A stretch of 62,615 bases of DNA, from the NCBI GenBank assembly GCA_018607135.1, contig JABBCA010000067.1:1-62615 (forward strand), written 5' to 3'. The first letter of the stretch is position 1. Each line of letters begins with the position of its first letter. The notes under the pieces are model-generated. The model was not told the origin of the DNA and ran no database searches. It saw only the letters and a program-made list of their open reading frames with translations. Source of the stretch: Opitutales bacterium (GTDB lineage Bacteria; Verrucomicrobiota; Verrucomicrobiia; Opitutales; Coraliomargaritaceae). A program made the translations under genes and the position numbers. This document shows positions 1 through 62,615 of the stretch, piece after piece.

Positions 1-53
1 GACACAAAAAAGCCCACCAAAGTGGGCTTTATCAAATGGTGGCCAGACCCAGA
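1..53. repeat. Partial duplicate of tRNA-Phe 3' end plus its terminator
   Basis: Positions 1-53 match 145-197 with a single mismatch (31 versus 175). The copy holds the 36 bp downstream of tRNA-Phe, including its terminator hairpin, and the last 17 nt of the tRNA with CCA; then the match stops. Such 3'-end copies are typical of attachment sites left by tRNA-targeting integrases. No integrase is visible in the window, so the element would lie to the left or be lost. The 91 bp between the copies contain small palindromic REP-like sequence (around 105-140). Confidence 0.7.
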
Positions 54-148
54 CTAAGGACGCAGTCCTTGCGTGAAGTCTGCAAGACGAACAATCAACG
101 ATTCGTGAGCGCGTTAGCGCGGATGTGGCGAAGCCACTGGTATGGACA

Positions 149-176
149 CAAAAAAGCCCACCAAAGTGGGCTTTTT
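149..176 (-). terminator. Rho-independent terminator of tRNA-Phe
   Basis: An inverted repeat, 151-161 against 166-176 with a CAAA loop, ends in a T-run when read on the minus strand. It lies directly downstream of the tRNA 3' end. Confidence 0.8.
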
Positions 177-180
177 CAAA

Positions 181-256
<76 letters not shown>

Positions 257-336
257 TCATTTGAGAAAGGCGGAATTAAGTGAGTGTCTTTACTACTCGT
301 CAACTGAGTTTTTTATCTTTTTTCAATTAATTGAAC

Positions 337-1749
337 TCAGCTCGAAAAGCCTCCTGCACACAGACTCTGCACACCATCAAACGAGCCATTACTAAAGAAG
401 ACAATCAGCCCACACTCACTGGAGTGTATGTTGGAGCGCAACTTCTGGAGGAGCGCCTCATTACTCTCAAAGGCATAGGCGTTACGAGAGGAAGTAATTA
501 AATAACTCGCCATCATCGAGGTATCTAAACGAGCTTGCGGTTTCATACGATCAGCGCGGTGCACCGCACCCAGATACACACTATCCGCACCTGCAAGCGC
601 CGCAGTAAAGTCATCTTGAAACAAAGAGCTCGCTGCCGTGTTACTGCGGGGTTCAAAACACGCGTGAATCGGACGATCTGGATACGCAGCGCGCAGGGCC
701 TCTAAAGCACCCGCCACCGCAGTCGGGTGATGGGCAAAATCCTCTATCACCGTCCATGTGCCAGAGCTATGTAAAATATCTTGGCGGCGTTTCACTCCCT
801 TAAAGGACTCAAGAGACGACAAACCAAACCTAGTCGGATCTTGATTGCCACTGGCTAATGCCGAAGCCAGCGCGGCCATTGCCGCATTTCTGGCATTGAA
901 TAAACCATGCATCTGCCAACGAACCGTGGTCCACAGGTTGCCCTTCCAAATTAGATCAAACTGAGCACCACCAGCACCATCCTGAAAATTGGCGATCCGT
1001 AAGTCATTGTTCGCGCCCTCACCCACACGTATCACTTGCGTCCAAGAGATCGGTAGCAAAGCCTCAATATTTGCATCGTCTCCATTAACAAGTGCGTAAC
1101 CATTACTTGGAATGATCCGTAGAAAATGACTGAAGGTGCGCTGCACATCCTGTAGATCGCGAAAGATGTCCGCGTGGTCGAACTCCAGATTGTTCAGCAC
1201 TGCGACCTGAGGACGGTAATGGATAAACTTACTGCGCTTGTCGAAAAAGGCGGAGTCATACTCATCACCCTCCATCACAAAGGGTGCCCCCTTCCCAAGT
1301 TTCGCGCCACCGGGCAAATCGTGAGGCACGCCACCGATCAACCAACCTGGCTGTTGCCCTGCCGAATCCAATAAATACGCCGCAATCGTCGAAGTCGTGG
1401 TCTTACCATGCGTTCCAGTGATCACTACTGGAAGTCGTTCGGCGAGAACCGTCTCATGAAACAACTGTGGCAGCGAAACAAAGGGCACGCTCGATTGATT
1501 CAATAACCACTCCACTTCTTCATTGCCGCGGCTCATCGCATTGCCCACCACCACACGATCCGGATTCAACTCCTCCAAACGCTCCGCACTGAACCCGTCA
1601 AAGATCTCGATTTCAGCATCCACCAACACATCCGACATCGGCGGATAAATTCCAGAATCAGCCCCAAACACATCATGCCCCTGCTCTTTCAGCAACAGAG
1701 CTGCATTTCCCATGGCCGTGCCACAAATTCCCATAAAGTAGATCCGCAT
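337..1749 (-). CDS. mpl: UDP-N-acetylmuramate:L-Ala-gamma-D-Glu-meso-DAP ligase (Mpl)
   Basis: This cytoplasmic peptidoglycan-recycling ligase attaches recovered murein tripeptide to UDP-MurNAc. The 470-residue protein has the Mur-ligase order: an N-terminal nucleotide-binding MGICGTAMGN motif (6-15), the ATP-binding loop GTHGKTTT (112-119), and EDFAHHP in the C-terminal part, typical of MurC/Mpl. The IYPPMS segment near residue 34 is characteristic of Mpl rather than MurC. It implies DAP-type murein. It is separated from its neighbours by a long repeat-rich gap upstream and the tRNA downstream. MurC is the only realistic alternative. Confidence 0.92.
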   Translation of the reverse strand: MRIYFMGICGTAMGNAALLLKEQGHDVFGADSGIYPPMSDVLVDAEIEIFDGFSAERLEELNPDRVVVGNAMSRGNEEVEWLLNQSSVPFVSLPQLFHETVLAERLPVVITGTHGKTTTSTIAAYLLDSAGQQPGWLIGGVPHDLPGGAKLGKGAPFVMEGDEYDSAFFDKRSKFIHYRPQVAVLNNLEFDHADIFRDLQDVQRTFSHFLRIIPSNGYALVNGDDANIEALLPISWTQVIRVGEGANNDLRIANFQDGAGGAQFDLIWKGNLWTTVRWQMHGLFNARNAAMAALASALASGNQDPTRFGLSSLESFKGVKRRQDILHSSGTWTVIEDFAHHPTAVAGALEALRAAYPDRPIHACFEPRSNTAASSLFQDDFTAALAGADSVYLGAVHRADRMKPQARLDTSMMASYLITSSRNAYAFESNEALLQKLRSNIHSSECGLIVFFSNGSFDGVQSLCAGGFSS

Positions 1750-2045
1750 CCCCTTTTCTCCACTGCTCCATACAAAAACTCAAGACCTCAGATAATTCAG
1801 CCTTCAACTATTTCGTCAAGAGTCAGCAATCTGAGTAAATGAATGTAAACATAAAGGCCTGCCCCGAATCGCACTGACTTAAGGAAAGAAAGCAGTGTTA
1901 ATCTAGGGCCTTTGCGTGGAAGCTGTCACAAAATTGACTGAATCGTTACCGAGTCGCATACTGGCCTCAGATTTGTAGCCGTTCCGAGCGAAGCGACAAG
2001 ACCCTAAGCCCCCGCCTTACTTGCCGCGATTGGCATAAGATTCAT

Positions 2046-2280
2046 TGGGCGAGCAACACGGCTTAAACCATAATAGCCAGAGGACGATCCCGCTCAGCGG
2101 GACAGGGCTGTGGCGGGACGTTCGATTTGGAACCGTTGAGAGGCGAGAGGTGACGGAGCGCGACAGCGCGGAGATGGCGTAGCCCTGCTTTAGCAGGGTG
2201 AGAAAGCGGGTGCCCTCTGGGCGGCTAACGAACAGTGGAGTGCGGCAGCTGTTGTGCGATTATCCCGCTAGCGGCTAAGA
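2046..2280. repeat. Dispersed repeat, copy A (TAATAGCCAG family)
   Basis: This divergent member of a family has four copies in the first 5.5 kb. The shared framework is GGGCGRG..AACACGGC, then ATAATAGCCAGRGG, then GCGGGACG, ending in GCTAARR. Copy A also includes hairpins around CCCTGCTTTAGCAGGG (2183-2198). Related copies lie at 3449-3604, 4953-5075 and 5219-5435. Confidence 0.6.
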
Positions 2281-2536
2281 TTGGAAGCTGCGTATTCGAC
2301 TTGCGCGGTAGCGGCGCTTAGAGAGCGAAGGACGGAGGATCGCAATGCGATCCGTAGGACGAAGCGAACGTAGTTGATATATCGATACGATGCGAAAACC
2401 AAAGAAGGATTCTATTTGAGGATTGTCGCTTCGCTCGGATCTACGTTTGATCCGTTTTGGCTCCCTCTGTTTTAGCTCCATTTTTTAGGACTCCGTAGAG
2501 CAAGTCAGCAAATCTTACTTCATCTAAATTCACAGA

Positions 2537-2625
2537 GATATTCTATCTTCTACGTTTGACCCCGTTTTGGCTCCCGTTTTGGCTCCCGTTTTGGCTCCCC
2601 TTTTTGGCTCACCCCTTTTTGGCTC
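2537..2625. repeat. Solo RAYT-end motif followed by a short tandem array
   Basis: It begins with GATATTCTATCTTCTACG (one change from the RAYT right-end sequence at 4776), continues through TTTGACCCC, then runs into about five tandem units of GTTTTGGCTCCC or close variants. It looks like a non-autonomous copy of the RAYT-associated repeat. Confidence 0.7.
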
Positions 2626-2749
2626 AAAAAATTCCCGACGCGGTTTTTCGTGCCAGAACGCATATCATCAAGACGCGGGGTGCGCGTCTCGGCGGCTTTT
2701 TCAGGCAGTGCGTAATCTAAGTTCAGGGCGACCATTAACGCTATAAATC

Positions 2750-2781
2750 AAAAAGCCCTGCCGTCATACGGCAAGGCTTAT
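2750..2781 (-). terminator. Terminator of the toxin-antitoxin operon
   Basis: Read on the minus strand, AAGCCTTGCCGT-ATGA-CGGCAGGGCTT is followed by TTT. It lies 20 bp beyond the toxin stop codon. Confidence 0.75.
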
Positions 2782-2801
2782 TCGAAAGGCGTTTGGACGA
2801 T

Positions 2802-3065
2802 TTACTTTTTGTAAACGTCGCCGCGTGGACCGATAAAGTTAACGTAAACGCAAGACTCCTCGGCATTATAAAGATAGATCACGCGCAAGTCTCCATGACG
2901 GAAGCGGCTATAACCTGCCCACTCTCCTGCAAGTCGGCTCGCGCCTGGGTAATTCTCGGGATCATCGCGAAGCTTCTCTAACTTTGCTTTAAGCGCCTGT
3001 TTGATATTCTCGGGCAAGCGCTTGTAATAACGCGCTGCGCGGCGGTGTAAAACCAGCTCGTTCAT
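2802..3065 (-). CDS. RelE/ParE-superfamily toxin
   Basis: The 87-residue protein has the RelE-type fold signature: HRRAARYYKRLPENIK near the N-terminus, then a spaced basic segment (YSRFRHGDLRVIYLY) and a C-terminal FIGPRGDVYKK. RelE-type toxins usually cut mRNA on the ribosome; the ParE branch inhibits gyrase. Which branch this belongs to cannot be settled by eye, though the R..DLRVIY pattern leans towards RelE. Its start codon directly abuts the antitoxin stop codon, so the two are translated as a pair. The position between two mobile repeats suits a horizontally moving stabilisation module. Confidence 0.85.
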   Translation of the reverse strand: MNELVLHRRAARYYKRLPENIKQALKAKLEKLRDDPENYPGASRLAGEWAGYSRFRHGDLRVIYLYNAEESCVYVNFIGPRGDVYKK

Positions 3066-3266
3066 TTACAGATCATCCAAGGAAACGAACGCCTCACGAT
3101 TACCGCTGCGCATGTCTGCATCGGCTTCGCGCAACTGAGCGACTTCCTCGGTATCGAGATCCAATCCAAGCGCCTCCTCCAATTGGCGGAACTCTTCCCA
3201 AGGTATAATTACCTCTTGCGGATCGCCCTTTTCATCGACCACGATTTTCTTATGGATTGTTGTCAT
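3066..3266 (-). CDS. Antitoxin of the RelE-type pair
   Basis: This acidic 66-residue protein is encoded immediately upstream of the toxin with zero spacing. It begins with a beta-strand-like stretch (KKIVVDEKGDPQEVIIPWEEFRQL) resembling Phd/YefM or RelB DNA-binding N-termini, then a long acidic helix that would wrap the toxin. Antitoxins of this type repress their own promoter, expected just upstream of 3266. The subfamily is uncertain, but genomic position makes the role near certain. Confidence 0.82.
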   Translation of the reverse strand: MTTIHKKIVVDEKGDPQEVIIPWEEFRQLEEALGLDLDTEEVAQLREADADMRSGNREAFVSLDDL

Positions 3267-3816
3267 AGGCGGTTAAAATAAGTGTTTTACGCAATTTTGC
3301 CAGCCAGAATTGCAACATATAGCACCTCAGGAGCGAAAAAGTGGCATCTCGACCGAACCGCTGCGCCGTAGAGCCCCCTGCTGACTCGCCGAGTGACAGC
3401 CCAACACCACATTATGTCCACTTCCCCTAGGCTCTATTGTTTGAGGACTGGAACAGTCCGAGTGAGCCGTTAAAGGGGACTATAATAGCCAGGGGGCTCT
3501 GCGGCGGAGCGGTTCGGGCGAGACGGAGATTGGAACGTGGACTTTTGAACGTCCGTTGACCCGTTGTGTAGTTGATCGGTTGATACGGATAGCAGCTAAA
3601 GAATATAAGATATTTATTTTAAACATTTGACCCAATTTTCAGCCCTCCTCTCCTGAGCCTGTGCCTTTTAATAGCTCAAGCAGAAACCAATCTGTTGTCA
3701 TGAGATATAATACTGTAAATCCCACGAAACAGAGAACAATCCCAAGCCAGGGGTCAAAAAAGGGGTCAGGGTCAAAAAAGGGGGGTCAAAAAAGGGGTCA
3801 AACGTAGAAAATAGAA
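3267..3816. other. Intergenic repeat stretch left of the RAYT gene
   Basis: The first 170 bp carry the toxin-antitoxin promoter region. Then follow repeat copy B (3449-3604), an AT-rich spacer, and tandem GGGGTCAAAAAA units (3750-3800) leading to the RAYT left end. No gene is apparent. Confidence 0.6.
3449..3604. repeat. Dispersed repeat, copy B
   Basis: Positions 3481-3604 match 5312-5435 at 119 of 124 bases as a direct repeat around the RAYT locus. The match also extends left (CAGTCCGAGTGAGCCGTYAAAGGGGAC), but copy B lacks about 70 bp that copy D has between AAAGGGGAC and TATAATAGCC. Confidence 0.85.
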
Positions 3817-3817
3817 T
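3795..3817. repeat. RAYT left terminal inverted repeat
   Basis: A 23-bp sequence starting GGGTCAAACGTAGAAA is the exact reverse complement of 4779-4801 on the other side of the transposase gene. The last base overlaps the transposase stop codon. Confidence 0.85.
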
Positions 3818-4737
3818 TAGTGCCTATTCATTCGGATCAAATTCGTAATGCGGGATGGATGTCCCATATTAAGCTGTTCTGCAATCCATGGGTTCTTTGC
3901 TGTAGTCTGCTCGCGTAGTGTTGTGGCTATCTGAACTTTCCAATCAGCTGCTTTAGCATCGTTTTGGATATCCTCTTCCTTCTTTTTAAGACGCCGAAGC
4001 TCCTTTGATAAGCAGTCCTCCCATTGAGCCTCTTTCAAATCCTTTAGATCAGGCCCTTCCCAAATGACATCGGGATGCTTAGAATTCAGATCGTCCCTCA
4101 GTGCTTTCTTCGCTTCTTTCGGGCCGATAAACCATCCACGGCAGTAGCGTTTTGCCAGTAGCTCCCGTTGTTTCGGGTCCTGTGCTTTACAAAGTTCTAA
4201 ATGCGTCGCGTAGCACCTAACCCCTGCCAAACTATCTGGCAGATCAAGTATCCCGAGAAAATCCTCTCTGCATAAACCCTCCACGGGAGTTTTCTTAAAG
4301 TATTTAGGGTAACTGGAGAGCGCATATCCTTTTAGCGATTTCACATCACAAATACTAGCGCGAACGGGATTAAGATGAATGTAGTCTACTAGCCCTAGCA
4401 GGGACCGACCTTCTCCGATCAGAAGTGACTTATATCGCCCTTGAAAGACATGACCACGCTCCTTGCGCAACCGATTGAAGCGCGTCGCAAAAGTGCTCTG
4501 CAACCACTTCATACCCTCAACTAAATTCGGATCAGGCGTCTCAATCGCCAAATGATAATGATTACTCATAATCACATACGCGTGCAGCTTCCAGCCGCAC
4601 CGTTCCACCGCCTCAAATATCGTTCGCTCAAATGCCTTACCTGTATTCTCAGATAGAAAAAGTTCTTTCCGATAATTCCCGCGACTTATGATATGATACA
4701 CCGCTCCGGGAAACTCAATTCGATGCTTACGTGGCAT
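3817..4737 (-). CDS. REP-associated tyrosine transposase (RAYT, Y1_Tnp family)
   Basis: The 306-residue protein has a Y1-transposase domain at about 5-140. The HUH metal-binding pair is H60-Y61-H62 in SNHYHLAIE, followed by GHVFQGRYKS and the YIHLNPVRAS block (about 119-128), whose tyrosine is the likely DNA-joining nucleophile. The C-terminal half is charged and ends in a helix-turn-helix-like WIAEQLNMGHPSRITNLI. RAYTs are single-copy, domesticated IS200-like enzymes linked to extragenic palindromic repeats. That fits here: a perfect 23-bp inverted repeat brackets the gene, and several solo copies of the same end motif lie within 2.5 kb. Confidence 0.9.
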   Translation of the reverse strand: MPRKHRIEFPGAVYHIISRGNYRKELFLSENTGKAFERTIFEAVERCGWKLHAYVIMSNHYHLAIETPDPNLVEGMKWLQSTFATRFNRLRKERGHVFQGRYKSLLIGEGRSLLGLVDYIHLNPVRASICDVKSLKGYALSSYPKYFKKTPVEGLCREDFLGILDLPDSLAGVRCYATHLELCKAQDPKQRELLAKRYCRGWFIGPKEAKKALRDDLNSKHPDVIWEGPDLKDLKEAQWEDCLSKELRRLKKKEEDIQNDAKAADWKVQIATTLREQTTAKNPWIAEQLNMGHPSRITNLIRMNRH

Positions 4738-4756
4738 TCCACTAGCAATGACTAGT

Positions 4757-4952
4757 TTTAAGGGAGAGGCAACTAGATATTCTATTTTCTACGTTTGACC
4801 CCTTTTTCCCTCTTTTGACCCCTTTTTCCCTCTTAAGGGAGAGGCAACTAGATATTCTATTTTCTACGTTTGACCCCTTTTGCCCTCTTCCTTTTGCCCT
4901 CTTCTATTTTCTACGTTTGACCCCTTTTGCCCTCTCCCTTTTGCCCTCTTCT
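4757..4952. repeat. RAYT right end, tandemly duplicated
   Basis: A unit starting TTAAGGGAGAGGCAACTAGA, continuing through TTCTATTTTCTACG and TTTGACCCCTTTT, and ending in CCCTC modules occurs at 4757 and again at 4833. A shorter third TCTATTTTCTACGTTTGACC lies at 4903. The segment 4779-4801 is the inverted partner of the left end. Confidence 0.85.
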
Positions 4953-5075
4953 GCAATAGCCAGGGGGCGACCAGAGGCGGGGCGGCGGCGGGACGGCCGG
5001 TTTGCCAGAGGAGAGCCGCGAGGCGAGTGGAGGCCTGTTGCCCGTTGCGGCATTGACCGGAAACCGGCTAAAAGA
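4953..5075. repeat. Dispersed repeat, copy C
   Basis: It starts CAATAGCCAGGGGGCGACC and shares the GCGGGACGG and ...CCGTTGCGGCAT...GGCTAAAAG framework with copies A, B and D. It is the most diverged copy in the middle, with extra GC-rich palindromic sequence. Confidence 0.65.
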
Positions 5076-5100
5076 GAAGAGAAGCAAACGGAGTTCAGTG

Positions 5101-5218
5101 AGTTATTCTATTTTCTACGTTTGACCCGTTTTGGCTCTCTCCGTTTTGGCTCTCCGTTTTGGCTCTCCTACGTTTGACCCGTTTTGGCTCTCCTACGTTT
5201 GACCCGTTTTGGCTCTCC
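5101..5218. repeat. Short tandem array of the RAYT motif
   Basis: The array begins with TTCTATTTTCTACGTTTGAC and then alternates CTACGTTTGACCC and GTTTTGGCTCTCC modules three times with shorter GTTTTGGCTCTC insertions. Units are contiguous with no unique spacers, so it is not a CRISPR. Confidence 0.75.
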
Positions 5219-5435
5219 AGTCCGAGGGAGCCGTCAAAGGGGACGGAGGTCTGCCGGAGATGGCGCAGCAATTGGATATAATGTGAGTTGGGCGGGGAAC
5301 ACGGCAAAGCCTATAATAGCCAGGGGGCTCTGCGGCGTAGCGGTTCGGGCGGGACGGAGATTGGAACGTGGACTTTTGAAAGACCGTTGCCCCGTTGTGT
5401 AGTTGATCGGTTGATACGGATAGCAGCTAAAGAAT
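5219..5435. repeat. Dispersed repeat, copy D
   Basis: This is the longest and best-preserved copy. It begins AGTCCGAGGGAGCCGTCAAA, contains GGGCGGGGAACACGGC (also in copy A), then 5312-5435 matches copy B at 119 of 124 bases. Confidence 0.85.
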
Positions 5436-5509
5436 TACAGGACATTTAAATTAAACTTCTGCCCCTTCGGGTTACTCCTTCTAGTTGCCAGATTTAGATC
5501 CCTTTGAGA

Positions 5510-5887
5510 CTAAATACCCGAGCTATTCGACTTACCCATGCTTACCAAAAGAAGCAAAACGCAATATGAAGCCAGTGATATGACAAACTGAGCAAGCAGC
5601 CCAGTAACAATCTCGGAAAGTGAATATGTAATGACAGCAGTGAACGCACAGACTACTGCGAGACGAATAAAGAATGGTGGCTCTTTATTAGAGAGCCCCG
5701 ACAAGTCTTTAAGCACAATCATTAGCTCCCCCTTAACCACACCAAACACGACAGAAATGATTCCATTTATTAGGAGTAGAGATAGCACAAGATTTTCAAA
5801 TTTGAAAACAAATGAAAACGCTAAGGAAATCAGGATAAATACACCACCCAAGGCTCTAAGAAAATTCAAGCTAGACATAGCATTCAT
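5510..5887 (-). CDS. Small unknown membrane protein, possible RHS-associated gene
   Basis: The 125-residue protein has four predicted hydrophobic segments (about 8-28, 32-52, 74-93, 96-118) and no motif I recognise. It begins 3 bp after the stop of the upstream 120-codon gene and both follow a truncated RHS gene on the same strand, so the three probably share a transcript. The DNA looks clearly more AT-rich than the RHS core, as expected for a recently acquired toxin/immunity tip. An immunity role is a positional guess only. Confidence 0.55.
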   Translation of the reverse strand: MNAMSSLNFLRALGGVFILISLAFSFVFKFENLVLSLLLINGIISVVFGVVKGELMIVLKDLSGLSNKEPPFFIRLAVVCAFTAVITYSLSEIVTGLLAQFVISLASYCVLLLLVSMGKSNSSGI

Positions 5888-5890
5888 CTT

Positions 5891-6253
5891 TTAAATTGGT
5901 TCAAAATATAGACCTAAGTAAGAACGAATAGAAGCTTTCGCCATATTCGCATCAGAAGCATTACCATTACGTTTGGCACGAACATAATCACCTAGGGAAT
6001 ATATAACATACTCCGGGTAGAATTGACCAAGTGCAAATGCCGCTGCAAACAAACCGGCTTTTTTGGGATTCTTAAGTGAAAAGGTATATGTGATACCTGC
6101 AACTGCAGCAACCAACTTGGTTAATGCACTAGTTTTTGCTTTTATCAAATCGCCCATTTGAGTTCCAGTAGCCATCAACGTGACGACGAAGCCAAAAGGA
6201 CCGAATATCGCGGTTTTTGCAGACCTAACTGGTAAGTTCTTTAAAATATCCAA
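5891..6253 (-). CDS. Small unknown protein directly downstream of the RHS tip
   Basis: The 120-residue protein has two or three moderately hydrophobic stretches (GPFGFVVTLMATGT, LTKLVAAVAGITYTFSL, AGLFAAAFALGQF) and a basic, charged C-terminus. It starts 32 bp after the RHS stop codon and sits 3 bp before the next gene. No family is recognised. Position is that of an immunity gene for an RHS toxin tip; a continuation of the tip after a frameshift is possible but less likely, since it has its own ATG. Confidence 0.55.
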   Translation of the reverse strand: MDILKNLPVRSAKTAIFGPFGFVVTLMATGTQMGDLIKAKTSALTKLVAAVAGITYTFSLKNPKKAGLFAAAFALGQFYPEYVIYSLGDYVRAKRNGNASDANMAKASIRSYLGLYFEPI

Positions 6254-6285
6254 CGTTAACTGCCTCTCAATTTCTTCAATACTTA

Positions 6286-7617
6286 CTAGTGCTGCATATG
6301 CAGCAGCGCATGCTCAGGATCATCTGCTACAGATAGAAAATCGTATATGGCCATTCTCATCCCCATTCCATAGCGTAGTGTCAAAGTAAGAATATAAGCT
6401 TGGCTTACCCATAATTTCCCAATGCGGCCAGCTATAGCTGCGGGTGAATAAAACATAACTGCAGCCTTCTGCAGAAACCCTTGCACTCCTGTTGTCGCCT
6501 GCATCTCAGCAAGTGAAAAGAACCCGCTCGGATCAGTATAACTAACCGGGCTCGCATTCGCATATAGGTATTTGTGAAGGGTCACCGGATCGGTGGAAAC
6601 ACCTTCAAAGGTATCCATTGTATGGAATCTTCCAGTGGCGACGTTGAGGTAACGCGCGCGAAGGAAATACATTTCCAAATCGCCATCCCATTGCTCTCCA
6701 GTGAAACGGAAGGCGTTGACTGTGGTGCCAGTCGAATCGACTTCGACGCCCCAAGCATCGTAAGTGTAAGTATCAGTAACCACGCCGAGCTCGTCTGTGA
6801 GGGCGCGAACGGTGCCGAGGCCGTCGTAGAGGTAGAAACTTTGAGTAAAGTTACCACTTAGGTCATCATCCCGGCGATCTTGGCTAATGAGGTCGAGCCC
6901 GTAGGTGTAGATGACTTGAAGCTCATTGCCTTGCTTGATTTCTTCGACGACTTGGGCGTAACCGGTGAGGTTGTTGCGATCGACAAGGAACCAGGTATTT
7001 TCACCAGAACCTCCAAATGGGGTGACCGTCTTTGTGACGCGGTCGCCGAAGCCGTCATAGGTGAGTTCGATGAGGGTGCCATCGATCTTTTCACGACGGA
7101 TGAGGCGGTTGCGCCAGTCGTAGAAGTCACGTAGTGGCTCACCGATGGTTCCGTAGGCTTCGGATTCTGTGGTGTTGCCGTTGGCATCGTAGGTGTGTGA
7201 ATCGAGCCAGTTGTTATCGTTATAGCTCTCAATCGCAGCCAAGACGTTGTTGATGTCTGAGCTTTGAGTGAGGCGGTTGCCGACTAGGTCGTAAGACCAA
7301 TCACTGGTGCCATTAACAACAGATGGATCGCCGCTGACGGCTTGCGCCTCACTTGCCCAAAGGGCACCCAAGTGCGACGTCCTAAGGACAAAACCTACGG
7401 TTTTACCATCTACGCGCTGCTGCACTTCGTCCTGTGTGAGGCGATATTGATTGTCGAGTGTGTAACCCACGGTGCGTCCTGTGTTTTCGATCACTCCACT
7501 GCGGTGACCGGAGACATACAGCTGATAGCTGCATGAGTGGATAGTGGTGAGTGAGGAGTTGATAGCAAACAAATCCTTGAGTCGATTTTGGGTATCGAAA
7601 TTCCATTTGTGCGTCAC
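6286..7617 (-). CDS. Truncated RHS-repeat protein with variable C-terminal tip
   Basis: RHS proteins are long beta-cocoon polymorphic toxins. This one keeps only the last part: several YD-type repeats (SHTYDANGNTTESEAYG, FYDWRNRL, ELTYDGFGDRVTKTV, DTYTYDAWGVEVDSTG) and the core terminus RARYLNVATGRFHTMD...LHKYLYANASPVSYTDPSG, then an unrecognised tip of about 78 residues. The listed GTG start is arbitrary: the frame stays open to about 7666, encoding the typical DTLTYSNGVTHKW, and then ends in a stop just upstream of purD. So the 5' portion, including any secretion signal, is missing. It may be an orphan tip cassette or a decaying remnant. Confidence 0.85.
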   Translation of the reverse strand: MTHKWNFDTQNRLKDLFAINSSLTTIHSCSYQLYVSGHRSGVIENTGRTVGYTLDNQYRLTQDEVQQRVDGKTVGFVLRTSHLGALWASEAQAVSGDPSVVNGTSDWSYDLVGNRLTQSSDINNVLAAIESYNDNNWLDSHTYDANGNTTESEAYGTIGEPLRDFYDWRNRLIRREKIDGTLIELTYDGFGDRVTKTVTPFGGSGENTWFLVDRNNLTGYAQVVEEIKQGNELQVIYTYGLDLISQDRRDDDLSGNFTQSFYLYDGLGTVRALTDELGVVTDTYTYDAWGVEVDSTGTTVNAFRFTGEQWDGDLEMYFLRARYLNVATGRFHTMDTFEGVSTDPVTLHKYLYANASPVSYTDPSGFFSLAEMQATTGVQGFLQKAAVMFYSPAAIAGRIGKLWVSQAYILTLTLRYGMGMRMAIYDFLSVADDPEHALLHMQH

Positions 7618-7696
7618 TCCGTTGCTATAGGTGAGTGTATCTATTTTGGCGATTATTGCTTTACCTCACAGTGCAAATATAGATTCTTGCCCGCAT

Positions 7697-8986
7697 ATGT
7701 CAGAAGCATCGAAACTTACTATCCTTGTTATTGGATCCGGCGGTCGTGAACACGCGCTGGTTCAAAAGTGCCTCGCTAGCCCGATGGCGGAACGTGTGAT
7801 TGCCGCGCCTGGAAATGGCGGCATGGCTAGCGAAGTGGACTGCTTCGATCTCGCAGTTGAAAACATCGAGGGCATGGTCGCGCTCGCACAAGCGCAAGGT
7901 GTTGGTCTCGTGGTTGTTGGACCTGAAGTGCCACTCAGTCTCGGACTGGTCGATGCCTTACAAGCGGTCGGCATTCCCGCATACGGCCCTAAGAAGGAAG
8001 GTGCGCAACTCGAATCGAGTAAAGCATTCTGCAAAGACTTTTTCGCCCGTCACCACATCCCGACTGCGGCTTACGCGAATTTCACAGAAGTGGCACCCGC
8101 ACTTGAATACCTCGAGTCACACCCTGCCCCAATCGTGATCAAAGCCAGCGGCCTTGCTGCGGGCAAAGGTGTGATCATGGCGGAAACACAAGACAAAGCC
8201 ATTGCTGCGGTCAAAGATATGCTCGAAGGTGGTGCTTTTGGTGACAGCGGTGCAGAGATCGTCATCGAAGAAACACTCTACGGCGAAGAAGCTTCGATCC
8301 ACGCGATTGTTTCAGGCGACTCCTTTGTGTGCCTACCCCCGAGCCAAGATCATAAGCGTGCGGGTGAAGGCGATACGGGGCTCAATACGGGCGGCATGGG
8401 CGCATACACTCCAACCAGTCGCGTGACTGCCGAAATGCAAGCAGCCATCGAGGAAGCAGTCATCAAGCCAACCATCGCTGGCTTCAAGGCCGACGGTATC
8501 GAATTCAACGGCACGCTCTACGCAGGCCTCATGTTGACTGATCATGGCGTCAAAGTGCTTGAATACAATGTGCGCTTCGGTGATCCAGAAACTCAGGTGC
8601 TCTTGCCGATGGTTTCCGATGACTTGGTGCCCGTGCTGCTCGCATCCGCGAAGGGTGAACCCCTTCCCGAAAAGCTCAATTTTCATGACGGCGCAGCCAT
8701 CGTGATCGTCCTCGCGGCTGGTGGCTACCCTGGCAGCTATCCAAAAGGTGAAATCATCACCTTCCCTAAAGAAATCGCGAATCGTGCTGCCATCGTGCAT
8801 GCAGGCACCAAGCGTGACGAGGCTGGCACCATCACCACCAATGGTGGGCGTGTGCTCAGCGTGAGTAGTCAAGCGCCCTCACTCAAGGAAGCTGCCGAGC
8901 TCGCATACAGCGTGTGTGATCAAGTAAACTTCGAAAGTAAATACCTGCGCCGTGATATCGGCCACCGCGAACTCAATCGCAAATAA
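7697..8986 (+). CDS. purD: Phosphoribosylamine-glycine ligase (GARS)
   Basis: It catalyses the second step of de novo purine synthesis, joining phosphoribosylamine and glycine with ATP. The 429-residue product starts MSEASKL and quickly reaches the PurD N-terminal motif GSGGREHALVQK. It carries the ATP-grasp features PIVIKASGLAAGKGVI and LPPSQDHKR and the metal-binding EYNVRFGDPETQ. I chose ATG 7697 over an in-frame upstream start at 7631 because the extra 22 residues overlap the RHS remnant and are not family-like. It is separated by only 5 bp from the next gene, suggesting co-transcription. Confidence 0.95.
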   Translation: MSEASKLTILVIGSGGREHALVQKCLASPMAERVIAAPGNGGMASEVDCFDLAVENIEGMVALAQAQGVGLVVVGPEVPLSLGLVDALQAVGIPAYGPKKEGAQLESSKAFCKDFFARHHIPTAAYANFTEVAPALEYLESHPAPIVIKASGLAAGKGVIMAETQDKAIAAVKDMLEGGAFGDSGAEIVIEETLYGEEASIHAIVSGDSFVCLPPSQDHKRAGEGDTGLNTGGMGAYTPTSRVTAEMQAAIEEAVIKPTIAGFKADGIEFNGTLYAGLMLTDHGVKVLEYNVRFGDPETQVLLPMVSDDLVPVLLASAKGEPLPEKLNFHDGAAIVIVLAAGGYPGSYPKGEIITFPKEIANRAAIVHAGTKRDEAGTITTNGGRVLSVSSQAPSLKEAAELAYSVCDQVNFESKYLRRDIGHRELNRK

Positions 8987-8991
8987 TACAC

Positions 8992-9930
8992 GTGTCACTC
9001 TCAGCACAACGCCTTCTCAAAATCGGTAGCTGCCTACTCGGAGCTGTCTGCGGAGCCAGTAGTCATAGCGCTGAACTCAATCTTGAGTTCTTCCCAGGTC
9101 TAGAGTCTCACTCTGAAGAAGTGATTCGCTTACGTGGTCTCGCAGACTTATATCCGAACACCATCTGGTTTGAGGACCCGAAGCTGGAAACGCGCAGCCT
9201 GCGTGATGAAGCCGCACGTATTGAAGAACTGCCGAGAGAGATTACGTATGCGCGAGTCTATCGGCTTGATGAAGCCGTCAGTGCCATCCGCGAAGTGATC
9301 GACAATCCTGCTCTCATTATAGATATGCGCTATCTACAATCTGAAAGCTCAGGAATCGCACTCGCCAGCTTACTCAACAGTGATCGCAAGGTGGCATCCG
9401 TCGCTGCAGTGGGTGATGTCACCGTTGAAATCAAAGACAGCATTAATCAACGCGAAACAATCGCCCTGCAGCGCAGTTACCCTGCCATTGTTCTCTGTAA
9501 CCGCGAAACTGCGGGTCCATTCGAGGCCATCCTACATGCACTACAAGCCAATGGTTGCATTATTGCGGTGGGTGAAGCTACTGCAGGACGCACTGGGTAT
9601 TACAAACAGTCCGACACCGGTGCTTGGATCATTGCAGGAGAAATTCGCCCCTCGGCCGATGTTTCGATTTTAGCATCTGGTTTCGTCCCTCGAATCGAGA
9701 TCGAGGCGACTCCAGAATCCAATTATTTAAGCTACCACCTCTTCGAGGCAGGCACTCCGATTGCTCGCCTACTACGCAACGATGCTCAAAAACAGGCCCC
9801 AACGCCCAAAGATGACGATGATAGCGACGAAAAAGAAGACGAAGACTTCGAACCTGATGCTGTTTTACAGCGAGGTGTCGACATCGTTGCCGCTTTACAA
9901 GTCCTAGAGCAACTGCCAGAAAACAAGTAA
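8992..9930 (+). CDS. Exported S41-like protein without catalytic residues
   Basis: A signal peptide covers about residues 1-27. The middle resembles the C-terminal processing protease (S41) fold: ALIIDMRYLQSESSGIALA (like the DLRxNxGG strand), PAIVLCNRETAGPFEAILHAL and GCIIAVGEATAGRTG. In active S41 enzymes such as Tsp, the nucleophile is the first Ser of SASE and the Lys follows 25 residues later in GK. Here the aligned positions are G175 and R200, so it should be proteolytically inactive. An acidic linker (about 270-285) precedes the C-terminus. The start is GTG, 5 bp after purD. The role is unknown. Confidence 0.7.
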   Translation: MSLSAQRLLKIGSCLLGAVCGASSHSAELNLEFFPGLESHSEEVIRLRGLADLYPNTIWFEDPKLETRSLRDEAARIEELPREITYARVYRLDEAVSAIREVIDNPALIIDMRYLQSESSGIALASLLNSDRKVASVAAVGDVTVEIKDSINQRETIALQRSYPAIVLCNRETAGPFEAILHALQANGCIIAVGEATAGRTGYYKQSDTGAWIIAGEIRPSADVSILASGFVPRIEIEATPESNYLSYHLFEAGTPIARLLRNDAQKQAPTPKDDDDSDEKEDEDFEPDAVLQRGVDIVAALQVLEQLPENK

Positions 9931-9944
9931 CCGTCTACTTCAAT

Positions 9945-10424
9945 ATGGCTAACGAACGTAATCTCATCCTCATGATCTGCACTGGTAATGTTTGCCGCAG
10001 TCCAATGGCAGAGAAGTTACTACAACATGCCTTAAATGCCGAGGGCCAACCGTTGAGCGAGCTCGTCGTCGTCTCCGCAGGTGTCGCTGCAGGTTATGGC
10101 GAGCCCGCATCTCGTAATTCGGTCGCAGCACTCAAGAAGGTAACTTTAGATCTATCACGCCACAAGAGTCAGCCAGTCACCACCGACCTGCTGGATCGTT
10201 CATTTGCGGTGTTTGGGATGACCGATTCGCACATTCAAGCGCTCCACCACTACTATCCAGAAGTGCCCGAGCGCGTGCATCTTTTTCGCGACTTCATGCC
10301 AGACGCAGACAATCAAATCCCCGACCCTTTTGGCGGCAATTACGATGAATACGTCGCCTGTCGCGACTCGATGATCGAAGCCATTCCCTCTCTGGTTGCG
10401 TATTTAAAAAAAGAATACGTTTAG
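9945..10424 (+). CDS. Low-molecular-weight protein tyrosine phosphatase family
   Basis: The 159-residue protein has the CX5R phosphate loop C12-TGNVC-R18 followed by SPMAE at the N-terminus, and the C-terminal DP motif in IPDPFGGNYDEYVACRD that supplies the general acid. Family members dephosphorylate protein tyrosine or arginine, or act as arsenate reductases; no extra cysteines argue strongly for arsenate reduction. It follows the S41-like gene by 14 bp and is probably the last gene of the purD transcript. Confidence 0.88.
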   Translation: MANERNLILMICTGNVCRSPMAEKLLQHALNAEGQPLSELVVVSAGVAAGYGEPASRNSVAALKKVTLDLSRHKSQPVTTDLLDRSFAVFGMTDSHIQALHHYYPEVPERVHLFRDFMPDADNQIPDPFGGNYDEYVACRDSMIEAIPSLVAYLKKEYV

Positions 10425-10601
10425 AACGTCGAACAACAAATAGTGAATTTAGGTAGCGCGTAAATCCCTAAGCAAAATTTGTAGTGTGTGAGTTTATCTC
10501 GCGCTCCCGTCAGTTAGAATGGCTACAAAGGACCGGCGTAACCCGACAGGGCTGAGCAAGCTCAGACACTACGCATAGGTTCTATGTTCAACGTTTAACG
10601 T

Positions 10602-11603
10602 TTAATTTTGGACATTAGTCACCGCCCAAGGAATCGTCTCCCCGGCGCGATACGGCACCACATCGCCATAACGAGCTGGCACTTCCATTCCGGTTTTCTC
10701 TAGAGTGACTGTCGTCTTCGGTGGCGTGTAACCATGTATGCGTTGCGCATTACCACTGACAAAGTTCTGCAAATTATCGAGTGCATCGTGTTTCTCGAAA
10801 AGCTCTACCAATGTGGGTAGGCAGACTGGCGCAGTGAATAAACCTGCAGCGCAACCACAGCATTCCTTCTTCGATACAGGGTGTGGAGCGGAATCACTAC
10901 CAAACATCAACTTCGGGTGCGCCTTTAAAGCTGTCGCCAATAACGCTTCCTGATCTTCGGGGCGCTTCGCGATGGGTTTGCAAAAGAGATGCGGATTGAG
11001 TAAGCCGCCTGCGACATCATTCAAAGTAATGATCAAGTGGTGAAGCGTGACTGTGGCATGCAAGTTTTCAAATTGATCGAGTAAATCCACGGCGTCTTTG
11101 GTGGTGATATGCTCCATCGTGATCCTCAGCTTTGGAAATTTCTCAGCAAGATAGGCGTAACTTGTTAAAAACTCTTTTTCACGGTCCATCACGAAACCAT
11201 GAGTTTCACCATGAACCATCAGCGGAATGCCCATTTCTTCCATCAAAGCAAACGTATCTTCTGCAGCACTGAGTTCCTTCACGCCCGCTTCGCTGTTAGT
11301 AGTCGCACCCGCTGGATAGAGTTTAATGCCGAAAATATGTTCACGTGCCGCTTCAAGCTCTTCGCGCGAATAATTGCGAAAAAACAACATCATGAGCGGA
11401 TCGAAAGTCGCATCCCCCTTCGCAGCATTGATTTGATCTCGATACCACAGCAGGCGCTCCAAGTTATCCACTGGCGGCACCAGGTTTGGCATGATGATCG
11501 CACCTGCAAAATGGTCTGCGGTAAGCGGAGTGACACGTTCGAGCATCGCGCCTTCGCGAACGTGCACGTGCATATCGAGTGGTGATTCGAGCGTAAATTC
11601 CAT
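10602..11603 (-). CDS. pyrC: Dihydroorotase
   Basis: It performs the third step of pyrimidine synthesis, reversible cyclisation of carbamoyl-aspartate. The 333-residue protein belongs to the E. coli PyrC-type group. It has metal ligands H12 and H14 in DMHVHVRE, the lysine that becomes carboxylated in [14 protein letters not shown], histidines in LMVHGE and [11 protein letters not shown], and the catalytic Asp in [10 protein letters not shown]. The 177-bp gap from the convergent phosphatase gene contains small palindromes and one member of the GAACGTCGAAC repeat family. Confidence 0.95.
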
Positions 11604-11772
11604 ACGCCAGACGCTAGCTCAAGAAGTCGATCTGCAAAGGAAAAAGTGACTCGATCCATATTGCAGCAACGGCGCTCCCTTAGAGCAACCGCGACTACAG
11701 AGCGACTCGATGATGGACTAATCACCAGCTTTCGGTTGTGTAATCAGAAAATCTTATTTCCACTACGAAGCT

Positions 11773-12189
11773 ATGAAATCACTACTCTTCACCAAAGACT
11801 TCGGCATCCTTGTTCTTCGTGTGGGCATCGGTATTATGTTTATCCTTCATGGTTTACCCAAACTCATGGGTGGACCCACAGCATGGGAAAAGCTCGCACA
11901 ATTTGGCCTACCATTTTTACCTGAAGGCATCCTCGCCATGATCTTCGGTCTCTCGGCAGCGATTGCTGAAGGTGTTGGTGGCTTATTTTTAATCCTTGGA
12001 CTGTATCATCGCATCACCTGTTTAGCCCTAGCGGCAACCATGGCCGTCGCGCTCAGCACTAAACTCGGTGGAGTTACAGGGTTCGCTGATTTCGCGAAGA
12101 CAGCCGGCTGGCCACTTGAACTGTTAATCGTCTTTATCGCCCTCTTCTTTATGGGTGCAGGGCGCTTGAAGATTGGCAAAACAGATTAA
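11773..12189 (+). CDS. DoxX-family membrane protein
   Basis: The 138-residue protein has four predicted membrane helices and the DoxX hallmark GIGIMFILHGLPKLMGGPTA near the N-terminus. Family members are linked to redox or thiol stress and quinone chemistry, but the biochemical role is poorly defined. It stands alone, with divergent pyrC upstream and the convergent dab operon downstream. Confidence 0.85.
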   Translation: MKSLLFTKDFGILVLRVGIGIMFILHGLPKLMGGPTAWEKLAQFGLPFLPEGILAMIFGLSAAIAEGVGGLFLILGLYHRITCLALAATMAVALSTKLGGVTGFADFAKTAGWPLELLIVFIALFFMGAGRLKIGKTD

Positions 12190-12190
12190 G

Positions 12191-12250
12191 AGAACGTCGA
12201 ACATCCATTCAAAGTTGGACGTTCAAAGTTGGACGTTCGACGTTCATCTA
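12191..12250. repeat. GTTGGACGTTCGA repeat family, copy after doxX
   Basis: It contains GAACGTCGAACATCC and then two head-to-tail AAAGTTGGACGTTC units. Related copies occur at 10427 (short), 18639-18677, 19109-19150, 20883-20912 (inside alaS) and 60231-60330. Confidence 0.75.
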
Positions 12251-12260
12251 TTCACCCACC

Positions 12261-14717
12261 TCACGCAACTTGAGGTTGAGCATTTTGCTCAACGCCCTTC
12301 CACCCACCATTCGGCATGCGGCGTAACCATTGCTTGCCATCCTTGCCGAGTGAGATGAGGTGCACCCAGTTATTTTCAACTAGATGACGCACATGTTCTT
12401 GGCGGGATAAAATATCATCGAGCACGTCGGTATCAGTTGCGATACATGCGTGAAGTCTGATTGGCTCATGGATGAGCTTTTCACCATCGTGCACCGACTG
12501 AAACGGCAGTCCAGGACGTAAGTCATTTTCGTTTCCGAGGGCAACACCGACACCACCCACGACGTTGTGAATTGCCTTATGGCCACTACCGAAGTGCTGA
12601 TTATCTGTAGCTGAGCCGTAGTATTGCAAGTTGATCCAGCTTCCAACAACCAACGGGCCACCAATGACTGCTTCAAGAACAGCTGCCTCTGGATCTGCCG
12701 AGGCATTGTATTCATGCAAGAACGCGCGGCTACCGAGGTTTGCAGAACGAGTCCACTCGCGAGGAGCCACGATGAACGCGCCATTACCAGCGAGCCCCCA
12801 TTCAGGACGGACCTGCGACCAATCCAAACTTCTCGAACGCACCGCTGTGACAACATCCGCAGCATCTTTGGCTTTACCAAGTAGGTCGGAACGTTCAAGC
12901 GCAGTGATGCCTCCTGCCATTTCGAGCGAGGACTTTATACCTTGCAGGAGTTCAGTTTCAACTGAATCGGTTTCAAACAAGGTCACTTCATCGGTAGTCG
13001 TGTTATGTAGACCACCGATGAAGACAGTGTCTGTTGGGATTTCAATGCCACGAGACTTCAGCTCGGCACGCACGTCCTGCTGATTGAGTAAGGCTGCTGC
13101 GAGACGCGCATTGGCGTCACCCGCATGTCCACCACAAGCACCGCAATCTAAACCTGATGCATAAGGATTGTTCTTAGTGGCACTACCATGACCGCAGAAG
13201 AGCACGACTTTGGCAAAGTTCTCCTTCAAGCCGAGTCCGTTGAGTATACCACTGGCCATGTCTGCACGTGCCTCAGCCGACATGCTTTCTAAAAACGCAG
13301 GTGCCGCAGTCATTGGAGACGCTTGCTTCTTTAAACCAAAAGCATCACAGACAATCTTATAGGCATAGCTCAGGCCCATCGTTTCCACGAAGGTAAAGCA
13401 CGAGGCTGCCGCTTCTTTGAAACGTTTCCACGCGCGTTCATTTTCACGCTCGATTACGCGCTCGAATCTAAGTTCGTCATATTGAACCGACTCTACACCA
13501 GAGCGTCCTTCAGCGGTCTTCACGGGTGGTGCAAGCAAAACTGGGCAACGTGCCTGCGAGCCACCGACACCAGGTATTTTGTGGTCGATTGCTAGGCCAA
13601 AGAATCCTGCAAAGCCGATCGTTTGAATAGTTAAACGTGTCGATTCTAGTGCGCGGCGAAAGACCTCTGAACGCACATCAATGCAGAACACGGCTTGCAT
13701 ATCAGGGCGCTCTTGAGGTTTTGTGTCCGCAACGATTTGCGTCCGCAGCTTCTGCTCAAATGCATTTTCTAGTGCCGACTGCCACACAAGCCGTTCAGCT
13801 AATTCAAGTGGTATCAGATCCACAGGCAAATCGTCAGGATGATCCGCCAAGTTAAGTTTCCATGCTGCGATAAGCTCTTGGTCTTCTTTATGCAGCTCAT
13901 ACAGCGCCACTTCGTAGTTCAAGAGAATCGCAAGTAATTGCACGAGCAGGTCGCCTTGGCTGTCGCGAATCTCATGCTCACGGTCTTTATAACGCAAGTG
14001 CCCAGACCAACCCGGAAGCGTCAGTAAGATGCGGTATAGAAACTCCTCTATCTTATCCTCAGGCATTTCAAGCTTGGCGACCGCTTCCTCAATCGCAACT
14101 TCTGGATCGTCCGCAAAGAACTTCACTTTAGCACGAAAGCCCTTCAGGCCGCTCAACTCAGGGTTCTTATCAATAGCCGCAGCTTCTTTCCAAGCCGCAT
14201 ACAAGCTAAGGTCCTTCCATGGGAACTTCCACGAAGACTGACCTTCATCATCGTATGCAGCACACCACTTCGCCGCTTCCTCGCGTATCATATATTGCCA
14301 CGGAGTGGCCCGACGTGTGTCGAGAAACACACTGAACGAGCAGGTTTGATACAGCTTTGGCTCATCCACATGAGGCGTGTCAAGACGGTCGATTAAATGA
14401 TCGGCTGTAAGTGCTTCCTCAAAATGCTTAAAGCTATTCACCACCTCTGGCGATGCGAGTTCAATACTCGCTCGCAGATCCTCCAGGCCAATCTTACCCG
14501 CATCATGTTGCGCCTTAAACCATTCGCGTGGAAGCACCGTATCTGCATCTTGAATACGTTTAAAGGAGGTCGCAGATTTTGCAAAGCTTTGATCCGCATA
14601 CCCGAGGAACGGATTCACAGCAACAAAGTGCGAGAGCGGCCATAGCGGCGCGATCTTATTGCATGCTTTAGATATGTGTGTATGTAGATCCATGACTATT
14701 GTAGGTTCTTGGTTCAT
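12261..14717 (-). CDS. dabA: DabA, zinc-binding subunit of the DAB inorganic-carbon transporter (DUF2309)
   Basis: DabA is a cytoplasmic carbonic-anhydrase-like protein that, with the membrane subunit DabB, accumulates bicarbonate using an ion gradient. The 818-residue length and the start DLHTHISKACNKIAPLWPLSHFVAVNPF are typical. The zinc-site motifs are present: CIDVRSE (about 343-349) and FCGHGSATKNNP...LDCGACGGHAG (about 503-528), giving the expected Cys, Asp, His and Cys ligands. It is co-directional with dabB, 18 bp downstream of it. DAB systems occur in autotrophs and in heterotrophs needing anaplerotic carbon; no RuBisCO is seen here. Confidence 0.93.
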   Translation of the reverse strand: MNQEPTIVMDLHTHISKACNKIAPLWPLSHFVAVNPFLGYADQSFAKSATSFKRIQDADTVLPREWFKAQHDAGKIGLEDLRASIELASPEVVNSFKHFEEALTADHLIDRLDTPHVDEPKLYQTCSFSVFLDTRRATPWQYMIREEAAKWCAAYDDEGQSSWKFPWKDLSLYAAWKEAAAIDKNPELSGLKGFRAKVKFFADDPEVAIEEAVAKLEMPEDKIEEFLYRILLTLPGWSGHLRYKDREHEIRDSQGDLLVQLLAILLNYEVALYELHKEDQELIAAWKLNLADHPDDLPVDLIPLELAERLVWQSALENAFEQKLRTQIVADTKPQERPDMQAVFCIDVRSEVFRRALESTRLTIQTIGFAGFFGLAIDHKIPGVGGSQARCPVLLAPPVKTAEGRSGVESVQYDELRFERVIERENERAWKRFKEAAASCFTFVETMGLSYAYKIVCDAFGLKKQASPMTAAPAFLESMSAEARADMASGILNGLGLKENFAKVVLFCGHGSATKNNPYASGLDCGACGGHAGDANARLAAALLNQQDVRAELKSRGIEIPTDTVFIGGLHNTTTDEVTLFETDSVETELLQGIKSSLEMAGGITALERSDLLGKAKDAADVVTAVRSRSLDWSQVRPEWGLAGNGAFIVAPREWTRSANLGSRAFLHEYNASADPEAAVLEAVIGGPLVVGSWINLQYYGSATDNQHFGSGHKAIHNVVGGVGVALGNENDLRPGLPFQSVHDGEKLIHEPIRLHACIATDTDVLDDILSRQEHVRHLVENNWVHLISLGKDGKQWLRRMPNGGWKGVEQNAQPQVA

Positions 14718-14735
14718 TATTAAAAGTCCTGTTGA

Positions 14736-16322
14736 TTAGCGATTTTCAGGGACGAGTCCCATTTTTCGAGCGGCTTTGTTGACGATGGTATTCATATAGA
14801 AACCGTTGAGCGCGTGAACATAGAGGCGGCGCTTGTAGGCTACCGTGAGAAAGCCCGGATGACCGTCTTGAAAGCGGATCGAAGTGAGCAGGAAAGCGAA
14901 GATGAAAAAGGTCAGAACCATTTCAGTGACTGGCCATGTCGGCACATTGTTCGGCAATGATGTGGCGAGCACCGAATCCGCAACCCCTGCAAGTATGAAA
15001 TAAATCGCTGCGATACCTGCCGCAAAAATTGCGGTTTTGGAGAGTTCACTGCCAGTTCGTCCGCGACGCATTTGCATCCAAAGCAATTGAGTAATGGCCA
15101 TAACCACGACCATACTGAGCACTAGCATTCCAGGCTTTTCTGAATGACTGATGCCGAAGACATAACTCAGCCCAACAACGATACTGATGCCGATACCGAC
15201 TGCTAACCAAATACGCATCTGTGGTAATTTGATATACTTAGGGTCTGCATTGAGCTTTTTCGCAGTTGCAACCGCAGAGCCAGACGAAAGGAAGGCATGC
15301 CCTTTATAGAGTGAGTGAGCCACAATGTGGAGAACTGCGAGATGAAATGCACCGAGACCGCACTGCAAGAGCATGAAGCCCATTTGGGCAATGGTTGAAT
15401 AGGCAAGCGAGCGCTTCACGCTGGTTTGAGAAAGCATCACCATCGATGCGTAGATCGCAGTGATGGCACCGAAAATGGCAAGTAAGTGCAGCGCCCCCGG
15501 CGTGTTGACCAAGACAGGGCTCATACGAACAACCAGATAGCCGCCACCGTTAATAATACCTGCGTGCATGAGTGCAGAGACGGGTGTCGGCGCGCCCATG
15601 GTGTCCGGTAACCATGTATGGAACGGAAACTGAGCGGATTTAAACATCGCGCCTAAAATGATCAACCAGCCGATCCACGCATGATTGTCTAGTGATGCGC
15701 CCTGCTCTTGTGTAATCATAAACAATTGTCCGAAATCTTGAACTCCATAGATGACATACACTCCGATGAAAGCGCCAAGTAAGCACAGATCACCCAGACG
15801 GCTCACGACGAATTTCTTGCGAGCAGACAGCAAGGTGCCCTTTCGATCTGCATAGTAAACAAGTAGTTTATGTAAACCTAAGCTTGTTGCCATCCATGCC
15901 GCGAAGAACTGCACAAGCCCAGGCGCAATTACCAGTGCAATAACTGCTCCCAGCGTGATGCATAGCCATTTGAAAAAATAGCCCTGACGCTTGTCGCCAG
16001 CGAGGTAGTTTTGCGAGAAGCGAAGAATGATTGCTCCCAAAAAACAGACCAACAGTAAGATCGTCGCTGAGAGCGCATCGAAGCGAATACCCACCCAACC
16101 TGCTTCGGTTAGAGTTGCGACCACAGGATCGTGCCTAGAGATGGCCCAGAGCGCAGTCGCAAGTGTAGCACTGCCGAAACCGAGCCATGCAATACTCTCG
16201 GCTAACTTGCCAGCAGCATATGGTCGGCCATTGAGCCATTGTGACGAAAGCGCGACCCACGCGATCAGCGCGGGTGCGATCCAGATGATGAGACTGCTAA
16301 TCAATGTTTCCATAAATTCCAT
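14736..16322 (-). CDS. dabB: DabB, NuoL/MrpA-like membrane subunit of the DAB transporter
   Basis: The 528-residue polytopic protein is of the proton-conducting NADH-dehydrogenase subunit 5 family, with about 13 hydrophobic segments. It has the conserved core FKSAQFPFHTWLPDTM and PTPVSALMHAGIINGGGYL and the histidine-rich HLAVLHIVAHSLYKGHAFL. The length fits a stand-alone DabB rather than full-length NuoL. It probably couples cation entry to bicarbonate hydration by DabA. Divergent from a LysR gene across a 62-bp AT-rich gap. Confidence 0.92.
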   Translation of the reverse strand: MEFMETLISSLIIWIAPALIAWVALSSQWLNGRPYAAGKLAESIAWLGFGSATLATALWAISRHDPVVATLTEAGWVGIRFDALSATILLLVCFLGAIILRFSQNYLAGDKRQGYFFKWLCITLGAVIALVIAPGLVQFFAAWMATSLGLHKLLVYYADRKGTLLSARKKFVVSRLGDLCLLGAFIGVYVIYGVQDFGQLFMITQEQGASLDNHAWIGWLIILGAMFKSAQFPFHTWLPDTMGAPTPVSALMHAGIINGGGYLVVRMSPVLVNTPGALHLLAIFGAITAIYASMVMLSQTSVKRSLAYSTIAQMGFMLLQCGLGAFHLAVLHIVAHSLYKGHAFLSSGSAVATAKKLNADPKYIKLPQMRIWLAVGIGISIVVGLSYVFGISHSEKPGMLVLSMVVVMAITQLLWMQMRRGRTGSELSKTAIFAAGIAAIYFILAGVADSVLATSLPNNVPTWPVTEMVLTFFIFAFLLTSIRFQDGHPGFLTVAYKRRLYVHALNGFYMNTIVNKAARKMGLVPENR

Positions 16323-16357
16323 ATTAACTGTTTTCCTTGATTCTGTCCAATATATGT

Positions 16358-16369
16358 ATTTTATAAAAT
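16358..16369. promoter_or_regulatory. AT-rich palindrome between dabB and its LysR gene
   Basis: ATTTTATAAAAT is a perfect 12-bp palindrome in the 62-bp divergent promoter gap; a related CTATTTTATATATG lies 5 bp further on. LysR proteins bind such dyads (T-N11-A), so this is a plausible operator for control of dabBA. No promoter elements were identified with confidence. Confidence 0.4.
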
Positions 16370-16384
16370 CGTTCTATTTTATAT

Positions 16385-17257
16385 ATGCACCAACTGAACT
16401 ATCACCACCTACGCTATTTTCATGCCATTGTGCGTGAAGGCACGCTAACTCGTGCAGCCGAGAGCTTAAATGTCTCTCAATCTGCGTTAAGCATTCAGCT
16501 TAAGAAGCTCGAAGAGAGTCTAGAATGCGCGCTTTTTGACCGTCAACACAAGTCGCTCACACTGACCGAGGAAGGACGAATGGTTCTCGATTACGCTGAA
16601 ACGATTTTTAAAACAGGTGATGAATTGATGGCGACGTTACAGAACAAGACGAAGAAATATCGTGATGTGCTGCGTGTTGGCGCGACCTCAACCCTCTCAA
16701 AAAACTTTCAAATGAGCTTTTTGAAGGCCGCGTTTGATGACAGCGATGTCGAAGTGGTCATTCACTCAGGGAGTTTACGCAACCTAGTGACTCAGCTTAA
16801 AGCGCACACGCTCGACCTAGTGCTCTCCAATAGTCCAGTGATGCGCGACGTGGAGTCAAAGATCCACAGTCAGTTGGTCGCCGAGCAACCAGTGAGTATT
16901 GTGGGACCTGCCTCTTTTCAAAAGAAAGGCTTTAAGTTTCCAGAGGATTTGCGCGATTTGCCGATGGTTCTGCCCAGCTTAGAGAGTAATATTCGAGCCA
17001 GCTTCGACTTAGTTATGGAGCAAGCAGGCATTGCTCCAATCATTGCAGCCGAAGCTGACGACATGGCGATGATTCGCCTAATCGCTCGCAAAACAGAAGT
17101 GGTTGCACTGGTGCCACCCGTAGTGGTGTTGGATGAATTGCAGAACAAACGCTTATTCGAACTCTGCCAGATTCCCGATATTAAGGAAACATTTTACGCC
17201 ATTACCGCGACTCGGCGTTATCCAAACCCATACTTGAAAAAACTTTTAGAAGTATAG
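16385..17257 (+). CDS. LysR-family regulator, probably of dabBA
   Basis: The 290-residue protein has an N-terminal winged helix-turn-helix (LTRAAESLNVSQSALSIQLKKLEESL, about 18-43) and a C-terminal effector-binding domain. The start HQLNYHHLRYFHAIVREGTL resembles NhaR-type LysR proteins, a subgroup often found beside dab-like genes. Divergent placement from dabB strongly suggests it controls bicarbonate uptake. The ligand is unknown. Confidence 0.88.
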   Translation: MHQLNYHHLRYFHAIVREGTLTRAAESLNVSQSALSIQLKKLEESLECALFDRQHKSLTLTEEGRMVLDYAETIFKTGDELMATLQNKTKKYRDVLRVGATSTLSKNFQMSFLKAAFDDSDVEVVIHSGSLRNLVTQLKAHTLDLVLSNSPVMRDVESKIHSQLVAEQPVSIVGPASFQKKGFKFPEDLRDLPMVLPSLESNIRASFDLVMEQAGIAPIIAAEADDMAMIRLIARKTEVVALVPPVVVLDELQNKRLFELCQIPDIKETFYAITATRRYPNPYLKKLLEV

Positions 17258-17522
17258 GTCTGAAACGAGATCTAGCGGACGCGCGTCTCTGCGCCGCATC
17301 GTAACAGCTTGCCTCTGAGAACCACGCAAGGGGATGCCGAACGCACCTCCAAAGCTCAAAATTTGCGGATAGAAATGACACCAGAGTCAGCTTTGCGTCT
17401 CCGTGTCTTTGCGAGAGAGCTATTCCAACGGATCTTCAACAGGTTGTATAAATAAGGAAAAGGCTTGAAGCGCTGGCTTCCCACCCCAAATTACTCCGCT
17501 TTTCCACAAACTACATTTTTAT

Positions 17523-18623
<1,101 letters not shown>

Positions 18624-18638
18624 AGTATTCTTAAAGGG

Positions 18639-18677
18639 AACTTCCAACGTCGAACATCCAACTTTGAATATTGAATG
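18639..18677. repeat. GAACGTCGAAC repeat family, copy before the four-helix-bundle gene
   Basis: It contains CTTCCAACGTCGAACATCCA followed by ACTTTGAATATTGAATGAAT; its right edge overlaps the start codon of the next gene. Confidence 0.65.
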
Positions 18678-19100
18678 AATTACGAACAGACCAGTTCTGA
18701 TTGGGATGACTTCATTGTCGAAGAAGGGCGTTCGATGTATGACCTAGAAGAACGACTATTGGAATTTTCTGTCCGAACAATTCGACTCTGTCGAAACATC
18801 GAAAACAGTCCCGCAGGCAACCACGTCTCCAAGCAACTCTTGCGCTCTTCGACGTCACCACTCGCCAATCACGGCGAAGCGCAGGGTGCTGAATCAGCGA
18901 AAGACTTCGTTCACAAATTAGGCATCTCTGTAAAAGAACTCAGAGAGACACTTCGCTGGCTCAAACTAGTCAAACGTGTCCCTCTGGTCGAAAAGCCAGA
19001 ACTACTAGAAGAGCTTCTAGACGAAACCGACCAACTCATTCGAATTTTCGTAGCGAGTATAAAAACCGCCCAAGCAAAATATTCAAAGCCAACAGACTAG
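18675..19100 (+). CDS. Four-helix-bundle protein (S23/Avd-like family)
   Basis: The 141-residue protein matches the small four-helix-bundle family often labelled S23 ribosomal protein-like, with LEFSVRTIRLCRNIENSPAGNHVSKQLLRSSTSPLANHGEAQ typical of its first half, and KELRETLRWLKLV in the second. Members are basic and may bind nucleic acid; they are often single genes bounded by repeats, as here (repeat copies on both sides). The function is not established. Confidence 0.85.
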   Translation: MNYEQTSSDWDDFIVEEGRSMYDLEERLLEFSVRTIRLCRNIENSPAGNHVSKQLLRSSTSPLANHGEAQGAESAKDFVHKLGISVKELRETLRWLKLVKRVPLVEKPELLEELLDETDQLIRIFVASIKTAQAKYSKPTD

Positions 19101-19108
19101 TAATCTGT

Positions 19109-19150
19109 AATTCAAAATTGGACGTTCGAAGTTGGACGTTCGAAGTTCCA
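19109..19150. repeat. GTTGGACGTTCGA repeat family, copy before alaS
   Basis: Two tandem units of TTGGACGTTCGAAG sit immediately upstream of the alaS start. Confidence 0.75.
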
Positions 19151-19167
19151 ACTGCCCACCATTTCCC

Positions 19168-21942
19168 ATGAAATCTTCAGAAATCCGCCAGTCCTTCCTC
19201 GACTTCTTTAAGTCGAAGCAACACAGCATCGTGCCATCGGCTTCCTTAATGCCGCAGTCGCCAGGCCTGCTGTTCACAAACGCTGGCATGAACCAATTCG
19301 TGCCCTATTTCCTAGGCACAGAGAAGGCACCTTACTCTCCGCCTCGTGCGGCCGACACTCAGAAGTGCATTCGCGCAGGGGGTAAGCACAACGACCTTGA
19401 GGATGTGGGTTATGACACCTATCACCACACCTTCTTCGAGATGTTGGGCAACTGGTCTTTCGGAGACTATTTCAAGAAGGAAGCTATCGAATGGGGCTGG
19501 GAACTCATCGTCGATGTCTGGGGTGTGCCTGCCGAGCGACTCTACGCAACGGTTTATGCACCCTCCGAGGGCGACCCATCTAGCTTCGACCAAGAAGCCT
19601 ACGATTTCTGGGCTGCACTTTTCACAAAAAAAGGACTCGATCCAAAGAAGCACATCATCAACGGCAACGTGAAAGACAACTTCTGGATGATGGGTGAAAC
19701 CGGACCTTGCGGCCCATGCTCGGAGCTCCACGTCGACCTCACTCCTAACGGCGACAGTGAAGGTAAGCTCGTCAATATGGACTCCGACCTCTGCATCGAG
19801 ATCTGGAATCTAGTTTTCATTCAATACAATGCGGAGGCCGATGGATCTTTCCGCGACCTACCCGCTAAGCATGTGGATACAGGTATGGGCTTCGAGCGCG
19901 CCTGCTCGCTGATTCAAAACACTAAAGGTTTCACGGACTTTTCACAAAAGCCAACCAACTACGCCACCGATGTTTTCCAGCCGATCTTCCGCACACTGGA
20001 AGCACTCAGCGGTAAGACATATAGCGACATCTACCCTGGTGAAGGCGTTGAGCAATCCGATACACTCAAAGAAGCCATCGCTTTCCGTGTGATTGCGGAC
20101 CACATCCGCACACTCAGTTTCTCGATCGCAGATGGAATTTTGCCGGGCAACACAGGTCGCAACTATGTGCTACGCCGCATCCTTCGTCGCGCGGTGAAAT
20201 ATGGTCGCACACTGAGTTTCGATGGTAGCGAGCCCTTCCTACCAAAGCTCGTCGATACTTTGGTTGCAGAGTTTGGCAGCGTCTTCCCCGAAATTAAGTC
20301 ACGCTCCGAAGCCGTCAAAGAAACCCTCGCAACAGAAGAAGACAGCTTCAACAAGACACTCGACCGCGGCATGCAACTCTTTGAGAGCGGCGCCAGTAAA
20401 TCTGACGTATTCCCGCCCGAAGAGGCATTTAAACTTTACGATACTTATGGGTTCCCGCTCGATCTGACCGCACTCCTCTGCCGCGAGCGTGGTATCTCAC
20501 TCGACGAAGCTGCGGTTGAAGCGCGCATGGAAGAAGCACGCGAACTCTCACGAGCCTCGCAGAAGAAAACCATCGTTCGCGCACTGGACCTCAGCTCCGA
20601 TGTCGAAACCGAGTTTCTCGGTTTTGATAGCGATTCCTGCGAAGCCAAGATTCTCGAAGTTCACAGCCAAGACGACCACGTCCTAGTCATTACCGATAAG
20701 ACTGTGCTCTTCACCGAAATGGGCGGACAAGAAGGCGATAGCGGCACAGCAACCATCGACGGTAACGAATACAAAATCGATAGCGTTCAAAAAATCGGCC
20801 ACGCCACTGCTCACATTTTCTTAGGCATTCAAAGTGGTCTGGTTCGCGATGCGCCCGGTCATGTCGCTTCGCTCGGAACGACGTTGGAAGTTGGACGTTC
20901 GATGTTCATCTCTTTAAATCGCGAGCGCCGTCTCCCGATCGAAGCGCACCACACCGCAACTCACCTCTTGCACTGGGCCTTACACGAGGTTGTTTCAACC
21001 GATGCGAGCCAACAAGGCTCCAGCGTCTCGCCCGACCGCCTGCGTTTTGACTTCAACTCGAAAGCACTCACTCCAGAGCAGATTGAAGCCATGGAGGAAA
21101 AGGTGAATACCTGCATCCAAAACGGCGAAAGTGTTTCCTGGATCGAGGTCCCCCACGCCGACGTGAAAGGTCGTGACGATGTGATGCAGTTCTTCGGCGA
21201 TAAATATGGCGACCTCGTCCGTGTAGTTCAAATCGGCGGCGAGGCTAACGCACTCAACGGCTACTCAATGGAGCTCTGTGGCGGCACTCACGTGCGCAAC
21301 ACTTCTGAGATCGGTCTTTTCAAAATTAAGTCCGAAGGTGCGATTGCATCCGGCGTGCGTCGTATCGAAGCAGTCTGTGGCCCTGCCGCAGAAGCCTTTT
21401 TAGTCGAACAACAAGCAAAAGAGGCGGAAGCCAAAACAGCAGCAATTGAAAAACTGGATTTAGTAAATGCGGCACTTCAAAAACTGGATGCGGACACGTT
21501 CCAGGTAGCTGATAACGCTTCTGCGGACGCAGTCAAAGCAATCGCTGTTGAAGCCGACAAGTCCCTCAAAAAGGCACAAGCCGCTGGCGCAGCTAAGATG
21601 GCGAATGCGATGCTCGCAGAGCAAGACCTCGGAAAGAATATCGTCCTATCCACAGAAGGCCCCGCAGCTCTGCTCCAGGAATTAATGAATGGCTTGAAGC
21701 AGCAACAGTTTACCAACGCCGCCTTCCTGATTGTCGATGATGGTGAAAAACTCTTTCTCGGTGCCCTCTGTGGTAACGATGCTAAATCTGCAGGCCACAT
21801 GGCTGGTAAACTCATCCAAACCCTAGCCCCAATCGCTGGAGGCAACGGTGGCGGCAAGCCCGATATGGCTCGCGGCGCAGCACCCGATCGGACAAAAATC
21901 AGTGAGCTTACATTACAAGCAACCGGAGCATTGAACACATAG
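19168..21942 (+). CDS. alaS: Alanyl-tRNA synthetase
   Basis: It charges tRNA-Ala and edits mis-acylated Ser/Gly. The 924-residue product has the class II catalytic core (start MKSSEIRQSFLDFFKSKQH, then NAGMNQFVPYFLG, ETGPCGPCSELHVD), the editing domain with HHTATHLLHW and CGGTHVRNT zinc-binding sites, and a C-terminal C-Ala-type domain with GGNGGGKPDMARGA. I chose ATG 19168; an upstream in-frame start at 19132 would translate repeat DNA. An unusual point is a repeat-family copy in the coding sequence around residues 572-582. Confidence 0.96.
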   Translation: MKSSEIRQSFLDFFKSKQHSIVPSASLMPQSPGLLFTNAGMNQFVPYFLGTEKAPYSPPRAADTQKCIRAGGKHNDLEDVGYDTYHHTFFEMLGNWSFGDYFKKEAIEWGWELIVDVWGVPAERLYATVYAPSEGDPSSFDQEAYDFWAALFTKKGLDPKKHIINGNVKDNFWMMGETGPCGPCSELHVDLTPNGDSEGKLVNMDSDLCIEIWNLVFIQYNAEADGSFRDLPAKHVDTGMGFERACSLIQNTKGFTDFSQKPTNYATDVFQPIFRTLEALSGKTYSDIYPGEGVEQSDTLKEAIAFRVIADHIRTLSFSIADGILPGNTGRNYVLRRILRRAVKYGRTLSFDGSEPFLPKLVDTLVAEFGSVFPEIKSRSEAVKETLATEEDSFNKTLDRGMQLFESGASKSDVFPPEEAFKLYDTYGFPLDLTALLCRERGISLDEAAVEARMEEARELSRASQKKTIVRALDLSSDVETEFLGFDSDSCEAKILEVHSQDDHVLVITDKTVLFTEMGGQEGDSGTATIDGNEYKIDSVQKIGHATAHIFLGIQSGLVRDAPGHVASLGTTLEVGRSMFISLNRERRLPIEAHHTATHLLHWALHEVVSTDASQQGSSVSPDRLRFDFNSKALTPEQIEAMEEKVNTCIQNGESVSWIEVPHADVKGRDDVMQFFGDKYGDLVRVVQIGGEANALNGYSMELCGGTHVRNTSEIGLFKIKSEGAIASGVRRIEAVCGPAAEAFLVEQQAKEAEAKTAAIEKLDLVNAALQKLDADTFQVADNASADAVKAIAVEADKSLKKAQAAGAAKMANAMLAEQDLGKNIVLSTEGPAALLQELMNGLKQQQFTNAAFLIVDDGEKLFLGALCGNDAKSAGHMAGKLIQTLAPIAGGNGGGKPDMARGAAPDRTKISELTLQATGALNT
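20883..20912. repeat. In-frame repeat copy inside alaS
   Basis: The stretch contains AGTTGGACGTTCGATGTTCA and matches the intergenic copy at 12227-12249 at 22 of 23 bases. It encodes about LEVGRSMFIS, just upstream of the editing-site HHTATH. Confidence 0.7.
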
Positions 21943-22430
21943 AGGGCTGCAGCCGTTACGAACGGCCAACTGACTACTGCTTAGAATCTGAATCGCTTCA
22001 ATGCTCGAAATCGAATCGCTAGCTTGTTTCACAGCATTGATCTCACCATTGAAAATGATTCTGCCTGTCTGGATCGGGACGATAACGCAGAGCAAGCTCT
22101 GACTGACTCTAAGGTCTACCGCTCCGAGACCGAGCGCAATTTCAATACAGTCAAAATAACTATCTTGGAACGTAAGTCACGCATGGCTAGGGCACGAAGG
22201 TCGCTCTCAAAGTTAATGCAAGTCTGAGAACGATTGGATATCGCGAAATGTATTAGTAAATCGAACAATATGTGATAATTATCATACTTATTTTGTAACA
22301 AATCTATTAAAAATAGGCATTTTTAGCGGCTTTCGTAGTTTAATTATAACATAGAGTTGAAGTTTTGTTACATAGGCTCAATTACTGAGTGAGAAATTGA
22401 GTATTCCACCCTACATTAGGAATATCCGCA
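21943..22430. promoter_or_regulatory. Upstream region of the rhodopsin operon
   Basis: This 488-bp gap has no credible gene. The last 170 bp are AT-rich and likely hold the promoter. Visible elements are a perfect palindrome TGATAATTATCA (22273-22284), TTTGTAACAAA (TGTAACA at 22294), a -10-like TATAAC (22345-22350) without a strong -35, and TGTTACA (22366-22372). The TGTTACA heptamer also occurs twice ahead of the second Roadblock operon. Confidence 0.45.
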
Positions 22431-23123
22431 ATGAACACTCACAGTAAATCAACCAGCAACACGCTGGAAGTAGACCTACGTAGTCTGCTCCAGACCGTCA
22501 CCTCGGCAACCGCAGACTCACTCATTGCGCTAGCCGATGATACGGACATTAGCTACTTAATTATCCTCGAAACAGCTGCGAAGGATAAGCGAAAGTTCCT
22601 ACCCGCAGGTCCTGGGCTTGATTTTCGTTCACCAAAGGATGCGGCGGGTCAAACAATTGGTGGTATGCGCATGAGCGGCTTCGTCGATATGGCAAAAGCT
22701 AGAGCCAACCAGGCTGCCCAAACGCTGAATAAAAATATACCTACTCGCGAGACGAGTCCTTCACAAACTGAAAAAAAGCTAAAGCAACGTCTGGAATGGA
22801 CTGAAAAAGAAAATTATGAGTTAGAGAATCGAATTTCGAATGCAAAGAAACAAATCCTTACCCGTAACCAAGTCATTCAAGAGCTTAAGAAACAGGTGTC
22901 GGCATTGCAAAAAAGACTTGATGAGCATGAACACACCAGTGCTCCCTCAGATTCACAGATGTCCTCTAGGGATTCAGAATTAGAGGCCGCAGAGGAAGAA
23001 TTGATTACTCGGATGAATGAGTATATGGAGAAGGAAGCAGAACTCGAACAAAGAGAAGAAAACCTCTTCTATCGAGAACGTAAACTTCATGAAAAAGAGA
23101 ACAGCACGATACAGACTGCTTAG
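22431..23123 (+). CDS. Unknown coiled-coil protein heading the rhodopsin operon
   Basis: The 230-residue soluble protein has an N-terminal globular part (about 1-95), with LRSLLQTVTSATADSLIALA and a Gly/Met-rich GQTIGGMRMSGF, then a long charged coiled coil (about 105-170 and 185-225: EKKLKQRLEWTEKENYELEN, LEQREENLFYRERKLHEKE) separated by a Ser-rich break. No known family is recognised. It precedes two Roadblock-like genes and the rhodopsin with short gaps (17, overlap, 29 bp), so co-expression with the pump is likely. A scaffold or effector role is inference. Confidence 0.75.
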   Translation: MNTHSKSTSNTLEVDLRSLLQTVTSATADSLIALADDTDISYLIILETAAKDKRKFLPAGPGLDFRSPKDAAGQTIGGMRMSGFVDMAKARANQAAQTLNKNIPTRETSPSQTEKKLKQRLEWTEKENYELENRISNAKKQILTRNQVIQELKKQVSALQKRLDEHEHTSAPSDSQMSSRDSELEAAEEELITRMNEYMEKEAELEQREENLFYRERKLHEKENSTIQTA

Positions 23124-23140
23124 AATCAACTGAATTATAT

Positions 23141-23485
23141 ATGATGGAAGATAATACAAATAAACCAGAACCTAAATACATGCCTCCAGGTATGTATGGA
23201 TATGCGGTTACGGATAATTCCGGTTCAATTGTAGAAAAAAATGGAACCGTATCTAACTCACTCGACCAGTATGTGGCCTACTTCAACCAATTGGGCAGCT
23301 TGCTGGGAGACAGTTTAGGTTTCACCAGCTATGAGGAGATGATATTGCTGGGCAAAAGCCGACATGCACTCTGCATGGAAATTGATGATTTACACTATGC
23401 TGCAATCTACAAAGCAAAAGCAGATCGACGGGAAATGAGTCAATTCATCCAACAAAAGGGAGAAGAAAACGATGTCCTTGCGTAA
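23141..23485 (+). CDS. Roadblock/LC7-like protein, short type, rhodopsin operon
   Basis: The 114-residue protein shows a Roadblock-like pattern: strand-turn-strand GYAVTDNSGSIVEKNG (about 20-35), a long helix (SLDQYVAYFNQLGSLLGDSLG), then strands around LCMEIDDLHYAAIYKA and a C-terminal helix. Roadblock/LC7 proteins form dimers that regulate small GTPases (MglB) or act as scaffolds. The assignment rests on pattern only. It aligns over its length with the protein at 34831 (for example SLLGDSLGFTSYEE against DMIGEPFGMDSIEE). Its end overlaps the next gene by 14 bp, implying coupled translation. Confidence 0.65.
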   Translation: MMEDNTNKPEPKYMPPGMYGYAVTDNSGSIVEKNGTVSNSLDQYVAYFNQLGSLLGDSLGFTSYEEMILLGKSRHALCMEIDDLHYAAIYKAKADRREMSQFIQQKGEENDVLA

Positions 23486-24023
23486 TTACTTTCAACCCAC
23501 TCTCGATTTACCAGGCGTAACTGGAATCTTTTGCTTAAATGCCGAAGGCCAGCTAATCGAAAATTTCCTACCCTCTGCTTACACGGACGCTATTTTTAAG
23601 GAGCTAGGAACTCGCTGCCTAACTCTACTGAATGCGGTTGATATGAGTTATACTCAGACCAACGAATATCTAGTTTGCTTTGAAGGAGACAGCCTTTTTC
23701 TACACAAAGCAGAAGGTTGCATTATTGGAGTGCTGTGTTCTGGAAACCCGATGTTAGCGGGCATTCGAGTGTCCATCAACTTACTGCTCAAAACGGCTCA
23801 AGATGCGATCGCACAAGCACCACTTAAAGAAATTGCCATCAAAACTGTGCCAAATCAACCACAGGCAAAGCCTTTAATGGAAAGCAATGATGATGATATA
23901 ATCATCGCACCCAAAAAAGTAAAAGACAGCGATCTTCAAGAAGCTGAAGAGCCTAAACGAAAGGGCCTTTTCGGATTCAAGAAAGATAAAAAGTCAAAAC
24001 CCTCAAACGACATCTGGGGTTAA
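23472..24023 (+). CDS. Roadblock/LC7-like protein, long type with basic tail, rhodopsin operon
   Basis: The 183-residue protein has a Roadblock-like core at about 8-115: PGVTGIFCLNAEGQLIENFLP, a helix with FKELGTRCLTLLNAVD, then strands YLVCFEGDSLFLHKAEGCIIGVLC and a helix ending in INLLLKTAQDAI. A linker and a Lys-rich tail (KRKGLFGFKKDKKSKPS) follow, suited to contact acidic lipid or protein surfaces. The paralogue at 35148 has the same layout. It overlaps the short partner upstream and lies 29 bp before the rhodopsin gene. Heterodimer formation with the short partner is inference. Confidence 0.65.
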   Translation: MSLRNYFQPTLDLPGVTGIFCLNAEGQLIENFLPSAYTDAIFKELGTRCLTLLNAVDMSYTQTNEYLVCFEGDSLFLHKAEGCIIGVLCSGNPMLAGIRVSINLLLKTAQDAIAQAPLKEIAIKTVPNQPQAKPLMESNDDDIIIAPKKVKDSDLQEAEEPKRKGLFGFKKDKKSKPSNDIWG

Positions 24024-24052
24024 TCCCCGCGGACCCACTTACCAGAAATACT

Positions 24053-24778
24053 ATGCTTCAAACAGAATCACTCCTCCAATTTTTAGTTAGCACCACTTTT
24101 AACTTGGCCTTTATGTCAATGGCGGGCGGCGCAGTTTTCTTCCTTGCGATGAAAAACAGCGTCATACCTCGCTATCGCAGCACCATGGTCGTATCGTCGG
24201 TCATTTTGTTCATCGCTGCGATGAACTATTATTACATGAAGGATTGGTATGCCGCCTCCGTTCAAGGCGGCCTCGCTTCTTTCCCAACGAGTTTTCGCTA
24301 CATTGACTGGGTCCTCACGACTCCGCTCATGCTAGTTAAATTCCCTCTCCTTCTCGGACTAGGTCAAAAAGGACAGTCGTTCATGAATAAGCTGATCGTG
24401 CTCGACCTCATCATGATCATATTTGGGTTCTTTGGGGAAATCCTCATTGATCAGCCAACCTTACACTATGCGTTCTTTGCTGTTGGTGTGCTCTCATGGG
24501 TGGGCATTCTTTACCTGCTATTATCGGCTACCAGTAATCTACCAGAGCGCTTTTCGCCAACTGTGCGCAGCTGCGTCAAAGTGATGGTCGGGTTCGTATT
24601 GATTGGCTGGTCCATCTATCCACTAGGTTACATCTTGCCTAGCTTTGGCTTCCCGCAAGATGTCCGTGAACTTGTTTACAATGTCGGTGATATCATCAAC
24701 AAAGTAGGTCTAGCAATCGTGGTATACATCGCCGCCGCTTCGCTCACAAAAGAAGAAACTGAATTCGGAAGCGAATAA
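24053..24778 (+). CDS. ESR-like microbial rhodopsin, putative outward proton pump (DTK motif)
   Basis: The 241-residue, seven-helix retinal protein keeps the Schiff-base lysine K217 in YNVGDIINKVG with counterion D213. Helix C reads RYIDWVLTTPLMLVKFPLLL, giving acceptor D85, T89 and K96 at the usual donor carboxylate. This D-T-K set is known from Exiguobacterium sibiricum rhodopsin (ESR), a proton pump. M93 at the spectral-tuning site suggests green absorption. The acceptor-partner His of proteorhodopsin and ESR is N58 here (MNYYYMKD). F142 sits where antenna-binding xanthorhodopsins have Gly. It is last in a four-gene operon, followed by a strong terminator and the retinal-synthesis genes. 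Confidence 0.96.
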   Translation: MLQTESLLQFLVSTTFNLAFMSMAGGAVFFLAMKNSVIPRYRSTMVVSSVILFIAAMNYYYMKDWYAASVQGGLASFPTSFRYIDWVLTTPLMLVKFPLLLGLGQKGQSFMNKLIVLDLIMIIFGFFGEILIDQPTLHYAFFAVGVLSWVGILYLLLSATSNLPERFSPTVRSCVKVMVGFVLIGWSIYPLGYILPSFGFPQDVRELVYNVGDIINKVGLAIVVYIAAASLTKEETEFGSE

Positions 24779-24800
24779 CAAAAGCATACTTTCATCCATA

Positions 24801-24839
24801 AACGGCTCTCTTTCCAAAAAGAAGGAGAGCCGTTTTTAT
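24801..24839 (+). terminator. Terminator of the rhodopsin operon
   Basis: Stem AACGGCTCTC pairs with GAGAGCCGTT, followed by TTTATT, 22 bp beyond the rhodopsin stop. Confidence 0.9.
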
Positions 24840-24974
24840 TTGCGGACTCTAGCCTCCACTTAGACAACCATTAACAAGAAAAGTCACTTATGCTCGTAGA
24901 GCGCAGTCTACTTGTTTACTCACTAATAACTACTTAAGGTTCAAATCAGTTTCAGACCTCTTCGCAAAGGACAC

Positions 24975-26081
24975 ATGCCAACCTATAATCACATCGCCTG
25001 CGTCGGCCTAGGATTAGCGAATGCTTGCTTGATCAATGAACTTAGGTCGATGGGGTTTACAGGTCACATTAGCGTTTTAGAAAAAGCCACTGCTCCAGAT
25101 ACCCACAAGCGCTGGTGCACCTGGAAACCATTGCCTTCAATGTTGAGGGATATCCACGCCAACGAATGGCAGGCTTGGACAATCAAGAAACGAACAGAAC
25201 AGCACTCATTGGCATCTGTCCGCCACGCTTATACAGAGATAAAAGCGAGTGACTTCTGGGAGGTTCAACTGGCACGTCTAAACAGCGACCCCCATACCTC
25301 GATCCATTATAGCACCGACATAGCAAACTATAAAAAGATTAAGGATTTACCTTTGCCGCAATCCGCACCGCTCGATCTTATTATCGACTCTCGCTCCATC
25401 CAGATGGCTAATAGCCAATATCAACAGCAATTTGTGGGATGGATGATTGAGACTCGGCATGCGTCTTTCGATCCTGAATCAGCGCAGCTGATGCATTTCA
25501 CTGAGGAAACGGATCGTATCGCCTTTCTCTATTGTCTGCCTTACTCTGAAACTCGAGCGCTTGTCGAATACACGACCTTTCAATTTGGTGCGTTTTCTAG
25601 AGAGCAACACACCTTCGCATTAAAAACCGCCCTAAACGAACGCTATCGACTCACCGACGACCAATATACCCTTTTATCCAAAGAAGCTGCCAGCCTTCCC
25701 ATGGGTAGCTACCCACATCCGAAGCCTCTTTCAGGGTATTGGCCCATCGGCATACGCGGCGGAGCAATCCGTGGCTCGAGCGGATACGGGCTGCTCAGCA
25801 TCTGCGAACAAGCCAAACGCTACGCAGACTCAATCCTCAAAGGTATGGCTCGTCCTAAGGCACCACCCGTAAATCATCATTTGACCCAGTATCTGGATCG
25901 AATATTCATCCGCGCGATCCGAAAGAATCCACAACTGGGTCAAGATTGTTTTCTCGCTTGTGCACGCAAATTAAATAGCCAGCAGTTTGTGGAACTTATG
26001 CGCGGCGAACTGTCCTTTGCCTCAGCACTCAAAGTAATCGCCTCGATGCCAACTTATACTTTTTTGAAAGCGCTTTTCTGA
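24975..26081 (+). CDS. crtY: Lycopene beta-cyclase (CrtY type)
   Basis: It cyclises both ends of lycopene to give beta-carotene at the membrane. The 368-residue protein begins with a dinucleotide-binding CVGLGLANACLINEL and SVLEKA, has LIIDSRS and YQQQFVGWMIET (the CrtY QxFxG-type block), and FLYCLPYSETRALVEYTTF. It is a divergent family member: the usual LMDFR is LMHFTEE. It is separated from blh by 8 bp and clearly forms a crtY-blh operon. Placement between rhodopsin and blh makes the role firm. Confidence 0.9.
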   Translation: MPTYNHIACVGLGLANACLINELRSMGFTGHISVLEKATAPDTHKRWCTWKPLPSMLRDIHANEWQAWTIKKRTEQHSLASVRHAYTEIKASDFWEVQLARLNSDPHTSIHYSTDIANYKKIKDLPLPQSAPLDLIIDSRSIQMANSQYQQQFVGWMIETRHASFDPESAQLMHFTEETDRIAFLYCLPYSETRALVEYTTFQFGAFSREQHTFALKTALNERYRLTDDQYTLLSKEAASLPMGSYPHPKPLSGYWPIGIRGGAIRGSSGYGLLSICEQAKRYADSILKGMARPKAPPVNHHLTQYLDRIFIRAIRKNPQLGQDCFLACARKLNSQQFVELMRGELSFASALKVIASMPTYTFLKALF

Positions 26082-26089
26082 CTCAAAAC

Positions 26090-27049
26090 GTGATACAAAC
26101 AGAACCATATTCTGCAGCCCACAAAGCACCCATTTTTTGTTTGCTCGCCTTAGGCGCAGTGGGCTTTGCGGTGCCTCCAAGTCGTCTCGTTGAGTATGCA
26201 GGCTTGCTTTGGTTACTGAGCATACTCTGCATCGGCATGCCACACGGCGCAGCCGACTGGTTTATTTTTAAGAAGTTATTTCAACCACAGAAAATAGGTC
26301 CTAAACTGGGATTTATAAGTGCTTATTGCGTGCTTGCTGGACTATATCTTTGGCTATGGAAACTCTCTCCTGAAAGCGCTGTCATTCTATTTCTTCTCTT
26401 GACGGCATGGCATTGGGGAAGCGGTGATTCACTCGGTCTTCGACCCAACCCACTTTGCTGGATTACGCACAGTCTGGCGCGTGGATCCATCGTCGTTTTT
26501 GCACCGTTGGCCTTTCATCTGGACGAAACTCGCTCCTTTCTAGAAAAGTTCCCAGGTATTCATGACGGTGACTTTGGTTATATAAATAATCAAAATGTAT
26601 TTTTCATTTGGATACTATTCTCAGCAATCACGTGCTTACTCATGTGGGGCTACGCGATCAGAAAAAAAATATCCGTAATTGGTATGGGTCGTTTAAGTAT
26701 CGCAGAACTTTTCCTCATTCTAATCATCTATTATTACTTCCCACCATTACTCTCGGTCGCACTCTATTTCCTCAGCATTCATGGACTTCGCCACATGCTC
26801 TATTTGCTGAAGGAGCTCCCTAGCAAACAACCGAATCTGTCAGGCATTTTCAGGCTGCACATCGCCTCTTTGGGATGCACCCTACCGGCGGTTGCCGTGA
26901 TGATAGTTTTTTGGCAACTTTACCCAGAAAAATTTCTTACAATTGAGAGTAGCACAGCTCAGTATTTAGTCCTTATCGCAGGCCTCACTCTGCCCCACGC
27001 AATCCTGATTGTCTACTGGGATATTTTAAAATTAGGGCGAAGTAATTGA
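26090..27049 (+). CDS. blh: Beta-carotene 15,15'-dioxygenase (Brp/Blh family)
   Basis: It cleaves beta-carotene into two retinals, the rhodopsin chromophore. The 319-residue polytopic membrane protein keeps the iron-binding histidine motifs of the family: IGMPHGAADWFIF, TAWHWGSGDSLG, SIHGLRHMLYLL and LTLPHAILIVYW. The start is GTG, 8 bp after crtY. Its last 18 bp overlap the 3' end of the convergent crtB. Confidence 0.93.
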   Translation: MIQTEPYSAAHKAPIFCLLALGAVGFAVPPSRLVEYAGLLWLLSILCIGMPHGAADWFIFKKLFQPQKIGPKLGFISAYCVLAGLYLWLWKLSPESAVILFLLLTAWHWGSGDSLGLRPNPLCWITHSLARGSIVVFAPLAFHLDETRSFLEKFPGIHDGDFGYINNQNVFFIWILFSAITCLLMWGYAIRKKISVIGMGRLSIAELFLILIIYYYFPPLLSVALYFLSIHGLRHMLYLLKELPSKQPNLSGIFRLHIASLGCTLPAVAVMIVFWQLYPEKFLTIESSTAQYLVLIAGLTLPHAILIVYWDILKLGRSN

Positions 27050-27937
27050 GACTCCAGGCAGTCCAACTAAATGTCTGTGCAAAGAGGCGTCATGTATTTG
27101 CGCGCTTGAAACTGGTGTCAACAATGAGGTCATCGCGCAGCTTACGAGTTCCAAGCGCCTAGGTTTCCTAGGCTGAGGAAATTGATGATGAGACTGGGGA
27201 TGCATACAGTGGCCCACTTCTCTGTAAAAAGCTCCTGCAATTCGAATTGACACTCTAGAACGATAGGGAATTGTGCGGTATCCAAATGAAGCGCTTTGGT
27301 AGTAACGATCAGCAAGCGCTAACAAACCCTTCACCGCAGTTTTCAGCTGTGTAGCCACTGCCGTATTGGCTTCAAGTATTTGCTGCGGAGTATTTACTTC
27401 AGGCAACCATGCGGCGGGAATATAAATACGCTCACGCTCCGCGTCTTCAAGCACGTCTCGACTGATATTACTCAGTTGCATGGCAATGCCCAAATCAATC
27501 GCATGTGCTTTTGCTCGCTCTGAGCGCACATGTAGCAATGGACACAGCATCAAACCAATTACACCAGCGACACCATAACAAAAACGAATCAATGCGCCTT
27601 CATTCTCAATTCGCCGAGGTCCGATGTCATCCAATATGGCCTGTATCAGATACAATAAAGCGTCCTTAGGCACCCCCCAATCGCTCACTAATTTCAAGGC
27701 TTGCTCGACTTCAATGTGCTCTGGCGACTCACTTTTCAGCTGCTGCGAGATCGACAATAAATACTCCCTCGCCTGCGTCGACTCTCCCTCGTCCGCCCAG
27801 TCATCCGCGATTCGACAAAATCGATACAAATCCGCAATCGCTTGCGCTTGGTCTTTAGGCAATAAACGCAAAGGCCAGTAGAAGCTGCGACTTTTACGGC
27901 TTACATACTCAATGGACGATTGATTTGTTTGAATCAT
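27032..27937 (-). CDS. crtB: Phytoene synthase
   Basis: It condenses two GGPP molecules to phytoene. The 301-residue protein has both Asp-rich sites, YRFCRIADDWADE and NISRDVLEDAERERIYIP, and the N-terminal SRSFYWPLRLLP. Squalene/hopanoid synthases of the same superfamily are possible on motif alone, but the 4-bp ATGA overlap with crtI settles the pathway. It is the last gene of crtE-crtI-crtB. Confidence 0.94.
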   Translation of the reverse strand: MIQTNQSSIEYVSRKSRSFYWPLRLLPKDQAQAIADLYRFCRIADDWADEGESTQAREYLLSISQQLKSESPEHIEVEQALKLVSDWGVPKDALLYLIQAILDDIGPRRIENEGALIRFCYGVAGVIGLMLCPLLHVRSERAKAHAIDLGIAMQLSNISRDVLEDAERERIYIPAAWLPEVNTPQQILEANTAVATQLKTAVKGLLALADRYYQSASFGYRTIPYRSRVSIRIAGAFYREVGHCMHPQSHHQFPQPRKPRRLELVSCAMTSLLTPVSSAQIHDASLHRHLVGLPGVSITSP

Positions 27938-29412
27938 GTGCCGCGCACAGCGATCAGATCGCCAACAATTTTTGCAGAATTCAAGACCCCAGGCATCCCT
28001 GCGCCTGGATGTGTTCCCGCCCCAGTAAAATATAAATTCTTAACGCTGCTACAGAGATTATGATATCGAAACCATGCCGATTGTGTCAAATCTGGGCTAA
28101 TCGAAAACCCAGCTCCGTATGAACTGTGGAAACGGTCCCTAAAATGAATAGGTGTCGTATAAAAGCTATCGCCGATTTCAGAACTCAACCCTGGCATAAA
28201 ACGCTGCTCTAAAGTGCGGATTGTGTTTGCCTCTAATTGAGCGCCCATCTGCCCCCAGTCCGTGTTCGCATCGATCTTCAAATTAGGCACTGGCACCAAG
28301 GCGTAGTAGGATTCACCGCGACTTCCAGCAATAGGCTGAGTCGCTGCGGGTCGGTGTAGATAAATATTCGGTTCATCACTGATTTGTCCACCTCGAGTAA
28401 TCGCCTCCAACGACCCCTCGTAATCGGATTGTAAAACAATCGTATGGTGGGCCACCGACTCATAAGTGCAGCGTGTATTAAAAAATAAGACAAACAGGCC
28501 AAACGAGAAACGAGCATGTTTATTTCGCCAACGCCACAGCTTCCCCACCGTCTTCGGCAGCAGGTTATCATAAGCCCAAGCTGGGTCCATATTGCTAGCA
28601 AAGAGCTCCCCTTCGATCCGCTCACCACTGTCTGTCCGCACTGCGGTGATACGATCTCGATTCAATTCTAATGCATCCACAGAAGCATTCATAACAAATT
28701 CGACTCCGTGCCTTTCCAATAAGCTGACTAGCGCTTCAACTAAAGCGCCGGTTCCACCTTTTGCATACCAAACACCCCACTTCTGCTCCAAGGTATGGAT
28801 CAATCCATAGATAGCTGGCGTCTCAAGTGGACTCCCCCCAACCAATAAAGAGGGCGTCGCAAAGACTTGTCGAAGCTTCTCACTTTTGAAGTAACTCGAA
28901 ACCATTCCGTATAAACTACGATACGCACGCGTCTTTACAATAAAGGGCAGCTCTCGCAACATAGATCCTACTCGATGAAACGGCGCAGCACCCAACTGCT
29001 CATACCCTCGCTCAAATAATTTAGCGGAGTAGGCACTAAATTGACGGTAGTGATCCAACTCCCCTGGAGCCACACGCTCGATCTCCGCATAGAGTGCATC
29101 GCCACTACCATAGTTGAAGTAATCTCCATCTGGAAAACTGTAGCGATACCAGGGTGTCACTGGTAAGAACTCTACATGGTCTTCGATACGTTCGCCAAAA
29201 AGCTCAAACAACTCACCAAATAAATAGGGTGCAGTCACAACCGTAGGGCCAGCGTCATAAGTGAAACCAGATTTTTCGAAGGTATGTGCACGCCCACCCA
29301 ACACGGCATTACGCTCGACGATCGTGGTCGCGTGGCCCTGCGCTCGCAATCTAGCGGCAATTGCTAAGCCACCGAGGCCGCCTCCAAGCACAACTGCTCG
29401 TTGACAGTTCAT
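27934..29412 (-). CDS. crtI: Phytoene desaturase
   Basis: It is an FAD-dependent four-step desaturase that converts phytoene to lycopene. The 492-residue protein has an N-terminal dinucleotide-binding VVLGGGLGGLAIAARL followed by VERNAVLGGRAHTFEKSGFT and DAGPTVV, and the C-terminal CrtI signature region LYFTGAGTHPGAGMPGVLNS. Both ends overlap neighbours by 4 bp (ATGA), so crtE, crtI and crtB are translationally coupled. Confidence 0.96.
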   Translation of the reverse strand: MNCQRAVVLGGGLGGLAIAARLRAQGHATTIVERNAVLGGRAHTFEKSGFTYDAGPTVVTAPYLFGELFELFGERIEDHVEFLPVTPWYRYSFPDGDYFNYGSGDALYAEIERVAPGELDHYRQFSAYSAKLFERGYEQLGAAPFHRVGSMLRELPFIVKTRAYRSLYGMVSSYFKSEKLRQVFATPSLLVGGSPLETPAIYGLIHTLEQKWGVWYAKGGTGALVEALVSLLERHGVEFVMNASVDALELNRDRITAVRTDSGERIEGELFASNMDPAWAYDNLLPKTVGKLWRWRNKHARFSFGLFVLFFNTRCTYESVAHHTIVLQSDYEGSLEAITRGGQISDEPNIYLHRPAATQPIAGSRGESYYALVPVPNLKIDANTDWGQMGAQLEANTIRTLEQRFMPGLSSEIGDSFYTTPIHFRDRFHSSYGAGFSISPDLTQSAWFRYHNLCSSVKNLYFTGAGTHPGAGMPGVLNSAKIVGDLIAVRGT

Positions 29413-30320
29413 ACGCGCTCTGACTTCGCTTGAGCGCGTAGCAAGGCATCAATCTGCTGCTGCATGCCGCGTTCAACTTCATTAAAAATCATCCGAGTAG
29501 CCGCCGGTAAAACCGACTTCATCGTATCGATTCGCATGAAGCACTCCCGCATCCAAGCGACCATAGTGACTGCTTCGCTACCGACAAAGTCTCTTTCCGC
29601 GACTCGGGCAAATGTCCATTCAGCATTGCGATTATCGGAGGGCTTTTCACGTCCGCGCTTACAGCCCAAACAGTCAAATAAGTCATCCATAATTTGATAC
29701 GCTAAACCAAACTCAACTCCTATCGAAACAGCCAACTTACACTCGCGCTCACGGTCCGCCAAAATTAACGCCATCTCCACAGGCAGTGCGAACAACATTC
29801 CCGTTTTTAACCGTGACCATTCCATGCACGCATCCAAGGTGCACGACATCCCTGACTCACAATCCAGTTGAGCCGATTGACCACGACTCGCATTTAAAAT
29901 GACCTGCGAGAGCAGCTGTATTAAACGCACCTTGCTCCTAGACGCTATTTCCAGATTGGCTAAGCAATCATAAGCCTCGGCGATGAGCACATCCCCAAAT
30001 AGCAGTGCTTGGGAAGCACCTAAAACTGCATATCCACTCGGACGCCCGCGACGCTCGAAATCATGGTCCATAATATCGTCATGGATCAAGCTCGCATTGT
30101 GGATCAATTCGACTGCGAGGGCTGCTGATAGAGCCGTTTCCGCCTCTACTTCAAACGCTTCACATAGCTCAATTAATAAACTCCCCCTGAAGTAACTTCC
30201 ACCAAGAATGAGAGTTTCCGCGTTCCACCGATCCAATTGGCGGACAGTAATCAATCGACTCATCTCGGCTTCAAGAGTCGAGGCATGCCGGCTAAGGGTG
30301 TTGGGGCTAAGTTGTGACAT
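29409..30320 (-). CDS. crtE: Geranylgeranyl diphosphate synthase (trans-prenyltransferase)
   Basis: It makes the C20 precursor for phytoene. The product has the first Asp-rich motif in HNASLIHDDIMDHD and the second in YQIMDDLFDCLG, plus the conserved lead GGSYFRGSLLIELCEAF. Chain length cannot be read confidently, but context calls for GGPP. I placed the start at ATG 30320 (MSQLSPNTL); the frame extends upstream to 30389 without family-like sequence. Confidence 0.93.
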   Translation of the reverse strand: MSQLSPNTLSRHASTLEAEMSRLITVRQLDRWNAETLILGGSYFRGSLLIELCEAFEVEAETALSAALAVELIHNASLIHDDIMDHDFERRGRPSGYAVLGASQALLFGDVLIAEAYDCLANLEIASRSKVRLIQLLSQVILNASRGQSAQLDCESGMSCTLDACMEWSRLKTGMLFALPVEMALILADRERECKLAVSIGVEFGLAYQIMDDLFDCLGCKRGREKPSDNRNAEWTFARVAERDFVGSEAVTMVAWMRECFMRIDTMKSVLPAATRMIFNEVERGMQQQIDALLRAQAKSERV

Positions 30321-30694
30321 AAACTGGATTTTGTATTCACTGATAATTGTGCGATATTTACAAATGTAATCGCCCTGCAATGATAACATTAATTAAATAA
30401 TGAGCCATCTAAAATCAGATGATTGAGGGCGCACTTTTATGTAAAATTACCGTATAAAATGCTTAAAGTTTTAGACTGGCATCTTTAATTAATCGAGAGA
30501 ACTTCGTAGACATCTTAGGGATTCATTCAATGAACCGCCTTTGTTACGATGTAGCGTCGAATCGAAAACGAATCTTCCCGCGCGATTCAACTACTGAATT
30601 TGTCAACCGCTGAAGATCGTTCTCTAGGAGTTGTCGATTTAACCAACACGCTAGCGACCGCTCGGCCTCGAAAGGTTTTATCGGCTACAAAGCA
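30321..30694. other. Intergenic region between crtE and marR
   Basis: It holds the crtE promoter side (AT-rich near 30345-30480) and then 200 bp of unremarkable sequence downstream of marR. I see no clear operator like those at 31162 and no gene. Confidence 0.4.
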
Positions 30695-31144
30695 TCATTC
30701 TAATTTGTCATAGATCGAGTCGAGCACTCGGCAACACGTCTTAATGTCGTCGCTATCCGGCAGCCAGCCTAGTTCTGCAATAAAAGCATTCTCAGACTCA
30801 ATGAGCCTGCCTACAGTGCGTCTTCCCCTACTCGTTAAAGCGATGAGCAATGAACGCTTATGTAATGGGTTCTCTTTGGCTATTAAATAACCCGCTTCGG
30901 ATAGTTCATTAACTTGAATTTGAACAATTTGTCGACTTACAGAGCGCACAGCTGCCAATACTGGAACAGTCTGCGGGCCGTCTCGATCAATGTCTAAAAG
31001 TAGCGTGCGCTTAGGCGCACTCAATTCAGTATGTTGATGAATCTGATCCGTGGTATACCGCAAACGATTGTAGGTGCGGCGAATCGAGTTCGCCAAAACA
31101 TGCATTTGTTGAAGACTGGTTTTTTTGCTCATTTTAAGAGGCAT
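30695..31144 (-). CDS. MarR-family transcriptional regulator
   Basis: The 149-residue winged-helix dimeric regulator has ELSAPKRTLLLDIDRDGPQTVPVLAAVRSVSRQIVQIQVNELSEAGYL as recognition region and the wing NPLHKRSLLIALTSRGRRTV. It is divergent from the large MFS-acyltransferase-ligase gene, and the shared 89-bp gap carries two near-identical dyads, so it very likely represses itself and that gene. Whether it also controls the crt genes is unknown. Confidence 0.9.
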   Translation of the reverse strand: MPLKMSKKTSLQQMHVLANSIRRTYNRLRYTTDQIHQHTELSAPKRTLLLDIDRDGPQTVPVLAAVRSVSRQIVQIQVNELSEAGYLIAKENPLHKRSLLIALTSRGRRTVGRLIESENAFIAELGWLPDSDDIKTCCRVLDSIYDKLE

Positions 31145-31161
31145 ACATACAAAGTCCTTTT

Positions 31162-31178
31162 TGACAACAAAATTGTCA
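31162..31178. promoter_or_regulatory. MarR operator 1
   Basis: TGACAACAAAATTGTCA is a perfect 6-5-6 inverted repeat (TGACAA/TTGTCA), 18 bp upstream of the marR start codon. Confidence 0.8.
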
Positions 31179-31186
31179 TATTATGT

Positions 31187-31203
31187 TGACAATAATATTG
31201 TCA
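31187..31203. promoter_or_regulatory. MarR operator 2
   Basis: TGACAATAATATTGTCA has the same 6-5-6 dyad as operator 1, with centres 25 bp apart. It lies 31 bp before the start of the large gene at 31234. Confidence 0.8.
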
Positions 31204-31233
31204 TATATTTTTTTTAAATTCTAAACATTATTT

Positions 31234-34200
31234 ATGAACACAGATACCAAACAAACCTTACCTAAAACATTTTGGTGGCATAACTTAACACAATTCGGTG
31301 GAGCAATGAATGATAACATCTTCAAGCTACTGATGGTGTATGCCCTGATAGCCTGGACTGGATCCGAATCATCTGCGAACGTGCTCGCATCGGTCGGACT
31401 AGTGTTTGCCCTGCCGTTCATTTTAATTGTTCCTATAGCTGGAAACTTTGCTGATAAATTTAGTAAGCGCTCACTAATTGTGATACTCAAAGTCGTTGAA
31501 CTCTGTGTGATGAGCTTCGGCATTTTAGCACTCGCATTAAAAATACCCACCCTACTCTACGTAACCATGTTCCTAATGTCTTCGCAGAGTGCATTTTTTG
31601 GACCCTGTAAATATGGCATCCTGCCCGAACTTGTTGGAAACGAACGTCTGTCGAAGGCAAATGGCGCCATTCAGTTGTTCACTTTTTTAGCCATCATCGC
31701 AGGCACGGTAATTGCCCCAGAACTCAGCCTACTTCTCGAAGAACGTTACGCACTTGCCGGAGCAATCTGTTTAGTCATCGCTGGACTGGGATTGGCTGCG
31801 GCCATTCAAATTGAACCGACCGCTGCGCATCCTCAACGCAAATTAAGTATCAATGGTTTTGGTGCGGTGTTCAAAACGTTGAGTTTAGTGCGAAAAGATA
31901 GCTACATGACGCTCGCTTTTCTAGCGATGACAGTCTTTTCGCTAGCAGCAGCGTTCATTCAACTCAACGTGTTGGATTATGGTTTTGAACACCTCGACTT
32001 ACAGGCCGAAGAAGCCACTCGCCTTTTTTTGCTCACTGCTGTCGGCATTGGAATAGGTTCTACGCTGGCAGGATGGCTGAGTGGGCGATCCATCGAATTT
32101 GGTATCGTTCCCATTGGTGCCGCGCTAATGAGCTTGAATTTAATTCTACTTGGCACTTCAAGCCACGGCTCGATCACGATGTCCGCAATCAACATGTTCT
32201 TCATTGGATTTGGCGCAGGCCTCTTTATTGTGCCACTGACTTCCTTTATTCAATATCGGAGTCCCAAAGACCACTTAGGCTCCATACAAGCTGCACACTC
32301 TTTCCTTAACTGGATCGGCATTCTTCTCGCTAGTGGTTTGATCTATCTAAACTCATCCATCTTTGAATGGACGGCCCAACATGGATTTCTACTGCTTGGC
32401 CTAACTCTACTCACACTCGCGATTATTAGCCTATGCGTGTTACCAGATTTCTTCGCTCGTTTCCTCGGGATGATAGTCACCCGCGTGTGCTATAAATACA
32501 AAGTGCGTGGCCTAAACAATGTGCCTGCAAATGGCGGAGCGCTCATTGTCTGCAATCACGTCAGTATGTTGGACGCCATCCTAGTTACCTCTAGCCAGCA
32601 ACGTAGAGTTCGAATGCTGATGTCGCGAGCATACTACGATAACGCGAGCTGGTTTGTTCAAAAGATCGCAGATTTAGCCAAGGTAATTTTAATTCATAGC
32701 GGAGACAATCCAAAGCAGTTATTAAAGTCACTTAAGACAGCTCGTGCGGCTCTTGATGAAGGTTACCTTGTCTGTATATTCGCAGAGGGCGCGTTAACTC
32801 GAACAGGCATGATGCGCCCTTTCAAGCCGGGCTTTGAGCGTATTGTAAAAGGAACGAATTACCCAATTATTCCTGGCTATATTGGGGGTGTTTGGGGCAG
32901 TTTGACGAGTTACTACAAGGGCAATCCAAAACTCAGTATACTCAGCGAACCACGTTATCCAGTGAGCATACACTTCGGTGAGCAGCTCTCGTCCACATCT
33001 TCTGCTTTTGAGGTTCAACAAGCAGTCAATGAACTCTCCGCTGAGTCCTTCGACATACAAAAGGACAATGAACGCAACCTCGCCCACAAGTTCATTCAAT
33101 CCGCCCGCCAAAACTGGAACAAGCTCGCCATCGCAGATAGCAGCGGAACCGAGTTGAAATATGGTGAACTCTTAACTGCAAGCTTGTTACTTAAACAGCG
33201 TATTTTCGAGCAAACCCATTCGGATGAAGACAATATTGCGATTCTACTTCCCCCGGGCAGTGGATCTGCTCTCAGCAATCTGGCGCTCACTCTAGGTCAA
33301 CGGATCCCCGTTAACCTCAACTACACGGCTTCACCAGCAAGCTTAGAATCGGTATATGAGCAGTGCTCCATTCGATCCATCATTACCTCAAAGGTATTCT
33401 TAGAACGCTTTCCCGACTTACCCCTGAGTAGCAATATTCTCTATATTGAAGAACTCCTAGGAGGATTTGATAACCATACAAAAGTCCGAGCCGCTCTGAA
33501 AGCTCGTTTTGCACCGCGCAGTTCACTTTTGCCTAGTGAACTTAAAGCCGACTCACTCGCGACCATCCTCTTTTCCAGTGGATCTACTGCGGAGCCAAAA
33601 GGTATTATGCTCAGTCATCATAACCTGCTTTCCAATATCGAATCCTTCCGTAGTGTGCTCACACCCCAGCGCAAGGATGTGATGCTGACCGCACTACCTT
33701 TTTTCCACTCTTTTGGATATACGGCCACTTTTTGGTTTCCTCTACTTTCTGGCATTACGACTACGTGTCACACCAATCCACTCGAGGGTGAGGCTATTGG
33801 TAAACTCGCACAAAAGTATAATGCCAGCTTACTACTCACCACGCCGAGCTTTTTGATGGCCTATGCTCGCAAGGTGAAACCAGAGCAGTTTGCGCATCTA
33901 CGCTATGTATTTACTGGAGCCGAAAAACTTCAGCCGCGCGTTGCCGATCTATTTGAAAAGCGCTTTGGCACACGTCCACTTGAAGGTTATGGAGCCACCG
34001 AGCTTGCACCAGTTTGCGCGCTTAGCCTGCCCAACGTCACTATCGACAATCTCGAGGAAACCGGAAATCGACCCAACCGCCTAGGTCGGACCCTTCCAGG
34101 TATCGCAATGAAGATCATACATCCCGAGACAAAAGAGATAGTTGAACCAGGGGTTGAAGGCCTAATCTGCGTCAAAGGACCCAACGTCATGCTCGGATAC

Positions 34201-34623
34201 CTCAATCGCGACGATTTGACCAAAGAAGCAATCACGGATGGTTGGTATAATACTGGCGATATCGGATTGATGGATGATGACGGTTTTTTTGCAATCACTG
34301 GGCGACTTTCGCGGTTCAGTAAAATCGGTGGTGAAATGATTCCTCATGGTGCAATAGAAGAAGCCTTATTACCATTGCTCAACTGTGAGCCGACTCAACT
34401 CGCAGTAATCGCGATTCCTGACGAACGCAAAGGAGAAAAACTATACGTGCTACACACCCTGCCCGATCTCGCCGAATCGTCGGTTCGCGATCTACTAAGA
34501 GAGACTGAGATTCCTAATCTCTGGAAGCCGAATCCTAAAGACTGGAGATACCTCAAGGAGCTCCCAATGTTAGGAACCGGAAAGTTGGATTTCAGAAAAT
34601 TGAAGTCACTGTGTAATGACTGA
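31234..34623 (+). CDS. MFS transporter - PlsC acyltransferase - acyl-ACP/CoA synthetase fusion (LplT-Aas type)
   Basis: This 1129-residue three-part membrane protein joins lysophospholipid uptake and re-acylation. An MFS part (about 1-400, twelve helices; NDNIFKLLMVYALI is LplT-like) is followed by an acyltransferase (about 410-600) with CNHVSMLDAIL (NHx4D) and FAEGALTRTG, and an AMP-forming ligase (about 620-1129) with LFSSGSTAEPKGIMLSHHN, EGYGATELAPV and WYNTGDIGLM. In E. coli these are LplT and Aas. It may rescue lysolipids or import fatty acids into the envelope. Control by the divergent MarR through paired operators is likely. Confidence 0.9.
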   Translation: MNTDTKQTLPKTFWWHNLTQFGGAMNDNIFKLLMVYALIAWTGSESSANVLASVGLVFALPFILIVPIAGNFADKFSKRSLIVILKVVELCVMSFGILALALKIPTLLYVTMFLMSSQSAFFGPCKYGILPELVGNERLSKANGAIQLFTFLAIIAGTVIAPELSLLLEERYALAGAICLVIAGLGLAAAIQIEPTAAHPQRKLSINGFGAVFKTLSLVRKDSYMTLAFLAMTVFSLAAAFIQLNVLDYGFEHLDLQAEEATRLFLLTAVGIGIGSTLAGWLSGRSIEFGIVPIGAALMSLNLILLGTSSHGSITMSAINMFFIGFGAGLFIVPLTSFIQYRSPKDHLGSIQAAHSFLNWIGILLASGLIYLNSSIFEWTAQHGFLLLGLTLLTLAIISLCVLPDFFARFLGMIVTRVCYKYKVRGLNNVPANGGALIVCNHVSMLDAILVTSSQQRRVRMLMSRAYYDNASWFVQKIADLAKVILIHSGDNPKQLLKSLKTARAALDEGYLVCIFAEGALTRTGMMRPFKPGFERIVKGTNYPIIPGYIGGVWGSLTSYYKGNPKLSILSEPRYPVSIHFGEQLSSTSSAFEVQQAVNELSAESFDIQKDNERNLAHKFIQSARQNWNKLAIADSSGTELKYGELLTASLLLKQRIFEQTHSDEDNIAILLPPGSGSALSNLALTLGQRIPVNLNYTASPASLESVYEQCSIRSIITSKVFLERFPDLPLSSNILYIEELLGGFDNHTKVRAALKARFAPRSSLLPSELKADSLATILFSSGSTAEPKGIMLSHHNLLSNIESFRSVLTPQRKDVMLTALPFFHSFGYTATFWFPLLSGITTTCHTNPLEGEAIGKLAQKYNASLLLTTPSFLMAYARKVKPEQFAHLRYVFTGAEKLQPRVADLFEKRFGTRPLEGYGATELAPVCALSLPNVTIDNLEETGNRPNRLGRTLPGIAMKIIHPETKEIVEPGVEGLICVKGPNVMLGYLNRDDLTKEAITDGWYNTGDIGLMDDDGFFAITGRLSRFSKIGGEMIPHGAIEEALLPLLNCEPTQLAVIAIPDERKGEKLYVLHTLPDLAESSVRDLLRETEIPNLWKPNPKDWRYLKELPMLGTGKLDFRKLKSLCND

Positions 34624-34702
34624 GTATTAAATAAATACTTCGCATTAAAATATTTAATGTATAAAGATGGAATGATCAAAACTGGTCATCCTAGGTAATA
34701 AA

Positions 34703-34730
34703 TGTTACATGTATTCAAATTCGTGTTACA
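34703..34730. promoter_or_regulatory. Paired TGTTACA motifs ahead of the second Roadblock operon
   Basis: TGTTACA occurs at 34703-34709 and 34724-34730, same orientation, 21 bp apart (two helical turns). The same heptamer, once in each orientation, lies upstream of the rhodopsin operon. The binder is unknown. Confidence 0.35.
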
Positions 34731-34803
34731 GGAATGTGAACTTTTCACTTTTAAACTGTAAATATGAAAAAAAACATAATATAGCGAAGTGCTCATAGTA
34801 AAT

Positions 34804-34819
34804 TGGCATCACTGATGCT
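34804..34819 (+). promoter_or_regulatory. Possible sigma-54 promoter
   Basis: TGGCATCACTGATGCT has GG and GC 12 bp apart as in the -24/-12 consensus TGGCAC-N5-TTGC, with two deviations. The predicted start would fall at about 34830, directly at the ATG, leaving a leaderless mRNA, so it may be chance. Confidence 0.3.
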
Positions 34820-34830
34820 AGTTAAGTGTT

Positions 34831-35139
34831 ATGTTTGAAAATATAGATGTAGCATCATTGGAAGAAGAAGGCTTTATCGGGGCGATCACATGTAATGCAA
34901 ACGGCGCTATACTAGATGCAACCAGTGATGACTTAGAGGTCTTTGGAAGTATTCTCGGATATATCACTCAAGTGGCAGACATGATTGGGGAGCCCTTCGG
35001 CATGGACTCCATCGAGGAAGTGCACTTCGAGAGCGCTAACACGAAAGCGGCCTGCATACCACAAGAAGATGAGACCATTGGCGTGCTTTGTAATAGCAGA
35101 GCTAACATAGAAAACATCCTTAACGAAATAATTAACTAA
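34831..35139 (+). CDS. Roadblock/LC7-like protein, short type, amt operon
   Basis: The 102-residue acidic protein has strand-turn-strand GFIGAITCNANGAILDAT, a helix with LEVFGSILGYITQVADMIGEPFG, then strands and a C-terminal helix (ENILNEIIN). It is the evident paralogue of the gene at 23141 with the same order relative to its long-type partner. It starts a four-gene operon ending in the ammonium transporter. No Shine-Dalgarno-like sequence precedes the ATG. Confidence 0.65.
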   Translation: MFENIDVASLEEEGFIGAITCNANGAILDATSDDLEVFGSILGYITQVADMIGEPFGMDSIEEVHFESANTKAACIPQEDETIGVLCNSRANIENILNEIIN

Positions 35140-35147
35140 AGGACGCT

Positions 35148-35660
35148 ATGATAGAAAAAATTGTTAAAAACGTATTGGAACTTCATGGTGTTGATGGCGC
35201 ATGCATCTTAGACAAGAAAGGTGTTTTACTGCATAATGCGCTCCCAGATTTCTTCCTAGATGATTTCTTGGACGATCTCTCTAGGCGGGTTAAAGCGCTG
35301 TATGAAGCAGTTGATGAAAACTACATGCCGTGTGATGATTACTTGCTAAAATTTCCACAAAAATACATACAATTACGCCGTAGCCGTAATGTTTATTTGT
35401 TAGTTGCGGTCGACCCCAGCGTCAACCTGGTATCTCTACGCATGGTGACTAACTTAGTGCTAAAGCACATCACGCCAAAGGTTCTAAGTGAAATGCGAAA
35501 GCAGCTTGCGAGTGCTGAAACGCTCAATGCAGCGCCACCAGTCGAGAAAGTTCCGCAAGAAGCGGCTCCGCCGACATCCACGCCCGAATCAGCTCCCACA
35601 CGAGGCAACAAAATAGCACGACCTCGTCCCACTAGATCCTTTAGGGGGACCAGATACTAG
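35148..35660 (+). CDS. Roadblock/LC7-like protein, long type with basic tail, amt operon
   Basis: The 170-residue protein has a Roadblock-like core at about 1-115 (LHGVDGACILDKKGVLLHNALP, LSRRVKALYEAVDENYM, VYLLVAVDPSVNLVSLRMVTNLVLK) and a Pro/Ala-rich linker ending in a basic tail (RGNKIARPRPTRSFRGTRY). It aligns along its core with the 23472 protein, including GVTG/GVDG, FLP/ALP and NLLLK/NLVLK. It lies 8 bp after the short partner. Confidence 0.65.
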   Translation: MIEKIVKNVLELHGVDGACILDKKGVLLHNALPDFFLDDFLDDLSRRVKALYEAVDENYMPCDDYLLKFPQKYIQLRRSRNVYLLVAVDPSVNLVSLRMVTNLVLKHITPKVLSEMRKQLASAETLNAAPPVEKVPQEAAPPTSTPESAPTRGNKIARPRPTRSFRGTRY

Positions 35661-35672
35661 TTTACTAGCGCC

Positions 35673-36893
35673 ATGCACTTATTGACTTCAGATCGGTTGA
35701 CCAAAAGTCAACTACTACTATTACTGCGCGAATTGGGCTATGCACCACGCTTTCATTCCAGCGTGAGCGAGATGGAAGATGCTTTAGAGGGCAGTGATTC
35801 AAATACCTTGATCTTGATCGACCTTAGCACCCAGATCTCTACCAGTGAATTAGACACCCTTGTAAAATATAAAAAGCAGTATCGAATCATCGGTTTTGAA
35901 CGACTTGATACCAACAGCACCTCCAATTTACTGATTCCCGCGCACACCTTCGAAACGGCCATCATAATTCCAAGTAATGGTGAACGAGCAAAACTACGTT
36001 TGAAAAATGCATTAAAACTTGGGGGGCAGAAGCAGAAAAGCACTCGTGCCCCGTTCGGTGTGCGACATCGCCCCATGTCAACCCTAAGTAAGCTCGCAAA
36101 GACTGCTCTTGATAAGACCGAAGCAATCAGCTCGCGCTACATCATTACCGAGAGCCCAGCATCTTATACACTTCTCAAAACATTAAAAGCCGCCTCGACT
36201 CAAGAAGGTGCCTTTATTCTCGAAGCGAAGGAAGAAGTTGAGTTTGAACTCATCGCACGTGAGTTCAACTATTTGTCAAATTCCGATAAAGCAGCCCTAT
36301 TTATTATACAGCCAGAAAACCTAAGGATTGACTCTTTAGAAAAGTTAGAACGAGCCGCCACTCGGGATGGCATTCCTATTAATTGCTACGTTGGTCGAAC
36401 TGATGAGCTTGATGAAGTGGCCGCGAGTGAGTTGGAATTATTCTGTAATTATTTAAGCAATTTAAGGAATCCGCATGCTCGCTTGATAGTGGGTCACGAG
36501 ATCGGAACTGAAGACCTGTATAGAGAAGGAGTCGCGACACATATGAGTTCACTGTTTAGCAAAGCGAAGCGTATTCAAATACCTAGCTTGAGGGATCGGC
36601 CCAGCGACATTCCAACCATTTGCCAGCTGACGCTCAGCCATCTGCGCTCCGCCCATCCGTTTCTATTTGTCCATCGGGTCTCTCAAGAGGCGGAAACTTA
36701 CTTATCAGAACAGCGCAACCACTACTCTTACACTAAATTGGTGCGTATCCTTCGCAACGCGATCGCATTGTCTAAACGAGAGACTTTAAGCGTAGAAGAC
36801 ATTAAAAACTACGGCGAGAGCGACATGACAACGCAGCACTTACTCGAAACGATGGCCGACGAAAGCTACTTTCCGCAATCTGCAAATTTTTAA
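35673..36893 (+). CDS. Degenerate NtrC-like protein (pseudo-receiver plus dead AAA+ domain)
   Basis: The 406-residue protein follows the layout of sigma-54 activators with lost key residues. A receiver-like N-terminus (about 1-120) has D50 in LILIDLS. At 158 ITESPASYTLLKTLKAAST resembles the start of the NtrC AAA+ domain. The Walker A position reads EAKEEVEFE (184-192), with no GxxGxGK; no GAFTGA loop is seen. The C-terminal signatures PSLRDRPSDIP (304-314) and LVRILRNAIALSKRE remain. There is no DNA-binding helix-turn-helix. It probably acts through protein contacts rather than as an ATPase. It lies 12 bp after the Roadblock pair and 23 bp before amt. Confidence 0.7.
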   Translation: MHLLTSDRLTKSQLLLLLRELGYAPRFHSSVSEMEDALEGSDSNTLILIDLSTQISTSELDTLVKYKKQYRIIGFERLDTNSTSNLLIPAHTFETAIIIPSNGERAKLRLKNALKLGGQKQKSTRAPFGVRHRPMSTLSKLAKTALDKTEAISSRYIITESPASYTLLKTLKAASTQEGAFILEAKEEVEFELIAREFNYLSNSDKAALFIIQPENLRIDSLEKLERAATRDGIPINCYVGRTDELDEVAASELELFCNYLSNLRNPHARLIVGHEIGTEDLYREGVATHMSSLFSKAKRIQIPSLRDRPSDIPTICQLTLSHLRSAHPFLFVHRVSQEAETYLSEQRNHYSYTKLVRILRNAIALSKRETLSVEDIKNYGESDMTTQHLLETMADESYFPQSANF

Positions 36894-36916
36894 CTCACAC
36901 CAACCAAAGCAAGTAT

Positions 36917-38293
36917 ATGAAAATTAAAAGTAGCCTCACTCTAGCTTTAGTATCGCTATTGCCAAGTATAGCATCTGCTCAGGAAGTAGCCGAAGAAAGC
37001 GCTAGCTACCTAAGCCAGAATACCGCCGATATTCTTTGGTATCTAATTGCAGCAATTTTAGTCTTTTTCATGCAAGCGGGCTTCGCACTCGTCGAAAGTG
37101 GTTTAACACGGGCAAAGAACGCATGTAATATCATGATGAAGAATATGCTGGATTTCAGTTTCGGTGTGATTGCCTTTGCGGTATTGGGTTATTCAATCAT
37201 GTATGGTGATTCTATTGGAGGCTTTCTGGGATGGAGTAGCGGATATCTCTTCATGGGAGACGCATTAATGGTCGGAGAGGATCTCGCAGCCACGAATTTG
37301 GTTGCTGCCGAGTGGCTTTTCCAAGTGGTATTTGCCGCTACCGCGGCCACGATTGCGTCGGGTGCAATGGCCGAGCGCACCAAGTTTATAGCTTACATTG
37401 TATACTCAATTGCGATTACTTGCTTAGTCTATCCTATTGTTGGTCATTGGATATGGGCTGGCGGCTGGCTGGCTGAATTGGGTATGCGCGATTACGCAGG
37501 ATCAACGGTCGTCCACTCTGTGGGCGCTTGGGCAGGCTTAGCGGGCGCCCTTGTTTTAGGAGCTCGCAAAGGAAAGTATGATAAAGAAGGTCATGCACTC
37601 CCGATCCCAGGCCACAATATGCCGATGGCAACGTTGGGATGTTTTATTCTCATTGTAGGTTGGTTCGGCTTTAACGCCGGCTCAACATTGGCAGCTGTTG
37701 ATGACATGGCCTACATTGCCATGGTCACGTTGATCGCTGCATCTACTGGTTGCATTGGTGCCAGTATTACAACTTGGGCAAAGTTTGGTAAACCCGACCT
37801 TTCGATGACATTAAATGGTGCGCTTGCTGGTTTAGTGAGTATCACCGCCTGTTGCGGCAGTGTCTCGATTCTAGGTGCTATGGCGATTGGCCTCATTGGA
37901 GGTATCTTAGTTGTCTTTTCAGTCTTATTCTTCGAACAAAAAATTAAAGTGGATGATCCCGTTGGAGCAATCAGCGTTCACGGTATTTGTGGCGTTTGGG
38001 GCACACTTGCAGTTGGACTGTTTGGCAGCACTGCGATTGATGCAGGCCTCGCCTCAGATGGACTCATCTATGGGGGGACTGCGCAATTTGGAATTCAAGC
38101 AATTGGAGTCATTGCAGTGTTCGCATTCGTGTTTCCAAGCTCATTTTTGATTTTTAAAGTGATACAAAAAACCGTCGGCCTTCGTGTTAGCGAGGAGGAG
38201 GAACTTGAAGGTTTAGACATCTCAGAACATGGCAACGAGGCATATGCAGACTTTCAAGTCTACGCAGATCTGCCAGAAGAAGATTTAGCATAA
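36917..38293 (+). CDS. amt: Ammonium transporter (Amt family)
   Basis: The 458-residue inner-membrane channel conducts ammonium. It has a cleavable signal (about 1-21, ending SIASAQE), eleven predicted helices, and the conserved pore histidines in STVVHSVGAWAGLAGALVLG and ISVHGICGVWGTLAVGLFG. A cytosolic tail (EEEELEGLDISEHGNEAYADF) is typical for PII contact, yet no glnK accompanies it. Instead it ends an operon with two Roadblock-like proteins and a dead NtrC-like protein. Confidence 0.95.
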   Translation: MKIKSSLTLALVSLLPSIASAQEVAEESASYLSQNTADILWYLIAAILVFFMQAGFALVESGLTRAKNACNIMMKNMLDFSFGVIAFAVLGYSIMYGDSIGGFLGWSSGYLFMGDALMVGEDLAATNLVAAEWLFQVVFAATAATIASGAMAERTKFIAYIVYSIAITCLVYPIVGHWIWAGGWLAELGMRDYAGSTVVHSVGAWAGLAGALVLGARKGKYDKEGHALPIPGHNMPMATLGCFILIVGWFGFNAGSTLAAVDDMAYIAMVTLIAASTGCIGASITTWAKFGKPDLSMTLNGALAGLVSITACCGSVSILGAMAIGLIGGILVVFSVLFFEQKIKVDDPVGAISVHGICGVWGTLAVGLFGSTAIDAGLASDGLIYGGTAQFGIQAIGVIAVFAFVFPSSFLIFKVIQKTVGLRVSEEEELEGLDISEHGNEAYADFQVYADLPEEDLA

Positions 38294-38316
38294 AGCTACA
38301 CTGCTGACTTCATTCA

Positions 38317-38348
38317 GGGAGGCCCTCATGGGGGCCTCCTTTTTTTTG
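38317..38348 (+). terminator. Terminator of the Roadblock-amt operon
   Basis: GGGAGGCCC-TCATG-GGGGCCTCC is followed by eight T's, 24 bp after the amt stop. Confidence 0.92.
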
Positions 38349-38902
38349 ATTCATCGTCATTTAGCGGGACAAGCATTGATGAATGCTGGCTAACTTGGAT
38401 GTTGCATCCCCCCGCTATAGGTTAGGCATGTGTAAGCACCCTTCCGTCTTAGCAACCGACTTCGCTCCTAGAAATACGACGGTCATGAGCGAAGACACCT
38501 ACCCTTTGCAGGCATATCCTTATACACATTTTGTATGAGTAAATTCACGCGATTAAGTCTGATGATCGAGATGTGTTCTGCTGTAGAACGCGGTTCTTTG
38601 CACAGCAAAGGCCGTGTTGATTCCTTCCGCACGCCATAACGCGCCCTCTTCGAGAGGCACGTCCTACAAACATCACTCATAAGCGACTCTAGAATCCTGA
38701 GCTTTCCTGAGAGTGCTCACGCCCTCCAACTTATGTATGAGGATATGCTTGATGAGGAGGAATGGCTCGCAACATGTCCTCCGTAGCCTTGGCGAAGGTG
38801 GAAGCGAGACGGGATGGTGTATTTAAGTTTAAATTGGTTCAGAGACTCTTGAGAGAGCCTCAATCTAAGCCCACTTCCCCACTAATCGACGATGCACCTT
38901 TT
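38349..38902. other. Gene-free interval between amt and uspA-like gene
   Basis: It contains scattered short palindromes (TACACATTTTGTATGA near 38522, GCGCCCTCTTCGAGAGGC near 38641) and no convincing gene. A 69-codon frame at 38762 has a purine-rich leader but overlaps the uspA 3' end and looks non-coding. Confidence 0.5.
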
Positions 38903-39751
38903 TTACCTAAAGCAAAGCACGGGGACGTGGCAGCGGCGAAGCAACTCGGTGGTCGTGCTGCCAATCAATAAATCTCGGATCCGACTGTGCCCGTAGGCCC
39001 CAGCAACCAATAAGTTAATGTCGGCGTCTTCAACATAACTAGCAATCTCGCTCTCAACGACTCCATTCAATAGCTGGTAAGTCGCAGTAATCTCGGCAGC
39101 ATCGAGTATGGCTTCCGCCTCCGACAGGTGATCTGCAGCCTCATCTTCGTCGTGCCTCTCTGCTACAGTTAACAGGTGCAATTCCAAGTTGCGAAACTCT
39201 AGATGTGTCGCCAAATACTGCAGAGCTCGACGACTGCTCGCACCTCCATCGAAACACACCGCCACTTTCGTAATCGGCTTAAATGCGCGCGAGGTGACTA
39301 AGCAGGGGCGATCAGTAGCCCGAACCACGCGCTCCATCATGGACCCTATGTGCTCAGTTGCAAAATTTGCGTTCTCACCACGCTTGCCGAGTATAATAAG
39401 TTCGGTTTCTTCGTCCGTAAAATCATCAATCACATCGACCAGCAAGCCTGTCTCATGATGAAACTTAAGTCGCTCTACCAAACCCTCCGCTTCAAAGGTT
39501 TTGACCGCTTGCTCTTCTACAAACTTTGCTTTTTGATTTTCGATTTCTTGCATCTGCCCAACCATGCCGTCGTAAGGTTGAATTCCTAAGCTACCACTTA
39601 AGTCAGCGATGAAGGACCCTTGGTATTGCCTCAGGTCAGTCACATAGAGTGCATGAATCTCTAAACTAGTGTTTTTAGCTAGCCATGCGGCGTAGCGACA
39701 TGCGTGCTCCGAGTATTGAGAACCATCTGTGCAGATGAGTAACTTATTCAT
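38903..39751 (-). CDS. Tandem universal stress protein (UspA family)
   Basis: The 282-residue soluble protein comprises two Usp domains. The first (MNKLLICTDGSQYSEHACRYAAWLA to about 145) includes LIILGKRGENANFATEHIGSMMERVVRATDRPCLV, the ATP-binding-type GxxG motif region. The second starts KVAVCFDGGASSRRALQYLA and ends INLLVAGAYGHSRIRDLLIGSTTTELLRRCHVPVLCFR. I place the start at ATG 39751; the upstream extension to 39787 is not family-like. Confidence 0.9.
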   Translation of the reverse strand: MNKLLICTDGSQYSEHACRYAAWLAKNTSLEIHALYVTDLRQYQGSFIADLSGSLGIQPYDGMVGQMQEIENQKAKFVEEQAVKTFEAEGLVERLKFHHETGLLVDVIDDFTDEETELIILGKRGENANFATEHIGSMMERVVRATDRPCLVTSRAFKPITKVAVCFDGGASSRRALQYLATHLEFRNLELHLLTVAERHDEDEAADHLSEAEAILDAAEITATYQLLNGVVESEIASYVEDADINLLVAGAYGHSRIRDLLIGSTTTELLRRCHVPVLCFR

Positions 39752-39837
39752 AGCGTTTAGGGGTTGAGGTATCACTGATGCTAACAAATCAATTTCTAAT
39801 CGTCAGCCTAGGCCTTAGCCGCCCGACTAGCAATAGA

Positions 39838-39867
39838 AAAACCGCGACTCCGTGGAATCGCGGTTTT
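39838..39867 (-). terminator. Terminator after glgC
   Basis: AAAACCGCGA pairs with TCGCGGTTTT around a 10-nt loop in the gap between glgC and the uspA-like gene. Confidence 0.8.
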
Positions 39868-39897
39868 GCAATAGTAGCTATTAGCTGAGCTATGAGA

Positions 39898-41193
39898 CTA
39901 GGCCTTGAGGATGTATCCATCTGGAACAACCACTCCCTTACAAACGACCAGCACCCCATCACGAATCGCAATTTCCACGCCTTCGCCAAAATTATCGGGT
40001 AAACCCGTTGGGTCTAGGACGACGTTTTTTCCAATGCGGACATTTTTATCTAAAATCGCATGACGCACGATCGAGCCTTCACCGACTCCCATATCCGGAC
40101 GTCCAGCAGATTCATTCTCATTCAGTTCTTCCACAGTCTCGTAACTATCAGCCCCCATCATTACCACGTCTTTTAGATCAGCACCATTTTGAACCACCGA
40201 ACGAACACCTAGTGAACAGCGACTCAATTGGGCATTAGAGACAATACATCCATCAGCGACAACCGAGTGGTCGACGGTGCATGAGTTTAATTTCGAAGCG
40301 GGCAACAAACGAGCGCGTGTGTAAATTTTAGCCTCTTCATCGAAGAAATTAAACGGTGGCACATCGTCGGTCAGGCTTAAATTCGTATCGAAAAAAGCCT
40401 TCACTGTTCCAATGTCTTCCCAATACTCATCAAAGACATAACTGCACATTTTCACCTTACCCAGAAGTCCTGGAATGATTTCCTTACCAAAGTCTGTGGT
40501 ATCCGTTTTTAACGCTTCTACCAATGTATTTGAGTTGAAAACGTAAATACCCATGGATGCGAGACAGTAAGCCTTATCACCTGGGTCTTTCATCTTATCA
40601 GTCACTACCTTGCCAACAGAAAGGCCTTGAATCACTGCAGGGTCGGTTGGTTTTTCAACAAACTCAGTAATGTTCAACTCATCATCAATACGCATGAGCC
40701 CAAGGCCTTCTGCCTCGTCCAAGCCAAGCGGTTTCGCTGTAATGGTCACATCGGCACCCGAAGCATCGTGCTCACGCACCACATCTTCGATATCCATTCT
40801 AAAAAGCTGATCACCTGAAAGAATCACATAGAGGTCTTGATCGCTAGTGCCTCCAAAGTGGTTCATATTCTGGCGAACCGCATCGGCTGTGCCTTGATAC
40901 CAACCGTCACTGGAATCGGTTTGCTCAGCAGAAAGAATATCCACGCAACCACCTCCAAAGGTGTCGAATTTATACGACTCTTGAATATGACGGTGAAGTG
41001 ACGCGGTATTGAACTGCGTCAGAACGAAAATCTGATTCATCCCAGAGTTGATACAATTACTGATCGGAATATCGACCAAACGATATTTACCGGCAAGCGG
41101 CACAGCTGGCTTACAACGCTCTTTGGTTAAGGGGCTAAGACGAGAGCCGCGACCGCCTCCCATAATGATGCAGATAATTTTTCTTTTTTTCAT
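39898..41193 (-). CDS. glgC: Glucose-1-phosphate adenylyltransferase (ADP-glucose pyrophosphorylase)
   Basis: It makes ADP-glucose for glycogen. The 431-residue protein begins with the nucleotidyltransferase loop IIMGGGRGSRLSPLTKERCKPAVPLAGKYRLVDIPISN, has GTADAVRQN, YVILSGDQLFRMD and FVEKPTDP, and a C-terminal left-handed beta-helix regulatory domain. It is divergent from glmS across 74 bp, placing two sugar-phosphate pathways back to back. Confidence 0.95.
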   Translation of the reverse strand: MKKRKIICIIMGGGRGSRLSPLTKERCKPAVPLAGKYRLVDIPISNCINSGMNQIFVLTQFNTASLHRHIQESYKFDTFGGGCVDILSAEQTDSSDGWYQGTADAVRQNMNHFGGTSDQDLYVILSGDQLFRMDIEDVVREHDASGADVTITAKPLGLDEAEGLGLMRIDDELNITEFVEKPTDPAVIQGLSVGKVVTDKMKDPGDKAYCLASMGIYVFNSNTLVEALKTDTTDFGKEIIPGLLGKVKMCSYVFDEYWEDIGTVKAFFDTNLSLTDDVPPFNFFDEEAKIYTRARLLPASKLNSCTVDHSVVADGCIVSNAQLSRCSLGVRSVVQNGADLKDVVMMGADSYETVEELNENESAGRPDMGVGEGSIVRHAILDKNVRIGKNVVLDPTGLPDNFGEGVEIAIRDGVLVVCKGVVVPDGYILKA

Positions 41194-41267
41194 GTAATGG
41201 TTATAATGGATTGGGGAGATTCAATTGTCTTGATTATTAGAGGGTCTTTGCGATGAAATGAAGCTTT

Positions 41268-43118
41268 ATGTGTGGAATAGTTGGATATATCGGCCGCGAA
41301 CGAGCGGGAAGCATCATGCTAGATGGCCTGAAACGCCTAGAATATCGAGGCTATGACTCCTCGGGCATGGTAGTTAATGCAGGCAAAGGGCTTGAGCTCA
41401 TTAAGCGCACTGGACGTGTAAAAGAGCTCGAAGATGCTCTAGATGAATTGCAACTGGGAGGAAACTTGGGGATTAGCCATACACGTTGGGCGACTCATGG
41501 TGATGTTACCGAGGCAAACGCACACCCTCACCAATCCACAGACGGTAAAATCTACTTAGTCCACAATGGTGTGATTGAGAACTATATCGGCATGAAGAAC
41601 TTTCTTATTGAGAAAGGTTACAGTTTCAAATCCGAGACCGACTCTGAAGCGCTTTGCAACTTGATCGCTTATCACTATGGCAAAGAGGAAGAAACTACAG
41701 CCAAGAATCGCTTTTTAGAGGCAGTTCGTAAAAGCCTTCGACATGTCGAAGGCACTTATGGTATCGCGGTGATTTGTGATGACTATCCTGACGAACTCAT
41801 TGGCGCACGCAAAGGTTCTCCGCTGATTATAGGTATCGGTAAAGGCGAAAATATCCTCGCATCAGATGTAAATGCGATCACCCACTGCACCCAAAATGTT
41901 GTTTATTTGAACGACAACGAAGTCGTGCACCTGACGAACAACGACTTTTCCATTTCCACAGTCAGCAGCAAATCGGTCGAAGCGGTGATCCATCAAGTCG
42001 ATTGGGACACTTCAGAGGCTGAACTTGGCGATTATGACCACTACATGCTCAAGGAAATTCATGAGCAACCGAATGCTCTTAAAAATGGCATGCGCGGTCG
42101 ATTTTCAGACGATAAGAGCACCGCAGTGTTTGGTGGCCTCAACCTCAATCCACAAGAGCTTAGGCAAATTGACCGCATTCTCTTTATTGCATGCGGAACG
42201 GCTTGGCATGCCTGCTTGATTGCCGAATACCTTATCGAGCGCTTTGCGCGTATACCAGTCGAAGTTGAATACGCTTCTGAGTTTAGATATCGAAATGCCC
42301 CATTGGATAAGAACACTCTAGTGATTGCAATCAGCCAATCAGGTGAGACCATCGACACGCTTGGAGCCCTTCGTGAAGCCAAGCGCAAAGGATACCGAAC
42401 ACTTTCCATTAACAACAGCGTAGGCTCGACCATCGCTCGAGAATGCGATGGCGGTATTTACCAGCATGCTGGACCTGAGATCGGCGTTGCTTCAACCAAG
42501 GCATTCACATCCCAGCTCCTAATCTGTGGTATGCTGGCACTCTACTTGGGCCGCTTGCGTGACCTCAGCTACGGTGACGGAGTCGATATTGTAAAAGCCT
42601 TTAAAGAGTTGCCAGAACTGGTTCAAGAAGCGCTGAAACAGACGGCACAAATCGAAGCCATTGCTAAGAAATATGCAAAATACGAAGACTGTCTCTTCCT
42701 AGGCCGTCAATTAATGTTTCCAATCGCTCTTGAAGGCGCGCTCAAGCTGAAGGAGATTTCGTATATTCACGCAGAAGGGTATCCTGCTGCCGAAATGAAG
42801 CACGGCCCGATCGCGCTAATTAGTGAAGATTGCCCAAGCGTCTTTTTAGCGACTTCAGGTGAGATTTTCCATAAGAGCCTAGCCAATGTTCAAGAGGTTA
42901 AAGCCCGCAAGGGAAAAGTAATTTGCATTGCGACTGCCGACTGTGAAATTCCAGATGGTCTAGTCGACGATATCATCCTAGTTCCTGAATGCCACGAAAT
43001 CGTGAAACCGATCTTGATGAGCATCCCTGTTCAACTTCTCAGTTACTACGTTGCACTTGAACGCGAGTGTGACGTCGACAAACCTCGCAACTTGGCGAAG
43101 TCGGTAACTGTCGAATAA
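41268..43118 (+). CDS. glmS: Glutamine-fructose-6-phosphate aminotransferase
   Basis: It makes glucosamine-6-phosphate for murein and lipopolysaccharide. The 616-residue protein starts with the N-terminal nucleophile Cys in MCGIVGYIG (glutaminase domain, about 1-230) followed by two SIS isomerase domains with CGTAWHACLIAEY, SQSGETIDTLGALREAK and GVASTKAFTSQ, and the terminal LAKSVTVE. No room for a glmS ribozyme exists in the 74-bp leader. Confidence 0.96.
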   Translation: MCGIVGYIGRERAGSIMLDGLKRLEYRGYDSSGMVVNAGKGLELIKRTGRVKELEDALDELQLGGNLGISHTRWATHGDVTEANAHPHQSTDGKIYLVHNGVIENYIGMKNFLIEKGYSFKSETDSEALCNLIAYHYGKEEETTAKNRFLEAVRKSLRHVEGTYGIAVICDDYPDELIGARKGSPLIIGIGKGENILASDVNAITHCTQNVVYLNDNEVVHLTNNDFSISTVSSKSVEAVIHQVDWDTSEAELGDYDHYMLKEIHEQPNALKNGMRGRFSDDKSTAVFGGLNLNPQELRQIDRILFIACGTAWHACLIAEYLIERFARIPVEVEYASEFRYRNAPLDKNTLVIAISQSGETIDTLGALREAKRKGYRTLSINNSVGSTIARECDGGIYQHAGPEIGVASTKAFTSQLLICGMLALYLGRLRDLSYGDGVDIVKAFKELPELVQEALKQTAQIEAIAKKYAKYEDCLFLGRQLMFPIALEGALKLKEISYIHAEGYPAAEMKHGPIALISEDCPSVFLATSGEIFHKSLANVQEVKARKGKVICIATADCEIPDGLVDDIILVPECHEIVKPILMSIPVQLLSYYVALERECDVDKPRNLAKSVTVE

Positions 43119-43136
43119 GAATACTTCGTTCTCACA

Positions 43137-43811
43137 ATGGACACGCATCCTGGCAGTCCAGCTCCCTTCAATCTAGTTGACTGGGGGCGCACGCGCTATG
43201 CGGATGCATTTGAACGCCAGAAGACACTTGTGGATGCAGTGCGCAAAGGTAAATCTACGGATACTTTAGTATTCACCGAGCACGAGCCCGTGTATACTAT
43301 GGGGCTACGTAAAGGTGCAGAGCAACATTTGATCTGGCCTGAAGCACTTTGCACTCAAGAAGGCATTGAAATATACAAAAGCAATCGTGGTGGCGACATT
43401 ACCTACCACGGCCCCGGACAGATCGTTGGCTACCCTATCCTCTCCTTACAGAAACGCCGCGATCTTCATGCTTACTTAAGAGACCTAGAAGTCGTGGTAA
43501 TAAATGCCCTAGCCACTTTTGGGCTAATTGCAGACCGCCGCGAGGGCAAGACTGGCATCTGGTTGGGTGAACGTAAAATCTGTGCAATCGGCGTTGCGGT
43601 GCGCACTTGGGTTACCTATCACGGATTCGCGCTCAATGTGAGCCCCAACATGAACCACTTTTCGGGTATCGTTCCTTGTGGTATTACCGACGGAACGGTC
43701 ACCTCTATGGAGCTTGAGCTTGACGAAAAGGTCGACATGAATCTGGTAAAGACTGCTTTAGCAGTTGAATTTCAAAAGGTTTTTCAAAACACTGCCGCAA
43801 TAAATGGATAA
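43137..43811 (+). CDS. lipB: Octanoyl-[ACP]:protein octanoyltransferase
   Basis: It transfers octanoate from ACP to lipoyl domains. The 224-residue protein has SNRGGDITYHGPGQIVGYPIL, the acceptor-lysine region GIWLGERKICAIGVAV, and the catalytic-Cys region FSGIVPCGITDG. It overlaps lipA by 8 bp, forming a lipoate-synthesis operon. Confidence 0.95.
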   Translation: MDTHPGSPAPFNLVDWGRTRYADAFERQKTLVDAVRKGKSTDTLVFTEHEPVYTMGLRKGAEQHLIWPEALCTQEGIEIYKSNRGGDITYHGPGQIVGYPILSLQKRRDLHAYLRDLEVVVINALATFGLIADRREGKTGIWLGERKICAIGVAVRTWVTYHGFALNVSPNMNHFSGIVPCGITDGTVTSMELELDEKVDMNLVKTALAVEFQKVFQNTAAING

Positions 43812-44724
43812 TCGCAAACCAGATTGGCTCCGGGCTAAACTCCCCACGAGTAAGGAATATAAAGAAGTTCGTGAGATCGTAGATACCAACGGACTGCACA
43901 CGGTGTGTAAAAGCGCCCAGTGCCCCAACATGGGTGAGTGCTGGTCTAGGGGCACCGCAACCGTGATGATTCTCGGCAACATTTGCACGCGCTCTTGCCG
44001 ATTTTGTGCAATCCAAACAGGTCGTCCCACAGAACTCGACCTAGGAGAGCCCGCACGTGTCGCTGAATCCATTGCCAAAATGAATCTACGGCATGCGGTG
44101 ATCACTTCCGTGGCACGTGACGACTTAAAAGATGGCGGCGCTTCCGTATGGGCGGCTACCATTCGCGCGGTTCATCACAGGCAACCAGAGTGCGCGGTCG
44201 AAGTGCTGACAGCGGACTTCAGGGGGCAACAAGAATACCTAGATGTAGTCCTCGACGCCTGCCCAGACATTTTCAATCACAACATGGAGACCGTAAAACG
44301 TCTGCAGCGCCCCATCCGCAAGACAGCTCGTTACGACCGTTCCCTATGGGTGCTTGAGCACGCAAAATCACGCGGATTCATTACTAAGTCAGGCATCATG
44401 CTAGGCATTGGTGAAAAAGAAGAAGAAATTAAAGAAGTCTTACTCGACATGAAGAAGGTCGGGGTCGACATCCTCACTATCGGCCAATACTTACAGCCTT
44501 CCAAAAAGCACGTCGACATCGACCGATGGGTCACTCCAGATGAATTCAAACGCTGGAAAGAATATGCATTAGAAATTGGCTTTGGTGCCTGTGAATCAGG
44601 TCCTATGATTCGTTCCTCCTATCACGCCGATGAGCAATCAGATATGTTTGATGTCCGCGCGCGACGTCGGGCCATGCTTGCAGAACAGGAAGCTGCAAAA
44701 AGTGCAGCAACGGTTTCAGTTTAA
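43804..44724 (+). CDS. lipA: Lipoyl synthase
   Basis: This radical-SAM enzyme inserts two sulfurs into octanoyl groups. The 306-residue protein has the auxiliary cluster motif CKSAQCPNMGEC and the radical-SAM CTRSCRFC, plus the family motifs VITSVARDDLKDGG, NHNMETVKRL and YLQPSKKHVDIDRWVTP. Start overlaps lipB, implying coupled translation. Confidence 0.97.
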   Translation: MDNRKPDWLRAKLPTSKEYKEVREIVDTNGLHTVCKSAQCPNMGECWSRGTATVMILGNICTRSCRFCAIQTGRPTELDLGEPARVAESIAKMNLRHAVITSVARDDLKDGGASVWAATIRAVHHRQPECAVEVLTADFRGQQEYLDVVLDACPDIFNHNMETVKRLQRPIRKTARYDRSLWVLEHAKSRGFITKSGIMLGIGEKEEEIKEVLLDMKKVGVDILTIGQYLQPSKKHVDIDRWVTPDEFKRWKEYALEIGFGACESGPMIRSSYHADEQSDMFDVRARRRAMLAEQEAAKSAATVSV

Positions 44725-44768
44725 AATGACGCGTAGGAACGTCACTGAATACGCCCTGCTCAATTTTT

Positions 44769-45833
44769 TTAAATCCAATTTTCGCCTTGTGACTTGAGAG
44801 CATTGGCAAGTTCACGAGCAAAGAAGGGACCACGATAGACCCAACCTGTGTAGACTTGAACCATAGATGCACCCGCATCAATCTTCTCGCCCGCTGCCTC
44901 AACTGAATCGATCCCCCCAACCCCGATAATGGGCAATTTTCCTTCGGTGGAACGGTAGATGTAGTTGATCACGTCGTTCGAGCGCTTACGAATGTAGTCC
45001 CCACCGCTCAATCCTCCAGTCTCAGTGGTATTGTAGCCTGCAGGACGCGCTACCGTTGTATTCGTAGCAATGATACCGTCGTAGCTTAATTCGGTTAAAA
45101 CCCCCACAATCTGATCGATTTCCTTGTAGCTAAGATCCGGTGCGATCTTTAAAAGCAATGGATGCGGCTCATGCCCTAGCTTTTTAGCATAACTTAAGTT
45201 TTCTTCACGTATAGTCTTCAATAACTCTCGTAAATAGGTCTCAGACTGCAAATCACGTAAGCCTTGAGTATTGGGGCTACTGATGTTAATTGTGAAATAG
45301 TCCGCTTGGTCTGCCAAGATACGAAACGAGGCCACGTAGTCATCCACTGCATTTTCTAGAGGGGTCATCTTTGCCTTACCGATGTTCACCCCTACAGGCA
45401 TGCCGCGCTTGCCCTTAGGGTAACTCTTCGAAAGCGAATTCAACATAGATTCTGCGCCTTTATTGTTAAACCCCATTCGATTTACCAATGCGCCATTTTC
45501 TGGCAAACGAAACAAGCGTGGACGTGGATTTCCTGGCTGCCCCTCAGGGGTCACCGTGCCCACTTCAGCATGACCAAAACCGAGTGCTTCAATCGCTTTC
45601 GGAAATTCTCCATCTTTGTCCATACCAGCTGCGAGACCCACACGATTGGGGAATTCCAAGCCGAACAGCTTCACCGGCTTATCCTCCTTTACTTGATTAA
45701 AGCGGCGCATCAGTGACGCTAGCATCGGTATCGAACCTAGCGTCATTAACGCGTTTCGACCGCGATCATGCGCTTGCTCTGGTTCCATTCGAAACAATGC
45801 CGGACGGACGATATTCTCGTAAATAAATCCCAT
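44769..45833 (-). CDS. pyrD: Dihydroorotate dehydrogenase (quinone), class 2
   Basis: It oxidises dihydroorotate and passes electrons to quinone at the membrane. The 354-residue protein has class 2 features: an N-terminal helical segment (ENIVRPALFRMEPEQAHDRG), NRVGLAAGMDKDGE, GHAEVGTVTPEGQPGNPRPRLFRLP, TINISSPNTQGLRDLQ with the catalytic Ser, and GGIDSVEAAGEKIDAGASMVQVYTG. I chose ATG 45833; an in-frame upstream start at 45872 adds 13 unlikely residues. Confidence 0.95.
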   Translation of the reverse strand: MGFIYENIVRPALFRMEPEQAHDRGRNALMTLGSIPMLASLMRRFNQVKEDKPVKLFGLEFPNRVGLAAGMDKDGEFPKAIEALGFGHAEVGTVTPEGQPGNPRPRLFRLPENGALVNRMGFNNKGAESMLNSLSKSYPKGKRGMPVGVNIGKAKMTPLENAVDDYVASFRILADQADYFTINISSPNTQGLRDLQSETYLRELLKTIREENLSYAKKLGHEPHPLLLKIAPDLSYKEIDQIVGVLTELSYDGIIATNTTVARPAGYNTTETGGLSGGDYIRKRSNDVINYIYRSTEGKLPIIGVGGIDSVEAAGEKIDAGASMVQVYTGWVYRGPFFARELANALKSQGENWI

Positions 45834-46012
45834 AAATGTTGTCTTTAAGTCGCTAAAATCAACAAATGGCAAAACCTAATACACGCCGACTCTAAAACAA
45901 TGATAAATGCTTATCAGAAAATTTTCTGACAAAGCACTTTACAAGTCCGTTTTAGGCGCATTTACCCAATGTATCGAAATGCAATACTTTGCAAAAAAAG
46001 CAGACTTCTAAT

Positions 46013-46762
<750 letters not shown>

Positions 46763-46782
46763 TTCAGCTCACATTTAAATCA

Positions 46783-46816
46783 CAAAGCCCTGACAGAACT
46801 GTTGGGGCTTTTTTTC
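46783..46816 (+). terminator. Terminator of the acidic-protein gene
   Basis: AAAGCCCTGACAG pairs with CTGTTGGGGCTTT around an AA loop (with one bulge), followed by a T-run. Confidence 0.85.
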
Positions 46817-46871
46817 TTCTCTACACGTAATAGAAGCACGATTATCACATCATCAAAATGCCTAGCACGCC

Positions 46872-48065
46872 ATGACAGATTCAGACAAGCCACTACTCTC
46901 TCCCGCTCAAAAGCGCATTGTCGCTGCTGGCGGAACTGCTCTAGCAGCGGTCTTCCTCATCGCTACCTGCTTTTATCTTTTCATATTACTTAGACACTTC
47001 GTTAGTAGCTTCAAAGATGTCCTACTGCCGCTTGCAATCGCAGCGATTCTAGCAACCCTACTTCGGCCCATCATAACCTTCTGCGAAACCAAGACACGGC
47101 TAAATCGAGTGGGCGGTATCATCCTTTTATACCTACTGGTATTGCTTGTTTTAGCCGCTACTGCCTTATTCTGCGTCCCAGGAATACTTGCCCAGACCGG
47201 TGAGTTTCTTCAAGCTCTACCAGAACTCAGCGCGAAGCTACTCGAATATTTGCAAGGCGTCGCACCTGGCATCTGGGAGTGGTTGCACGAAAAGCTGGGG
47301 CAGTCACCCGATAGCTATGTCCAAGATTTAATGTCAGAGAATTCGGATGTAATTAAGCAAACACTTACGGGCTTACAATCCTCTGCAGGTTCCATGATGT
47401 CGTTTATGGGTGGGGTCTTTGGTAAAATAGCCGCCTACTCCATCATTCCAGTTTATCTATTTTTCATCTTAAATGGTGATCGCGACATCTGGAAGGACCT
47501 ACAAAAGCAGCTTAACTTCCTGCCAACCGAACGCCGCGATGATCTTATTTTTCTGGGTCGCCAATTCAGCGACATCTTAGTCGCGTTCTTCCGTGGGCAA
47601 ATCATCATTGGTGTGCTGCTCGGACTTGTTTTATCCATCGGCTTTGGACTCGTCGGCCTAAAGCTTGGCATTGCCATCGGCTTCCTATTAGGCCTCCTAA
47701 ACATTATTCCTTATCTCGGCACAATGCTAGGGATCGTAATCGTATTACCCCTCGCCTATTTTCAAGACGGTGGCGGAACCAACTTGATTATTTATTGCGC
47801 CATCGTGTTCGCCATCGGCCAATTACTGACAGACTACGTCTTCACCCCCCGAATTATGGGTGATAAGACAGGCATGGGACCGATGCTGATCATCTTTTCT
47901 GTGTTTTTTTGGGGCACCGCGTTGGGCGGCCTTCTAGGCATGATCCTCGCAATACCCCTCACCGCATTTTTTCTAGTCTTCTGGAGACTGGCACGGGATA
48001 AATATCTACCCGCACTCACCGCAAAGAAAGAAGTGGATGCAACTGCTTCAGCCAAAAACGCCTAA
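46872..48065 (+). CDS. AI-2E-family (PerM-type) membrane transporter
   Basis: The 397-residue membrane protein has the family layout: two or three N-terminal helices ([20 protein letters not shown]), a soluble mid-region (about 115-170), and a C-terminal helix bundle with [42 protein letters not shown] and the [28 protein letters not shown] block. Members transport various substrates (Na+/H+, AI-2), so the substrate is not assigned. 16 bp before rph, probably co-transcribed. Confidence 0.88.
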
Positions 48066-48081
48066 TTTTATATCAATCACT

Positions 48082-48840
48082 ATGTCAGAATCCACACAAA
48101 CACCTTTCGCACGCCCAGATGCACGCCTTGTCGACCAACTTCGCGAGTTGCGCTTTGAAACGGGTATCGCGCCACATGCACTCGGCTCCGTGCTCGTCAG
48201 CTTTGGCGACACACGAGTGATTTGCGCTGCTTCGATCGACGATCGCGTTCCAGGCTGGATGCGGGCTCAAAAAATTGAAGGCGGTTGGATGACTGCAGAA
48301 TACTCCATGCTGCCTTACAGCACCTTAGATCGCAAACAACGTGACATCAGCCGCGGTAAAGCTGATGGACGCACGATTGAAATTCAGCGCCTCATCGGAC
48401 GCTCACTACGTGCAGTGTTCGATTTGAAGAAGTTAACTGGCAAGACCCTCTGGATCGATTGTGACGTGTTACAAGCCGACGGCGGCACTCGCACCGCATC
48501 GATCACAGGTGCCTATGTTGCGGCGCAAATCGCAATTCAAAAGTTGCTTGCCGATAATCAAATTGAAGAAAATCCATTTACAGACTCAGTCGCAGCGGTG
48601 TCCGTTGGCGTTTATCAAAACGTGCCGGTCCTCGATTTAAACTATCCCGAAGATAAAGACGCCACTGTAGATGCCAACATTGTCATGACTGGCTCAGGTA
48701 AGTTCGTGGAAGTGCAGAGTTCTGGCGAGGAAGCCACCTTCAGTCGCGAAGAATTAGAAACTCTGCTCGCTCTTGGAGAAAAGGGCATTCAAGAGATTTC
48801 CAAACTGCAAGAAGCCGCAATTGCAGACGGATTGAATTAA
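48082..48840 (+). CDS. rph: Ribonuclease PH
   Basis: It trims tRNA 3' ends by phosphorolysis. The 252-residue protein has ARPDARLVDQLRELRFETGIAPHALGSVLVSFGDTRVICAAS, the catalytic segment AEYSMLPYSTLDRKQRDIS, RSLRAVFDL and DCDVLQADGGTRTASITGA. I chose ATG 48082: a frame-linked start at 48037 would add 15 residues that overlap the preceding gene. Confidence 0.96.
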   Translation: MSESTQTPFARPDARLVDQLRELRFETGIAPHALGSVLVSFGDTRVICAASIDDRVPGWMRAQKIEGGWMTAEYSMLPYSTLDRKQRDISRGKADGRTIEIQRLIGRSLRAVFDLKKLTGKTLWIDCDVLQADGGTRTASITGAYVAAQIAIQKLLADNQIEENPFTDSVAAVSVGVYQNVPVLDLNYPEDKDATVDANIVMTGSGKFVEVQSSGEEATFSREELETLLALGEKGIQEISKLQEAAIADGLN

Positions 48841-48845
48841 ACGCA

Positions 48846-51404
48846 CTATCGCCACTCGTGTTTTGGGTAGCGACCTGCAAGTTCCTTTCGAACATGCTGA
48901 TATGCTCCAGCCCAAAAACCGTCTAAATCATCGGTCAGGTGTGCGGGCCGCTGGTTCGGCGCAAGCAGCTCAACTAAAAGCGCCACTTGACCATTGGCTA
49001 CTTTTAAACTTTCGCTTGGCACATCATAAAAGTCCTGTAGCTTGGATGCAATAAAGGCCCGCCCATCTTCCTCGTAGCGTATCTTTGCGGGATTTCGACG
49101 GCGCGGTAAATCCATCGTCGCCGGTGCGTAGGTATCAATATAATAGTGCTGCTCTGGGCTAATCCACTCCTTCACCGTCGCTAAGACGGGGCGGTCTTTG
49201 ATGTCCTTATAGCTTAGTGCTCCGTGACAAATTTGCTCAGTCAATAACTGACGGGCTTCACTGTCGATAGGTGCAATTTCAGTCTCAGGGCAATGCAAGG
49301 CCACGAAATTAACCCGTAGTATCCACTGCTCCACAGAACTATCCCAGTTCTTCATATTCAACCGCCCCGCTACGACTTCCTGTGCCAGCAGCTCAGAAGC
49401 TTTGTCGTAATCTGGCTCTCCATAATCACTTGACTCCAAAACCAAGTCACGAAATCGCTGTTCACTGCGACAGACGACACGCCGAATACTCGAATCATAA
49501 GTTGTTTTTGTGCCCCCCAGGAAATCGTCTGGATAGAGCGCTTCCAGCCACGTCAATTCAACCGCTGTGGCCATTCCCAATAAGACCGTCACATCGCCCC
49601 GAACCTCGCGCTCCTCAATCTCCGCGGCCACAAACAGCTCTGAGCTTACAATACTCTCACGTCGCAGCTCACCCGATCGTCCGTGAACCATACGGCAACG
49701 GTTTGTGCCACGATCATTACGCTTGGATAACTGATCCGAAAACCCAGCAAGTAGACACTTTGCAATACGTTCCTCGATAGCATCCGCATGCGCGGTTTCG
49801 GTAGCCACGAGCCCTTGGCGCTGCGCAACCGATAAAAGCTGTCGAGCCACCTCTCCTGCTTGCCTAGAGGCGGCACCATGCACTCCCACGTGAGCACATG
49901 CCAGCGCGTTAAACTTCAATTCACGAGCAAGGCCCCATGCCTTTAAATGAACAAAAAAATCAGAGCGCTCATCGGCGTGATCTTCGATTTGTTGAAGCTG
50001 AGCTTGCCTCACACTTTTTTCCCTAGAGGCACGATAAATGGACCTTCCCTGACTCAAACTCGCAATCAGTGTGACCTGCTCAAGCACCCCGCGCCGATGC
50101 GCTTCGATGAGCATTCGAGCATAGCGTGGGTGTAAAGGGAAGCGTGCCATTTGCAGACCGATTTCCGTAATCAATCCTGCATGACTCAGTGCTCCTAAAT
50201 CAACCAGTAAGTCGCTCGCCCGTGATAAGGCTTGTGGATTAGGGGATTCAAACCATGCGAACGCTTCTGGCTGGTCAATTCCCGCTGCGGCCAGCAACAA
50301 CAAGGTCTCTGATAAATCCACGCGCAGCACTTCTGCAGTATCACGGTCCGCGCGTGCTAGATGCTCAGCTTCACTCCACAATCGTAAACACACCCCTGGT
50401 CCCGTGCGACCTGCGCGGCCTGCGCGCTGCTCGGCTGAGGCCCGACTGATTGGCTCGACTAAAATCGAATTGATTCCGCGTCTCATATCATAACGAGCAA
50501 TGCGCGCTTGCCCGCCATCGATCACAGTGCGCACGCCTTCGATGGTAATCGAGGTTTCAGCCACATTGGTGGAAACAATCACCTTAGGAATACTTCCAGA
50601 TGACACTGCTCGGTCTTGATCTGCAGGCGACAGCTCACCATGCAGCGGCAACACCTCATAGCTTTTGGATTCAGCTAGGCCTTGTATCGCATCGATCGTT
50701 TTGCGAATCTCAAAAGCTCCTGGCATAAAAATGAGAACATCCCCAGTTGTATCGGTAGCTTTGTAATGAGAACGAAAGGCACTCGCAGCCCGCTCCCAAA
50801 CGGGCGCCGCATCCCGATTTAACGACGCACCCATAAAGCGGCACTCCACAGGATACATGCGGCCAGACGCTTCCACCCTTCGACAGGGCTTTAAATAGCC
50901 CTCAAGCGAGTCGATGTCCAAGGTCGCGGACATCACAATCAGCTTTAAGTCGGGCCTCACGGTCTGCACCGATTTTAGCGCACACGCGATACTCAGGTCA
51001 CTCGTGAGGTGCCTTTCATGGAATTCATCAAAGACAATCGCCGCGACACCTTGCAAAGAGGGGTCCTCTAAAATCTGCCGCAAAAGGATCGCCTCCGTTA
51101 CAAAACGGATGCGCGTCTTTGAGCTCACTATATTCTCAAAGCGGATTTGATAGCCGACTTCGTCACCCAATTTCACATCTCGCTCTGCGGCCACTCGACG
51201 CGCTAGTAGACGTGCCGCCAAACGACGAGGTTGTAAGACGACAATCTCCCCTTCTAGATCACATCGATCCAGCAAAATTTGCGGCACCTGAGTGGACTTA
51301 CCAGATCCAGTGGGCGCACTTAAAACAACGCGCCCGACCGCTCGAAGGCCTTCGACAATTTCATCGGCAACTTCGTAGATCGGCAGTTCATTTGGCAAAG
51401 CCAT
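48846..51404 (-). CDS. hrpB: ATP-dependent helicase HrpB
   Basis: The 852-residue DEAH-type helicase has motif I LSAPTGSGKSTQVPQ, DEFHERH (DEFH variant of DEAH), VMSATLD, VIVSTNVAETSITIEGV and SAEQRAGRAGRTGPGVCLRLW, then an HrpB-type C-terminal domain ending QDLDGFW-like (TDDLDGFWAGAYQHVRKELAGRYPKHEW). Full length for the family. HrpB function remains unclear, with roles suggested in RNA processing. Confidence 0.95.
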   Translation of the reverse strand: MALPNELPIYEVADEIVEGLRAVGRVVLSAPTGSGKSTQVPQILLDRCDLEGEIVVLQPRRLAARLLARRVAAERDVKLGDEVGYQIRFENIVSSKTRIRFVTEAILLRQILEDPSLQGVAAIVFDEFHERHLTSDLSIACALKSVQTVRPDLKLIVMSATLDIDSLEGYLKPCRRVEASGRMYPVECRFMGASLNRDAAPVWERAASAFRSHYKATDTTGDVLIFMPGAFEIRKTIDAIQGLAESKSYEVLPLHGELSPADQDRAVSSGSIPKVIVSTNVAETSITIEGVRTVIDGGQARIARYDMRRGINSILVEPISRASAEQRAGRAGRTGPGVCLRLWSEAEHLARADRDTAEVLRVDLSETLLLLAAAGIDQPEAFAWFESPNPQALSRASDLLVDLGALSHAGLITEIGLQMARFPLHPRYARMLIEAHRRGVLEQVTLIASLSQGRSIYRASREKSVRQAQLQQIEDHADERSDFFVHLKAWGLARELKFNALACAHVGVHGAASRQAGEVARQLLSVAQRQGLVATETAHADAIEERIAKCLLAGFSDQLSKRNDRGTNRCRMVHGRSGELRRESIVSSELFVAAEIEEREVRGDVTVLLGMATAVELTWLEALYPDDFLGGTKTTYDSSIRRVVCRSEQRFRDLVLESSDYGEPDYDKASELLAQEVVAGRLNMKNWDSSVEQWILRVNFVALHCPETEIAPIDSEARQLLTEQICHGALSYKDIKDRPVLATVKEWISPEQHYYIDTYAPATMDLPRRRNPAKIRYEEDGRAFIASKLQDFYDVPSESLKVANGQVALLVELLAPNQRPAHLTDDLDGFWAGAYQHVRKELAGRYPKHEWR

Positions 51405-51415
51405 GTGCTCTCAGC

Positions 51416-51868
51416 CTAGTATCCTTTTTGCTGTAAAACCTCTTGCAGCTGTGCTTGAAAATCCTCCACGTCTTCTGGCGAAGGTCTGTAGTCCGGGTCA
51501 TCACCTGGAATGAGCCCCAATTGACCCGTGCTGGAGAGTTGCCAGTTCAGTGATTTACCATCGCTAAATGTTACGCTACCACTCACAAGCGCTCCTGGGC
51601 GCATCAAGGCATCCACTTCGACAGTGACGGCACCACCTTCATTGACGACTTCAGCTTCAACTGCTTCAGAGTCTTGCTTACCCTCTTCTGGTTCCTCAGG
51701 TTCTGGCTCTTCAAATGTAATATTCAAGTCATCCACAAGAAAGCGCACATCCATGTAGGTCATTGAGAGTGATAACTCCTCACGAAGGAGTGTTTGCACA
51801 TCAGCGAGTGACTTGCCCTCTGCAATCCATGTTGCAACGGTAGATTTTTGAGAATCAGATAATTCCAT
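51416..51868 (-). CDS. Unknown two-part protein upstream of hrpB
   Basis: The 150-residue protein starts with a helix-turn-helix-like helical region (QKSTVATWIAEGKSLADVQTLLREELSLSMTYMDVRFLVDDL), an acidic Glu/Pro linker, then a beta-rich part (LVSGSVTFSDGKSLNWQLSSTGQLGLIPGD). No known family recognised. It lies 11 bp before hrpB on the same strand. Confidence 0.75.
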   Translation of the reverse strand: MELSDSQKSTVATWIAEGKSLADVQTLLREELSLSMTYMDVRFLVDDLNITFEEPEPEEPEEGKQDSEAVEAEVVNEGGAVTVEVDALMRPGALVSGSVTFSDGKSLNWQLSSTGQLGLIPGDDPDYRPSPEDVEDFQAQLQEVLQQKGY

Positions 51869-51934
51869 AAGGAAGAAATATGTTTCGATTTCTTCGCAAT
51901 AAGCAACGCTAGATGCGATGTTTCCTATGTAAAC

Positions 51935-53341
51935 TTACACACGGCTCTGTGAAAGCTGCTTAATGAGGTAATCCACACCACGCTTCACGCTACCATCCTG
52001 CTCCATCATGTTCTCAACCTGTTTACAGGCATGTATCACCGTGCCGTGATCACGCCCACCAAAGGCATCACCGATCGACTTTAAAGGGTCACTCGTTAAT
52101 GTGCGGCTGATATACATCGCAACTTGTCGCGGAAACACGATGTTGCTGGTGCGACGACGACCAATCAATTCACTGAATCGAATTTGATAGTAGTCGGAGA
52201 CCTTCTTTTGAATTTGATCAACAGTCACTTTACTGCTGGCTTCTTCGTGGAGTAAATCCGCAAGCAAACGCTCGACCGCCTCAAGATCCAACTTGCGGTC
52301 AATCAAGGCATCATAACCCGCAATACGTGTGAGTGCCCCTTCCATACGGCGGACGTTACGCGAGACACGCTCCGCTAAAAAATTCATAATGTCGTCATCC
52401 AGCTTCAAATTCATTGCTGCAGCCTTCTTACGCAAGATTGCAACGCGCGTTTCGTAGTCGGGTGCTTGGATGTCAGTGACTAAGCCCCACTGGAAACGAG
52501 AAATAAGACGATTCTCTAGACGTTCGATCTCATTTGCTGGACGATCACTAGCGAGGAAAATCTGGCGGCCCGACTCAAAGAGGTCATTAAAGGTATGGAA
52601 GAACTCTTCTTGAGTGCTCTCTTTTCCTGAGAGGAAATGGATGTCATCCACAAGAAGCGCATCCAAATTGCGATAATGCTTACGAAATTTGGATAACTTG
52701 TTCTCACGGATGGCATGAATAAACTCGTTGGTAAATTTCTCTGTCGAGACATAAGCGATCTTGGCATTCGGATTGTTTGCCAACATCTGATGCGCCACGG
52801 CGTGCATCAAGTGTGTTTTACCGAGACCGGTCTCACCAAATACAAAAAGTGGATTGTAGGCACGACCTGGCGCGTTCGCAACCGCGATCGATGCCGCATG
52901 CGCAAGCTGATTGCCAGAACCAATGACCAAATTCTCAAAGGTATTGCGTGGATTCAGTAAAGTGCGATGAGGCGCAGGAGCACTCTCTACCGACCGGTCC
53001 AATCGTGCAGCGTTGGTGAACGTCGACTCCATGCGATTTCTACCAATGCTGTCAGGCTCCTCCGTCACGGTCGCTTCAGCTGCTGCCTCAACAACTTCTA
53101 TCTTCACCTGCACCGCTGAACCGGCGTAGCTGCGCGCTTGCTGCATAATAATGTCGAGGTAGTTGTTCTCGATCCAGATAGCATTGAAATCACTGGAGGT
53201 AGTGAGCACAATTTTACAATCGCTCTCTTCCGTGCAAACAAGGTCATTAAACCACATTTCGTAGAGGTCTGCAGGAAAAAGGTTTTTAAGCTCTTGGTTG
53301 ACGCTTTCCCAGAGAGAGAGCGATGGTGACAAATTTGACAT
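51935..53341 (-). CDS. dnaA: Chromosomal replication initiator DnaA
   Basis: The 468-residue initiator has domain I (about 1-85), an AAA+ domain with Walker [16 protein letters not shown] and Walker [12 protein letters not shown], and domain IV with the DnaA signature [15 protein letters not shown], which binds DnaA boxes. The divergent non-coding region upstream has DnaA-box-like sites. The gene is not followed by dnaN, so the classical dnaA-dnaN order is lost. Confidence 0.97.
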
Positions 53342-53827
53342 TAGTGTGGAAAAGTAGAGAATTGTTCACAGCGTTTTCTGTCATTTGAGTGACAAAATAG
53401 TGACCGCTGTTATTGGAAAGTGATGAATAGACTGAAAAACCGACAGTTTAAGGTGCCGGCCGTGCAAACAAGTTGCTAAAATCTCTTAAGTAACTACTGG
53501 ATAGGTATATATAAAATAAAATCTAGGGTAAAAAAGATATAAAAAGAAAAAAAGAAGAAGAAATGACTCTGACACAGTGCAAAGATGCGTGGTCTATGTA
53601 TTAAAAAGCGGCAGTCAGTTGAGCTTTGCAAGGTCAACTTCTGCACAAGTTATTCACATTCGTTATTGGAATAACTTTTACGGATTTTTTCGTCCTCCTG
53701 TCACATCTCTGTGACACTTTCCTTAAGCACTGAGAAAGCGGTATTTCTGTAATTTCGCCAAGCCCCTTTATTGCTAATTTAAATAACGCTATCTGCTTAA
53801 AAAAATATTTTGGCATGTAAAAAAATG
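53342..53827. promoter_or_regulatory. dnaA upstream region with DnaA-box-like sites, possible origin
   Basis: This 486-bp gap contains TTATTCACA (53650-53658, one change from TTATCCACA), TTGTTCACA (53362-53370) and TGTGGAAAA (53345-53353, reverse). A strongly AT-rich stretch lies at 53505-53565. Two dyads are visible: TGTCA-N6-TGACA (53379-53394) and GTCACA-TCTC-TGTGAC (53700-53715). This is enough for dnaA autoregulation; an origin role is possible but not shown. Confidence 0.45.
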
Positions 53828-54793
53828 CTACGACTTTTTTTGCATATGCTTAATCAAGCGATCGTTGAATTCTGCGGCAGAATCGTGCCCCATAATTTTT
53901 AGTGCTTGAACCATAGAAGCCACTTCGACCAATCGAGCCATATCGCGGCCTGGACGAACAGGGATTTCGACCGTTGGCACGTTGATACCTAGAATTTCGA
54001 TATGATTTTCTTCAAGGCCGGTGCGCTCTTCATTCATGCCAGAGATCCAGTTTTTGAAATTAATAATCAAGTCAATACGCTTTTCAATACGCACTGAACG
54101 CACCCCAAAGAGTTCAGCGATATTGATAATTCCCAAACCACGACACTCCATGTAGCCACGACTCAGATCTGAGCATGAACCCATCAAGTCTCGGTCGCTC
54201 AAGCGCTTAATATATGTTAAGTCATCAGCCACAAGGCTGTGGCCACGTTCGATCAGTGCGAGTGCGCACTCACTCTTACCGACTCCGCTCTCTCCACAAA
54301 TCAATGTGCCGATACCCTTTACGTCTAAAAGTGTGCCATGGATATGGGTGCGTGGTGCAAATTTCTCTTCCAAAAGAATCGTAGCGTCGGTCGAAAAGGT
54401 TTTGGACTTTAAGGACGACCGAATGAGCGGTGTCTTAAATTGATCCGCCAGTTTCTTCAGTGTCTTCGAGGGAGCCAAATTCCTCGAGACGATGATACAA
54501 GGGACATGACGTTCCAGAATAGCAGTCATGACACGAGCCTCCTCAGTCTTATTTTGCTCTCGTAAGAAGGCCATTTCACCCGCTCCAAAGAGTTGAATTC
54601 GCTTCGCTGCAAAATAGTTAAAAAAGCCCGTCAGTGCCAGCGCTGGACGATTTAAGCTACGCTCTCGAATCGTGCGGTCCAGTCCAGCTTCACCCGCGAC
54701 TAGATCCATTTTCAAGGAATCTTTAAACGAATCATAAAATTCACGAACCGAGACGGCCTCGATTTGCTTGGTAGTTAGTTTTTGAGTCGACAT
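53828..54793 (-). CDS. hprK: HPr kinase/phosphorylase
   Basis: It phosphorylates and dephosphorylates HPr on serine. The 321-residue protein has the P-loop [30 protein letters not shown] and the HPrK signature [17 protein letters not shown]. No HPr is in the window; in Gram-negatives this enzyme usually belongs to regulatory, not sugar-transport, PTS chains. It lies 11 bp after lptB. Confidence 0.95.
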
Positions 54794-54804
54794 GGTTATG
54801 GGGC

Positions 54805-55554
54805 TTACATGTTAAAGTCTTCACCGAGATAAAACTCACGGCTCTTAGGATCGTTGATTAAATATTCGCTCGTGCCCTCACAAAGCACCGCGCCTTGATG
54901 CAGCAAGTAAGCACGGTCCACGATACTTAACGTCTCACGCACATTATGGTCGGTAATGAGCACGCCAATCCCGCGCTCCTTCAGTTGTATGATAATCTTT
55001 TGCACTTCGCTCACGCTGATGGGATCGACCCCACTAAAAGGCTCATCCATGAGCAAAAACTTAGGTTTTGTAACCAATGCACGCGAAATCTCTAAGCGCC
55101 GGCGCTCTCCACCGCTTAAAGTATACGCCTTCTGGCCCTTCAAGTGAGTCAGGCCCAATTCTTCCAAGTGCTCTTTCACACAGACTTCACGCTCAGGCTT
55201 GGTAAGTGGCAAGGTCTCTGCAATGGAACGAATGTTTTGCTCGACCGTCATTTTTCTAAAAATGGACGCCTCCTGCGGCAGGTAGCCAATCCCTCGTCGA
55301 GCTCGCCGATACATCGGCAACGGGGTCAATTCATCATCATTCAAATAGACCTCTCCCGAAGTTGCGGCGATTAAACCCACTACCATATAGAAAGTCGTTG
55401 TTTTACCTGCACCATTGGGCCCTAAAAGACCAACAATTTCACCCGCGCTAACGTTAATATTCACACCATTAACGACGCGGCGTTTACCAAATTCCCGAAC
55501 TAAATTTCGGGTTTCTATCCTAGGAGTCACTACAGTTTCTGCCATATATGCCAC
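54805..55554 (-). CDS. lptB: LPS export ABC ATPase LptB
   Basis: The ATPase of the LptB2FG complex drives lipopolysaccharide extraction from the inner membrane. The 249-residue protein has Walker [18 protein letters not shown], the family-typical [21 protein letters not shown], signature [16 protein letters not shown] and Walker [17 protein letters not shown]. Confirms a Gram-negative envelope with LPS. Confidence 0.95.
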
Positions 55555-55612
55555 GATTCAAAACACTCGCAATCAACACCGCAAACCAATCCGACGAAGA
55601 AAGTCTAAAAGT

Positions 55613-56056
55613 TTATTCGTGATGATACTTTGAGCCGGAGTTGATGGATACTGCTCGGTAGAGCTGCTCGCAGAGCAGCATACGGGCAATTTCATGCGTA
55701 AATGTGAGTGGTGATAGCGCAAACAGCACCTCTGCTCGCTCTTTGACGGAGGGGCTTAACCCATAGGCACCGCCTATGATAAAAATAGCCTGTTGACCTT
55801 GTAAATCGAAGAGCTCCTTAGCAAATATGGGAGAGTTGCACGTCCTCCCCTCCTCGGCCATTGCATAGACTCTGGCACCACGGCGCTTATCGAGTGCTTC
55901 TAAGATACGTTGCCCTTCACTTTCGATATCCCCGTCCTTCAATTCGATGAGTTCGAAATTACCTGAACGCTTCAGTCGCTTCGAAAAATCATCGCTCAGA
56001 TCCGCGAGTGCGCGATTCTTCATTTTGCCGACAGCGATTACGGTGTAACGATACAT
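55613..56056 (-). CDS. rlmH: 23S rRNA (pseudouridine1915-N3)-methyltransferase
   Basis: The 147-residue SPOUT methyltransferase has IFIIGGAYGLSPSVKERAEV and the C-terminal SPLTFTHEIARMLLCEQLYRA plus terminal YHHE, fully characteristic of RlmH. It lies 9 bp after the EEP-family gene. Confidence 0.95.
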   Translation of the reverse strand: MYRYTVIAVGKMKNRALADLSDDFSKRLKRSGNFELIELKDGDIESEGQRILEALDKRRGARVYAMAEEGRTCNSPIFAKELFDLQGQQAIFIIGGAYGLSPSVKERAEVLFALSPLTFTHEIARMLLCEQLYRAVSINSGSKYHHE

Positions 56057-56065
56057 ACAGAACGA

Positions 56066-56860
56066 TTACAATGCTTCGTTGTTGATTTCGAGATCCAATA
56101 ATACTGGGCAGTGATCGCTCACATAGGCGCGTAAGACGACGCAACGACGCACTTTATAAGTGGGTGGCACAAATACAAAATCCAATCCGTGTATGGGTAA
56201 AAACGATGGAAAAGTGCGCCCCTTTTTTGGAAAAAACTGATACTCGCAGTGTTGGGTCAGATAGCGAAAAAGATGCCGGACTGCATCGCTCGGCTTTCGG
56301 TCTCGGCAGTTAAAATCCCCACAAATGATCGGCGAAAAGTAAGACTCTCGTCCTTTCTCGCGGTGCCGTTCGTCGAGATAGCTGATCAATCGTTCGATCT
56401 GCTCGATACGGCGGACACGAGAACGAAAGTCCAAATGCAAGTTCACCACGGGTAAGTGACCATTTGGTAAGGTATGCTCGGTATACAGAAAGCCCTTCTC
56501 GCCGAGTGTCGCACTACCAAAAGCCTGATTGTCGGCATGCTCAATCGGAAACTGTGAAAGGACTCCATTGCCATATGATAAGGGCAGCCGCCCTTCACGG
56601 CGTGTGTTGATGCCCATTTGACTGTGAGGAAAGCCAACAGCCTTTTGCAAATACTCAAGTAAGTGAATGCGCTGGTTCCAATGCGAGTCTTCGTCCACCT
56701 CTTGTAAGGCCGCAATATCTGGTGACACTCGCTGTAAAAGATGCGCAATCTTGTTGAGATTACGCTCGATGCCTTTGGCTTTGTGAAAACCTTGATAGGT
56801 CGAAAGCCCGCGTCCATGCGCTATATTAAGCGTCAGGATACGGAGTTTAGAAATCGACAT
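56066..56860 (-). CDS. Endonuclease/exonuclease/phosphatase-family protein
   Basis: The 264-residue metal-dependent phosphodiesterase has the family motifs TLNIAHGRG (4-strand start), AALQEVDEDSHW, VNLHLDF, ICGDFNCRDRKPSD, GLDFVFVP and VSDHCPVLLDLE. Substrate (DNA, phospholipid or other) is not predictable. Encoded between rlmH and an unknown gene with 9- and 12-bp gaps, so co-transcribed. Confidence 0.9.
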   Translation of the reverse strand: MSISKLRILTLNIAHGRGLSTYQGFHKAKGIERNLNKIAHLLQRVSPDIAALQEVDEDSHWNQRIHLLEYLQKAVGFPHSQMGINTRREGRLPLSYGNGVLSQFPIEHADNQAFGSATLGEKGFLYTEHTLPNGHLPVVNLHLDFRSRVRRIEQIERLISYLDERHREKGRESYFSPIICGDFNCRDRKPSDAVRHLFRYLTQHCEYQFFPKKGRTFPSFLPIHGLDFVFVPPTYKVRRCVVLRAYVSDHCPVLLDLEINNEAL

Positions 56861-56872
56861 TACGCGATAAAA

Positions 56873-57646
56873 TTAAGCGTTACCTTCTTTAACTGATTTA
56901 GCATAGTTCGCTACCGATTTAAACAACGCGTCGGCAAACGCAGCTATAGTCACCAGAACCAACTGCAACTGAACATCAGTAAACTCTAAGGCCTCATCTT
57001 GTTTAAAGACTAGACGGTGATCGACCAATTTACCTTGTGGCTGTGATTGACCATCCCCGATTTGTTGAATCTGCACGGCTTTGAGCTCAATTTCGAGTTC
57101 ACCATTATCATCAAGCTGCGCCTCTTTAATCACTCCGCCTTGTTGCATCAGGGCTTGCATGGCAAATCCAAGTGATGTGACCGTGTCCTCGAGTTCACAC
57201 ATGATACCATAGTTCTTCTCTAGTAGATTAAACTTCTCATCCAGTTGCGCGGCAAGGAACGCCTGTTGAGCCGTTTGAGCTTCTTTTTGAGACGCTTCAT
57301 TGACCTCTGAAGTCGCATTGGTCGCTTTGACCAATGCTAGAAAAAAGTGGGCGTTGTTCATGCCTGTCACCGCAAGATTCATACAATCACCAATGACCTG
57401 ACGAACCAATAGATCACGGGCGTAAGCCTGCATTTGTTCGAAATTTTGATGACGAGGCGCCGCAGGCATGATGCGTGGCGCATTCGCATGCTGATTATAT
57501 GCATCTTCTTTGACCGCTTCACGCGAAGCCAGATTGAAGGCCAACATGTCGAAATGGCGCTGTAAGCCCAACATGAATTGTTGTGCAATCTGTTGAAGAT
57601 TAACTTGTTGAGGTTGCCCTGGGTTGGGTTGAGAGTCGGCGGTCAT
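56873..57646 (-). CDS. Unknown helical protein
   Basis: The 257-residue soluble, Gln/Ala-rich and mostly helical protein has no motif I know. It includes QFMLGLQRHFDMLAFNLASR and an N-terminal Gln-rich QPNPGQPQQVNLQQIA. I chose ATG 57646, since the frame upstream begins at a TTG and adds a hydrophobic 13-residue extension. First gene of the string leading to rlmH. Confidence 0.75.
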   Translation of the reverse strand: MTADSQPNPGQPQQVNLQQIAQQFMLGLQRHFDMLAFNLASREAVKEDAYNQHANAPRIMPAAPRHQNFEQMQAYARDLLVRQVIGDCMNLAVTGMNNAHFFLALVKATNATSEVNEASQKEAQTAQQAFLAAQLDEKFNLLEKNYGIMCELEDTVTSLGFAMQALMQQGGVIKEAQLDDNGELEIELKAVQIQQIGDGQSQPQGKLVDHRLVFKQDEALEFTDVQLQLVLVTIAAFADALFKSVANYAKSVKEGNA

Positions 57647-57796
57647 TTGTATACGTATAAAGTGAATGAATAGAGCGAGAAACAAAAAGGCATTTCACCG
57701 CATCGGACAACCTTCGATTCACACACTCGCATAAAATCATTCTCCCGAACACAGTCCGCATTCGAATGCGCCTTGCTTGCTCTCGAAAGAGCTTCT

Positions 57797-59278
57797 ATGT
57801 ATTTAGCCATAACTACAATGTGGGATTGGATACAAACGCAGCTCCTCGAACCTTTCGCTTCCTTAGTCGTGGGCGGGTTTGCATTTCTCCTCACAAATTT
57901 GTTTACGATTATCGGCTTTGTGCTCGCATTAGTGATCATCCGTCGCGCGTTTACTGAGAAGCGCACCCCGAGTAATTTTTTTGCGTGGTTGCTAGTCGTG
58001 CTCTTTTCACCACTGATCGGCGTCCCGCTGTATTTCATGTTTGGCGGCCGCAAAAGCCGCAAAAACACACGCATCAAATTAGAGGTCGCACGTGAAGCTC
58101 AGGCCCTAATTGACGACGAGGAAGGAAGTGCCTGTTCAACGAATATCTTTGCCTGCGAAGGTCGTGGAATGGTGACACTGGGCAACCACGTAGAACTACT
58201 TACAGACGGTGAAACTGCGTTCGCTCGCTTATGCACTGAAATCGAAAATGCTGAGCATACCATTCACATTGCGACCTATATTCTCAGCAAAGATCAAACC
58301 GGTGAGCATATTGTCAATCTACTTGAGAAACGAGCGAGCGAAGGCATCACCGTCCGACTCTTACTGGATTCACTGGGCTCATGGAATCAGACCCGCGCGG
58401 CTCGCTTAAAAATCCGTTTAGCTGGAGGAGAAGTCGCCATGTTCATGCCTGTCTTACCGACGCAAACACACACCTCTTCCAATCTACGTAATCACCGAAA
58501 AATTGCGATTTTCGACAACTATCGAGCCATCACTGGTGGACAAAACATCGATAATCGCTTCCTCGGTGCCAAGCCAGACCCGCAGCGATTTGCAGACTTT
58601 AGTATCGTCACGCAGGGGCCCGCAGTCGCAGACCTCAACCGCACCTTTATCGCAGACTGGGCCTTCGCAGCGAAGTATCCACCGAGCGATTTTAAAGAGT
58701 TGCTGCAATTCCGACCTGAAGAAGCAGGCAATAGCACCATCGAAATCATCGCAAGTGGCCCAGACGTGCACAACGATCCACTCTGGGAGCAGATCTTACG
58801 AGTCATACAAGAATTCAAGCAGCGCCTCACCATTATCACGCCCTACTTCATACCCGATGAAGTAATATTCCGTTCGCTGATCGTCAAAGCGCACACGGGG
58901 AGACACATACGCTTAGTCCTGCCGCTCCATTCAAATCAAAAACTAGCCGACATCGCACGTCATCACTCACTCAAAGAGCTCAAAAAGGCAGGAGTCGAAA
59001 TACTCTTTTACACTCCTCGTATGCTCCACGCAAAAATGATTTTAGCCGATAGCCAACTAGCAATGACTGGATCGGCCAACATCGACATGCGCTCACTTTT
59101 TGTAAACTACGAGATCGCGCAAATCCACTACTCAAAGCAAGACATCGAATTATTAGAACAATGGTCCAACAATCTGATGAAGGACTGTATCACTTACGAT
59201 GAAGCGCTCAAAGATCCAACGTTCATGCCATCGAAATTCATGCAAGATCTAGTGCAGCTGATCGCTCCGTTGCTGTAA
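57797..59278 (+). CDS. cls: Cardiolipin synthase (PLD family)
   Basis: It joins phosphatidylglycerols to cardiolipin in the inner membrane. The product has two N-terminal membrane helices (FASLVVGGFAFLLTNLFTIIGFVLALVII and FFAWLLVVLFSPLIGVPLYFMF) and two HKD motifs, HRKIAIFDNYRAITGGQNI and HAKMILADSQLAMTGSANIDMRS. ATG 57797 is used; ATG 57818 or TTG 57773 are alternatives. Confidence 0.93.
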   Translation: MYLAITTMWDWIQTQLLEPFASLVVGGFAFLLTNLFTIIGFVLALVIIRRAFTEKRTPSNFFAWLLVVLFSPLIGVPLYFMFGGRKSRKNTRIKLEVAREAQALIDDEEGSACSTNIFACEGRGMVTLGNHVELLTDGETAFARLCTEIENAEHTIHIATYILSKDQTGEHIVNLLEKRASEGITVRLLLDSLGSWNQTRAARLKIRLAGGEVAMFMPVLPTQTHTSSNLRNHRKIAIFDNYRAITGGQNIDNRFLGAKPDPQRFADFSIVTQGPAVADLNRTFIADWAFAAKYPPSDFKELLQFRPEEAGNSTIEIIASGPDVHNDPLWEQILRVIQEFKQRLTIITPYFIPDEVIFRSLIVKAHTGRHIRLVLPLHSNQKLADIARHHSLKELKKAGVEILFYTPRMLHAKMILADSQLAMTGSANIDMRSLFVNYEIAQIHYSKQDIELLEQWSNNLMKDCITYDEALKDPTFMPSKFMQDLVQLIAPLL

Positions 59279-59289
59279 GCCCCGTCGAA

Positions 59290-60222
59290 CTAAGACTCCT
59301 TCGACCTCGGATGATATAAGGCATGCTCGTCCGCCAAGCGAGCCGCTTGAACCGAGGTATAAATCTGAGTGGTCGAAATATCTGAGTGACCCAACATTTC
59401 TTGAATCGCACGTAAATCGGCGCCGCCTTCGAGCAAATGTGTGGCAAACGAGTGTCGCAGTAAATGCGGCTTAATCGGCTTCTTGATTCCCGCCTTCCGG
59501 GCATGCTCCTTAATCATCACCCACACCATTTTACGAGAGATCGCACGCCCTTGTTGGCTCAAAAACAACTCACTTCCGGTCTTCGCTTTAATGAATTGTG
59601 GACGCCCTGAGGTAATGTAATCATTCACTGCCTTCACCGCAGCACTACCAATCGGTGCAATGCGCTCCTTAGAGCCTTTGCCAAAGACACGCACATAGCC
59701 CTCATCAAGGTCGATATTTTGAAACTGAATACCGCACAATTCTGACACCCGTAAGCCGCTACTATAGAACAGCTCTAAAATCGCGCGATCACGCAGACCA
59801 TGCGCGGTCGTCATCGAAGGGGCATTCAGTAAGCGCTCGACCTCTTCTCGACTCAACACCTCTGGCAGTTTACGAGCCAACTTGGGGGCGCCTAAAAGCT
59901 CAGTAAAATCATCTTTACGGTAATTCTCTCGGACCAGATGCTTCGCAAACATTCGCAGGGCAGACAACTTACGCGCCTGACTCGTGCGCGCATACGCTTT
60001 CTTACTGAGATCTGCCGTCCATGCGCTCACAGCGACCTCGTTCACCGCTAGCCAGTCTGGAACTCCGCCAGAACCCATAAACAAAGCACATTGCATCAAA
60101 TCACTCGCATACGATTGTATCGTGTTTTTCGAAAGCCCACGCTCCAATTCCAACCAGCCAAGAAAGCTTTCCACAGGTTCTGCGAAAGTCTCAGGGATTT
60201 TATCAAGCGGATCAGTTGGCAT
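59290..60222 (-). CDS. Tyrosine recombinase XerC/XerD
   Basis: The 310-residue site-specific recombinase has a SAM-like N-terminal DNA-binding domain (FLGWLELERGLSKNTIQSYASDL) and a catalytic domain with Arg in YSSGLRVSELCG, HLLRHSFATHLLEGGADLRAIQEMLGHSDISTTQIY (H-R-H...Tyr). Length and motifs fit XerD-type chromosome dimer resolution rather than a phage integrase. ATG 60222 is chosen over a longer frame that runs into a repeat. Confidence 0.92.
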   Translation of the reverse strand: MPTDPLDKIPETFAEPVESFLGWLELERGLSKNTIQSYASDLMQCALFMGSGGVPDWLAVNEVAVSAWTADLSKKAYARTSQARKLSALRMFAKHLVRENYRKDDFTELLGAPKLARKLPEVLSREEVERLLNAPSMTTAHGLRDRAILELFYSSGLRVSELCGIQFQNIDLDEGYVRVFGKGSKERIAPIGSAAVKAVNDYITSGRPQFIKAKTGSELFLSQQGRAISRKMVWVMIKEHARKAGIKKPIKPHLLRHSFATHLLEGGADLRAIQEMLGHSDISTTQIYTSVQAARLADEHALYHPRSKES

Positions 60223-60230
60223 TGATTTCA

Positions 60231-60330
60231 ACTTTGAACGTCGAACGCTCAACGTCCAACATCGAATTCAAAATCATCCGTCTCACCAATCAAAACTCAA
60301 CGCTGGAAGTTCGACGTTCAACGTTCGTGA
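60231..60330. repeat. GAACGTCGAAC repeat family, copy between xer and argA
   Basis: It contains TTGAACGTCGAACGCTCAAC, then GTCCAACATCGAATTC, and on the right GGAAGTTCGACGTTCAACGT, so the two halves form an imperfect inverted pair about 60 bp apart. Confidence 0.7.
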
Positions 60331-60378
60331 AACTGCCTTGCAAGCTACGCGCGAGCGATCAAAGTTAGCATTTTACCA

Positions 60379-61686
60379 ATGACCACTATCAGCACAAGCG
60401 AAAGCACGATCAAACCCACCGATCTTCGTGGCATCTTAAAGTATGTCCCGATGTTTCGTGACCAAGTCTTTGTCATCGCACTGGATGGCAGTCTAGTTGC
60501 GCATGAACACTTTGAAAATGTGCTCCTAGACATAGCGGTGCTGCGCTCGCTAAATATTAAGATCGTGCTCGTGCATGGCGCAGGCCAACAACTCCGCACC
60601 CTGGCTGAACTACGCGGCATCGAAATCACCAATCCCCACGGTGAAGGCGCGACCGATCAAGACACACTCGAACTCGCCACTGAAGCCTCCGCCAAGGTCA
60701 CGCTCACCATCATGCAAGGACTCAGCCGCAACGGTCTTCGTTGTGCGACTTGCAACGGAGTGCGCAGCACCGAAGTCGGCATCGTCCAAGGCGTCGACCA
60801 ACTCAAGAGCGGCAAGGTCGATAAGCTCGACATCACCCTTTTCAATCAACTACTGGATTCAAACACCATTCCTGTGGCGACGCCGATCGCGTTCAATCGC
60901 GATGGCGCATCCTTGCGTTTAAACTCCGACCACTTAGCCGCTGAGCTCGCTTCGAAACTCAATGCCTCGAAGTTGATCTATATGACGACGCAAGACGGCC
61001 TAGTTATCGACGGCGCCCCGCTCACCAATCTCCCTGTCGGCGAACTCGAGGCATTCCTCGACCAGCAAAGCGATAAAATACCAGAGCGCTTACTCAGTAA
61101 AGTGCAACATGCGGTCAAAGCCATTCACGCTGGCACCCCGCGCGCCCACATCCTCGACGGACGACTCTTCGGTGCACTCCTCAATGAAATCTTCGACAAG
61201 GTCGGCATCGGCACGATGGTCTATAGTAACGATTACCAATCCATACGACCTGCGATCAAAGAAGACGCCTACGCCATCTACAATATTACACGCAACGGTG
61301 TGCGCTCTGCCACTTTGCGCGACCGCTCTCAAGCTTCGATTGAAGCAGATATTGAAAACTTCCTAGTCTATGAAATCGACGGCAGCATCGTCGCCTGCGT
61401 CAACCTTCACGGCTACGACGATGGCAAGGTGCTCGAAATCGGCAGCGTCTATGTGCAACCCTTTTACCAGAATAAAGGCGTCGGCAGAAAAATGGTCGAA
61501 TATGCCGCCACAGAGGCGAAGCGTCGCAAAGCACAGAAAGTCATCGCACTCACCACTCAGTCGACGAATTTCTTCGTCAAAGTATGCGACTTTTCAGAGG
61601 GCACGCTCAACGACTTACCTGCTGAGCGACGGGACGAATACACCGCCAATGGCCGTAACTCTAAGATTCTCTACAAAGACATTTAA
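60379..61686 (+). CDS. argA: N-acetylglutamate synthase
   Basis: It makes N-acetylglutamate, the first step of arginine synthesis. The 435-residue protein joins an amino-acid-kinase-like domain (about 1-290: VHGAGQQLRTLAEL, SAKVTLTIMQGLSRNG, LNSDHLAAELASKLNASKLIYMT) and a C-terminal GNAT acetyltransferase (VLEIGSVYVQPFYQNKGVGRKMVEYA), the fused ArgA layout. Confidence 0.93.
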   Translation: MTTISTSESTIKPTDLRGILKYVPMFRDQVFVIALDGSLVAHEHFENVLLDIAVLRSLNIKIVLVHGAGQQLRTLAELRGIEITNPHGEGATDQDTLELATEASAKVTLTIMQGLSRNGLRCATCNGVRSTEVGIVQGVDQLKSGKVDKLDITLFNQLLDSNTIPVATPIAFNRDGASLRLNSDHLAAELASKLNASKLIYMTTQDGLVIDGAPLTNLPVGELEAFLDQQSDKIPERLLSKVQHAVKAIHAGTPRAHILDGRLFGALLNEIFDKVGIGTMVYSNDYQSIRPAIKEDAYAIYNITRNGVRSATLRDRSQASIEADIENFLVYEIDGSIVACVNLHGYDDGKVLEIGSVYVQPFYQNKGVGRKMVEYAATEAKRRKAQKVIALTTQSTNFFVKVCDFSEGTLNDLPAERRDEYTANGRNSKILYKDI

Positions 61687-61706
61687 GGCACCCTTAGAGT
61701 AGCTAG

Positions 61707-62036
61707 ATGCAGTTGTATCACACAACCGACGCGCACGGCGTCACCGAGATTTGCCCCAGCGAGGCGCGCATGCGCGAGCTCATCGACGAACTCGACGACC
61801 TAGAGCCCGGCGAAGTCGAACACCCCGATGTCTCACTCATCCACGATCACAGTGGCTGGATGCTATCGATCCACCCCAAAAACATCGTCAGTATCGATAA
61901 CTTAGATCAGAAAGACAACGCCCCGCGCTTCATGAAGAACATCAACCGCCAACGCGCACTCATCTTCTGGTCCTTATTAGCGCAAGGTAGTTTAGACAAA
62001 ATACTAGAGCTCCCGTGGCAATCTGCAGATTTATAG
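61707..62036 (+). CDS. Unknown small protein after argA
   Basis: The 109-residue acidic protein (MRELIDELDDLEPGEVEHPDVSLIHDHSGWMLSIHPKNIVSI) ends in a helical region. No family recognised. It begins 20 bp after argA on the same strand and may be co-transcribed. Confidence 0.7.
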   Translation: MQLYHTTDAHGVTEICPSEARMRELIDELDDLEPGEVEHPDVSLIHDHSGWMLSIHPKNIVSIDNLDQKDNAPRFMKNINRQRALIFWSLLAQGSLDKILELPWQSADL

Positions 62037-62239
62037 TGCCATAACGAAGATGGTATGCGCGGAGCGGAGCGCCGCAGCTCTAGCGCTAGCGGTTGTGACA
62101 AATCATCAGTTAAAAACTCGAAGGCAAGCGAACGCGTTATCCACTGATAATAGCGAAGAACCCCCATGGTTCTAGTTCGATTTTCGCGAGCTCAATCGAC
62201 AAGAACCTTTATTTTTAGATCCATTTTTGTAGTGAGCGT

Positions 62240-62539
62240 TTAAAGTTCAATAAGGTCGGCTTCTTCAAAGACCTTGTTCCAGTCTGGTTCTGGTCCTCCA
62301 AACTCCCAGACGCGAAGAAAGCATGATCCATCATCTTTGGTATTCCATTCGATATAGAAACCCTCGCAAATGAGTGCTTTGATACGAGATTCAATTTCTT
62401 CCTTTTCTAGGGGGAGAGAGCCTACCATTTCGGGGCCACAATATTGAACCAAGCGACAAGCTGAAAAAGGGTTCTTTTCTTTCCAATCTCTCCATTCGGA
62501 GATTTTCGAATCCAGTTTCTGTCTGAATGCTTCGTTCAT
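62240..62539 (-). CDS. Unknown small protein at the right edge
   Basis: The 99-residue protein is predicted alpha/beta (RDWKEKNPFSACRLVQYCGPE, IKALICEGFYIEWN, FLRVWEFGGPEPDWNKVFEEADLIEL). No family recognised; some immunity-type proteins have similar size and Trp/Glu-rich tails, but there is no toxin in view. The start lies 76 bp from the window end; 62037-62239 upstream of its stop holds palindromic GC-rich sequence and no gene. Confidence 0.65.
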   Translation of the reverse strand: MNEAFRQKLDSKISEWRDWKEKNPFSACRLVQYCGPEMVGSLPLEKEEIESRIKALICEGFYIEWNTKDDGSCFLRVWEFGGPEPDWNKVFEEADLIEL

Positions 62540-62615
62540 TTCTTTTATCTAACGCTCCCCGAGCTGGGGCACGAGTGATGGAACTGGAGCAAGCTTGCTT
62601 GCGCAAGTGTAATCG

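Follow-up and report, generated by a model that had tools for sequence, protein, structure and literature searches.

An ESR-like DTK rhodopsin with Asn in place of the counterion-partner His, encoded beside a pair of Roadblock-like genes

The rhodopsin gene and its neighbors

We analyzed a 62,615-nucleotide stretch of DNA from an Opitutales bacterium (assembly GCA_018607135.1, contig JABBCA010000067.1), referred to here as the window; features lie on the plus strand unless noted. A complete, stop-free open reading frame at 24053-24778 encodes a 241-amino-acid type 1 microbial rhodopsin (PF01036, 1.9e-40, 139 bits against a cut-off of 24.6), the only PF01036 match in the host genome as searched. 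Read from the codons, it carries R82, D85, T89, K96, D213, and the retinal lysine K217, together with N58 and G151. Its D, T, and K stand at the bacteriorhodopsin (BR) positions 85, 89, and 96, which is the DTK motif of ESR, and K96 (codon AAA, 24338-24340) is the predicted Lys proton donor.

Among solved structures, ESR is the closest in sequence (4hyj, 9.8e-51). Helix B aligns without gaps, AAIHYYFMKD in ESR against AAMNYYYMKD in the window, and N58 (codon AAC, 24224-24226) falls on ESR H57 and on H75 of green proteorhodopsin (GPR); Asn thus occupies the place of the proteorhodopsin-type helix-B His. A sequence-only reading of this gene had assigned the DTK set and put N58 at the His position. 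Both assignments are borne out by the codons and by gap-free alignment with ESR and proteorhodopsin, and the ESR helix-B string it gave was correct. The AlphaFold2 model, built like all our models without retinal, has a mean pLDDT of 91 and retrieves ESR first in a fold search (Z 30.1, rmsd 1.4 over 214 residues, 42% identity). Gloeobacter rhodopsin (6nwd) ties ESR by fold (Z 30.1, 28% identity), and rows 1 to 20 of the list span no more than 2 Z units. Judged by its sequence, the protein is a DTK, ESR-like rhodopsin with Asn replacing the counterion-partner His. The same reading had also singled out G151, at the place of BR Y147. This position is variable (G, V, W, L, or A within the clade described below; G in 23 of 168 aligned rows), which rules out G151 as a meaningful change.

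Three genes precede the rhodopsin gene. The first (22431-23123) encodes a coiled-coil protein with weak coiled-coil Pfam matches only; a homologue with 48% identity stands at the same place in the closest relative (L032, genome G041), and no tblastn match was found in the other clade loci. A gene downstream of the G094 rhodopsin (L035, 10222-10923), with a sub-threshold receiver match and a coiled-coil end, looks by eye like this coiled-coil gene. Protein B (23141-23485, 114 amino acids) is Roadblock/LC7-like and belongs to a family found with hidden Markov models (HMMs) upstream of the relatives' rhodopsins. Protein A (23472-24023, 183 amino acids) has a predicted Roadblock/LC7 domain at about residues 1 to 117, followed by a disordered tail that ends in IWG (24012-24020). 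The A gene overlaps the B gene by 14 nt and ends 29 nt before the rhodopsin gene. A strong intrinsic-terminator-like hairpin (24800-24835, 15-pair stem, T-rich tail) follows the rhodopsin gene; the region holds 9 terminator-like sites against 3.0 expected, and promoter-like sites there are no commoner than in shuffles. The coiled-coil, B, A, and rhodopsin genes, with rhodopsin last, are a probable short operon.

Carotenoid and retinal genes adjoin it. They comprise a crtY-type lycopene cyclase (24975-26081; PF05834 1.7e-25, TIGR01790 below cut-off), a Brp/Blh beta-carotene 15,15'-dioxygenase that makes retinal (26090-27049; PF15461 4.5e-47, TIGR03753 over cut-off), and, on the minus strand, a crtB-type phytoene synthase (27032-27937; PF00494 1.6e-50, NCBIfam equivalogs below cut-off), a crtI phytoene desaturase family gene (27934-29412; TIGR02734 over cut-off), and a crtE-type polyprenyl synthetase (29409-30389; PF00348 1.9e-46). 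With these genes nearby, retinal can probably be made. In a Myxococcales MAG, an RPE65-family carotenoid oxygenase gene (L036, 8753-10249) overlaps the rhodopsin gene, and the locus has no Blh match. In G041, a second rhodopsin gene (L032, 8628-9335), xanthorhodopsin-like and His-type, lies about 1.8 kb downstream of the Asn-type gene and adjoins crt genes. A His-type DTK rhodopsin gene adjoins Blh and CrtI matches in L038 (G684, labelled Roseibacillus), whose AlaS is as close to that of the window as is the AlaS of a same-family genome. The window AlaS is 67% identical to the G684 protein and 42% to its counterpart in Litorivicinus (G686), and members of the window's order recur, with identical contigs and coordinates, in the phylum of G684; this favors Verrucomicrobiota over a gammaproteobacterial host.

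The Asn clade and the acceptor triad

Relatives were picked by similarity, the genome contig scan took the best 80 of 590 matches, and residues were read only in matches recovered as loci; with a sample chosen in this way, the Asn:His ratios given here are not natural frequencies. The alignment omits L024 and identical copies, and one residue comparison set omits L006, L017, L020, L024, L027, L028, and L030. Among the 168 aligned relatives, 147 rows combine His with DTE. Asn occurs with DTK in six rows (the window, L003, L004, L005, L172, and L037) and can be read with DTE in two (L036 and L133). The latter, a Glu-donor rhodopsin, has Asn as an isolated replacement; its close siblings retain His. 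The DTK rhodopsin of G094 (L035, 8417-9114) is split by a frameshift, for which sequencing error and decay are both possible; its upstream half (L030) reads VNYYFM, which is Asn. L006 and L191 are frameshifted as well, and their residue-58 letters, from out-of-frame stretches, were excluded from the counts; residue 58 of L006 was taken from L030, and its N terminus was masked in the tree. Among the sequences compared, His with DTK was found in ESR, in L042 from Exiguobacterium, and in L038. E17R is likewise a DTK rhodopsin that retains His, according to the portion of its report available to us (PMC4871484). A viral contig scan with the rhodopsin alignment returned one His-type relative.

In a maximum-likelihood tree of 47 rows with columns 58 and 96 removed and two of the selected rows missing, the window rhodopsin groups with L003, L004, L005, L006, L172, and L036 (support 92/80), and all of them have Asn. 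These seven come from Verrucomicrobiota-like and Myxococcota genomes, with Asn in 7/7, one of them by way of the upstream half of the frameshifted gene. The root of this tree is unsure, the outgroup not forming one side of any branch, and the tree carries a long-branch warning. Asn does not depend on a Lys donor, since L036, the sister of L172, combines it with Glu. The remaining Asn and DTK row, L037, groups with ESR and Exiguobacterium (support 100/98). A single origin for all eight Asn rows of the ESR-like group was rejected (AU test, p 0.011), a soft value given that the groups were chosen after the tree was seen. Placing all eleven ESR-like rows in one clade was not rejected (AU p 0.36), though this clade is absent from the free tree. 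On this tree, residue 58 must have switched between Asn and His three times and the donor between Glu and Lys twice, counts that do not show whether Asn was gained or His regained. All eleven ESR-like rows have T90 and P98, and 10 of the 11 have D118; other His-type pumps mostly have V90, with S, A, or T at 118. T90 and D118 also occur together in DTG, DTS, and DTT rows, and BR too has Thr and Asp at the corresponding positions, so the pair is not private to the ESR-like group.

In the sequence-only reading, N58 was an isolated departure, and an Asn common in the clade was named as evidence against that view. Alignment and phylogeny show Asn fixed within the clade, which rules out N58 as a unique oddity.

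The acceptor of proteorhodopsin is joined across protomers in an Asp-His-Trp triad of which GPR W34 is the third member. In the 8cnk sequence, a Trp precedes the His by 41 residues (75 - 41 = 34), and the corresponding place is residue 17 by alignment, which in the window is Asn (N17, codon at 24101-24103). Within the ESR-like group, Trp stands there in 3/3 His-type rows and in 0/8 Asn-type rows, which read N, N, L, V, V, P, T, and L (G094 being read from the upstream half of its frameshifted gene). Outside this group His occurs with Phe or Ser at the residue-17 place, and Trp is thus not needed for His; the joint absence of His and Trp is limited to the ESR-like group and represents at most two independent losses. 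On these residues, the acceptor triad of the window rhodopsin is dismantled, with His replaced by Asn and Trp absent.

Published His mutants bear on what this could mean. In the part of the ESR study available, the H57M mutation moves the acceptor pKa from <2 to 6.3 (PMC10743670). For proteorhodopsin, the accessible sections of another study say that His raises the acceptor pKa by about 0.8 to 2.2 and that H75N still cycles, with a faster photocycle (PMC6656774). In the same sections, monomerization of Gloeobacter rhodopsin raises the acceptor pKa, an effect abolished by H87M (pKa 3.72), and it is proposed that a pump not reliant on its oligomer could dispense with His (PMC6656774). Because the shifts in ESR and proteorhodopsin are opposite, we predict no direction of pKa shift for the window rhodopsin. 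The Asn clade, having neither His nor Trp, is a natural candidate for an oligomer-independent pump.

The sequence-only reading took the locus for a DTK pump whose acceptor pKa is shifted by one substitution, His to Asn. The shift in ESR H57M supports such an effect, as far as the available part of that paper goes. The change is, however, clade-wide and accompanied by the absence of Trp and by other clade-fixed residues; N58H by itself may thus fail to recreate a proteorhodopsin-like site, and published pumps disagree on which way the pKa moves (PMC6656774). We regard this explanation as on the unlikely side. What stands of the earlier reading is the DTK, ESR-like rhodopsin with Asn; the lone oddity does not, and it had overlooked the missing helix-A Trp and the Roadblock pair.

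Roadblock-like pairs beside rhodopsin and beside an ammonium transporter

Protein A of the window scores 12.9 bits against Robl_LC7, where the gathering score is 23. Its homologue in L199 passes (24.2 against 23), and four other copies fall below the gathering score with Roadblock as their only match. A profile search with A reaches Roadblock chains (E 0.0042). The AlphaFold2 model of residues 1-117 has the topology H-E-E-H-E-E-E-H, with a disordered tail beyond it, and matches Roadblock chains with a Foldseek E of 6.7e-6 and Z up to 14.3 (a Roadblock homodimer chain). By its predicted fold, protein A is a Roadblock/LC7 domain protein. Protein B matches less well in these searches: the window copy has no Pfam match even at E 10, the L032 and L035 copies have no Roadblock match, and a B profile has no match in the PDB up to E 5. 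The L036 copy matches Robl_LC7 at 3.8e-4 (20.6 bits, below the gathering score of 23), and we infer that B is Roadblock-like.

Using HMMs, we found A and B directly upstream of the rhodopsin gene in 6/6 clade loci with upstream sequence, across two phyla. The HMMs were built from the window, L032 (G041), L035 (G094), and L036 (the Myxococcales MAG), which match by construction. The independent matches are L033 (G120; A 2.3e-15, B 4.2e-10) and L199 (G897; A 2.3e-23, B 1.2e-7). In a single-sequence search, the L033 proteins were closer to the ammonium transporter-type copies described below than to rhodopsin-type copies, and those of L199 were missed, being found by HMM only. Identity of the pair between the two phyla is 23-31%. 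For the seventh member, G007, only 76 nt of the contig precede the gene, and no A was found elsewhere in this genome, which is 72% complete.

The scan covered flanks of 1.5 kb for most loci and up to 8 kb for genome-contig loci. Within the stretch scanned, A and B were found at 0/134 His-type loci with at least 1 kb upstream (of 148 loci; 70 have at least 3 kb). Farther out there is one exception, G041, where the pair lies about 2.6 kb upstream of the second, His-type rhodopsin gene, with the Asn-type gene between. L037, which has Asn and DTK and belongs to the ESR clade, shows that Asn can occur without the Roadblock pair: neither A nor B lies within 8 kb of it. Across 103 genomes of the phylum of the Myxococcota relative, A occurs in one, that relative itself, which has an Asn-type rhodopsin; G897 was found apart from this search. 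No Ras-like GTPase, kinase, or transducer was recognized among the neighbors scanned. With no small GTPase there, this is not a plain MglA-MglB pair.

A second cluster in the window, at 34831-38293, contains a Roadblock-like pair, a receiver-like gene, and an ammonium transporter gene (amt), in an order largely kept in relatives without the Asn-type rhodopsin. It begins with a paralogue of B (34831-35139; B HMM 7.6e-9, Robl_LC7 0.0059 and 16.8 bits, below cut-off) and a paralogue of A with the tail FRGTRY (35148-35660; A HMM 1.8e-26, Robl_LC7 0.0066, below cut-off). A 406-amino-acid degenerate receiver/sigma-54-activator-like protein follows (35673-36893). It has no Pfam match over cut-off of its own; its homologue beside the pair in L218 matches Sigma54_activ_2 over cut-off and Response_reg below it. 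A homology of this gene with L035 9129-10202, suspected by eye, was dropped when no similarity was found. The last gene encodes the ammonium transporter Amt (36917-38293; PF00909 1.1e-127), a transporter class with known sensing roles.

Protein A occurs in 10 of 91 relatives' genomes. Eight A-bearing genomes have no Asn-type rhodopsin, and in seven of them Amt lies beside the pair (in G080, beside A alone); the eighth, G089, has none there. G094 and G120 each also hold an Amt-type A, which Amt adjoins in G120; none was found in the 14 kb read in G094. G120 has a third, weak A match (C5, 1.2e-7, 98 residues). In G001, which belongs to the genus of the window, decay is suggested by an in-frame TAG close to the start of the Amt-linked A gene (L212, 8133-8648) and by a receiver-like gene of which just a 66-nt remnant still matches. 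The Amt-type A of the window has no match in 72,556 plasmids at E 1e-3.

The A proteins differ in their tails. The six rhodopsin-linked copies all terminate in IWG, and 9/9 A proteins of the other branch, plus two extra copies not in the tree, end in [FY]RGxxY. In the A tree, rhodopsin-type and non-rhodopsin A proteins are split by a branch with support 100/99, in a tree with very long branches, those of L033 and L199 above all. A tail that varies with the neighboring transporter resembles, we infer, a docking peptide. The C-D and E-F loops of rhodopsins are cytoplasmic by standard topology. Four residues that are fixed in the rhodopsin clade (7/7) and are not the prevailing ones elsewhere lie in these regions: G104, G107, and F110 in the C-D loop region and P164 in the E-F loop. 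A Roadblock-like pair beside a small rhodopsin family at every readable locus suggests that partner proteins control or position the light pump.

The rhodopsin could also be an ordinary ESR-like pump, with a neutral Asn and with the Roadblock pair an unrelated neighbor kept by shared ancestry or co-transfer. All pump residues and the retinal genes are present, L133 has an isolated Asn beside a Glu donor while its siblings keep His, and L037 has Asn without the pair; proteorhodopsin H75N, in the sections of that study noted above, still cycles and does so faster (PMC6656774). Against this explanation, A and B are kept in all six readable loci across two phyla at so low an identity, with IWG fixed, and Trp is absent wherever His is absent in the ESR-like group. 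We consider an ordinary pump with an unrelated neighbor decidedly unlikely.

A proposed pump with a cytosolic partner, and its known relatives

The explanation that we favor, with slightly better than even confidence, is an ESR-like outward proton pump whose triad is dismantled and which is regulated or positioned by the Roadblock pair. The pump part draws on the intact R82, D85, T89, K96, D213, and K217, on closeness in sequence and fold to ESR, which pumps, on the adjoining retinal cluster, and on the RPE65-family gene that overlaps the rhodopsin gene in the Myxococcales MAG. By these residues and by kinship, D85 would accept the proton and K96 would reprotonate the Schiff base, giving light-driven outward pumping, and the acceptor would work without the Asp-His-Trp triad, His being replaced by Asn and Trp absent. 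The likeliest arrangement of A and B is a Roadblock heterodimer in the cytosol. The IWG tail or the A/B domain may dock on the cytoplasmic loops of the rhodopsin, and the docked pair, to go by gene order and tails, could regulate, position, or report on the pump. Gene neighborhood does not prove contact between A/B and the rhodopsin, and the Asn clade is small, mostly from metagenome or unassigned assemblies, with a frameshifted member in G094.

A light sensor that uses the Roadblock pair to signal, possibly with a Ras-like GTPase encoded elsewhere in the genome as target, and in which pumping is secondary or absent, would suit the altered acceptor triad, the paralogous pair next to a receiver/sigma-54-activator-like protein and Amt, and the regulation of small GTPases in bacterial polarity by Roadblock proteins like MglB (in the available parts of PMC9481161 and other reports), but the full DTK pump set is kept and no GTPase, kinase, or transducer lies among the neighbors scanned, and we judge it quite improbable.

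The regulated or positioned pump may be one branch of something wider. As a possible but somewhat doubtful extension, we propose Roadblock-associated rhodopsins: a pump lineage coupled to a tandem Roadblock heterodimer through IWG, within a wider transporter-regulating system with partner-specific tails, in which rewiring of the triad would hand control from the oligomer interface to a cytosolic partner. Such a system, with IWG for rhodopsin and [FY]RGxxY for ammonium transporters, may exist and was not found described in the literature searched. Light-driven pumps of bacteria are generally regarded as working on their own. If the proposal is true, one kind of adaptor directly controls a rhodopsin and an ammonium transporter from the cytosol. 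In any case, the Asn clade supplies a set of natural variants, with Lys or Glu as donor, that live without the Asp-His-Trp triad, and the Amt-linked Roadblock operon is of interest in its own right.

The literature search, which had most subscription papers outside it, gave, among the matches listed, no title on a Roadblock pair with an ammonium transporter, and for DTK-motif rhodopsins it returned only work on mirror proteorhodopsins. The matches on rhodopsin and roadblock, among those listed, were by title tools, expression, or optogenetics reviews.

Of the known pumps, ESR is the nearest, sharing the DTK set, the T90-D118 pair, P98, and the identity and fold given above; its lysine serves as proton donor, according to the part of the source available (PMC8387761). 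It differs in having H57 and a Trp at the residue-17 place, where the window has Asn and Asn, and a longer loop before helix E, and the Exiguobacterium locus (L042), unlike the window, has no Roadblock pair within 8-kb flanks. GPR and Gloeobacter rhodopsin share the acceptor Asp, R82, the D213-type counterion, and the retinal Lys with the window rhodopsin, but have a Glu donor and a His-Asp pair where it has Lys and Asn; GPR also has the cross-protomer Trp that the window rhodopsin lacks.

Mirror proteorhodopsins (SpaR, DTG/DTS) are likewise without the helix-B His, with Ala in two plasmid examples that also share T90 and D118 with the window. They have no Lys donor and lie far apart from it in the tree, and the window motif is DTK rather than DTG, DTS, or DTT. 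In xanthorhodopsin-type antenna pumps, a helix-E Gly opens the carotenoid fenestration. F142 at this place rules out an antenna rhodopsin; the column has Gly in 105 of 168 rows, including L016, L018, and L162, and Trp in L019, L021, and L029.

MglB and other Roadblock/LC7 proteins share the predicted fold of A. Compared with the MglB type, A has a long disordered tail whose end varies with the neighboring transporter, and no MglA-like gene lies alongside. The flotillin-associated rhodopsins are a clade defined by a constant scaffold-type gene neighbor, in the part of their description available (PMC10308929). No flotillin was found among the neighbors scanned here; they have flotillin and DTT, DTL, or DNI, while the window clade has the Roadblock pair and the window motif is DTK. 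What the two have in common is a rhodopsin clade with a constant neighbor gene.
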